From a virus: a DNA stretch of 29,094 bases. The notes under the pieces are model-generated. The model was given only the letters and a program-made list of their open reading frames with translations. It was not told the DNA's origin and did not search any database. The stretch spans positions 1-29,094 of the IMG/VR virus record IMGVR_UViG_3300037137_000598; one strand, given 5' to 3'. The position numbers and the translations under genes are program-made. Below are positions 1 through 29,094 of the stretch, piece after piece. Positions within the stretch are counted from its first letter, which is position 1, and the number at the start of each line of letters is the position of its first letter.

Positions 1-298
1 CGGTGCCGTTGTCCGCCACGAGGTAGGCCTCCACCTCGGCGTCCGTGAGATCGCTGCGGATGACGGCCACGTGCGTCCACCCGCGCGAGCGCGCAGCCTC
101 AACAACGTGGTGCCCGGCCACGATGGTGCCGTCGGGGAGCGCGAGCACGGGCCGCTGCTGGCCGAACCTCGCCAGGCTCCGGCTGATCTCGGCCACGTTC
201 CCCCGGCGCGGGTTGCGAGGATGCGGATGCAGATCGTCTAGCGGCGTGAGTAGCCTGCGGAGCTGCTCGTTCCCCTCCCACACGCGGGTCGTCGGCAT
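1..298 (-). CDS. ParB/sulfiredoxin-like nuclease-domain protein, partial (C-terminus off window)
   Basis: This frame stays open to the window edge, so only the first 99 residues are visible. The start ATG at 298 overlaps the TGA of the upstream HNH gene (TGATG). The visible part fits a ParB N-terminal-like domain: a DDLHPHPRNPR stretch (residues 21-31), a helix NVAEISRSLARFGQQRPVL (34-52), then IVAGHHVVEAARSRGW (59-74) and VEAYLVADN (89-97). The AGHHVVEAA segment sits where the family has its G-x-x-R box; the arginine is not obvious, which is common in phage copies as I recall. Phage proteins of this kind are DNA-binding or nicking enzymes, or act near DNA-modification genes. Its exact role here is unknown. 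It follows a VRR-NUC nuclease and an HNH protein. Confidence 0.7.
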   Translation of the reverse strand, partial: MPTTRVWEGNEQLRRLLTPLDDLHPHPRNPRRGNVAEISRSLARFGQQRPVLALPDGTIVAGHHVVEAARSRGWTHVAVIRSDLTDAEVEAYLVADNGT

Positions 299-1077
299 CA
301 AGCAGCCGTCGGATAGCGGTCGTCGAGCCAGGCCTCTATCCGCTGGCCGGTCAGTTCAGCGGAAGATAGGAACTCCCACTCCGCACGAGTGAACACGTCG
401 CGAGTGATAACCACCTTGCGATGATGCCAGCCGTGGTGGCAGGTGAAGCAGAGGGGTAGCGCGTTCCTGAGATCAGCCGCCCCTGCCTTCCACTTCCCCC
501 GCGGGATCGCATGATGTAGCTGTAGTCCGTCCAGCGAGCCACAGTTGCGGCATTCACGCTCGCCCTTCGCCTGTAGTCGCCAGCCCGGAATGCTGACTCC
601 GACACGGCGGCCGTGGCTATGCGCTGGATTGCCCTCACCTCCACGCTCGCGCGACAACTTGCGGTCGCGACATTCCCTGGAACACAGCTTCCGTGGCCCG
701 GGAATGAACTCACGACCGCACTCGGGGCAAGCGATGGGCGTCCGGTAGATGCGGTCGCAGCAGTGCGCGCATCGCCGTCGCCTGAGCGTCGAGTACACGA
801 CCATGTCGTGTCCACAGTCGATGCATGCGACAGTCTTGGCCCCACCCTTGCTTGCGTGATCTCGCTCCCGGTCGCGTTGACGGTCAGACTCACGCCGCCG
901 GTGCGTCTCGCGATAGCGTCGGTTCCGCTCCTGAGCGCAAGCGCGGCAGTGTCGCTTCCCATCTCTACTGATCCAGGCGTCCGAGAGATCATGACCGTGC
1001 TTGCAAAGCGCGCCGCCTCTGTTCGCTGGCTTCGGATCAGGTACAGGGGACGCCAGGGTGCGCTCCGACCCACTCAT
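298..1077 (-). CDS. HNH endonuclease with three preceding zinc ribbons
   Basis: A 259-residue protein built from repeated metal-binding modules. The first has C25, C44 and C47 with the CKHGHDLSD style seen at the N-terminus of many actinobacterial phage HNH proteins. The second has C85/C88 and C103/C106. The third has C117/C120 and C132/C136 (ACPECGREF). A C-terminal HNH nuclease core follows: C176/C179, LHH at 187-189, N205 and LCFTCHHGWHH at 209-219. A long Arg/Glu-rich stretch (50-76) separates ribbons one and two. It probably cuts or binds DNA, either as a homing-type endonuclease or as a packaging or repair nuclease; the target cannot be inferred. The start is uncertain: ATG at 1077 overlaps the VRR-NUC gene by 41 bases, and a GTG lies at 1086; neither has a strong ribosome site. 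Confidence 0.8.
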   Translation of the reverse strand: MSGSERTLASPVPDPKPANRGGALCKHGHDLSDAWISRDGKRHCRACAQERNRRYRETHRRRESDRQRDRERDHASKGGAKTVACIDCGHDMVVYSTLRRRRCAHCCDRIYRTPIACPECGREFIPGPRKLCSRECRDRKLSRERGGEGNPAHSHGRRVGVSIPGWRLQAKGERECRNCGSLDGLQLHHAIPRGKWKAGAADLRNALPLCFTCHHGWHHRKVVITRDVFTRAEWEFLSSAELTGQRIEAWLDDRYPTAA

Positions 1078-1423
1078 TGAACTCACGCTGCCGGGCGCGC
1101 AGGACGTCCTCGATTCTGCCCTCGGCCCAGTCGTCCGGCGTCCACACGCGCACCTCCTGCCCGGCCATCCGAAGCGCGCTGAGCCACGTCTCCTGCTCGT
1201 GCCGTAGTCGGTCGCCGTCGCCCTTCACCTCGACGAACAGCACGCGCTCGCGGACGAGGACGAGATCGGGCCAGCCCTTCCCGTCAGCCTGCGCGGGCGT
1301 CCGCCAGATGCCGTCGTGCCCCTTCATGCTGGCGAAGTGCGCGACGCGCCAGCCGAACCGGCGGGCCGTGTCCACGATGCCCTTCTGCAACTCGCGGCCC
1401 CGGAGCGGCGCGCGGTCAGCCAT
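1037..1423 (-). CDS. VRR-NUC domain nuclease
   Basis: A 128-residue protein matching the compact phage VRR-NUC type of the PD-(D/E)xK nuclease superfamily. Visible features are an N-terminal helix with ELQKGIVDTARRFGW (11-25), KGWPDLVLVR (49-58) supplying the catalytic Asp53, and VLFVEVKGDGDRL (61-73) supplying Glu65 and Lys67. A helix with HEQETWLSALRMAG (75-88) and a strand VRVWTPDDW (91-99) follow. Stand-alone VRR-NUC proteins act as structure-specific nucleases, for example on Holliday-type or flap DNA in phage recombination and replication. The ATG at 1423 overlaps the upstream gene's stop by 8 bases. Its position among replication and recombination genes fits a role in resolving DNA intermediates. 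Confidence 0.85.
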   Translation of the reverse strand: MADRAPLRGRELQKGIVDTARRFGWRVAHFASMKGHDGIWRTPAQADGKGWPDLVLVRERVLFVEVKGDGDRLRHEQETWLSALRMAGQEVRVWTPDDWAEGRIEDVLRARQREFNEWVGAHPGVPCT

Positions 1424-1985
1424 CGGCCCGAGCGAACAGCGCCAGCACGGTGTGGAAGTCAACGCCGGGCCTGATCTTCCGGGCGGCCTCGCGCGCCGTC
1501 TCCGGGTCCTCGCGCCGGGCGAGGTGCGTGACTGTCCATGACTCGCCCGCATCCCACGCCGCGAGTGCGTCGCGGCCTAGCTCGCTGATGGCGTACACGT
1601 GGTTGTCGGCGCGCGTGCTCGCACCCGGCCTGCGCCCGATCACCGTGAGCATCTGATACGGGTTGCACAGCTCCTGGCAGCGACGGCGTAGCGTCTCGCG
1701 TCGTCGCCAGTCCTCGGCCAGCCTCTCGCCCGCCTCCATCGCCGTAAGGCCGTATCCGTGCGGCACCTCCGGTAGCTCGCCGTCGATGGAGAGCTGCTCG
1801 GGCGCGGCGACCTCGGACAAGTCCGAAGCACCACCCGAAGGCGGCTCAGGGGAGAGCGCCGCGTCCGATTCTGGATCGTACTGAGCGAACGCCTCGTCGA
1901 GCGCATCGCTGCGGTGTCGATGCGTCCGGCGGTAGGCCTCCATCGCCGCCAGCGCCGGATTCTCAGGCTCCGGGCTGATCGCCAC
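1416..1985 (-). CDS. Unrecognised DNA-associated protein, 189 residues
   Basis: I do not recognise a family. The N-terminal third (about 1-75) is acidic, rich in Pro, Ser and Glu, and likely disordered. The C-terminal part is helical with a winged-helix-like stretch: RRRCQELCNPYQMLTVIG (about 100-117), then DNHVYAISELGRDALAAW (about 126-143), which resembles the wing and recognition region of PadR or MarR-type domains. The start is a GTG at 1985, overlapping the upstream 69-residue gene by 23 bases, with a GGGG stretch about eight bases before it. It may be a small DNA-binding or regulatory protein, which is inference. Confidence 0.7.
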   Translation of the reverse strand: MAISPEPENPALAAMEAYRRTHRHRSDALDEAFAQYDPESDAALSPEPPSGGASDLSEVAAPEQLSIDGELPEVPHGYGLTAMEAGERLAEDWRRRETLRRRCQELCNPYQMLTVIGRRPGASTRADNHVYAISELGRDALAAWDAGESWTVTHLARREDPETAREAARKIRPGVDFHTVLALFARADG

Positions 1986-2172
1986 CGGTATGCCCCGAGA
2001 AGTCGGACAGCGCCTCTCCGAAGATCGAGGCCAGCCTGTCGGCCACCACGTCCTCGGCCGTGTTGCGCTCGATGGAGCGCGTGAAGTGCTCCTCGCTGGT
2101 CCGGCTCAGCACGAGGCCGCACAGGCTGGCGATCTCCTGTCTGGCGATCTCGCGCACCCCTGCCTCGTCCAT
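1963..2172 (-). CDS. Small acidic protein, 69 residues, unknown
   Basis: A short gene with a clear AGGAGG ribosome site a few bases before its ATG. It is predicted to be helical (MDEAGVREIARQEIASLCGLV at the N-terminus) with a polar C-terminus. Nothing identifies a function. It is the first gene after a 13-bp perfect hairpin, so its translation or transcript level may be set by that structure. It overlaps the next gene by 23 bases. Confidence 0.65.
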   Translation of the reverse strand: MDEAGVREIARQEIASLCGLVLSRTSEEHFTRSIERNTAEDVVADRLASIFGEALSDFSGHTGGDQPGA

Positions 2173-2189
2173 TACTCCTCCTTGCTCAC

Positions 2190-2224
2190 GCCATGCGGGC
2201 TGACCGTTTGCCAGCCCGCATGGC
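2190..2224 (-). repeat. 13-bp perfect inverted repeat between two genes
   Basis: The arms GCCATGCGGGCTG (2190-2202) and CAGCCCGCATGGC (2212-2224) are perfectly complementary around a 9-base loop. It begins 8 bases after the TAA of the 150-residue gene and ends about 9 bases before the AGGAGG of the 69-residue gene. No T-tract follows on the minus strand, so it is not a textbook intrinsic terminator. It could be a transcript-stabilising or processing hairpin, an attenuator, or a protein-binding operator. Confidence 0.7.
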
Positions 2225-2232
2225 AGATGGTC

Positions 2233-2685
2233 TTACCTCAGTTCAGACAGCACCAGTTCCAGTGCGGCCTCCGTGCCGACTTGCAGCCGCAACGCCGTGT
2301 CCCAGGCGCGCGCGGCCCTTGTGCCTCGCCTACAGGCGGCCAGTGCCAGTTGGCATTGACTGATGTTCCTACGTGTCGTCTTGAGAACCTCGTCGGCCCG
2401 GCGATGCTGGCTCCATCGCATCAGCATGTTGTCCCGCTGGTTGGAGGTGTCGATGATGCGCCAGACGTTCGTCTCACCTCCACGCTTCACGTATGGCACC
2501 GTCCAGTGATGATCGTCTACCCATTCTGCGGTTCGCACTCGCGCCAGCACGGCGTGAATACGCCACTTGTTCAGGCCGCACGCTTGGCCCAGTTCCGGCT
2601 CGGTGCCACGGAAGTCACGGCGTGGCTGTCTCGCGGGAAGCAGGTAGTCGAATAGAGCTTGGATGTCTTGCTCGATCTGCGTCAT
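2233..2685 (-). CDS. Unrecognised protein with winged-helix-like N-terminus, 150 residues
   Basis: No family recognised. The N-terminal half (1-75) looks like a helix-turn-helix: EPELGQACGLNKWRIHAVLA (about 29-48), followed by a beta wing around WVDDHHWTVPYVKRGGETNVW. The C-terminal half is one or two amphipathic helices rich in Gln and Arg. It overlaps the preceding gene by ATGA. It uses visibly more A/T-ending codons than its neighbours, suggesting later acquisition. It may be a DNA-binding protein; this is inference from fold pattern only. Confidence 0.65.
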   Translation of the reverse strand: MTQIEQDIQALFDYLLPARQPRRDFRGTEPELGQACGLNKWRIHAVLARVRTAEWVDDHHWTVPYVKRGGETNVWRIIDTSNQRDNMLMRWSQHRRADEVLKTTRRNISQCQLALAACRRGTRAARAWDTALRLQVGTEAALELVLSELR

Positions 2686-3293
2686 CGCAGAAGCTCCTGT
2701 GGATCGCTCGTCAGTGCGAGCAGGGTGGCGGCCACGTCGCGGATCGACTCCTCGACTGCGGCCCTGTCGTCGTCGGTCGCCCTATCGGCATGCTCGTCCC
2801 AGAGATCGCGGACAGTCATCGCGGCCTCCTCCAGGCGAGCCAGGCTTCCACTCATCACGGCGTGGAAGCCTGCCGCGCTTTCCATATTCCGCACTTCATC
2901 GCGGATACCGAGCGGCGGGCGCGTGACCGTCGCCGGATGGGTTTCGTGAATGGCTCTACTAATCGTCGCGCGCCGTTCGGGAGGCAAGCCTGCGACCACC
3001 CTCTCGATCTGCTCCTCCGGTGCCGTCTGTAGCTCATGCCGCAGCCGCCGTTCGGAAACGGCAGCCTCCGGCTCCCACGGCGTCGTCGCCCCGCTATTTG
3101 CAGGACTTTCGGCCCAGGAGACGATGCGTCGGCACCAGTCGCGGCCCCTGCCGATAACGTCACCGATCTCCTCCCAGGTCGCTCCTGCGTCCTTCGCGGC
3201 CCGCATCTCACGAGCTGCATCTCGGTAGTAGTCGTCACCTCGACCTACCGCAGCGAGCGCCGCTTCGGCGTGCCTTCGTGCTTCGGCGTTCAT
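2682..3293 (-). CDS. Helix-turn-helix protein, 203 residues, unknown
   Basis: The start ATG at 3293 overlaps the upstream TGA and has GGAGGAGG just before it. Residues 36-60 (AGATWEEIGDVIGRGRDWCRRI) form a sigma-factor- or KorB-like helix-turn-helix. The middle (about 79-115) is charged and helical with ERRATISRAIHE. The C-terminal part (about 140-203) is a long acidic helix pair. It sits directly downstream of a ParB/KorB-like gene, and the two may act together in DNA binding or transcription control. I recognise no enzymatic motif. Confidence 0.7.
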   Translation of the reverse strand: MNAEARRHAEAALAAVGRGDDYYRDAAREMRAAKDAGATWEEIGDVIGRGRDWCRRIVSWAESPANSGATTPWEPEAAVSERRLRHELQTAPEEQIERVVAGLPPERRATISRAIHETHPATVTRPPLGIRDEVRNMESAAGFHAVMSGSLARLEEAAMTVRDLWDEHADRATDDDRAAVEESIRDVAATLLALTSDPQELLR

Positions 3294-3952
3294 CAGTCCT
3301 CCTCCCCGAGTGCCGCCCGCACGCGGACGAAGTCCTCGCGTCGGACGATGATGTTCTCTCCCGCGATCTCGGCGTTGTGCACGAGCGAGCGCGCCGCTTC
3401 GATCAGCAGCTCGGCGTTCGGCTCGTGCTGGTCGTCGCCGTCGAACATCGGCGGTGCCTCGTCCCGGCGTGCCGACTGCATCGCCTTCCGCAGCTCGGCG
3501 TAGCCCCACCGATGTTCGGCCGCCCTCGCCAGCCACGTGCGCTGCTCGCGCGCGGGCAGCGTGTAGACCGCCGCGTGCACCGACCAGCTCACGTCGCCGC
3601 GTCGCCGCGATGGCGGCACTCCTCGGCATACCGCCATGATCCGCAGCAGCGTCTGCTCGGCCAGCCCCGTTGCCTCGGCTGCCTGCGACCACCGCTCTCC
3701 AAACGTGCCCTCCCCGAAGATGAGCCAGTCTCCAAGGTAGAAGTTCACCCGACTTTTGAACTCACCCAGGAAAGCACCGAGGCTCTCGTAGGTGTCGTAC
3801 GCGATCTCCGGCGGGAGGTTGAGCACTCGGGGCGTCAGTGCTCCCCCGTTCTCCAGCTCGATCAGGAGCTGGACCGCGCCCGGTGCCGTCTCGGACAGGG
3901 CCAGCGGCTCGTGATCCGGGTTCAGCTCCTCGACGAGCGCCAGCGCGCTCAT
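3293..3952 (-). CDS. KorB/ParB-like DNA-binding protein, 219 residues
   Basis: The central region has a pattern I recognise from many actinobacterial and phage proteins: FYLGDWLIFGEGTFGERW (71-88), then the helix-turn-helix WSQAAEATGLAEQTLLRIMA (88-107), then SWSVHAAVYTLPAREQRTWL (122-141). This resembles the KorB/ParB central DNA-binding region, without the N-terminal ParB nuclease-like domain. The C-terminal 60 residues are acidic with DFVRVRAAL. It likely binds DNA as a regulator or partition-type factor. It starts at ATG 3952, overlapping the upstream stop (ATGA). Confidence 0.7.
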   Translation of the reverse strand: MSALALVEELNPDHEPLALSETAPGAVQLLIELENGGALTPRVLNLPPEIAYDTYESLGAFLGEFKSRVNFYLGDWLIFGEGTFGERWSQAAEATGLAEQTLLRIMAVCRGVPPSRRRGDVSWSVHAAVYTLPAREQRTWLARAAEHRWGYAELRKAMQSARRDEAPPMFDGDDQHEPNAELLIEAARSLVHNAEIAGENIIVRREDFVRVRAALGEED

Positions 3953-4263
3953 GCTGCGTCGAGGACGACTTCGGTTCCGTCGGCGGGCACCTCGATGCCC
4001 TCCCGCGGCTCGCCCGTTGCCTCACCGATCAGCGTCTCCTGCACGTCGAGGTACGTGTCGGCGCTGACCTCGACCGACACGGCCTTCGGCTCCGGCTGGA
4101 CGACGGTGCCACTGATGAACGTCGCGTTGCGGACCGGCACCACGAGGTACTCGCCCGTGTCCGGCACCACTGCCTTCCGCGCGCTATGCGGATTGCTCGC
4201 GTTCGCGTGCCCGGCGATGAACCAGCCGTCGCCTGTCTTTCGCAGGACGATGTAGTGGGTCAA
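3949..4263 (-). CDS. Small phage protein of unknown function, TTG start
   Basis: A 104-residue protein, mostly beta strand: HYIVLRKTGDGWFIAGHA at the N-terminus, an ARKAV helix, then GEYLVVPVRNATFI. The style is familiar from small actinobacteriophage early proteins of unknown role, but I cannot name it. The start is a TTG at 4263 overlapping the upstream TGA (TTGA). An AGGAGG seven bases before it supports this rare start. Confidence 0.7.
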   Translation of the reverse strand: MTHYIVLRKTGDGWFIAGHANASNPHSARKAVVPDTGEYLVVPVRNATFISGTVVQPEPKAVSVEVSADTYLDVQETLIGEATGEPREGIEVPADGTEVVLDAA

Positions 4264-4625
4264 CTTGCCACCTCCTGTAGCCAGGCTTCGATCTCGCGGA
4301 TCGCCCTGTTAGCGATCTCGCGCTTGATGATGAGATACGGCTCGACTGCACTCAGCAGCGCATGTACGTCACGCCATGTCCTCGCCACCCACTGCCACCC
4401 TGGCTTCCGTGCCAGCGGATTCGTCAGATCGTGGACGTGACCTCCGAACTGGAGCAGCCATTCGATCAGCTCCGGGCTGGTACTGGCGATGCTCACCGTC
4501 CAGCGCCGCGGCCGATCTCTGTTCAACCGCGAGATGCTGCCCTCACCGTCGATGATGCCCGCCAGGTATGCCAGCTCGACTTCCGTCGTCGGCAAGCTCA
4601 GCGCGACAGGGTGAGGGTGCGTCAT
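4260..4625 (-). CDS. LAGLIDADG-type homing endonuclease, single motif
   Basis: A 121-residue protein with one LAGLIDADG-like signature, LAYLAGIIDGEGSI (19-32), including the acidic residue that coordinates metal. A beta region (RRWTVSIASTS), the helix PELIEWLLQFGG, then WQWVARTWRDVHALLSAVEPYLIIKR and a C-terminal helix follow. This length and the single motif fit a half-site enzyme that acts as a homodimer. It lies between two genes joined by stop/start overlaps and disrupts neither, so it is free-standing rather than in an intron or intein. It could be a mobile homing gene or domesticated. Confidence 0.85.
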   Translation of the reverse strand: MTHPHPVALSLPTTEVELAYLAGIIDGEGSISRLNRDRPRRWTVSIASTSPELIEWLLQFGGHVHDLTNPLARKPGWQWVARTWRDVHALLSAVEPYLIIKREIANRAIREIEAWLQEVAS

Positions 4626-5098
4626 GCTGCCTCTCCTCTCAGTCGTGCGACCGCCTTCGCCAGCGTCTCGCGCTTCACCCCGAAGCGCACCTCCAAGGAG
4701 CGGAAGGATTCACCGGCGTCGTTGCGGTCGCGTGCCTCGCGGATCATGTCCGGCGAGAGCGGTGGATGGCTTGGTCGCCTGCGCGCGCTGCTCGTCGGCA
4801 GCCCGTAGTGAAGCTGGAGGATCAGGATGATCGTGCCCCGCTGCGTGAGGCCGCGTTCCTTCGCGTGCTGCCACAGCTTCGACTTGAGCGTATCGCCCAT
4901 CTTGATGTTCCACGTCGTCGAGCCGTCGGCCTCCCGGAACGGGTAGCCGCTCAGCTCCCACGGCTGCCTGAACTGGTCCGCCACGATCTGCCCCACCACG
5001 TCCAAGCGGCTGATGTCGCGCTCCTGCGCGTCTCGTTCTACCGCCTGGATCACGGCGCTCGGCACGTCCTCGACAACGACTCCTGCTTCCCTTCGCAT
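4622..5098 (-). CDS. DNA-binding regulator: ribbon-helix-helix-like plus helix-turn-helix
   Basis: A 158-residue protein from ATG 5098, chosen for the AGGGGAG directly upstream; an in-frame ATG at 5131 would add 11 residues but has no visible ribosome site. The first half contains two strand-helix-helix patterns: GVVVEDVPSAVIQAVERDA near residue 6, and STTWNIKMGDTLKSKLWQHA about 50 residues further on, followed by a strand (GTIILILQLHYG). These resemble ribbon-helix-helix dimer units. The C-terminus (LSPDMIREARDRNDAGESF and ETLAKAVARLRG) forms a helix-turn-helix. It is probably a transcription regulator of this module. It lies after a DNA methyltransferase. Confidence 0.65.
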   Translation of the reverse strand: MRREAGVVVEDVPSAVIQAVERDAQERDISRLDVVGQIVADQFRQPWELSGYPFREADGSTTWNIKMGDTLKSKLWQHAKERGLTQRGTIILILQLHYGLPTSSARRRPSHPPLSPDMIREARDRNDAGESFRSLEVRFGVKRETLAKAVARLRGEAA

Positions 5099-5133
5099 GG
5101 CTCCCCTAAGTCTAGCCGGGTCAGCGGACATTG

Positions 5134-5679
5134 TCACGCTACTGCCTCGGCCACGACGTAGCCCTCCTCGCCCGCCTCGCTGCCGTAGAACGGCATCCCT
5201 GGCTTCCGCTTCTGGAACACGCCGCACACCCGGGGCGAGTGGCCTGGCCGGAGCACGACCATGATCCGCATTGCGTGGTTGCAGCGCGGCGGCCGTCGCG
5301 GCTCGCGGTCGGTGTAGATGCAGAGCCAGCCACCCTCGCGGAGCACGCGCACGGCCTCGCGGGTATAGACCCCTGGCCGCAGCGGCGGTGTCTCGTACAG
5401 CTCCAGCGCCTCCGCGTCCGAGTATGGCGGATCGAGGATCACGCAGTCGAACGACTCATCCTCGAACGGCAGCTCGTGCGCGTCCGCGATCACGTCCGGC
5501 AGCGTGTCGGCACGCAGATCAACCCGAGTGCCGTGCTCCGCCATGCCGCCGAACGGGTGCAGCACGCGGTCGGGGAAGCCGAGAAGCTGGATCAGATTCT
5601 CCTCGAAGTAGAGCGGGAAGCCGCCTTTGTACCGGGACTTCGGCGGCCGCGGCAGCGTCCAGACCAGCGTCGGGATCAC
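5134..5679 (-). CDS. Compact DPPY DNA methyltransferase
   Basis: A 181-residue protein starting at a GTG (5679) that overlaps the upstream TGA as GTGA. The catalytic motif DPPYSD (83-88) is that of N6-adenine or N4-cytosine DNA methyltransferases. A glycine-rich HPFGGMAEHG (41-50) with VDLRAD resembles the SAM-binding region, and ADAHELPFEDESFDCVIL (66-82) leads into the motif. VRVLREGGWLCIYT (110-123) is the usual later strand. It has no room for a large target-recognition domain and no restriction partner nearby, so it is an orphan enzyme. It may protect phage DNA from host restriction or mark replicated DNA; the target site cannot be read from sequence. Confidence 0.8.
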   Translation of the reverse strand: MIPTLVWTLPRPPKSRYKGGFPLYFEENLIQLLGFPDRVLHPFGGMAEHGTRVDLRADTLPDVIADAHELPFEDESFDCVILDPPYSDAEALELYETPPLRPGVYTREAVRVLREGGWLCIYTDREPRRPPRCNHAMRIMVVLRPGHSPRVCGVFQKRKPGMPFYGSEAGEEGYVVAEAVA

Positions 5680-6245
5680 GCCATCCGCTCCAGCGCGAGC
5701 AGCTCGTCCAGCCTCGCCGTCGTCTCCTCCCGGGTCAGCTCCTCCCCGAGGTAGGCGGATGCGTACCAACCTGCCGCGTGCGGCTTGAACCAGTCGGTGT
5801 GCTCCAGCGGGAACACCCGCTCCATGACCACGCGGCTCTGAATCGAGAGGTGGCACCGCTGGCAGAGCGCGGCCAGGTTCCACCACCGGCAGTCCCACTT
5901 CACGCCGTTGAGGTGATGGACGGTGAGGATGCGCCACTGCGCCTCCGTCCACACACGCGGCCCGCCGCTGCCCTGGTAGTCGTCAGAGTCCGTGCGTGTT
6001 GGCCCGGAGTGAGTGCACCGCTCGTCGCAGCGCGACCACTGGCTCCGGGTGGAGTTCCGCGGGTCGCCCGCCGTGTACGGGTGCCCACATCGCTCACAGC
6101 GGTGCCCGGCGAGCGCGCGGACGATTTTCTTCACCGCCGCGTTCCGCACGTCGTCCTGCCAGGAGTCGTGGTGCCACGCGCTCGGGTAGCCGTCGGGCAA
6201 CACGTCCTCCGGGTTGTAGAGCCGCAGCGCGGCGATCTCACTCAC
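5676..6245 (-). CDS. HNH nuclease-like protein with extra zinc knuckles
   Basis: A 189-residue protein from GTG 6245, which overlaps the upstream TGA. Metal-binding pairs are C50/C53 (HRCERCGHPY) and C73/C77, followed by the HNH core: ILTVHHLNGVKWDCRWWNL (106-124) with HH at 110-111 and N123, then LCQRCHLSIQ (127-136). The C-terminal region has WFKPHAAGWYASAYLGEEL, often seen after such domains in phage proteins. Likely a DNA endonuclease; it sits between a helicase-loader candidate and a DNA methyltransferase. Confidence 0.8.
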   Translation of the reverse strand: MSEIAALRLYNPEDVLPDGYPSAWHHDSWQDDVRNAAVKKIVRALAGHRCERCGHPYTAGDPRNSTRSQWSRCDERCTHSGPTRTDSDDYQGSGGPRVWTEAQWRILTVHHLNGVKWDCRWWNLAALCQRCHLSIQSRVVMERVFPLEHTDWFKPHAAGWYASAYLGEELTREETTARLDELLALERMA

Positions 6246-6928
6246 TCGCCTGCCTCCGCGAAGATGCGCTCGGCTTCGATGTAGATGCCATCCGGCTCGC
6301 CGTGCTCCGGCGGCCCGTCGCGCAGCACTTGGATCGCGTGCGACTTCTCCGCGTCCGTCGGGTCGCCTATCGGCTTGCCCATCGCCCGGCGCAGCCAGCG
6401 AGCGTGAACCGGCGGCGCGGGTGCGGTCGCGCTCTCCGGCAGGCTCGCCATCGTCTGCCCGATCTCCTGCTGCGGAGGTAGCTCGCGCCGGTAGTTCGCC
6501 AGCGCGCGTGCCCCGATGTATTCGTTCACGACGTTCGCGCGGCGCTCGTTGTAGCTCTTGAGGAACTGCGCGCGGACGGTCGTCGGGTTGTCGCTGCGGA
6601 GGATCGCCCACCGTCCTCCCACCGCGTCCATTGCCTCGCGCACCTCCGGCGGGCACCGGCGCAAGTCGCCACGCAGGCACATATCCCACGCCTCCTCCGG
6701 CGACGGCAGCGCGAGTGCCTCCTCGGCCACCTCGCGCCGAATGCGGTGGATCGTCGGCAGAAAGTCGTCGCCCTTTAGCAGCCGCTCGACCGCTCGATTC
6801 ACCGCTGCTGCGTCGAGGTCGGCCAGCAGGCGGCCGTACAGCTCCGCGGTCGCGTCTGGGAATGTTCGCCCGGGGAACGCGACTTGGATCGCCGCGATTG
6901 CCGGAGCGCAACTCGTCGTCTCGGTCAT
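6242..6928 (-). CDS. Probable replicative helicase loader (G39P-like)
   Basis: A 228-residue protein from ATG 6928, overlapping the upstream stop as ATGA, with GGAGGA upstream. The N-terminal 70 residues fit the pattern of phage helicase loaders of the G39P/DnaI-N type: an aliphatic helix IAAIQVAFPG, an aromatic helix ELYGRLLADLDAAAVNRAVE (29-48), then DDFLPTIHRIRREV (54-67) in place of the family's pPt-i-ei element. The C-terminal half is unassigned. It sits directly after an initiator-like gene, the common order for initiator and helicase loader in phages. No helicase gene is in the window, so it may be encoded further left or supplied by the host. Confidence 0.65.
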   Translation of the reverse strand: MTETTSCAPAIAAIQVAFPGRTFPDATAELYGRLLADLDAAAVNRAVERLLKGDDFLPTIHRIRREVAEEALALPSPEEAWDMCLRGDLRRCPPEVREAMDAVGGRWAILRSDNPTTVRAQFLKSYNERRANVVNEYIGARALANYRRELPPQQEIGQTMASLPESATAPAPPVHARWLRRAMGKPIGDPTDAEKSHAIQVLRDGPPEHGEPDGIYIEAERIFAEAGE

Positions 6929-7713
6929 GCCGTCCTCCTCGCTGCGTCGATGCCGCGTTGCGCGGCTTCCATCGTCCCGTGCGGGTCCTGCCCGGGCTGC
7001 GCCGTCACGACGCGGCCCCAGTTGCTCGCCAGCGCCGTCGGCGTCAGCTCGATGCCGGGCCAGCGGCGCTGGTAGAGATTCGCCCTGGCGCTGATCTGCC
7101 GGGCGATCCACCACTCCCCCGTCTCCGGCTCCTCGAACGTCTGCGGTGAGGTGTCGCGCACCACCATCGCGCGGATCGTCTTGAGCGCCCTGGCGATCCG
7201 GCCACTCTCGGCTGTCTCGTCGGCCTGCGTCACCTTCACGAGTGCATCCCACGGGACGTTCCGCCCGTCGAGCTTCGTGCCCTTGAGCGGGTCGTACGCG
7301 GCGACAGCCGCAAGGGTCCCTGGTGGTTCATCTGTTACTGGTGGTTCATGGTGGATCGGGCCGCGTCCTGCGGCCCCTGCGGTGTCGATATGCGGCCCCT
7401 CGGACTCCCCCGTCGTCGTAGATGCGGCCCCGGGGGTCGCATATTGCGGCCCCTCCTCCACGAGCACGCGGTACTCGCGCGTGCCGCTGCTCCGCTTGCC
7501 CGTCTGCGCGATGCTCCCGTTCTCCTCCAGTGATCGCAGGCACCGCTGCACTTGCGAGCGCGACAGCCGCGCGTCCCGGGCGATGGTGTCCACCTTCGGG
7601 AATGCGTGCGTGCCGTCATCCGCCGCGTAATCCGCCAGAACCAGCAGGACGAGCCGGTTGCCGAGCTTCTCCTCCGAGTGCCGAAGCACCCAGGACATCA
7701 CATGCACTGACAT
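6925..7713 (-). CDS. Winged-helix replication initiator candidate
   Basis: A 262-residue protein from ATG 7713, preceded by GGAAGGTG; an in-frame GTG at 7719 lies within that ribosome site. The N-terminus has the initiator-type layout: VLRHSEEKLGNRLVLLVLA (about 9-27), then FPKVDTIARDARLSRSQVQR (about 39-58), followed by SLEENGSI and a basic wing. A low-complexity linker rich in Pro, Gly and Ala (about 90-140) leads to a C-terminal helical region with WWIARQISARANLYQRRWPG. This resembles phage O-type or DnaD-associated replication initiators, and the following gene looks like a helicase loader. It is the first gene after a promoter and hairpin. Confidence 0.7.
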   Translation of the reverse strand: MSVHVMSWVLRHSEEKLGNRLVLLVLADYAADDGTHAFPKVDTIARDARLSRSQVQRCLRSLEENGSIAQTGKRSSGTREYRVLVEEGPQYATPGAASTTTGESEGPHIDTAGAAGRGPIHHEPPVTDEPPGTLAAVAAYDPLKGTKLDGRNVPWDALVKVTQADETAESGRIARALKTIRAMVVRDTSPQTFEEPETGEWWIARQISARANLYQRRWPGIELTPTALASNWGRVVTAQPGQDPHGTMEAAQRGIDAARRTA

Positions 7714-7792
7714 CTTCACCTTCCGATCTGCGCCGCTCCGGCCCGGCGCTTAGACAGTGGACGAGGTCGTGTCGTCCCTTCGTGGCTGGTAC

Positions 7793-7821
7793 ATTCTCCC
7801 TCGCGTGGACTGACTGGTCAA
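7793..7821 (-). promoter_or_regulatory. Candidate sigma70-type promoter P2
   Basis: On the minus strand a TTGACC (7816-7821) is followed after exactly 17 bases by GAGAAT (7793-7798). It lies downstream of a hairpin and upstream of the initiator gene. The core CCGCTTGAC is shared with the promoter before the amidoligase gene, as are a CCAGTCAG word (7810-7817) and a GCCACGAAGG leader word (7777-7786). The -10 match is weak (4 of 6). Confidence 0.5.
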
Positions 7822-7871
7822 GCGGCACGCTTTGCGCTGTCGCCATCGGGAGTCCTTCGTGGCAGAAGTTA

Positions 7872-7900
7872 GGAGGGCCGCTCTGGTCGGGCGGCCCTCC
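7872..7900 (-). terminator. Hairpin after the ERF gene, terminator-like
   Basis: Ten-base perfect arms GGAGGGCCGC (7872-7881) and GCGGCCCTCC (7891-7900) surround a 9-base loop, starting 5 bases past the stop of the ERF gene. The bases that follow on the minus strand (TAACTTCT) form only a weak T-tract, so termination may be partial. The arms share nine bases with the terminator-like hairpin at 14174-14199. Confidence 0.6.
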
Positions 7901-7905
7901 GTCTT

Positions 7906-8832
7906 TCACGCGCTCTCGCCCTCAGCGGCCTTCTGCGCCTCCTCCAGTGTCTCCGGCTGCTCCGGTGCCTCCGCGGCCTTCTCCGGCTCGCTGAGCGCCA
8001 GCACGACGCCCTTGAACGCCCACGCGTACGCGGCCTTCGTCTCCTCCGGCCCCGGCGGCGGGAACTCGCCGCCCTCCCACGCCTTCGCCACGGCATTCGC
8101 CAGCCGCTTCCACCATTCGGCCGTCTCGCTCCGGTTCAGCTCGTCCAGCGCCTTCCCGAACGTGCTGGTCGCCAGGAACGCCTCGATGGCGGGCCAGTCC
8201 TGATTCGGGTCGAGATCGCGCTGTCCGAGCCGGATCGAGTTCGCGTCCTCGGCCGACGTGACCGCGATGGCCGTCGGGAGCAGTTGCTTCCCCGGGTCGA
8301 ACTCCGCGGTGCGCCGCTGCCCTTCGCTCCGCGGTGCGCGGCCTCCGGCGTCTCGCGTCGTCTCCTCCGGCGTGCTCGCGTCCGCGTCAGACACCTCGGC
8401 CGTGGCGAGCGCGAACGCCTGCGCGACGACGTACTTGAACGCCATCGTCATCGCCTTGCTCGTGGACTTGTCGCCCATGTCCGTGCCCTCGCCCCACCCG
8501 CTCGCCCGGAAGCTGTCTCCGAGCAGGCCGTAGAACGTGAACGCGACGTGCAGATTCACCTCGTACATCGTCTTGTTGTTGCCGGTGAGCCGCTCGCCAG
8601 TGATCCGCTCCCGCACGTCCGGCACCACGAACACGCCGTGCTTCGCCAGCAGCGGGTTGAGCGCGTTCATCACGTCGTCGTGGCCGCGGAACATGAACCG
8701 CTGCTGCGTGTTCTCCTGCGTCTTGCCGATGGCGGGCAGCTCGTCGATGATCGCCACCATCCGCTCGTACACGGTGCGCTTCGCCGGATCGGCTTGCCCA
8801 TCGCCCGGCGCGATCTCGTACGTCTGCGTCAT
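7906..8832 (-). CDS. erf: ERF-family single-strand annealing recombinase
   Basis: A 308-residue protein whose first 150 residues fit the ERF superfamily of phage single-strand annealing proteins. It has RTVYERMVAIIDELPAIGKT (19-38), RFMFRGHDDVMNALNPLLAK (45-64), a strand region with NLHVAFTF, and the signature GWGEGTDMGDKSTSKAMTMA (112-131) followed by FKYVVAQAF. ERF proteins bind single-stranded DNA and anneal complementary strands, used for genome circularisation and recombination. The C-terminal half is acidic and ends in an Ala/Glu tail, typical of regions that bind single-strand-binding proteins. An AGGAGGACGAC ribosome site precedes the ATG. Confidence 0.9.
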   Translation of the reverse strand: MTQTYEIAPGDGQADPAKRTVYERMVAIIDELPAIGKTQENTQQRFMFRGHDDVMNALNPLLAKHGVFVVPDVRERITGERLTGNNKTMYEVNLHVAFTFYGLLGDSFRASGWGEGTDMGDKSTSKAMTMAFKYVVAQAFALATAEVSDADASTPEETTRDAGGRAPRSEGQRRTAEFDPGKQLLPTAIAVTSAEDANSIRLGQRDLDPNQDWPAIEAFLATSTFGKALDELNRSETAEWWKRLANAVAKAWEGGEFPPPGPEETKAAYAWAFKGVVLALSEPEKAAEAPEQPETLEEAQKAAEGESA

Positions 8833-8900
8833 GTCGTCCTCCTGTCAGGGGAGCGGGGCGAGCCACCGCAGCAGCCCGCCCCGCGGGGAGAGGGGAAGCT

Positions 8901-10088
8901 CTAGCGGGCGATGGCCGCCCACTCACGCTCCGGCATTGCGACCAGCGCGCCACCCAGGCGCTCCATCTCGGCCTGCCGGTCGAACCCGTCGGCGTCCTTC
9001 GCCGCGGCGGTCACGGCGTTCACCATGCCCCACTGCGTGAGGTCGCCGCCGGTGGCGAGATGCCTGAGCACGCTGGCGGCCTCGTTCTCGCTGAGGTCGA
9101 TCCGCTTCGCCAGCGTCTCGGTCGCGCTCACCGGATTGTCGATGGTCGTGCCGGTGCGGGCCTCGCGCATGGTCCGCACGATCTCCCCGAACGTCACGTC
9201 GCTGAGTGCCGCGGCGACGGCGTCCCGCACCTTCATGAAGAACGCGCGGTCGTCCGCTGCCAACGTGTCGTCCTGGTAGATCGCGTAGGCGCTCTCCTCC
9301 TGCTCACGCCCGACGTGGTACCGGCTGAGGCTGCGGTCACTGATGACCAGCCCGTTCAGGCAGCGGAGCCTCCAGATGAACGGCGTCACGCTGAGCGCGC
9401 CCGCCCCCACCTCGGAGTTGCGAATCTCCACGCCTGCCTGCACCACGTCGCCGCCGCCCTCCGGCCCGATCACGTGGTTCGTCGGGTCGATGTCGATGTC
9501 GGCGGTCAGCTCCGGCAGGACGGCCCTGATGTAGAGCCGCTCATCCGTGAGCGCCGCGACGTGGAAGCGCAGCCTGTCCTCTCCGAAGTCCTGGAACACG
9601 GGCACGACGGCGTGCGCGAGCAGCTCGTCATTGTCCAGGCGGCGGTAGCGGTTCGACAGGAACGCGCGCACGCGCCCGTCGATCATCCGCACCATCCGCG
9701 TCTCCGGCGTCTTGAGCAGCCAGTGCTGCACGTTCGTGTCGAGGAGCTGCGGGGCGGCCCCCCGCATTCGGTCGTAGTACTTCGCCGGGATGCCTAGCCG
9801 CTCCCTGATCTGCCGGTGCGCGTACTCGTTCACCGGCCCTCCGCTGACGCCGTCGTGGTCCTGCGTGTCGAAGGTGAGCAGCGAGTAGTGCTCGTCGCTC
9901 GCCCCCAACACGCCGGTCGCCTCGTCGTACGTCGGCTGCTGCATGGTCGTGAACGTCATGCGTCGGGTGTCCACGATGTAGTCGGCCTTCGTCTCCGCGA
10001 GCGTGAGCAGCCTCGCGGTCAGGTCCTGCAACGTGCCGTGCTCCTCTTGTCGGATTCGCTGCACGCTGGAATGCTCCATTACGGTCAT
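8901..10088 (-). CDS. DUF932 family phage/plasmid protein
   Basis: A 395-residue protein matching DUF932, a family widespread in phages and plasmids with no settled function. Visible signatures are LGIPAKYYDRM (about 97-107), WLLKTPETRMVRMIDGRVRAFLSNRYRRLDN (shown here by its key parts WLLK and RAFLSNRYR), and a C-terminal region with VTPFIWRLRCLNGLVI followed by a helical tail. Its length is normal for the family. It lies next to an ERF annealing gene, as DUF932 genes often do, which hints at a recombination or replication-linked role. The start ATG overlaps the upstream HNH stop, with GGAGG seven bases before. Confidence 0.85.
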   Translation of the reverse strand: MTVMEHSSVQRIRQEEHGTLQDLTARLLTLAETKADYIVDTRRMTFTTMQQPTYDEATGVLGASDEHYSLLTFDTQDHDGVSGGPVNEYAHRQIRERLGIPAKYYDRMRGAAPQLLDTNVQHWLLKTPETRMVRMIDGRVRAFLSNRYRRLDNDELLAHAVVPVFQDFGEDRLRFHVAALTDERLYIRAVLPELTADIDIDPTNHVIGPEGGGDVVQAGVEIRNSEVGAGALSVTPFIWRLRCLNGLVISDRSLSRYHVGREQEESAYAIYQDDTLAADDRAFFMKVRDAVAAALSDVTFGEIVRTMREARTGTTIDNPVSATETLAKRIDLSENEAASVLRHLATGGDLTQWGMVNAVTAAAKDADGFDRQAEMERLGGALVAMPEREWAAIAR

Positions 10089-10516
10089 CGGTCTACCTCC
10101 GTGGCGATGTCGATTCGTGCGTGATACGCCTCGCGCGGCTCGCCTGGCGCAGGGCCAGGTAGTCCGATCCGCTTCCGGCGCTTGTAGCGGCGCTGAGCCG
10201 CTGAGTGATCTAGCCGTCCTCCGGCGACACCGCGCGCGGTGTGGCCGCGTCTGATGTTCTCACCGACGGTGACCGGCTCTAGGTGCTCCGGGTTGATGCA
10301 GTGGCGCACGCGGCAGCGGTGATCGAGCTGCATCCCATCCGGGACTGGCCCGACCCACAACTCGTAAGCCACGCGATGCACGCCTCTCGTCCGTCCGTAG
10401 ATTCGCACCTTGCCGTAGCCGTACTGATCGAGGCCACCCGTCCACAGCCAGCATCCCGCTTCGTCGATCTGCATGCGCGCCGGGAGCACCTCTGCTGGAT
10501 CATTCGGCCTCGCCAT
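10085..10516 (-). CDS. Free-standing HNH homing-type endonuclease
   Basis: A 143-residue protein with the common phage HNH layout: CWLWTGGLDQYGYGKVRIYG, an RTRGVHRVAYELWVGPVP segment, then the metal finger MQLDHRCRVRHCINPEHLEP carrying the His, Cys, Asn and His of the active site. A basic tail with RRYKRRKRIG follows, suited to DNA binding. Such genes are typically mobile homing endonucleases between phage genes. Its start at ATG 10516 overlaps the upstream TGA (TGATG); a GTG at 10519 is also possible. Confidence 0.85.
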   Translation of the reverse strand: MARPNDPAEVLPARMQIDEAGCWLWTGGLDQYGYGKVRIYGRTRGVHRVAYELWVGPVPDGMQLDHRCRVRHCINPEHLEPVTVGENIRRGHTARGVAGGRLDHSAAQRRYKRRKRIGLPGPAPGEPREAYHARIDIATEVDR

Positions 10517-10827
10517 CACTTCCCCTCTCGGCTGTCCCAGACCGCACTCATGCGGTCGTGGTAGCCCTTCGACTTCGGGTCGCTCAGGTCATAGGCTCCC
10601 TCCTCGTCGGCGCTGACGTACCGCCCGGGCACGTCCAGCATCTCGTACTCGACCCGCGCCAGCACTCCGTGCAGGTCGCACTGCCAGGGGCCGTACTGCT
10701 GGCCCTCGGCCGTCATCGAGAGAATCTCCCGCCGCGCCAGCCCCTTACACTCCGGGCACAGCGGCAGCTCGCGCGTCTCCCACTCCAGCCGCGTATCCGG
10801 CGGCTCGGGAACCCACGGCTCAGTCAT
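10516..10827 (-). CDS. Small zinc-binding protein, 103 residues, unknown
   Basis: No family recognised. LPLCPECKGLARREIL (about 21-36) and QCDLHGVLARVEY (about 49-61) supply a CxxC and a CxxH pair, so it probably folds around one zinc ion. The rest is acidic, with YDLSDPKSKGYHDRMSAVWD at the C-terminus. It belongs to the run of tiny genes following the amidoligase and amidotransferase genes. Its start overlaps the upstream stop as ATGA, and a good GGAGGAG site precedes it. Confidence 0.7.
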   Translation of the reverse strand: MTEPWVPEPPDTRLEWETRELPLCPECKGLARREILSMTAEGQQYGPWQCDLHGVLARVEYEMLDVPGRYVSADEEGAYDLSDPKSKGYHDRMSAVWDSREGK

Positions 10828-11120
10828 GGCGCTCCTCCTTCGGTCGATTCCGTCGTGGCGCGGTCAAGTCTACCGGACACGGAGAACGGCTGCCCGAACG
10901 GGTTGATGAGCCACTCGCCCGGCTCGCCATCGACCGGCCGATACAGGATTCCGTCAATCCGCTTGCCCTGCCGGTGCAGATCGAGCAACGCCTCGCCCAG
11001 GCTCACGTCGTCGGCCCCGCCCAGGCACTTCGGCGCGCCGGTACGGTAGCCGGTCGCGTCGAGCCGGTAGATGCGGAACGGCGTCTCGCTCAGGTCGCCC
11101 GCGTGCTCGTGCTCGTCCAT
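10824..11120 (-). CDS. Small unknown protein, 98 residues
   Basis: The start ATG at 11120 overlaps the preceding TGA. The protein has a beta-rich N-terminal part (FRIYRLDATGYRTG), a helix (VSLGEALLDLHRQGK) and a strand (DGILYRPVDGEPGEWLINPF). I do not recognise it. The DNA encoding its last residues carries a partial copy of the leader words seen before the amidoligase gene (see the repeat at 10842-10868). Confidence 0.65.
   Translation of the reverse strand: MDEHEHAGDLSETPFRIYRLDATGYRTGAPKCLGGADDVSLGEALLDLHRQGKRIDGILYRPVDGEPGEWLINPFGQPFSVSGRLDRATTESTEGGAP
10842..10868 (-). repeat. Partial third copy of the phage leader words
   Basis: On the minus strand CTTGACC (10862-10868) is followed closely by GCCACGACGG and AATCGACC (10842-10859), then GGAGGAG and the ATG of the 103-residue gene. 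The amidoligase leader has CTTGACT, GCCACGAAGG, AATCCGACC and AGGAGGA in the same order, with more sequence between the first two. This copy overlaps coding sequence of the preceding gene and lacks the -10 region, so it is probably not a working promoter. Confidence 0.45.
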
Positions 11121-11404
11121 CACATACCTCGTCTCATCGTCGTCGTCACGATCCACTCCTCCTCGTTCTGCTGGTTCACCTTCAGCGCGTAGATGCGCTC
11201 GCCGTCCTCCGTCCACACGTACAGGCTCGTGCCGCGTCGGGCCAGCCCGACGCTGAGCCGGTCGGTCGTGAGCCGTCCTGCCGCCAGCGCCGCGCGCACC
11301 TCGCGCTCGATCCGCACCGTGTCGAAGCGCGGGAACCTCTCCGCCGCCCGCCACATGGCGTGATCGGTCACGTAGATCGGAAGCTCGACGGTCAGATCGC
11401 TCAC
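11120..11404 (-). CDS. Small protein resembling the DUF4258 / RelE-like fold
   Basis: A 94-residue protein from GTG 11404 (GTGA overlap). The layout VTDHAMWRAAERFP (12-25), EREVRAALAAGRL, then GTSLYVWTEDGERIYAL and EEEWIVTTTMRRG resembles DUF4258-type proteins. These share the small barnase/RelE-like beta sheet and the early H-A-x-x-R-x-x-E-R motif. In toxins this fold cleaves RNA, but many family members are not shown to be toxins. There is no obvious antitoxin partner, though the adjacent 43-residue basic gene could be one. Function is unproven. Confidence 0.65.
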   Translation of the reverse strand: MSDLTVELPIYVTDHAMWRAAERFPRFDTVRIEREVRAALAAGRLTTDRLSVGLARRGTSLYVWTEDGERIYALKVNQQNEEEWIVTTTMRRGM

Positions 11405-11532
11405 CCTTTCCTTTTCGCATATGCCAAGGCAACCTTGTGGGTCACGGACGAGCGCCGGAGGTTTAGGTAGCCCTGCCGCTGGGCCTCGGTCAGCTTCGCG
11501 ATCTCGCGGCGCTGGGCTTCGCTGATCTTCAT
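11401..11532 (-). CDS. Very small basic protein, 43 residues
   Basis: It starts at ATG 11532, overlapping the upstream TGA as ATGA. It is highly basic and helical: MKISEAQRREIAKLTEAQRQ and a Lys/Arg-rich end (AYAKRKG). A longer open frame continues upstream, but that part is the shadow of the Cys-rich gene. It may be a nucleic-acid binding peptide or a partner of the following DUF4258-like protein; both ideas are inference. Confidence 0.55.
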   Translation of the reverse strand: MKISEAQRREIAKLTEAQRQGYLNLRRSSVTHKVALAYAKRKG

Positions 11533-11702
11533 AGCTGCCTCCGTGCCCGCCGCTGCGCCGCCCGGGCCGCCGGTGTCCAGCAGCCGTGCCCGGGCCAGCA
11601 GTAGCGGTTGCCGGTATGCGAGCTGAACACCCACTGCTCGTGCGGCAGCTTGCGCCCGCACTGCCCGCAGCAGTAGACGCGCGTCGTCGTGGTGCTCGCC
11701 AT
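11529..11702 (-). CDS. Cys-rich mini-protein, 57 residues
   Basis: It starts at ATG 11702, overlapping the stop of the amidotransferase gene, and ends in an ATGA overlap with the next gene, so translational coupling supports it. VYCCGQCGRKLP (9-20) and YCWPGHGCW (34-42) give a likely zinc site. The tail is Arg- and Ala-rich. No family recognised; it could be a small zinc-ribbon protein that binds RNA, DNA or a partner enzyme. Confidence 0.65.
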   Translation of the reverse strand: MASTTTTRVYCCGQCGRKLPHEQWVFSSHTGNRYCWPGHGCWTPAARAAQRRARRQL

Positions 11703-12700
11703 CAGGACCAGCTCCTCGGCACGTACATATCGTCGGCCTCCAGCAGCTCCTCGTCAGCGAGGCTCACGCCGTAGACCTCCTCGAACGCCGACCGGTAATC
11801 GACGCCGGTGTAGCGCATGAGGTCGCGTACCTCCTCCTCCATCCACGGCTCGCGCTCGACCAGCACCGGGGCGAGGTAGTCGTCCACCGGCGCGTCCAGC
11901 GTGAGCTGCCGGGTCACCGTCGGCGGGATGGTCGGGCTGATCCGCGGTGCGGACCAGCCCTTGCCCTTCGCCTTCCACGTCTGCTTCGGCCGCGGCTTGA
12001 CGACGCGGATCGTTGTCGTCTCCACCTTCCCGTTCACGCGCACCATCGTCCACTCCGGCACCTCGTGCCACTTGCCCTTCGGCACGCGCCCGAAGGTCAT
12101 GGCGCAGGCGGCCTCGATGGCTCTCCGCGTGCTGGCCCAGATGACCAGCTCGGTCGTGACCAGGTAGTGCAGCGGGTAGCCCTCCGTCCGGGCGAGCAGC
12201 AGCTCCTCCGGATGCTTCTCATCGACGACCGCGAAAGCCGCCCCACCGTCGAGGAGGTCGATGGCCTCCGCGGCGTGGTCCCATCCGGCGTAGCTCAGCA
12301 GCGCCGGGATGATCTCGCTGTCCACCTTCGCATGCCGCTTGAGGCCGAAGGCATCGAACAGCTCGGTCGCGTTGTAGATGGTGCCGTTGTGCACCGCCGC
12401 CATCCCGCCGTTGATCTGCGGGTGCGCGTTCATCACGTCGTCGCGTGCGCCTACGGTGGCGAAGCGTGTATGGAGCAGCAGCGTCTTGACCTCGTTCCTC
12501 ATCGCCTTCCGGCCGCGGACGAACCGGTGCGCTGGCTTCACCTCGCGCTGGAGGTGGCACTTGCCGTTCGGCATGAGCGCCAGCAGCCCGGTCGCGTCCG
12601 TGCCTCGGTTCTCGATTGCGAGCAACAGGCTGTCGGCCAGTCGCCCGAGCTTCGGGATCATCGCGTCTCCGCGTCTATGGACTCCTGCGATTCCACACAT
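11702..12700 (-). CDS. Stand-alone class II glutamine amidotransferase
   Basis: A 332-residue protein from ATG 12700 with GAGGAG upstream; removal of Met1 would expose the nucleophile Cys2 in MCGIAG. All class II (Ntn) amidotransferase landmarks are present: NRGTDATG (31-38), HTRFATVG (77-84), NAHP (91-94), VHNGTIYN (103-110) with the oxyanion Asn-Gly, and VDSEI (126-130). Such domains hydrolyse glutamine to release ammonia. No sugar isomerase, asparagine synthetase or purine-transferase domain follows; the C-terminal 110 residues are short and acidic. It must therefore pass ammonia, or act on a glutamine-like amide, with another protein. The amidoligase-family gene two positions upstream is the obvious partner. 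Confidence 0.9.
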   Translation of the reverse strand: MCGIAGVHRRGDAMIPKLGRLADSLLLAIENRGTDATGLLALMPNGKCHLQREVKPAHRFVRGRKAMRNEVKTLLLHTRFATVGARDDVMNAHPQINGGMAAVHNGTIYNATELFDAFGLKRHAKVDSEIIPALLSYAGWDHAAEAIDLLDGGAAFAVVDEKHPEELLLARTEGYPLHYLVTTELVIWASTRRAIEAACAMTFGRVPKGKWHEVPEWTMVRVNGKVETTTIRVVKPRPKQTWKAKGKGWSAPRISPTIPPTVTRQLTLDAPVDDYLAPVLVEREPWMEEEVRDLMRYTGVDYRSAFEEVYGVSLADEELLEADDMYVPRSWS

Positions 12701-12702
12701 CT

Positions 12703-12981
12703 CTACTGCTCCTCTCTGTCGTCGTCGTTCGGGTTCAGAATCTCGACCAGCCGTGCCCGCTCCAGCTCTACGAACAGCGTCTCGGGGTCGGCCAGCGAGT
12801 CGATGAATGTCCCGCTCCAGCGGATCGCCCGCTTGCCAAGGACCTGACGGAACTCGTCCTCGTCCCAGGCGTGCCACTGGCTGAGCCGGACCTTGTCCAG
12901 CAGCTCCTGCCAGTCCGGTGCCGAGTCCACGTGGCCGTTCGACCAGCGGACCCGTACCGGTGTCTGCGTCGTGTTGGTCAT
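12703..12981 (-). CDS. Small unknown protein between amidoligase and amidotransferase, 92 residues
   Basis: A short acidic protein with a beta N-terminus (TPVRVRWSNGHVDSAPDWQE), a helical middle (ELLDKVRLSQWHAWDEDEFR) and a long polar C-terminal helix. GAGAGGAGA precedes the ATG, and the stop lies two bases before the amidotransferase ATG, so the three genes are probably co-translated. No catalytic motif is visible. Because it sits inside the amidoligase/amidotransferase unit it could be a carrier, a substrate or an adaptor for the pathway; this is inference. Confidence 0.7.
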   Translation of the reverse strand: MTNTTQTPVRVRWSNGHVDSAPDWQELLDKVRLSQWHAWDEDEFRQVLGKRAIRWSGTFIDSLADPETLFVELERARLVEILNPNDDDREEQ

Positions 12982-13008
12982 GCTGTCTCCTCTCGTCCTC
13001 TCGTGGCC

Positions 13009-14013
13009 CTAGACCGTCGCCCAACCGAACTCGACTGCGCGTCCGATCAGGAAGGTGCGGGCCGTCTCGTTCATCCGGTCACCGAGGGTCAGGAACATCT
13101 CGCGGATCGAGGTATGCGGGGCGAGAGTCGTGCCCTGCTTCGCGGTGTCGATGATCGCCTGGCCGAACCGCAGCCAGGAGATGATCTTCTCGGCGTCGAG
13201 GGTGCCCTGGTGCTGCCGAATCTCGATGGTGCCGTGGCGGCCGTAGCTCGTCAGGTTCAGCGTCCGGTAGCGGTCGATGTAGACCCGGCGGAGGTCGCTG
13301 GTCGAACCGAGTGCGTTGACCGTGTTCATGTCGCTGCTCGTGAGACGGCGGCAGTAGCCGTTCGCGTCGTTCCGGCGGCTCTCGCTCACGAGGCCGTCGA
13401 TCAGGTTCTGGTTGTTGAACCAGCTCGTCGCGGTCGCCTTCACGGCGTTGATGTCGGCGTCGTTGATGTCGTGGTGGACGTGCGTTCCGCAGCTCTGGTT
13501 GACCGTGCCGCCGAGGGCGCGGAGAACGCGGCAGGCAGTCCGAACGGCCTGCTCGCCCTGCTCGCCCTGCAACGGCGGGGACACGATCTCCAGCCCGTGC
13601 TGGCCGCGGCCCGCGCTCAAGCTGCCGTCGCCCTTGACGCTCCAGTAGGTCGTGCCCGAGGAGCGGTCGCGGGACGGGAGGCCAGCGGCGTTCAGCGCGG
13701 CGATGATCTGGTCGCGGCTGATGCTGACCGGGAACATGCACTCAAGCTCGACGCCGAACATGCGGGCGATGCCGAGAGGGGCGGTGCGGGTCGTGCGCGG
13801 GACGCGCGGGCCAGCGGCGCGGCGGACGCGCTCGCAGCTCCGGCACTGACCGGAGTAGTGCTCGCGGCTGCTGGCGAAGCGGAAGGTGCGGGTCGCGTTC
13901 GCGTCGGCCTGGTTGAGGCTGGGAACGGCGACTCCGGTATGGCACGTGCGGCACTCCAGGTAGTAGGTGCCGGTGTCGTAGTTGTAACGGTGAAGGCGGG
14001 GCGTTGCGGGCAT
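13009..14013 (-). CDS. Amidoligase-family enzyme (COOH-NH2 ligase fold) with N-terminal zinc ribbon
   Basis: A 334-residue protein of the Amidoligase_2 type, related in fold to glutamine synthetase and gamma-glutamylcysteine ligase. Landmarks run in order: FGVELE (86-91), whose acidic pair would bind metal and ATP; WSVKGDGSL (124-132); HGLEIVSPPL (139-148); CGTHVHHD (175-182); and RHGTIEIRQHQGTLD (259-273). Family members are predicted to use ATP to join a carboxylate to an amine. Before this core, C21/C24 and C57/C60 form a zinc ribbon, perhaps for substrate or partner binding. It is first in its operon, with promoter TTGACT-17-CATGAT and AGGAGG before ATG 14013. The next-but-one gene is a class II amidotransferase, supporting an ammonia-using amide pathway. 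The substrate is unknown. Confidence 0.88.
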   Translation of the reverse strand: MPATPRLHRYNYDTGTYYLECRTCHTGVAVPSLNQADANATRTFRFASSREHYSGQCRSCERVRRAAGPRVPRTTRTAPLGIARMFGVELECMFPVSISRDQIIAALNAAGLPSRDRSSGTTYWSVKGDGSLSAGRGQHGLEIVSPPLQGEQGEQAVRTACRVLRALGGTVNQSCGTHVHHDINDADINAVKATATSWFNNQNLIDGLVSESRRNDANGYCRRLTSSDMNTVNALGSTSDLRRVYIDRYRTLNLTSYGRHGTIEIRQHQGTLDAEKIISWLRFGQAIIDTAKQGTTLAPHTSIREMFLTLGDRMNETARTFLIGRAVEFGWATV

Positions 14014-14049
14014 GTCGTCCTCCTGGTCGGATTCCTTCGTGGCTCACTA

Positions 14050-14078
14050 ATCATGCCTGACTGGCGCGCGAAAGTCAA
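14050..14078 (-). promoter_or_regulatory. Candidate sigma70-type promoter P1
   Basis: TTGACT (14073-14078) matches the -35 consensus at five of six positions. It is followed after 17 bases by CATGAT (14050-14055), four of six for -10. It lies after a terminator-like hairpin and before the amidoligase gene. Its -35 is embedded in CCGCTTGAC, a CCAGTCAG word sits in the spacer (14057-14064), and GCCACGAAGG follows in the leader (14034-14043). All three words recur at promoter P2. Confidence 0.65.
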
Positions 14079-14173
14079 GCGGAATGTTGCACGTAGTTCT
14101 GGCTCAGGCACGTACTTTGCGGAGATTCGGCCTCAGCGACATGGCTCCAGTAGGCGAATCCGCGCGCGCAAAG

Positions 14174-14199
14174 CCGAGGGCCGCTCTCGCGGCCCTCGG
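14174..14199 (-). terminator. Intrinsic-terminator-like hairpin after the holin gene
   Basis: Perfect 11-base arms CCGAGGGCCGC (14174-14184) and GCGGCCCTCGG (14189-14199) enclose a 4-base loop, 25 bases past the holin stop. On the minus strand the stem is followed by CTTTGCG, a short T-run. It probably ends the virion and lysis transcript. Its arms resemble those of the hairpin at 7872-7900. Confidence 0.7.
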
Positions 14200-14224
14200 G
14201 TCGAGGTGGATGAAGCGGCTTGGT

Positions 14225-14635
14225 CTAGCTGTCCGGCGGTACTGCCGGGCCTGCGTCGGCCGCTCCTCCGAGCACTCCTCCGGCGCTCGGAAGCGGCAGC
14301 CCGAGGTCCTGCAAGCTGCCGTACATCGAGTTGAGCAGCGCGGCGAGCATGACTACCCAGATCGCCGTCGCTATCGAGCTGAGGTCCACGCCGAGCACGG
14401 CCAAACCGCCGTACATCTGCGCGAATATGTAGATCGCCGCCCACGGCAGGACCTTCCCGGCCACGTCGTCCCGCAGGAAGTTCGTGAGCTTCCCGAAGTT
14501 GAAGTGACCTCCTGCGTCGGTGCGCGGGTTGATCGCCGCGGCGACTCCGAGCACGATGTCGAAGCCGACGAGGGCGAAGATGGCTACGAGCTGCTGGTCG
14601 TGAAGCAGCCTCTGTAGTGCCTCGTTCAGCGTCAC
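14225..14635 (-). CDS. Holin
   Basis: A 136-residue membrane protein with three likely membrane segments: about 17-34 (VAIFALVGFDIVLGVAAA), about 62-82 (VLPWAAIYIFAQMYGGLAVL) and about 86-105 (SIATAIWVVMLAALLNSM). A loop with NFGKLTNFLRDDVAGK follows segment one, and the C-terminus is flexible and Gly/Pro-rich. The FDIVLGV...GKL...FL pattern resembles phage holins that follow endolysins in high-GC phages. It would form membrane lesions that release the endolysin at lysis. GTG 14635 is preceded by GGAGGAGG. It is the last gene before the terminator. Confidence 0.8.
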   Translation of the reverse strand: MTLNEALQRLLHDQQLVAIFALVGFDIVLGVAAAINPRTDAGGHFNFGKLTNFLRDDVAGKVLPWAAIYIFAQMYGGLAVLGVDLSSIATAIWVVMLAALLNSMYGSLQDLGLPLPSAGGVLGGAADAGPAVPPDS

Positions 14636-14687
14636 TTACTCCTCCTCCGGGGCGAATCGGTTGTCTGGAGTCTGCGCTCTCGGTCGG

Positions 14688-16157
14688 CTAGAGCAGCGGT
14701 ATGCGCGCCGCCTTCGCCACTGCCTCGATCTTCGCCTTCGCGTCCGCGCTCCCCTTCGGAGACGACACGCCGAGGTGCGTATGTGAGCGGCCCGGGTCGC
14801 CCGGCCAGTTGCCCACGAGCGCGATGACCTGACCGACCTCCACGATCTGACCCACCTTCACAATCCTGCTCCCGTAGTGCGTCGAGAAATACTCGTACCC
14901 GTCGGCCGTCTTGTAGTAGATCGTCCAGCCCCAGATGCCGATGGCATTGTTCGGAGGCAGGCTCGGGTCGTGTCCGCTGAGCCGCGTGACCTCGGCTCGC
15001 TCAACGGCATAGACCGGCGTGCCGCCCGGCGCGCAGAAGTCGATGGCCCAGTTCACTTGCGGCAGCCCGGCCGTCTGATGCGGCCCCTGGCAGACCTGAG
15101 ACAACGTGCCCGCGGGATGCGGGTAGCACAGCTTGAGCGTGTCGGCGCGCACGTACTTGAGCGCGACTCCGTCCATCGCCCACTCGCCCGCGTGCGGTCC
15201 CTGCTCCAGCTTCTCGGCGCGTAGCGCCAGCCACGTTCCCTTCCCGTAGTCGCCGGTCGTCGTCAGGTGGACGGATCGCTGGTACGCCTTCATGGCATCG
15301 CGCAGCGCGGTGCCGTAGTCGTCCGTCTCCTCCCCCAGTTTCTGATCGAGCAGACGGAGCCGGATCATCCCCCGCTTGAGTCCCTTCACGGTCGAGTAGT
15401 CGCGCGTCTGCTTCGCGCCCGGGCCGAAGCACGGGCCGGTGTACGGAAAATGCTTGAGCGTGAGCATGGGAACCTCCGGTGGGATCGGTGGCTTAGGCGG
15501 CGTCGGCGGCATCTGCGGAACGGTGTCCTTCCACTCGCTCCAGTCTGTCACGTTGTCGGCGGTGTAGAGGCAGTGCGCCACGCTCGCCGGGTACGCAGAG
15601 CGCGGCGATGTCGTGGAGTACAGAAGCGTCACGCGCTTTGCGCCCTCGCGGAAGGCGTGGTCGATGCACCGCTGGTATTCGTCGAGGTACATCTGGCCGT
15701 TGCCCTCCAGCGGGAACATCTCCAGCGCCAGGTACGCGAACGCGACGTGCTGCCAGCCCTGCTCATTCTGTACCCACGGCAGCGTCGGCATGTGCACCGG
15801 CTTGCCGTACGGATTCACCCAGAAGTCGAGGAGGTAGCCGCCGATCTCCTGTAGCGAGAGGTGGTCGTCCACCACGTCCTCGACGTTCGGGCCGATGAGG
15901 TCGGCCTGCCAGTCCACGGCGACTCCGAGTAGGTAGGTCAGGTCGTCCATCGTCCGCACGTGCATCCACGGACCGTGCGGAATCCCCGCCTGCCGGTACA
16001 GCTTCCGCTGGTAGTCCCACACGGTCGGGTCGCGGGCCACGTCAACGCCCACGTTGAGCGTCGCCCAGCTCACTCCTGCGGCCTTCTGCTCTCCGACGTT
16101 CTCGACGTTGCCTCCTGGCCGTCGGAGCAGCGTGCCGGTGCCGAACAGCAGCTCCAT
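14688..16157 (-). CDS. Modular endolysin with M23 peptidase domain
   Basis: A 489-residue protein. Residues 1-210 look like a TIM-barrel glycosidase-type domain (GPWMHVRTMDDLTYLLGVAV at 62-81, LALEMFPLEGNGQMYLDEYQ at 143-162, RVTLLYSTTSP at 175-185), but no clear GH25 acidic pair is seen. A proline linker (213-230) leads to a peptidoglycan-binding domain (about 255-320; ALRDAMKAYQRSVHLTTTGD). An M23-type metallopeptidase follows (about 360-465): AIDFCAPGGTPVYAV, STHYGSRIVKVGQIVEVGQV and SHTHLGV supply Asp373, His427, His459 and His461. The position of the usual first zinc ligand is Asn369. It would cut host peptidoglycan at lysis, and a holin follows. The start ATG overlaps the upstream TGA. 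Confidence 0.88.
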   Translation of the reverse strand: MELLFGTGTLLRRPGGNVENVGEQKAAGVSWATLNVGVDVARDPTVWDYQRKLYRQAGIPHGPWMHVRTMDDLTYLLGVAVDWQADLIGPNVEDVVDDHLSLQEIGGYLLDFWVNPYGKPVHMPTLPWVQNEQGWQHVAFAYLALEMFPLEGNGQMYLDEYQRCIDHAFREGAKRVTLLYSTTSPRSAYPASVAHCLYTADNVTDWSEWKDTVPQMPPTPPKPPIPPEVPMLTLKHFPYTGPCFGPGAKQTRDYSTVKGLKRGMIRLRLLDQKLGEETDDYGTALRDAMKAYQRSVHLTTTGDYGKGTWLALRAEKLEQGPHAGEWAMDGVALKYVRADTLKLCYPHPAGTLSQVCQGPHQTAGLPQVNWAIDFCAPGGTPVYAVERAEVTRLSGHDPSLPPNNAIGIWGWTIYYKTADGYEYFSTHYGSRIVKVGQIVEVGQVIALVGNWPGDPGRSHTHLGVSSPKGSADAKAKIEAVAKAARIPLL

Positions 16158-16564
16158 CAGCCGCCGATGGCGTCCTCTGGTAGTCGCATTGCGACCTCGT
16201 GCACGGCCTGGCGCAACTGCTCGATCTGACTCACCAGAGCATCAAGCGTCGGTCGTGCTTGAAGTTCGGCGTTCTGCGCGCGCAGCGATGCGACTTCCTC
16301 GCGTGTAACTGACACGTCCTCTTGCAGTCGGTCGGCCTTCTCGGCCAGCGCATCACGCTCATCGCGCCACGCTCTCGCCGATCCTTCGGCGGCAGCGGCC
16401 TGAGCGCGCAGCTTCCCGAGAACCAGGAACCCTGCGAACAGCACCGCGAGCGCGATGACATCGAGCAGTACCCGCAGCGCACTGGGCAGCTCATCGAGCA
16501 CCTGAGAGAAGATGACGCCGACCGCTATGAGCGGCGGAATTATCAGCTTCGCCTCGCCGAGCAC
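16157..16564 (-). CDS. Membrane-anchored coiled-coil protein of the lysis region
   Basis: A 135-residue protein with two hydrophobic segments (about 7-23, KLIIPPLIAVGVIFSQV, and 32-50, VLLDVIALAVLFAGFLVLG), followed by a long coiled coil (about 52-118) rich in Ala, Glu and Arg. It starts at GTG 16564. It directly precedes the endolysin with a TGATG overlap, so it may be a second holin, a holin regulator or a spanin-like protein. A spanin is less likely if the host has no outer membrane. I cannot place it in a named family. Confidence 0.7.
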   Translation of the reverse strand: MLGEAKLIIPPLIAVGVIFSQVLDELPSALRVLLDVIALAVLFAGFLVLGKLRAQAAAAEGSARAWRDERDALAEKADRLQEDVSVTREEVASLRAQNAELQARPTLDALVSQIEQLRQAVHEVAMRLPEDAIGG

Positions 16565-16645
16565 CGGGAGCAGGTGCCCCTCCCTTCAACGATCTTGCAG
16601 AGTGAACGAGTCTATGCAGTGGTCAAGACGTCGGGCATCTGGCGC

Positions 16646-17221
16646 TCACCGCACGAACGCGAGGCCCGCCCGGGCGAAGTGGTTGTGCGGGTTCCGGTTG
16701 AGAGCAGCGCGCGCTCGTGCCTCCCTCGTGAACTCCTCGTCGTAGCGGAAGCCTGCCGCGGCCATCGCACCCTTCCAGTACGCGGCGGGCTGGCAGTTGA
16801 CGTGATGGTGCCCCGGCTGCCCCGGCTCGGCGTGCGTGAGGAGCACGCTGTCGGCGGCGCTGAACGTCTCCAGGAAGTTCGGGACGTGCTCCTCCTCGAC
16901 GTGCTCCACGAACTCGCACGACCAGGCGAGTCCGAAGTGGTAGGGCAGCTTGAGCGGACCCTGCGCGTAGTCGTGGCAGACGATGTCCTCGCGCCCCTGG
17001 TCGATCCCGTCCACTCCGAGCACGCGGCAGCCGCCGCTGGCGAAGTAGTCGAGCGCATGGCCCTCCCCGCAGCCCACATCGAGCACCGACTTCACTCCGC
17101 GCGCGAACACGAGCCAGTCCCACAGGTCGGGGAAGTAGGTCGCCGGGTCGCCACCCTTGATGTAGCCGCCGAGGTGCGGCTGCGCCTGGTCGGCGTAGAA
17201 CTCAGGCGCGAGTCCCGGCAT
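16646..17221 (-). CDS. SAM-dependent methyltransferase
   Basis: A 191-residue class I methyltransferase. Motif I is VKSVLDVGCGEGHALDYF (43-60), motif II has VLGVDGID (67-74), a later acidic position is VCHDYAQGPL (81-90), and FGLAWSCEFVEHVEEEHV (96-113) is the usual motif IV region of small-molecule and sugar methyltransferases. A His-rich loop GHHHVN (137-142) and a WKGAMAAAGF helix follow. It overlaps the glycosyltransferase gene upstream by 20 bases, so the pair probably act in one pathway, for instance methylating a sugar added to a virion protein. The substrate is not readable. Confidence 0.85.
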   Translation of the reverse strand: MPGLAPEFYADQAQPHLGGYIKGGDPATYFPDLWDWLVFARGVKSVLDVGCGEGHALDYFASGGCRVLGVDGIDQGREDIVCHDYAQGPLKLPYHFGLAWSCEFVEHVEEEHVPNFLETFSAADSVLLTHAEPGQPGHHHVNCQPAAYWKGAMAAAGFRYDEEFTREARARAALNRNPHNHFARAGLAFVR

Positions 17222-18338
17222 ACCAACCTCGGTCCCACAGCGTCCCGAGCCGCGTGAACCAGTCGGCGTACATCGGGCCTACGGCATCCAGCGAGAAGCG
17301 TCTGAGCGCGGCCTTCCGCACCACCTTCGGCTTCATCGCCATCGCCCGCTCGGTCGCCGCGCAGGCCTCCGCGAGCGTGGTGAACCGCAGCTCGTCGGGC
17401 ACCGTGTCCACGAACGCTCCGAAGTCGGTCGAGACGGCCGGAGTCCCGCAGAGCGGCCCTTCCACAGCCACTGCTCCGAACGGCTCGATGTAGAGCGTCG
17501 GGACAAGGAGCGCCCGCGCTCGGCCCATCAGCTCGTTACGCTCGGCCACGCCGACGGTGCCAACGTAGTGAACGTCTCCCTCCAGCCGCGAGCCGTCGTG
17601 GCACTCGATCAGCCCCTCGCTGCTGCGGGCGACGCCGCTGCCCGCGAAGTAGACCGGCAGCTCCAGCTCGCGGCCGATCTCGGCGGCGATCTGGATTCCC
17701 TTCCGCGCGATCATTCGACCGACGAAGCAGAGGTAGTCGTCCTTCCGGTTGTGCAGCGACCACTCCTCCGGGGCAAAGAAGTTAGGGATCACGGTGTCGT
17801 AGAAGCGGCCGGTCGCCTGGCCCCACTTGCCGTACATGAAGTGCCGCCAGGCGTTCGACTCGAAGCAGATGTGCGGGTGATCGGCCATGCTCTTGTCCGA
17901 GATCATCACGCCGTCGTAGCCCGCGGCCCACTCGACCGTCTGCGCCTGCGGGAGCGCCTCGTAGATCGGCTTCATGGCGAGGCCTCCGGTGAGCAGCACG
18001 ATGTCACCCCTCTCGTAGCGGACGCCGATCTCCCCGATGGCTCGGGCGTTGATCGTGCGGTAGGAGAAGTCGGTGGATGACCAGCTCCCGGCCACGATGG
18101 GCAGCATGTTCGCGTCCTCGTCGCCGTACCACTGGCGCATCTCCGCATCGGTGAACAGCGGCACGAGGTCGACGCCCGGATCGACCTCGGAGTGCTCGCC
18201 CCCGTACAGCGTGATCGGCCAGCCGAGCGCCGTCATCATCGTCAGGAACTTCGCCGTCTTGGTCGTGAACGCGCACACCGTTACGTCGCGGGAGACGTGC
18301 GCGTGCGGGAGGGCAACGAGGTGAAGGGTAGGACTCAT
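17202..18338 (-). CDS. GT-B glycosyltransferase (family 4-like)
   Basis: A 378-residue protein of the GT-B fold. The nucleotide-sugar domain is clear: DYLCFVGRMIARKGIQIAAE (201-220), ELPVYFAGSGV (226-236), HYVGTVGVAERNEL (257-270) and the E-x7-E motif EPFGAVAVE (285-293) followed by GTPAVSTDFGAFVDTV. The N-terminal acceptor domain has SRDVTVCAFTTKTAKF and ALGWPITLYGGEHSE. It transfers a sugar, with retention as family 4 members do, to an unknown acceptor. It lies between a tail-tip gene (ATGA overlap) and a methyltransferase within the virion operon, so glycosylation of a virion or tail protein is the simplest idea. Confidence 0.88.
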   Translation of the reverse strand: MSPTLHLVALPHAHVSRDVTVCAFTTKTAKFLTMMTALGWPITLYGGEHSEVDPGVDLVPLFTDAEMRQWYGDEDANMLPIVAGSWSSTDFSYRTINARAIGEIGVRYERGDIVLLTGGLAMKPIYEALPQAQTVEWAAGYDGVMISDKSMADHPHICFESNAWRHFMYGKWGQATGRFYDTVIPNFFAPEEWSLHNRKDDYLCFVGRMIARKGIQIAAEIGRELELPVYFAGSGVARSSEGLIECHDGSRLEGDVHYVGTVGVAERNELMGRARALLVPTLYIEPFGAVAVEGPLCGTPAVSTDFGAFVDTVPDELRFTTLAEACAATERAMAMKPKVVRKAALRRFSLDAVGPMYADWFTRLGTLWDRGWYAGTRA

Positions 18339-18871
18339 GGAATGTACGGAGCGATACGCACAACCGTCAGGCCGCCATTGACGAGATCGTCGCTGCTCCC
18401 TCGGTTGTGAAAGACCTGGAGATTCACCGACTGCGGCAAGTCGGCCACAAAGAATGTCGTCTTGTGCTGGACGTCGGGGTAGTTCGCATTCGGCCGGTGC
18501 GTATCGAGGCCGTTGCCGATGTCCTGGTAGTCCTGCCCCCCTTGAAAGACCGGCCCCTCAACGATGTCCCAGGCTCCCACATTGTCCATGAGCGCCCAAG
18601 TGTGGACATCGTAGATGCCCTCCTCGTTGATCGTGATGAGGCCGGTCGCCGCATTTACGGATAACGCCGTGCCTGCCACGGCCGACCGGTTGTAGTCGGT
18701 GATTACGTCCAGGGACCCAGAGGAGATGGTCTGACCGTCGGGAATGGCGAGTAGCGCGTAATCGACTGTGATCGTTGAGAACAGACTGGGCCTCCGCGCG
18801 AGCTGCGCCGTGCGCCAGCCGAGGCCGCCGATGTCGCGCTCGGTCGTCGGCTCCTGCACCGGCTGCGTCAT
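18335..18871 (-). CDS. Tail-tip protein with C1q/TNF-like domain
   Basis: A 178-residue protein. After a short N-terminal tag (about 1-30) it is predicted all-beta, with the recurring C1q/TNF-like pattern: ITVDYALLAIPDGQTISSG, SVNAATGLITINEEGIYDVH, WALMDNVGAWDIV, and a final strand LTVVRIAPYIP. In phage tails such domains form trimeric heads of fibres or tip proteins that bind host surfaces. Its place after the tail-associated protein fits a receptor-binding or minor tail role. The start overlaps the upstream stop (ATGA). Confidence 0.65.
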   Translation of the reverse strand: MTQPVQEPTTERDIGGLGWRTAQLARRPSLFSTITVDYALLAIPDGQTISSGSLDVITDYNRSAVAGTALSVNAATGLITINEEGIYDVHTWALMDNVGAWDIVEGPVFQGGQDYQDIGNGLDTHRPNANYPDVQHKTTFFVADLPQSVNLQVFHNRGSSDDLVNGGLTVVRIAPYIP

Positions 18872-20121
18872 GCCATCCCCTCCGCATCTGCGCTCGTCTG
18901 AATCTCGCTAAGCGTGAGCACGCTCGGCGTCGCATCCCAGCTCACCGTGTAACCGTAGACGCGCTGCACGCCGCTGAACCCGCCCTTGACCTGACTCGCC
19001 GCGGAGACGCCCACGAGGTCACCGATCCCGAAGCAGCCGATATAGCGGTCGTCCACCGGCTGAACATGGATGATCTCCCTCGGCGTGGCGGCGAAGTACG
19101 AGTAGACCAGCCACTGGTAGCGCGCCAGCTCGCGCCCCGGCGTACCGAACCCCGGGATGCAGTCGGCGTCGTACTGGTCGAGGATGTCCACCTTCATACG
19201 CACGCCATAGGCCGCCTGAGCGGCGACGCGACGAGCGATGACCGCGGCGTAGGGATTGCTCCCGGGATAGCCCGCTAGGCCGGTGTCGTCGCCTGTGACG
19301 TTGAAGCACCAGTGCTGGTCGCCCGCGGGGTCAGCCGCCGTCTGCACTCGCGGGCCGCCGTAGAGCCAGTACTTGTTGACCATATTCGTCATGTCGCGGT
19401 TCCAACGTAGGTTCGCCACCGAGAACTGCCCCTGGCCGTAATCGAGATCGACGCTGCCCGACTGGTCGGTGCCGTAGTCGCCGTTATAGAAGTCGATGGT
19501 GCCGGTGACGCCCATCGTCCCGGCGTCCGTGTAGGTGATGATTCCGTCCAGCGTGCCCGTCGAGACGAGCAGGCTGAACAGCTCCATGATCGTCATGGGC
19601 ACGTCCACCGGCGCTCCGCTCACGTCGGTCACCCCGATGCCGAATCCCTGCCCGAGGTCGAGGAATATCTCGCCCTCGGCGTCGGTCGGAGGGCCGCCGC
19701 CACAGTCCACCGTGTTCGTCAGCACCGCCGCCATGATGTCCGGCGCGTACACGTAGTCGAAGAACAGGTCGCCCCCGGCGGTGCCATCTCCGAAAGGCTT
19801 GGAGAAGTCGCAGTCGTCAGCCCGCACAACGCGCGCGTTCCACAGCTCCATGTGGTCCTGCGCGTTGTAGACGGTGACGCCGCCGTCCTTATTCGTGTCC
19901 GTCTCGGTGTTCAGGATCGGCCCGTGGAACACGATGCTGTCGTCGTCCAGGGTGATCATCAGGAGATCGCCGCAATCGCCAGCGTCCGTCTCCATGTCGA
20001 TGCTCACCTGAGCCTGCGCTGGTCGATTCAGCCGCGGTGTCCAGCTTCCCGCGATGGCGACGTCCGTTCGCTCCACGCCACCGATGTAGACCTGAGCGGT
20101 CTGGTTCGTGCCGCAGGCCAC
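18868..20121 (-). CDS. Tail-associated / baseplate hub protein (Tal or gp27-like)
   Basis: A 417-residue protein following the distal tail gene, the position of tail-associated proteins in siphoviruses. It begins at GTG 20121. The N-terminal part is beta-rich: QVYIGGVERTDVAIAG, RPAQAQVSIDMETD, DDDSIVFHGPIL and a YNAQDHMELWNARVV element, typical of the hub ring domain that recurs in phage T4 gp27 and relatives. A central segment has MTIMELFSLLVSTGTLDG. The C-terminal part has PGRELARYQWLVYSYFAATP and GIGDLVGVSA. No lytic domain is visible. It likely forms the tail tip around the tape measure end. Confidence 0.75.
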   Translation of the reverse strand: MACGTNQTAQVYIGGVERTDVAIAGSWTPRLNRPAQAQVSIDMETDAGDCGDLLMITLDDDSIVFHGPILNTETDTNKDGGVTVYNAQDHMELWNARVVRADDCDFSKPFGDGTAGGDLFFDYVYAPDIMAAVLTNTVDCGGGPPTDAEGEIFLDLGQGFGIGVTDVSGAPVDVPMTIMELFSLLVSTGTLDGIITYTDAGTMGVTGTIDFYNGDYGTDQSGSVDLDYGQGQFSVANLRWNRDMTNMVNKYWLYGGPRVQTAADPAGDQHWCFNVTGDDTGLAGYPGSNPYAAVIARRVAAQAAYGVRMKVDILDQYDADCIPGFGTPGRELARYQWLVYSYFAATPREIIHVQPVDDRYIGCFGIGDLVGVSAASQVKGGFSGVQRVYGYTVSWDATPSVLTLSEIQTSADAEGMA

Positions 20122-20124
20122 GAG

Positions 20125-20586
20125 CTACAGGTCCGCGCTCTCGGAGAACAGCCCGAAGTCGAAGTGTCGGGTGCGATAGCTGTCGGCCGGTGAGATGACC
20201 AGCTCGCGCTCATACACCACGGTCAGCGAGTGCGCGCCGTCTCCCGGAGCAGTCCATGCCAGCGTGCCTGTCGTCGGCGCGAGCATCCCTTCCAGCGCCG
20301 CCCGGAGTGCTGCCTCCATCGCATTGAACACGGCCTGGCAGCCGCTCGGCGGAACCGACTGCACGATCATCCGCCCTTCGATCACCGGATGCCGCGGACC
20401 CTTCCATGTCCTCCCGCGCAGCCCTCCGTGCGCGAACGGCTTGTCCTGCCCCGTGAAGCGCAACGTCGGCCCGTCGAGGCCGTGAATGTCGTCGATCCAG
20501 TAGAGATCGTCGTTCGAGCCTTGCCCGAACACGCCGTTGTTGAAGGTGATCGCGCCGAGGGTGTAGATCGCCGAGTAGTCCGCCAT
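20125..20586 (-). CDS. Distal tail protein, short (Dit-like)
   Basis: A 153-residue protein between the tape measure and the tail hub genes. The N-terminus AIYTLGAITFNNGVFGQGSN and the core DGPTLRFTGQDKPFAHGG with GPRHPVIEGRMIV fit the ring-forming N-terminal domain of distal tail proteins. HFDFGLFSESADL closes the sheet. It is shorter than many distal tail proteins and lacks a carbohydrate-binding C-terminal domain. It would form the ring at the tail end where the hub attaches. Confidence 0.75.
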   Translation of the reverse strand: MADYSAIYTLGAITFNNGVFGQGSNDDLYWIDDIHGLDGPTLRFTGQDKPFAHGGLRGRTWKGPRHPVIEGRMIVQSVPPSGCQAVFNAMEAALRAALEGMLAPTTGTLAWTAPGDGAHSLTVVYERELVISPADSYRTRHFDFGLFSESADL

Positions 20587-23500
20587 CTACATCCCGTGCG
20601 TGCCCTGGTAGGAGAAGTCGCCGCTGGCGCTGCTTGTCTTGCGCTGCCGGTGCGCTTCGGGATGATCCTGCCCACTGTTCAGCTTGTGGAGCTGGTTGCG
20701 AATCTCGCGGAGCAAGCTGATCTGCGTATTGCCTTGCGCGGTGGAGACAGGCCGCACGGAGATGCCCGCTGTCGGCCGTGTACCGGCTCCTGCGGGCCTG
20801 TTCGCACCGATGGCGGCTGCCGTGCTCGCATTCGGCGTAGAGCCACCCACGAGGCCGCTCGTGTTCATGCCCGGGATTAGGTTGCCGATCAGGTTCGTCG
20901 TGAAGCCAGCCATCGTCTGGAGGAAGTCGAACTCCTGCTTCTTGAGTGCGAGCACGTCGCCCTGCTTCTTACTGTTCTGCTTCTTCAACTCCGCGATGGC
21001 CGCCTGCTCCTCCGCGATCTGATTGCGCAGGCGCTTCCACTCGACCGTGCCGCGCTTGACGTGGGCCTGCGCCTTCCGGAGTGCCGCGATGAGCCGCTGC
21101 CGCGCACTCACCTCGCGGTTGATCGACGCCTGCGTGCGGTTGTCACTCCCGGCGTCGGCTCCGATGCCCGCCAGCTCAACGTCGAGCTGCGTGCTCTCGA
21201 TGCGGTTCTGGTCAGCCTCCTGGCGGCGCTCGGCTCGGAGCCGCGCGATCTCCCGGCGCACCGCGGCCTTCCCCAGTCGAAGGTTCTGCAACTCGTCGCG
21301 GAGCTGCTTCGTGCTGCGCCCCTGCCGCCTGACCTCCGCGATCCGCGCCTGCACCTCCGCAATCCCTCTCCGCAGGAAGTCGCGCAGCGCGTCGTTCGCC
21401 TTGATGTCGTCGGCCACGCCCGCCGTCGCGCCTGCTGCCGAGATACGTGCCTCCCGGCGCTGCTGCTCGGAGCTGAGCGCATCCACGATGGACTGATCGC
21501 GTGCCTCCTGCGCGGTCTTAATCTTGTCGGCATGCTCCTGCGCCGTGCGCGCCGCCTCCTGCGCAGACGACTCCTGATCGGCCAGGATCGACTCGACGTC
21601 GGCTCGCCGTTGATTCACGATGTCCGCGGCCTTGTGGACGGCGGTGTCGCGTCCCTTGCCCTGCGGGAGTGCGCGTGCTTCGGTGAGCGCCCGCTGCGCC
21701 TCGGCCAGTTGCCTCTGACGGATCGAGAGCAGGTTCCCACCGGTCGCCTCAGTGACGGCCGCTTGCGTGTCCAGGGTCCCGCCCGCCTCGGCGTTCAGCC
21801 CGCGGATGAATGCCTTGATGAGATGTCGCGCGCTCTCCTCGACCTTCTTATCGCCGGAGTCGATGCCGCCCGTAATGGCCCCGAGCATGTCGAGGCCCAG
21901 GTTCGCCAGCGCCGGGAACCCGAGCTGCCCTGCCCGGATCAGTCCCTCGGTCACCGTGTCGCCCGCCTTGTGTGCCTTCTCGGCGGCTGCCTCCTCGTCG
22001 AAGGTGATGCCGAACTGAATCGGCACCGGGGGAAGCTGACCCGTGTTCTGGACCTTGCGGATGATCTCGTCGATCTGCTCGGCCGCGCGCTTGCCCGCAG
22101 GCGTCGTCTCGTCGAGGCCCTTCCGCACAGCCTGTAGGCCCAGAACAAGCTCGTTGAGCGCGGTCAGCCCGCCGCCCTGAGTGCGGAACGCTCCGAACAG
22201 GTTCGCTACGTCGGTGCGTGCCTGGCCCATCTCCTGCGCGATGTTCTGCACCTTGTCGCCACCGATGCCGACGGCATCCCCGAAGCGCCGCACGCCGTCT
22301 GACGCCAGGTTGAACTCGCGGACGAACACAAGCGGGCCGCCCGTCTGGAACTTGAACAGCTTCGTGAGCACGCCTGCGGCCCGGTCGCCGCCGGGGATGA
22401 TCCCAGTGATGGCACCACCCAGTGCGCCTACTCCGTGCGCCAGCGCGGTCGCATTGTCGAGTGCGTCCTTCTCCTCGCGGACGGCGTTACGCAGGAACTT
22501 CACGAAGGCAGTGAGCGGGCCGACGGTCAGCTCGCCCAGCTCGACGCCGAAGTCACTCAGCTCCTTCCTTAGCTCACGCGTCTGACCGTGGAACGCCTTC
22601 GCTCGGGCCTCGGCCTGCTCCTGCGCCAGCCCGAGCTTGTCGGCACTGGCCGCCGCCTGCTCGTAGCCAGCACGCTGCTGCTGGATCAACGGAAGCACGG
22701 CGCGAATCCCGCGGATGCTGAATATCTGCGTCAGCACCTGCCGCTGCTGGCGGACGTTGAGATGGTCGAGCGCATCCGATAGGACGACGAAGGCGTCGGG
22801 CCGGAGGTTGCCCGTCTCGTCGATAAGGTCGCTCAGCTCCAGATGAATCTTCTTGAGGCCCTCGCGCACCGGCGTGCTCCCGCCCGCCAGCTTGAGCAGC
22901 GATTGGCGCAGCAGCGTGCCACTCTGCGATGCGCTGATCCCGGCGTGCGCCATCTGGATGATGAAGGTCGCCGTGTCGCGGACGCTCAGCCCGAGCGTAT
23001 GGGCAACGGGAGCCACCGCCGTCAGGCCGGATGCGAAGTCGCTCGCGCTTCCGGCTCCGGAGAGCTGCGCGGCCGTGAGCGCATCGGTCACGTCCTGCGC
23101 GTCGCTCGCCTCCAGGTTGTAGGCACGGAGCAGCCTCGTGAGCTGGTCGGTCGAGTCTCCGATGTTCTGCTCGGTCGCCGCCGAGAGCACGAGCGCCTCC
23201 CGTGCCAGCGTCTGCGAATCCGCGAGATCGAAGCCTGCGCGCGTCAGGTCAGCGATGGCCTTCGCCGCATCGAGCGCGCTGGTCGCTGGCAGGTTCAGGT
23301 CAGCACCGAGCTGCTTCGAGGTGTCGCTCGCTCGCGCCATCTCCTCCTCTGAGGCATGAGTAGACGCCTCGATCAGATGCATCTGCTCGTCGAACTGACT
23401 CGCCTCGTCCGCCGACTTGAAGAAGCCGATGGCCGCCGCCGTCGCTGCCAGGAACGCCGGATTGACTCCGAGGCTCGCTCCGCGCAGACCGGTCATCGTG

Positions 23501-24000
23501 GCCGTCTCGGCCAGGATTGCTTCGGTCGCCTCTACGCTCGCCGCGGCGTGCGTGCGGGTAGCGAATACAGCGCGCTCCTCGGCCGCCGCCTTCGCGGCTA
23601 GTGCTCCGGTCGCTTGCACGAGCGCGTCGATCTCGGCCACCGTGGCAGCAGTTGTCGCGTCCGTGATGGCGAACAGCGCGCGCTGCGCCGCCGCGTCGGC
23701 CTCCGTCGCTGCCGCCTTCTGTACGTGCCCTCGCGCCGCTGCGCTATTCAGCCCCTGCCCTGCCACGAGCGCGGCGTTGTACCGCTCCTGCGCGGCCGTG
23801 AGCAGCGACTCCGCAGTCGCCGTCTCCCCTGCCGCCTCCGATAGCCGGTTGAGCGCACCGACGTTCTGCGTGGTGCTGGTCGGCGGGACCGCCACTCGCG
23901 TCGCCGCGAGCTGACTCCGTATCTGAGCCTCGGCCTGCGCCTTGAACGCGGCTGTCTCCGGAACTACCTCGACGAACGCGACAGCAATCGGCTCGCCCAC
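20587..24000 (-). CDS. Tail tape measure protein
   Basis: A 1137-residue protein, the largest in the window. The N-terminal part (about 1-180) is Ala-rich and helical. About 190-460 is a TP901-1-type tape-measure core: KSADEASQFDEQMHLIEAST, DLTRAGFDLADSQTLAREAL, ATEQNIGDSTDQLTRLLRAY, LSVRDTATFIIQMAHAGISA and a VLTQIFSIRGIRAVLPL motif. A hydrophobic stretch with GALGGAITGIIPGG follows. Long coiled coil occupies about 780-1060. It sets tail length and ends in the tube. It starts at GTG 24000, overlapping the TAG of the chaperone frame by one base. Confidence 0.93.
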   Translation of the reverse strand: MGEPIAVAFVEVVPETAAFKAQAEAQIRSQLAATRVAVPPTSTTQNVGALNRLSEAAGETATAESLLTAAQERYNAALVAGQGLNSAAARGHVQKAAATEADAAAQRALFAITDATTAATVAEIDALVQATGALAAKAAAEERAVFATRTHAAASVEATEAILAETATMTGLRGASLGVNPAFLAATAAAIGFFKSADEASQFDEQMHLIEASTHASEEEMARASDTSKQLGADLNLPATSALDAAKAIADLTRAGFDLADSQTLAREALVLSAATEQNIGDSTDQLTRLLRAYNLEASDAQDVTDALTAAQLSGAGSASDFASGLTAVAPVAHTLGLSVRDTATFIIQMAHAGISASQSGTLLRQSLLKLAGGSTPVREGLKKIHLELSDLIDETGNLRPDAFVVLSDALDHLNVRQQRQVLTQIFSIRGIRAVLPLIQQQRAGYEQAAASADKLGLAQEQAEARAKAFHGQTRELRKELSDFGVELGELTVGPLTAFVKFLRNAVREEKDALDNATALAHGVGALGGAITGIIPGGDRAAGVLTKLFKFQTGGPLVFVREFNLASDGVRRFGDAVGIGGDKVQNIAQEMGQARTDVANLFGAFRTQGGGLTALNELVLGLQAVRKGLDETTPAGKRAAEQIDEIIRKVQNTGQLPPVPIQFGITFDEEAAAEKAHKAGDTVTEGLIRAGQLGFPALANLGLDMLGAITGGIDSGDKKVEESARHLIKAFIRGLNAEAGGTLDTQAAVTEATGGNLLSIRQRQLAEAQRALTEARALPQGKGRDTAVHKAADIVNQRRADVESILADQESSAQEAARTAQEHADKIKTAQEARDQSIVDALSSEQQRREARISAAGATAGVADDIKANDALRDFLRRGIAEVQARIAEVRRQGRSTKQLRDELQNLRLGKAAVRREIARLRAERRQEADQNRIESTQLDVELAGIGADAGSDNRTQASINREVSARQRLIAALRKAQAHVKRGTVEWKRLRNQIAEEQAAIAELKKQNSKKQGDVLALKKQEFDFLQTMAGFTTNLIGNLIPGMNTSGLVGGSTPNASTAAAIGANRPAGAGTRPTAGISVRPVSTAQGNTQISLLREIRNQLHKLNSGQDHPEAHRQRKTSSASGDFSYQGTHGM

Positions 24001-24362
24001 TACGCCCCCATCCCGCGGAAGATGTCGAGCGCCTGGTTGTTCATTTTGGCGACCTCATCCTCGTCGTACTCCACCGCAGCCGCCGCATCGAGTCGAATCT
24101 CCTCGGCTCGCTCACTGCGTGCATGACCAACGGCCCAGTCATCCAGAACCGAGACGGCCTCGTCCAGCCCCATCCCGCGCCGGAGCTGGTCGTCGATGAG
24201 CAGTGCGTATGCGGCGTCGCAGTAGTCACGGATAGTTAGTGAACCTCGATCTCCTCCGGCAAGGGTGACTCGTCCTTCGATGAGACTTCGTCGCTCCCAG
24301 GCCCAGTACCAGATTCCGAGAGCGATGAGAAAGGGCGGTCGGTCATCTGCTCCCATATCCAC
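24000..24362 (-). CDS. Tail assembly chaperone, second frame (made by -1 frameshift)
   Basis: An open frame of 120 codons overlapping the first chaperone gene by 127 bases in the -1 frame. It probably has no start of its own: ribosomes slip on the CCCTTTC at 24329-24335, giving a 217-residue fusion whose last 109 residues come from here, beginning LIALGIWYWAWERR. The visible part is helical and acidic (RDYCDAAYALLIDDQLRRGM, EEIRLDAAAAVEYDEDEVAK). In siphoviruses the long form binds the tape measure protein and recruits tail tube subunits. It lies directly before the tape measure gene, as expected. Confidence 0.85.
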   Translation of the reverse strand: MDMGADDRPPFLIALGIWYWAWERRSLIEGRVTLAGGDRGSLTIRDYCDAAYALLIDDQLRRGMGLDEAVSVLDDWAVGHARSERAEEIRLDAAAAVEYDEDEVAKMNNQALDIFRGMGA

Positions 24363-24652
24363 GTGCGGATGCCGTTGAGCTGTCCGAAGTCGATGGCCTT
24401 CTCGCCGCGCAGCTTGCGCCAGGCCTCGTGGTCATCCTCCGCGATGGCGAGCAGGATCAAGTGCTCCGTGCCCTCCGCGCTGATGCCGATGACCACGCCG
24501 CCGGTATCGAGAATCTCGCGCTCACCGCGCGCCGCGGCCTCCAGCGTGTCGGCCCATTCCACCGGATCGACCGCGCGCGTCCGGAAGGTGTGACCCTCCA
24601 ACTCGAACGTCTTGCGTTCCTTCGTGAAGCTGACTTCTCCGTTGGTACTCAT
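24236..24652 (-). CDS. Tail assembly chaperone, first frame
   Basis: A 138-residue protein in the position of phage lambda G or mycobacteriophage tail chaperones. The N-terminus has FTKERKTFELEGHTFRTRAV, followed by the helix VEWADTLEAAARGEREIL and the segment EHLILLAIAEDDHEAWRKL. The tail after residue 108 (Ser/Glu/Asp-rich) is replaced by the second frame when ribosomes slip. The short form is the major product; the fusion is made at low frequency. Both are absent from finished virions in known phages. Confidence 0.85.
   Translation of the reverse strand: MSTNGEVSFTKERKTFELEGHTFRTRAVDPVEWADTLEAAARGEREILDTGGVVIGISAEGTEHLILLAIAEDDHEAWRKLRGEKAIDFGQLNGIRTWIWEQMTDRPFSSLSESGTGPGSDEVSSKDESPLPEEIEVH
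24329..24335 (-). promoter_or_regulatory. Programmed -1 frameshift slippery site CCCTTTC
   Basis: On the minus strand the heptamer C CCT TTC fits the X XXY YYZ rule in the zero frame of the first chaperone gene (codons CCT-TTC, Pro107-Phe108). Slipping back one base re-pairs to CCC-TTT and enters the second chaperone frame, which stays open to the tape measure gene. The frame relation, the overlap and the gene order all match tail-chaperone frameshifting in other siphoviruses. I did not fold a downstream stimulating structure. Confidence 0.85.
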
Positions 24653-24669
24653 GCGGGGCGATTCCTCCT

Positions 24670-25017
24670 CTACAGTCGGGCAGCCGGGAGTGCCGGTGCC
24701 AAGAACGGGTATGTGCGCCCTCCGCGCAGGCCCGTCTCCAACGGGCGGCCGTACTCTACGTTCGTACCGATCTTCGCCACAAGACCGCTCGCACGCTCCT
24801 CGATCTGGTAGGAGATGCTGCTTCGCAGCCGTCCCGTCGGCACGTTCGGGCCGCGGCCCTCCGGGTTGTTGGCTCCCTCCACCGCTCGGCCGGATGCGTT
24901 GAGCTTCGCGGCGCTCTCGACGTTGATCGCCCGGCGCTTGAGATCGCGGCCGATTGGCCCATTCGGGTCGCGGAACATGCGCTGGAGCGCAGCGTCGTTC
25001 CAGACGATCCGCGTCAT
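24670..25017 (-). CDS. HK97 gp10-like neck/head-tail protein
   Basis: A 115-residue protein from ATG 25017 (ATGA overlap with the upstream gene). The pattern MFRDPNGPIGRDLKRRAINV, then VPTGRLRSSISYQIEERASG (59-78) and IGTNVEYGRPLETGLRGG ending in YPFLAPAL, is the familiar layout of HK97 gp10-type and actinophage minor neck proteins. It likely helps join the head connector to the tail. The longer frame upstream of this ATG is a shadow of the preceding gene. Confidence 0.85.
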   Translation of the reverse strand: MTRIVWNDAALQRMFRDPNGPIGRDLKRRAINVESAAKLNASGRAVEGANNPEGRGPNVPTGRLRSSISYQIEERASGLVAKIGTNVEYGRPLETGLRGGRTYPFLAPALPAARL

Positions 25018-25559
25018 GTCGCCAGGTCCTCCGGGTAGCCGTCGAGCGCGACGGTGAACTGCATCTCCCATCCGCCGCAGCCTCCTCCCGGCGTGATCGA
25101 CTGCATGCCCCAGCTCACGAGATCGCTGCACTTGGAGAACAGCAGCGGCGGGTCCGTGTTGATCGCGTTGAATACCCGGTTCCACAGCGCCCACCCGTCC
25201 GCGAGTATCTGGCGGCTCGCCTCGGTCACGGCGTCTGCGTCCGGCGGGACATACTGCTTCGTGCCCTTGCTGATGTGCCCGGTCGGCACGCAGCGTGTCG
25301 CGTGGATGCGAAGCGTCGGCCGGATGATCTGGAACACCGGGCTGAGCACGCTCGGGCTGCGCGCTCCCTCGCCCACCGGGTTCACCCACACGACGAGCTG
25401 CTCGCAGCAGTCGTGAACGGGCACGCCGTAGGCGATGAGCTGGCGGTCCGGCGCTCCGTCGAGGTCGGTTCCTAGCTGCTCGGGCACCGAGTCGAGTGCT
25501 CCGGCAGCGACCTCCAGAAGTTCGGCGGCGGTGTCGAACAGGGCACCCGCGTCCGCCAC
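25014..25559 (-). CDS. Tail-terminator-like protein
   Basis: A 181-residue protein from GTG 25559, between the head-tail adaptor and the gp10-like protein. The N-terminal helix (ALFDTAAELLEVAAGALDSV), a QLIAYGVPVHDCCEQLVVWV strand pair, the strand RPTLRIHATRCVPTG and the helix AVTEASRQILADGWALWNRV match tail-terminator (neck) proteins of actinobacteriophages as I know them. The C-terminus returns to a strand (WEMQFTVALDGYP). It would cap the tail tube at the neck. It has several Cys residues. Confidence 0.7.
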   Translation of the reverse strand: MADAGALFDTAAELLEVAAGALDSVPEQLGTDLDGAPDRQLIAYGVPVHDCCEQLVVWVNPVGEGARSPSVLSPVFQIIRPTLRIHATRCVPTGHISKGTKQYVPPDADAVTEASRQILADGWALWNRVFNAINTDPPLLFSKCSDLVSWGMQSITPGGGCGGWEMQFTVALDGYPEDLAT

Positions 25560-25562
25560 GAT

Positions 25563-26696
25563 CTAGCTCCCTGCCGGTGCGCGGAACCTCCGCGGGTAGT
25601 CGAGGTCGGGCGACCACACGCTGCTACGACCTCCTCCGTCGTCGCTGAACAGGCTCACGAAGCTGTCGATGGCAGCGATCCCAGTCGTGCCCGTCTTGAG
25701 CGCCGCCGCCACGAACGGCACCGTCTCGATGGTGATGCCCTCGCGCACCAGCCTGCTCACGCCTTCGGGCAGCGAGCACGCGCCACTGCCGGTCGGGCAC
25801 GCCTGCCATATCTCGCAGGCCAGCGCCATCGCCGCACTCCGTCCTGCCTGCGGCGGATCAGCGCCGTACGTGTAACTGATGGCGAACGTGCCCTCCTCCG
25901 TCTCGGGGAGGTCCATGATCTGGCACCCGGGCCAGACCAGCCGCCGGTTCGGCTCGGTCACGTCGCGCATCCTGACCAGCACGTTCGGCTCCATGAGCGC
26001 GTACTCGTCCGCGTCCAGGGGCAACCCGTCGATCAGAACCTCCTCGATGCTGCGGATGGGCACGCCCGCGAGGACTACCTCGCTGGTCGGGGAGCAGCCG
26101 CACACATGCGTCTCGCACGCCCACCGCGCTCGCGTCGGGTCCCACGTGAAGTCGAGGCCGGTCGCCCACGGCCCCCAGCAACCGCACCCCTGGTTGCAGG
26201 GCCGCACGGTGACCGGGCCGCACTCGCCCGAGTAGAGGCCGTCGCTGACCTCGTACAGAATCTCGGTGGCCGACCGGATGGCTGCGTCCTGATTGTCCGT
26301 CGTGTCGTCTGAGAACCCCTCACAACACGCTGAGACGGCTTCTCTGCTCGTCCACGCGACACAAGGGGGTCCGGTCGCGCTCGGGTCGCTCTCCAGCGGA
26401 GGGAGCGGCGAGAGGCCAAGGATGGCGTCCTGGACCGTGAGGTCCTCGTTGGTCGAGTGCTGCTCGTCGTAGCTGCCGTCCTCGCTCCACACCATCGAGT
26501 AGTCGCCCTCGGCCGCCGGGGCCGTGACCACGATGGAGTAGATGCCGGTGACCCCGATCTCCAGAATCCCGGCCGTCGTCGGGCCGAACACCGTGGTGCC
26601 TTCGTTGTCGTCGATCTTGAAGGCGACGGTTCCAACGAGTCCGGAGATGCCGGAGTTGAACGTCGCTTCAAAAGACTCTGAGGGTGTGCGCGCCAC
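25563..26696 (-). CDS. Head-tail adaptor with N-terminal beta domain
   Basis: A 377-residue protein from GTG 26696. Residues about 9-90 form a beta-sandwich-like domain (FNSGISGLVGTVAFKIDDNE, TGIYSIVVTAPAAEGDYSMV) of the type seen in virion decoration and fibre proteins. Residues about 110-345 resemble an actinophage head-to-tail connector: FSDDTTDNQDAAIRSATEIL, VLAGVPIRSIEEVLIDGLPL, RRLVWPGCQ and AISYTYGADPPQAGRSAAMA. Many paired cysteines (CCEGF, CNQGCGCWG, CETHVCGCS) suggest disulphides or a metal site. It is a fusion compared with the usual short adaptor. The ribosome site at the chosen start is weak. Confidence 0.75.
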   Translation of the reverse strand: MARTPSESFEATFNSGISGLVGTVAFKIDDNEGTTVFGPTTAGILEIGVTGIYSIVVTAPAAEGDYSMVWSEDGSYDEQHSTNEDLTVQDAILGLSPLPPLESDPSATGPPCVAWTSREAVSACCEGFSDDTTDNQDAAIRSATEILYEVSDGLYSGECGPVTVRPCNQGCGCWGPWATGLDFTWDPTRARWACETHVCGCSPTSEVVLAGVPIRSIEEVLIDGLPLDADEYALMEPNVLVRMRDVTEPNRRLVWPGCQIMDLPETEEGTFAISYTYGADPPQAGRSAAMALACEIWQACPTGSGACSLPEGVSRLVREGITIETVPFVAAALKTGTTGIAAIDSFVSLFSDDGGGRSSVWSPDLDYPRRFRAPAGS

Positions 26697-26730
26697 GCGC
26701 CCGGATTCTAGGGCGGATGGCGGCTAGCGC

Positions 26731-27024
26731 CTAGCTCCGCACCTCAATCATGATCGTCGGCTCGTGATCGTTCGTCCAGCTCGGGCCAGTACACAATGGC
26801 TCCAGCCGCTGATCGTTGCGGAACTCATGGCCGCACATGGGGCAGACGAACAGGAATCCCTCGCCCGTCTCGAACAGGCCCGTCTCCACCATCACGCGCC
26901 CTACCTCGTCTGTGCGGTACGCCTTGCGCTCGCGCGCGGTGATCGCCGCGTCACTGCCTGCGGGCAGCCAGGGCGGCTCGCCCTGTGAAGGACGGAGCCG
27001 CCCCTGGACTACTCGCTGTTGCAC
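26731..27024 (-). CDS. Small zinc-ribbon-like protein, 97 residues
   Basis: The start is GTG 27024, overlapping the upstream TAG, with GGAGG five bases before. A CPMCGHEF motif (about 61-68) and a later Cys (about 77, PLCTGPSW) give three clear metal ligands, so a zinc site is possible but incomplete. The N-terminal 40 residues are basic and lack order. It lies among virion genes; its function is unknown. Confidence 0.65.
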   Translation of the reverse strand: MQQRVVQGRLRPSQGEPPWLPAGSDAAITARERKAYRTDEVGRVMVETGLFETGEGFLFVCPMCGHEFRNDQRLEPLCTGPSWTNDHEPTIMIEVRS

Positions 27025-27290
27025 TACGCCTCCGGCCCGTCTCCCTCGCCGTACTCCGGCTCGCCGTCGTTGAGCACGGCGTGCCGAACCGGCGGGCCGA
27101 GCCGAACGACGTTGTCGCCCGACTCGTCGTAGGTGTGACCGTAGGCGTCCGCTCCCGCTTGTGCAGCGGCAGCGTCACTCCCGTACTGCTTCGACGTCTC
27201 CAGAGCGTCGTGCCTGGCGTCGCGGGCCTCGTACACGTACTTGCCGCTGGCGAGCTTGACGACCTGCACGTATGCGACTTCGCCGTCCAT
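27024..27290 (-). CDS. Small acidic virion-region protein, 88 residues
   Basis: The start ATG at 27290 overlaps the upstream TGA. An N-terminal beta hairpin (VAYVQVVKLASGKYVYEARD) is followed by an Ala-rich helix (DAAAAQAGADAYGHTY) and an acidic tail. No family recognised. Its place between structural genes suggests a head or neck accessory protein. The longer frame running upstream to 27938 is a shadow. Confidence 0.65.
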   Translation of the reverse strand: MDGEVAYVQVVKLASGKYVYEARDARHDALETSKQYGSDAAAAQAGADAYGHTYDESGDNVVRLGPPVRHAVLNDGEPEYGEGDGPEA

Positions 27291-27688
27291 CACGCGAAGG
27301 TGTAGCCGCCGACGGTGAGCAGCACGATGTTCGCGCCGGACGTGTCCGACTTGTAGCCGAGCCAGCTGGTGACCGTCGCCGGGACGACCCACCAGCCGTT
27401 GAAGATGGCCGGAATGTTCGCGGTCAGCGCGTACTGGTCGAACAGCCTCGTCGCCGCCGCATCCGCACCAGCCGTGGAGACGGTGAAGTTGTGCGCTGCT
27501 GCGTTCGCCTGCGCGTGGATCGTGCGCAGGATGCCCGTGGTCGCTGCCGTGGACGTCTGGTACGCGGCGGTGCTCGTAATGCTCGTCATCGCCGGGACCA
27601 GCGCCGCCGGAGTGCTCACGGCGAAGTGGACGCCACCGAGCCTGTCGGCCCAGCCTCCGCCCACATGGTTCATGCCAGGAATCCTCAC
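27290..27688 (-). CDS. Probable virion structural protein, 132 residues
   Basis: Starts at GTG 27688 (GTGA overlap with the glycosyltransferase stop); an in-frame ATG five codons later is an alternative. It is rich in Ala, Thr and Val, with TSITSTAAYQTSTAATTGIL, IHAQANAAAHNFTVSTAGAD, a helix AAATRLFDQYALTANIP, then IFNGWWVVPATVTSWLGYKS and a final strand. This looks like a small beta-rich capsid-decoration or accessory protein rather than an enzyme. It could also be a tail tube subunit, since no other candidate is visible. Confidence 0.65.
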   Translation of the reverse strand: MRIPGMNHVGGGWADRLGGVHFAVSTPAALVPAMTSITSTAAYQTSTAATTGILRTIHAQANAAAHNFTVSTAGADAAATRLFDQYALTANIPAIFNGWWVVPATVTSWLGYKSDTSGANIVLLTVGGYTFA

Positions 27689-28377
27689 TGACGTACCTCC
27701 TCCGGGGCGACTCTCGGGTTCTCGACCTGGACCAGGTCCACGTCGTCTCCGTACAGATTACGCATATTGGCGGACGCGTACAACAGGAAGCTCTTGAAGT
27801 GCCCGGGCTGACTCTGCGGCACGAGCCACGGGGAGTAGCCCGCCTCGCGCGCGCGCCAGCAGAAGGACACGTCCTCGCCTCCGTCCGGGCGGATCGAGGA
27901 GTACCAGTGGTCACTGCCAACCTCGACGAACACCTCACGGTGGATGAGCGTGAACCCTGCCCCCACCATGCCGACTTGCTTCGGCTCGGTAGGAACGTGC
28001 CGGAGCGGGCGATACACGTGGTCCACCTTGTCGTCCCACACGCCCGCGACCACGACCTCGCCCGTCTCGTCGAGGTAGGGGCCGCCGAAGATGCCTGGCC
28101 CCTTCTCCTCCGCGACGGCGAACAGCGACCACACGTCGCGCGGCTCGAACACCATGTCGTTGTCCACCATGAACAGCCAGTCGCGCCCTGCCTCCAGGAA
28201 CTCCTGCACGAGATGGTTCCGGTTCTCGTGGATGTACGGCCCCGGCACCAGGATGTAGTCGGCCGCGAAGCGATGCTGCCAGTCGTCCTTGAAAAGGTTC
28301 ACCACCGAGTGCATGAAGTTGAAGCTGACCGTCGGGCCGGTGATGAACCCGAGATGGGAGTCGCCTTCCGTTGCCAC
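27685..28377 (-). CDS. GT-A glycosyltransferase (family 2-like)
   Basis: A 230-residue protein from an inferred GTG at 28377. LGFITGPTVSFNFMHSVVNL (9-28) is the N-terminal strand and helix. YILVPGPYIHENRNHLVQEF (41-60) precedes the donor-binding acidic motif LFMVDNDMVFEP (68-79). GMVGAGFTLIHREVF (136-150) and GGEDVSFCWRAREAGY (166-181) are the usual acceptor and catalytic region, and GHFKSF gives a late metal-binding His. It likely adds a sugar to an unknown acceptor. Its N-terminal boundary is unsure: the upstream gene's frame runs through it for over 400 bases, and no ribosome site is clear. A CAGTCT/AGACTG hairpin lies just before the start. Confidence 0.8.
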   Translation of the reverse strand: MATEGDSHLGFITGPTVSFNFMHSVVNLFKDDWQHRFAADYILVPGPYIHENRNHLVQEFLEAGRDWLFMVDNDMVFEPRDVWSLFAVAEEKGPGIFGGPYLDETGEVVVAGVWDDKVDHVYRPLRHVPTEPKQVGMVGAGFTLIHREVFVEVGSDHWYSSIRPDGGEDVSFCWRAREAGYSPWLVPQSQPGHFKSFLLYASANMRNLYGDDVDLVQVENPRVAPEEVRQ

Positions 28378-29094
28378 GGGCCGCAGTCTTGCAGACTGGC
28401 AGCACGTCGTCCAGCAGGCCTGGAACGAGACGCCCACCGATGCGCCGCCAGCCCTGCCGCACACGTCTCATCAGCACACCCGGGTCAATGAAGTCCACGT
28501 AACCCTGTTCCAACACGAGAGTGACGGGCACGAACTCGGTGACGCTCACCGGCAGCGTCACGAACGAGTCGCCGGATGCGCCTCCCGATGTCCCGGCGTA
28601 GTAGAACGTGACCGTGTTACCGGTTACCAACACACCACCCAATCCGGCACCCTGTCCCGCTGAATCGTCGATGAACACGCGGATGCGCAGGCGCTGCCCG
28701 TTCGTGAACGCCAGATCGTCCCCCGACACCCAGAATGTGGCGGCGACCTCGACCGTCGTCAGCTCGATGAAGTTGTTGGAGGTGGAGTCGGTGCCAGAAC
28801 CAGCAAGCCCCCACACGGTGGCGTTGGTACCGTCGGCGTCAACTCGGGCGACCTCGCAGATTAGCGTGGCCTGCGCGGTGGCGAGACTTTCCAAGGCACG
28901 CAGGTTGACCTCGATGGGACCAGAGAGCGTGAATGCGGTGAGCTGCTTGGAGTACCACTCAACGGCAGTCCCGCCCGCTGTCGCGGTGCACTGAATCTTG
29001 GCCGTATAGCCGTTGACCGTGTTGGTGACGGCCGTCTGCACGCCAGCGCCGCGGGAAGTCCAGGCTTCCTTTTCGGTCGCCGATCCGGGGTCAA
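28378..29094 (-). CDS. Virion structural protein, partial (N-terminus off window)
   Basis: This frame is open from the right edge, beginning inside the protein (DPGSATEKEAWTSRGAGVQT). It is all-beta and rich in Thr, Val and Gly: GYTAKIQCTATAGG, TAFTLSGPIEVNLRALESLA, NNFIELTTVEVAATFWVSGD, RLRIRVFIDDSAGQ, TVTFYYAGTSGGASGDSF. It is probably a large capsid-decoration, fibre or tail protein. The real C-terminus is uncertain: the frame stays open to 27935, but below about 28377 it is a shadow of the glycosyltransferase. A short tail with VLMRRVRQGWRRIGG lies in the boundary region. I list only the convincing part. Confidence 0.6.

Follow-up and report, generated by a model that had tools for sequence, protein, structure and literature searches.

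A small protein family tied to amidoligase genes in phages and bacteria, and its member in an amidoligase-amidotransferase cassette

Which reaction could a virus of bacteria carry out with an amidoligase, a class II glutamine amidotransferase (GAT) and a 92-residue protein (p92) encoded between the two, and does the small protein belong to the machinery? The question is raised by a locus in a 29,094-nucleotide stretch of DNA, hereafter called the window, whose source is such a virus; the source record, at 29 kb, is partial and may be a fragment. Amidoligases have long been annotated in phages, with alteration of the host wall against superinfection as the proposed role. The pairing of phage amidoligases with GATs is likewise already known, whereas the p92 family is new, p92 being named in none of the profile libraries nor in the literature that we searched. 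We propose, with modest confidence, that these genes make up a phage module for ATP-dependent amide formation, with p92 as a dedicated partner of the amidoligase.

Organisation of the locus

An initial annotation had delimited eight open reading frames at 10516-14013, and all of them were confirmed at these coordinates, on the minus strand (Table 1), together with the motifs FGVELE, GTHVHHD and TIEIRQ that it had reported. The amidoligase and p92 genes are separated by a gap of 27 bp and the p92 and GAT genes by one of 2 bp; the GAT stop and the 57-aa ORF (p57) overlap by 1 nt, and 4-nt overlaps link p57 onward through the 103-aa ORF (p103) to an HNH gene and a DUF932 gene, so that the operon extends beyond the boundary initially drawn. 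The GC3 of the eight ORFs (0.82-0.93) is comparable with that of the neighbouring DUF932 gene (0.94) and endolysin gene (0.88), and lysis genes adjoin the cassette. With the PADLOC models of anti-phage defence systems, the seven proteins scanned (all but the 43-aa one) gave no match at E<=0.01.

Table 1. Features of the locus, with their coordinates in the window, strand and basis of assignment
Feature	Coordinates	Strand	Basis
Amidoligase_2 (PF12224), 334 aa; domain residues ~84-331	13009..14013	-	Pfam, PHROG, AlphaFold fold
CxxC-x32-CxxC (C21, C24, C57, C60), putative zinc ribbon, amidoligase N-terminus	13834..13953	-	Sequence
p92, small conserved amidoligase partner, 92 aa	12703..12981	-	Family profile, AlphaFold
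Class II (Ntn) glutamine amidotransferase, stand-alone, 332 aa	11702..12700	-	Pfam, PHROG, invariant residues
57-aa Cys-rich protein, operon member, unconserved	11529..11702	-	1-nt overlap with GAT stop
43-aa protein, operon member, unconserved	11401..11532	-	4-nt overlaps each side
94-aa protein, operon member, unconserved	11120..11404	-	4-nt overlaps
99-aa protein, operon member, unconserved	10824..11123	-	4-nt overlap
103-aa protein, CPEC...CDLH motif, operon member, unconserved	10516..10827	-	4-nt overlap

The five tiny proteins encoded downstream of the GAT, two of which (57 aa and 103 aa) carry Cys motifs, had been regarded as members of the cassette. Relatives of them were found beside none of the 170 other amidoligase loci, and the 57-, 94-, 99- and 103-aa proteins had no relatives in 50,697 phage records. 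Their place is in the operon but outside the conserved cassette, from which we have withdrawn them.

The amidoligase and the amidotransferase

The 334-aa protein scored 107.2 bits with the Pfam family Amidoligase_2 (cut-off 22), and its best PHROG was 2443 ('amidoligase enzyme', 2.5e-42). The AlphaFold model of the domain, with pLDDT mostly ~90-98, has the glutamine-synthetase fold that the initial annotation had proposed. The closest solved fold was that of YbdK (Z 13.7/13.2, rmsd 3.4-3.7, ~217 residues), with further matches to glutamine synthetases (Z about 12-13) and to a plant glutamate-cysteine ligase (Z 12.7), and with PafA and Dop among the Foldseek matches. Conserved positions comprise W124, D129 and N253 as well as E89, E91, H178, H180, R213, E264, R266 and H268, these eight being invariant or almost so. 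A search of solved sequences with the amidoligase found nothing, and scans of viral contigs with single window sequences (amidoligase, GAT, p92) returned no relatives, which were reached only through a scan with an amidoligase alignment. The putative zinc ribbon at the N-terminus had been suggested as a substrate dock or carrier; an N-terminal pair of CxxC motifs occurs in only 5 of 72 viral-set amidoligases, a near relative (L012) among them, and in no amidoligase of the bacterial set, so that a role as a core feature is not supported.

The 332-aa protein matched GATase_6 (67.5 bits; Pfam cut-off 27) and PHROG 14519 ('glutamine amidotransferase', 1.8e-34), and Pfam detected no synthetase domain in it. 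It begins with MCGIAG, with Cys2 right after the Met, and its residues C2, R79, N105, G106 and D127 are invariant with Arthrobacter homologues; we take R79, N105-G106 and D127 to be the glutamine-binding and oxyanion residues. As judged from its sequence, the GAT has retained the residues expected of a working glutaminase, and its earlier description as an intact Cys2 class II amidotransferase that lacks a synthetase domain still stands.

In the amide-forming module that we favour, the amidoligase would activate a carboxylate with ATP, through a gamma-glutamyl-phosphate-like intermediate of the kind known from YbdK and glutamine synthetase. It would then join this carboxylate to an amine, and the GAT would split glutamine to provide ammonia or glutamate. 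The target could be a peptide of the host cell wall or else a small amine, and an adjoining gamma-glutamyl cyclotransferase could, in many relatives, take off gamma-glutamyl links. This last enzyme also bears on a different reading, in which the cassette would write and erase gamma-glutamyl groups on free amines, the GAT-like protein being a product-trimming Ntn amidase and not an ammonia source. The presence of the cyclotransferase in 32/92 amidoligase groups, its fusion with a GAT-like domain in phage C75C1, YbdK as closest fold and the absence of a GAT from many cassettes all point in this direction; however, the GAT of the window retains its glutaminase residues and the partial 29-kb record gave no match to the cyclotransferase (PF06094, PF13772), so that we consider this pathway rather unlikely. 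Amidoligases and amidotransferases have also been proposed in phage base-modification clusters, and the cassette enzymes might likewise attach amino acids or amides to DNA bases. This is very improbable here: the Pfam-scanned proteins of the window, from a partial record, include no base hydroxylase, hydroxymethyl-base synthase or base-transfer enzyme, and lysis genes lie next to the cassette.

p92 belongs to a family tied to the amidoligase gene

p92 is a member of a family of ~80 aa that is tied to the amidoligase gene in phages and in bacteria. A profile search located the family at 69 of the 91 phage or viral amidoligase loci, where all matches with E<0.01 lie downstream of the amidoligase and on its strand; the p92 of the window matched at 3e-18 a profile that its own sequence had helped to build. 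An independent test on 80 bacterial loci, held out from profile building, recovered p92 at 55 of them (matches <=4.8e-7, next best 0.71), with no match below 1e-6 off the amidoligase strand. p92 matches end <=500 bp downstream of the amidoligase in 53 cases out of 57, in a zone holding 2.1% of ORFs, and the p92 start codon often overlaps the amidoligase stop (offsets -3 or 0) at viral and bacterial loci alike. Once the amidoligases were clustered at 60% identity, p92 was present in 69 of 92 groups, spread across most of the amidoligase tree. The intuition that the sandwiched protein matters is thereby borne out, p92 being a conserved partner.

p92 is present in each of the 14 Arthrobacter phage records that contain this amidoligase, and in 12 of them its frame spans the genome ends, so that the gene was missed by annotators; the Laroye-type frame exemplifies how such genes escape annotation. 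A single-sequence search of the phage collection with p92 returned nothing. The family is absent from a Bacteroidales clade, which has a short GAT in its place, and p92 is therefore not indispensable. Mutual replacement of p92 and GAT in bacteria was considered and rejected: 55 loci have p92 only, 18 have GAT only and none has both, but the GAT-only loci form one supported clade and the exclusion may thus be a single event.

The AlphaFold model of p92 (pLDDT 88; order b-b-a-a-a-b) had no fold match in the PDB with E<=0.001, and the predicted viral structures closest to it belong to uncharacterised proteins of phages. VIA-align gave a best Z of 3.2 (AcrIIA15), the TIGR02220 phage C-terminal domain matched at 9.5e-5, well under its cut-off, and solved sequences yielded chance-level matches only. 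The AcrIIA15 and TIGR02220 matches, along with three p92-like genes found without a detectable amidoligase, would suit a DNA- or RNA-binding operon regulator or an anti-defence protein whose link to the amidoligase is positional only. Yet both matches lie within the chance range, and linkage to one enzyme over phages and phyla despite reordered neighbours is unusual for regulators, leaving this role doubtful.

Small, folded and encoded beside a glutamine-synthetase-fold ligase whose model brings up PafA and Dop, p92 could also be an acceptor or carrier, comparable to Pup with PafA or to LysW, onto which the amidoligase loads a group or which it loads onto a target. Known carrier proteins present a conserved terminal carboxylate, whereas the p92 relatives end in 18 kinds of residue, the commonest being Glu (24/127), and the near-invariant R51 and F69 (window numbering) are neither carboxylate nor Lys. 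A carrier is therefore clearly unlikely, and the initial suggestion of one is unsupported in its covalent form, since the C-termini share no residue. Very unlikely, too, is that p92 serves as the ligase's own substrate in a phage-borne conjugation system, being coupled to targets or charged with a group, with the GAT as helper and the cyclotransferase of the relatives as remover.

As the dedicated partner that we favour, p92 would be non-catalytic and would most probably act as a subunit or adaptor, placing the substrate or keeping the enzyme stable. Folding amidoligase and p92 as a single chain, read through the stop codon, produced two well-folded parts with no confident relative placement (pTM 0.63), and consequently docking was not seen. 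Should the amidoligase need p92, a 'hypothetical' protein in annotations, attempts to assay the enzyme by itself might fail on that account; the family provides a two-gene unit for expression and a sequence handle to further cassettes.

Comparison with known systems

A peptide-bond cassette is carried by the podophages phiEco32, LUZ24/PaP3/tf, RIO-1 and PA11 (Iyer 2009, as cited in PMC5498523, PMC6256558 and PMC3890496). It resembles the window in having an Amidoligase_2 gene near a class II GAT, and the relatives of the window's set in having a gamma-glutamyl cyclotransferase. Its extra COOH-NH2 ligase (PF14395) and ATP-grasp ligase had no match in the window's partial record, where RimK was the ATP-grasp family searched and where PF14395 behaved as in the control genomes, which gave none either. 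PaP3, RIO-1, Vibrio 1.293.O and TacPo2 gave no convincing p92 profile match, and their amidoligases are more distant. In clostridial prophages, an amidoligase of PHROG 2443, as in the window, lies near a gamma-glutamyl cyclotransferase, but these reports mention no GAT (PMC11318856, PMC11253131). YbdK, a GCS2-like carboxylate-amine ligase, is the nearest solved fold, yet shares 14-15% identity over the aligned residues.

The Arthrobacter phages Laroye, Salgado, LiSara, Ottawa and Kovu encode an amidoligase followed by a GAT, plus a p92 homologue. Their amidoligases lack the N-terminal zinc ribbon, and their genes follow the order GGCT, amidoligase, GAT, p92 instead of amidoligase, p92, GAT as in the window. 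Their amidoligases are 34-43% identical to that of the window across the aligned part, and the adjacency of amidoligase and GAT in these phages supports a recurring association of amidoligases with class II amidotransferases, as had been anticipated.

A small protein family beside phage amidoligases

As a lone query, p92, the 92-aa protein encoded between the amidoligase and the stand-alone class II glutamine amidotransferase (GAT), gave no relatives in direct searches; similar small proteins were found in the surroundings of phage amidoligase genes. Iterating a three-seed profile over 5,848 ORFs from 91 loci produced matches below 0.01 in 69 loci, all downstream of the amidoligase on the same strand, either directly after it or following a GAT or cyclotransferase gene. 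In an independent test on 80 bacterial genome loci that were not used to build the profile, 55 loci gave 57 matches, none weaker than 4.8e-7; the next-best match stood at 0.71. Of the 57, 53 end in the first 500 bp downstream of the amidoligase gene, where 2.1% of the ORFs lie; two fall just beyond this zone and two are second copies upstream. Because many loci are related, amidoligases were grouped at 60% identity, and p92 was present in 69 of the 92 groups, GAT in 24 and cyclotransferase in 32, with p92 occurring across most of the amidoligase tree. The initial annotation had given the sandwiched protein a part in the cassette, as a possible substrate dock or carrier; its conservation beside the amidoligase in both locus sets supports the view that it matters.

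Among 12 whole bacterial genomes picked for having an amidoligase, 13 of 14 p92 matches were at amidoligase loci. Three matches in total were obtained from 395 Bacteroidota genomes not picked in this way, one at a known amidoligase locus and two without an amidoligase within about 3 kb, so that the family occasionally exists alone. The cassettes of PaP3, RIO-1, Vibrio phage 1.293.O and TacPo2 showed no family member. The p92-like genes without a nearby amidoligase are L178:3351-3575, L177:3473-3748 and L176:3344-3649; 11 bp separate the first from a downstream gene whose product has both DACNH and DAC (diadenylate cyclase) domains.

Arthrobacter phages carry the amidoligase then GAT, in the order of the window. 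The apparent absence of p92 in phage Laroye (L003/L179, KU160654.1) concerns a frame spanning both ends of the genome record, gene 1 being the C-terminal half of the homologue; joining the ends yielded one open frame scoring 58.8 bits with the profile, and the complete gene should exist only in this joined form. Used as query, the joined protein found a homologue in 14/14 Arthrobacter records, beginning at base 2 in 12 of them (Laroye and eleven further).

AlphaFold, supplied with 36 relatives, modelled p92 at pLDDT 88 in the order b-b-a-a-a-b. The PDB fold search returned no match at E<=0.001 and the top VIA-align score was Z 3.2; such weak matches are no proof of a new fold. Pfam and NCBIfam hold no named family for p92, and PHROG 16392 (function unknown) takes in two of the 36 members. 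When amidoligase and p92 were modelled as a single read-through chain, both parts folded well but took no confident position relative to each other (pTM 0.63).

Organisation of the cassette

The record (29,094 bases, 67% G+C) is classed as possibly incomplete. Third-position G+C of 0.82-0.93 supports real coding of all eight ORFs from the amidoligase to the last tiny gene. From GAT onward genes overlap by 1 or 4 nt, and the operon therefore extends beyond the boundary initially drawn. Judged by conservation, the five tiny proteins, originally counted as cassette members, fall outside the cassette. The stretch 16646-18338, flanked by an endolysin-like gene on one side and the tail genes on the other, encodes a methyltransferase and a group 1 glycosyltransferase that possibly act in glycan or tail modification.

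Features of the cassette and its surroundings in the window
Feature	Coordinates	Strand	Remark
M23-peptidase/peptidoglycan-binding protein	14688-16157	minus	upstream of amidoligase
Holin-like gene	14225-14635	minus	Pfam match below cut-off; upstream of amidoligase
Amidoligase	13009-14013	minus	Pfam PF12224
p92	12703-12981	minus	family profile
GAT	11702-12700	minus	Pfam GATase_6
Five tiny genes, then HNH gene, then DUF932-like gene		minus	downstream of GAT
HNH endonuclease gene	10085-10519		the HNH gene of the row above; 4-nt overlap with end of tiny-protein run
Second HNH endonuclease gene and LAGLIDADG-like gene	among 298-1086, 4260-4625

Amidoligase and amidotransferase

The amidoligase matches PF12224 (Pfam, 107.2 bits) and PHROG 2443, and its AlphaFold model contains a domain at about residues 84-331 (pLDDT mostly 90-98). 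Its best PDB matches by Foldseek were YbdK structures, then Dop and glutamine synthetases; VIA-align gave Z 13.7/13.2 for YbdK, about 12-13 for glutamine synthetases and 12.7 for plant glutamate-cysteine ligase. The glutamine-synthetase-like fold on which the initial reading of this 334-residue protein hinged is thus present in the model. The Cys4 N-terminus, read there as a zinc ribbon, does exist but is sporadic: of the 72 viral-set amidoligases with a located FGxExE motif, 5 carry two CxxC motifs, against none in the bacterial set.

GAT matches GATase_6 (Pfam, 67.5 bits) and shares C2, R79, N105, G106 and D127 with all four Arthrobacter homologues compared; its ~120-residue tail past the Ntn domain had no Pfam match. 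The GATs of the window (11702-11800) and of its near relative L012 (6145-7251) each terminate in a short helical segment resembling, by eye and with support from no profile, a UBA/CUE motif (EEEVRDLMRYTGVDYRSAFEEVYG; EEAITSLMRQGCSRAVAESIIY). In a Bacteroidales clade (L119, L132, L153, L168 and similar loci), the amidoligase is followed, in place of p92, by a short GAT-like protein of ~170-185 aa starting MC-V/I-I-x-x-KP. Phage C75C1 (L008:6702-7598) encodes a single 298-aa protein, annotated only as a cyclotransferase, with an N-terminal GAT-like Ntn domain and a gamma-glutamyl cyclotransferase (GGACT 2.7e-21). This fusion ties GAT and cyclotransferase together and would link their functions.

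Proposed role and described cassettes

Its fold and conserved residues suggest that the amidoligase performs ATP-driven amide formation, for which GAT would be a source of ammonia or glutamate, and cyclotransferase-bearing relatives point to gamma-glutamyl chemistry. The best-fitting role for p92 would be that of a dedicated amidoligase partner; the carrier function once envisaged appears unlikely, since C-termini are not conserved across the family.

Phage cassettes of amidoligase, amidotransferase and cyclotransferase have already been described, with peptidoglycan modification against superinfection as their proposed role (PMC5498523, PMC6256558, PMC10580990, PMC11318856, PMC11253131). The portions of the published accounts considered here, a scope outside which the original comparative study (Iyer 2009) falls, make no mention of a p92-like partner. 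Relative to these portions, p92 is therefore an unrecognised conserved component of an otherwise known cassette.

Follow-up and report, generated by a model that had tools for sequence, protein, structure and literature searches.

A probable programmed −1 frameshift yields two tail assembly chaperones in an uncultivated phage clade

Directly upstream of its tape measure gene, the virus record analysed here (the window; 29,094 bases) carries two overlapping minus-strand reading frames in the place of a tail chaperone pair. The second frame overlaps gene G and stays open to the tape measure start. Judging from sequence comparisons, we put the probability at about 92% that this region gives rise to two tail assembly chaperones through programmed −1 ribosomal frameshifting. 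The features in question are the following.

24236–24652, minus strand: gene G, the predicted zero-frame tail assembly chaperone, 138 aa, ATG start
24000–24431, minus strand: −1 open frame, stop to stop
24329–24335, minus strand: putative slippery heptamer C_CCU_UUC, in register, identical in the relatives L010, L004, and L003
24332–24335, minus strand: C_CCU tetramer, the portion common to the wider family
24000–24329, minus strand: predicted T extension (post-shift, beginning LIALG), from alignment with relatives
24354–24362, minus strand: possible own starts of the −1 frame (GTG 24362, ATG 24356), judged not used, with weak anti-Shine-Dalgarno pairing
24664–24671, minus strand: Shine-Dalgarno sequence of G, AGAGGAGG, anti-Shine-Dalgarno duplex −11.8 kcal/mol

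The original prediction had named CCCTTTC at 24329–24335 as an in-register slippery heptamer within a 127-base overlap, the second frame being −1 relative to the first, with products of 138 and 217 residues. Read on the minus strand, each of these statements holds: the zero frame runs CGC CCT TTC from 24335 to 24329, so that the X_XXZ_ZZN pattern (three identical bases, three identical bases, any base; zero-frame register) lies at 24335–24329, and the 127-base figure applies when the second frame is counted from its GTG (24000–24362). Taken from stop to stop (24431–24000), the −1 frame overlaps G by 196 bases. A −1 slip at CCCTTTC gives a 217-residue G-T fusion with the junction ...MTDRPF-LIALG..., and the T stop and the tape measure start have one base in common. 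Most ribosomes would pass C_CCU_UUC unshifted and make the 138-aa G protein; a minority, we infer, slips back one base—at a rate that is likewise presumed—to make the 217-aa G-T protein. At the slip, tRNA-Pro would exchange CCU for CCC and tRNA-Phe would exchange UUC for UUU, these being the tRNAs presumed to move. By analogy with lambda, G would coat the tape measure protein and G-T would recruit the tube subunit.

How unusual is such a site? Across 7303 codons in 23 chosen minus-strand ORFs, we counted eight in-register XXXYYYZ sites, seven of which were CCCGGGN; CCCTTTC was the sole one with A or T as Y. In random codon runs drawn from the codon usage of the window (20,000 trials each), an in-register site of the A/T type arose by chance in 3.8% of 65-codon and 2.5% of 42-codon runs, and any XXXYYYZ site in 23% and 15%, respectively. 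The rarity of the site is therefore modest by itself, and the weight of the case rests on conservation.

The gene neighbourhood supports the assignment of the pair to tail chaperones lying ahead of the tape measure gene, as had been proposed, for the next gene is indeed a tape measure gene.

20587–24000, minus strand: tape measure protein gene (Pfam PhageMin_Tail, 3.3e-34; several PHROG tape measure families)
24670–25059, minus strand: HK97-gp10-like neck/tail completion gene (Pfam and PHROG matches)
25563–26696, minus strand: head-tail adaptor gene (phrog_783; PHROG match)

Together with the HK97-gp10-like and adaptor genes, a phrog_810 gene lies upstream of G. Pam4, Gina, TurkishDelight, and Margaery are organised in much the same way, with an adaptor gene followed by two small genes, a pair of small ORFs where the chaperones would lie, and then the tape measure gene. 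Elsewhere on the minus strand, the window carries neighbouring amidoligase-like (phrog_2443, 2.5e-42) and glutamine amidotransferase-like (phrog_14519, 4.2e-34) genes at 11702–14013, and a glycosyltransferase-like gene (17202–18338; phrog_3408, 2.3e-48) downstream of the tail genes. It also encodes a 395-aa protein of unassigned function with a strong PHROG match (8901–10088, minus strand; phrog_1362, 2.6e-51), near an Erf-like annealing protein at 7906–8832.

Scans of IMG/VR returned four near relatives, with G identities of 80% (L010), 62% (L004), 44% (L003), and 26% (L002). CCCTTTC is in register in all three of the nearest (44–80% identity), and the synonymous loss of the heptamer that would have spoken against a shift was thus absent from these close relatives. 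Nine bases, CGCCCTTTC, are invariant across the window and these three, in which third positions upstream in G differ in 36–52% of comparisons. The fourth relative, L002, keeps C_CCU and lacks the heptamer (C_CCU_ACG). Further searches gave nothing: neither scans of viral contigs with G alone or the tape measure alone, nor both scans of bacterial genomes, nor tblastn of T in named phages, absences that weigh little because the insensitive single-protein scan missed L010, which was later recovered by alignment. In L004, a 239-aa open frame beginning MPELLSPRLALAYLPDRL (8923–9642) directly follows the T stop, where the relatives start their tape measure gene. From 0 to about 100 nt past the site, both the zero-frame tail (GPGS..SSKDESPSP) and the −1 frame (WAWE.RSLIEGRVTL) are well conserved in the window clade, and −1 third positions are less variable there (0.315) than beyond the overlap (0.513).

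The same comparisons bear on a rival account, in which ribosomes would initiate independently on the −1 frame, at GTG 24362 or ATG 24356, making it a gene in its own right. Both codons do occur in the −1 frame ahead of the site, and L010, L004, and L003 have an ATG or GTG at the place of the window ATG, with anti-Shine-Dalgarno duplexes reaching −5.1 kcal/mol (L004). Moreover, inspection by eye suggests that the syntenic phages Arri and phiAsp2 carry the T-like region as an ORF of its own, and the scan detected no convincing C_CCY shift in them. In the window, however, duplexes at the two candidate starts amount to just −1.7 and −2.6 kcal/mol, weaker than both the background mean within G (−5.0) and the duplex of G itself (−11.8), and the presence of ATG 24356 is explained by the conserved zero-frame WxWEQMT in which it lies. 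In L002, the −1 frame opens 3 nt ahead of CCC, after a stop, and lacks any start ahead of the conserved WAWE..LIEG; translation of the whole of T there would require a shift, yet the heptamer is missing. In 25 of 40 relatives, the −1 frame runs from its opening to the site without any ATG, GTG, or TTG. Independent translation of the second frame is hence very improbable, and frameshifting, as originally proposed, is favoured.

That one gene had been split into two frames by an assembly error or by transcriptional slippage seems hardly credible: although metagenomes are the source of the window and of its nearest relatives, the same arrangement of frames recurs in four other metagenome contigs and in isolated phages, and the site has no long homopolymer.

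If G and T are read as one product, the window clade can be compared with more distant phages. The joined G-T profile of the clade matched a profile of 33 other G-T fusions with an hhalign E value of 4.3e-8 and aligned through the junction, while the parts taken separately gave 5.2e-5 (G) and 1.5e-3 (T). Swapping their order gave 8.6e-4 and reversal 0.059, while the lowest value among 60 column-shuffled decoys was 0.014. The gap between the joined value and both the wrong-order and decoy values supports homology of the window clade to a wider chaperone family with a C_CCY site (below), and joining the frames in order adds to that homology. Against single subgroups, the fused profile reached E values of 1.6e-6 to 1.8e-3; with the Microbacterium set alone, matches of the separate parts were weak (G, 0.0038; T, 0.075), and neither window protein matched a Pfam or PHROG family at E ≤ 1.

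Structure prediction for G (pLDDT 71, pTM 0.61) placed the last helix at residues 89–104, just before the shift at Pro107, with low confidence in the zero-frame tail from residue 112 on; the T model was poor (pLDDT 57.5). The best BFVD match of the G model was a named tail assembly chaperone (E 7.1e-4, the sole one below 0.001 among the matches listed), as were 18 of the best 50. On re-alignment to the PDB, first place went to the uncharacterised 3fgx (Z 7.6, rmsd 3.6, 86 residues), followed by the HK97 chaperone 2ob9 (Z 4.9, rmsd 5.5, 82 residues), either of which may reflect a common arrangement; the resemblance of the predicted fold to 2ob9 is suggestive only.

Tracing the family outward from L002 gave 46 sites: five from the window and its near relatives, 23 from named phage records, and 18 from further IMG/VR loci. 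Forty of them were non-redundant at 90% over 240 nt. Because the family was collected with query proteins starting at the proline, the sample favours phages with such a layout. C_CCY occupied the homologous place in 38 of the 40 (33 CCT, 5 CCC); the remaining two, SilentRX (GGGAAAA in register) and Sunfish (TTT CCT), were excluded from the profile comparison. The scan gave no convincing C_CCY shift overlap in Xkcd426, L005, Arri, or phiAsp2, which lie outside the 46 sites, and the site region is missing in L057. Single linkage at 65% identity gave 14 clusters, 12 of them with C_CCY. Proline codons elsewhere in the same genes stand in a C_CCY context in 40 of 211 cases, versus 38 of 38 at the shift place (12 of 12 clusters). 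This comparison replaces our initial binomial enrichment figures for C_CCT, which were overstated: the T is dictated wherever the −1 frame has an aromatic codon, and related phages are not independent. Taken alone, the C preceding the codon is weak evidence (10^-2.4 over 12 clusters, given the amino acids). At 15 of the 40 sites a zero-frame stop lies at +13, and at two (L002, Pam4) the −1 frame opens at −3; assuming one shift place throughout the family, these limits would confine it to about 16 nt, with C_CCY as the slippery motif therein.

The codon that follows differs among lineages. At the 38 C_CCY sites, the next zero-frame codon was ACT (14), TCT (8), CCT (6), TTC (4), ACG (3), ACC (2), or TCC (1). 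Since only TTC, or CCT after CCC, lets the second tRNA re-pair, a heptamer is completed in eight of the 38, through TTC in four and through CCT after CCC in another four (Metamorphoo, Megan, L048, and L056); the other 30 are C_CC.Y tetramers. The proposed conservation of the heptamer accordingly stood in the nearest clade and did not extend to distant relatives, where just C_CCY is common: the full C_CCU_UUC is a feature of the clade, not of the family.

Might the tetramer suffice in the window, too? The shift would then be real, with C_CCU working through re-pairing of one tRNA and UUC incidental, a variant compatible with the heptamer explanation. Besides the family-wide counts, it can draw on Sharma et al. 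2014, whose E. coli assays covered the full sets of 16 tetramers and 64 heptamers and in which C_CC.U and C_CC.C shift as tetramers when given a stimulator (PMC4066793). Against it, with an identical stimulator the strongest tetramer in that study remained some tenfold weaker than the strongest heptamer (PMC4066793), and the window clade has no evident stimulator. TTC is retained after CCT in all four members of the clade, a weak point in that TTC makes up 96% of the Phe codons of the window. On balance, we regard action of the tetramer alone as unlikely, though by no means far-fetched. The E. coli set of Z_ZZN and X_XXZ_ZZN motifs contains both C_CC.U_UU.C of the window, named there among the high-level heptamers, and C_CC.Y of the family (PMC4066793); both sites thus fall in known motif classes, and carrying the E. 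coli behaviour over to them is an inference, since the hosts of these phages are other bacteria.

Stimulators were sought in RNA folding. Family-wide, RNA from +9 to +75 had a mean z of −1.72 against dinucleotide shuffles (n=40), compared with −0.30 at +90, −0.06 at −90, and 0.05 at −180 (Wilcoxon p < 1e-4 for each versus +9, kinship ignored, and somewhat favoured by a start chosen after seeing where hairpins begin). An earlier test at +12 gave a mean z of −1.14 versus −0.11 upstream. With z below −2 at 17 of 40 sites, a downstream fold is predicted in many, not all, family members. It is absent from the window clade, where z is −0.19 for the window and 0.75, −0.17, and −0.48 for the others. 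RNAalifold on the four window-clade sequences predicted 23 pairs, two with two-sided changes, and single folds of these four plus L002 were no better than shuffles (z 0.84, 1.47, 1.68, −0.11, −0.21). As to one hairpin common to the family, a 13-bp stem seen in FuzzBuster was rejected: across 17 sequences it lacked covariation (74.7% of cells paired, compared with 74.5% in shuffles), and RNAalifold predicted no pairs at that region. Also rejected was an upstream Shine-Dalgarno-like stimulator as a selected element. GGAG/GAGG about 10–14 nt upstream of the sites is striking by eye, yet anti-Shine-Dalgarno pairing averaged −7.38 kcal/mol over 40 sites and −7.39 in synonymous recodings (mean p 0.62); the stretch is accounted for by the amino acids and goes with a conserved Glu codon.

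Tentatively, the slip site of the family may be the single-codon tetramer C_CC.Y, often combined with lineage-specific downstream folding, the window lineage having completed the heptamer C_CCU_UUC and dispensed with the fold. In our judgement this is somewhat less likely than not, and the corresponding trade-off between heptamer and downstream fold (9 heptamer versus 30 tetramer sites, p = 0.024) fell to p = 0.33 once sites were collapsed to clusters.

The lambda G/G-T pair lies just ahead of the tape measure gene and has the heptamer GGGAAAG. Lambda and the window would share a −1 shift, two products, and a place ahead of the tape measure, whereas the heptamer differs and window G has no sequence-family match. 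In lambda, the two products arise by a low-level −1 shift near the end of G, and frameshifting in tail chaperone genes is well known (reviewed in PMC5009743); the chaperone frameshift predicted here is of this known kind. Further counterparts are found in Microbacterium, Curtobacterium, and Streptomyces phages and in Pam4, which carry tail assembly chaperone pairs as well. Those of Margaery, Gina, Hendrix, Kelcole, Kithara, TurkishDelight, and Pam4 resemble the window in the −1 offset, the C_CCY place, and a homologous fused product; unlike the window, the pairs of these groups mostly have the tetramer only, and many, not all, have folded downstream RNA. Six of the 23 named records (Kithara, Hendrix, SilentRX, Sunfish, Kelcole, OneinaGillian) annotate the joined gene and 17 do not. 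In L024 and L035 (SM23, PIS136), a deposited opposite-strand gene covers the chaperone region, likely a misannotation.

A survey of Microbacterium phages describes shifts for some EA subclusters (PMC7302621). Sharma et al. surveyed IS elements and enterobacterial genomes, and the available part of their paper makes no mention of a C_CCY chaperone phage family (PMC4066793). Searching the literature by titles and abstract openings, we found no description of C_CCY chaperone sites among the matches listed and nothing on CCCTTTC with frameshifting; of the matches for CCCUUUC, none concerned phage tails by title. According to PRFect, which proposed eight backward motifs, most of the annotated shift overlaps in its phage set lack the classic motif (PMC10885494). 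For some of these motif-less overlaps, the C_CC.Y tetramer offers a concrete candidate motif.

For the uncultivated clade represented by the window, the predicted shift now has a solid comparative footing. In the wider chaperone family, the shift point would be narrowed to about 16 bases, provided that all members share the place. What is added to the known kind of frameshift is the family-wide C_CCY place together with a testable contrast between tetramer and heptamer lineages. If the tentative account of that contrast is true, these phages would form a natural series in which the trade-off of weak and strong shift motifs against stimulators could be tested.
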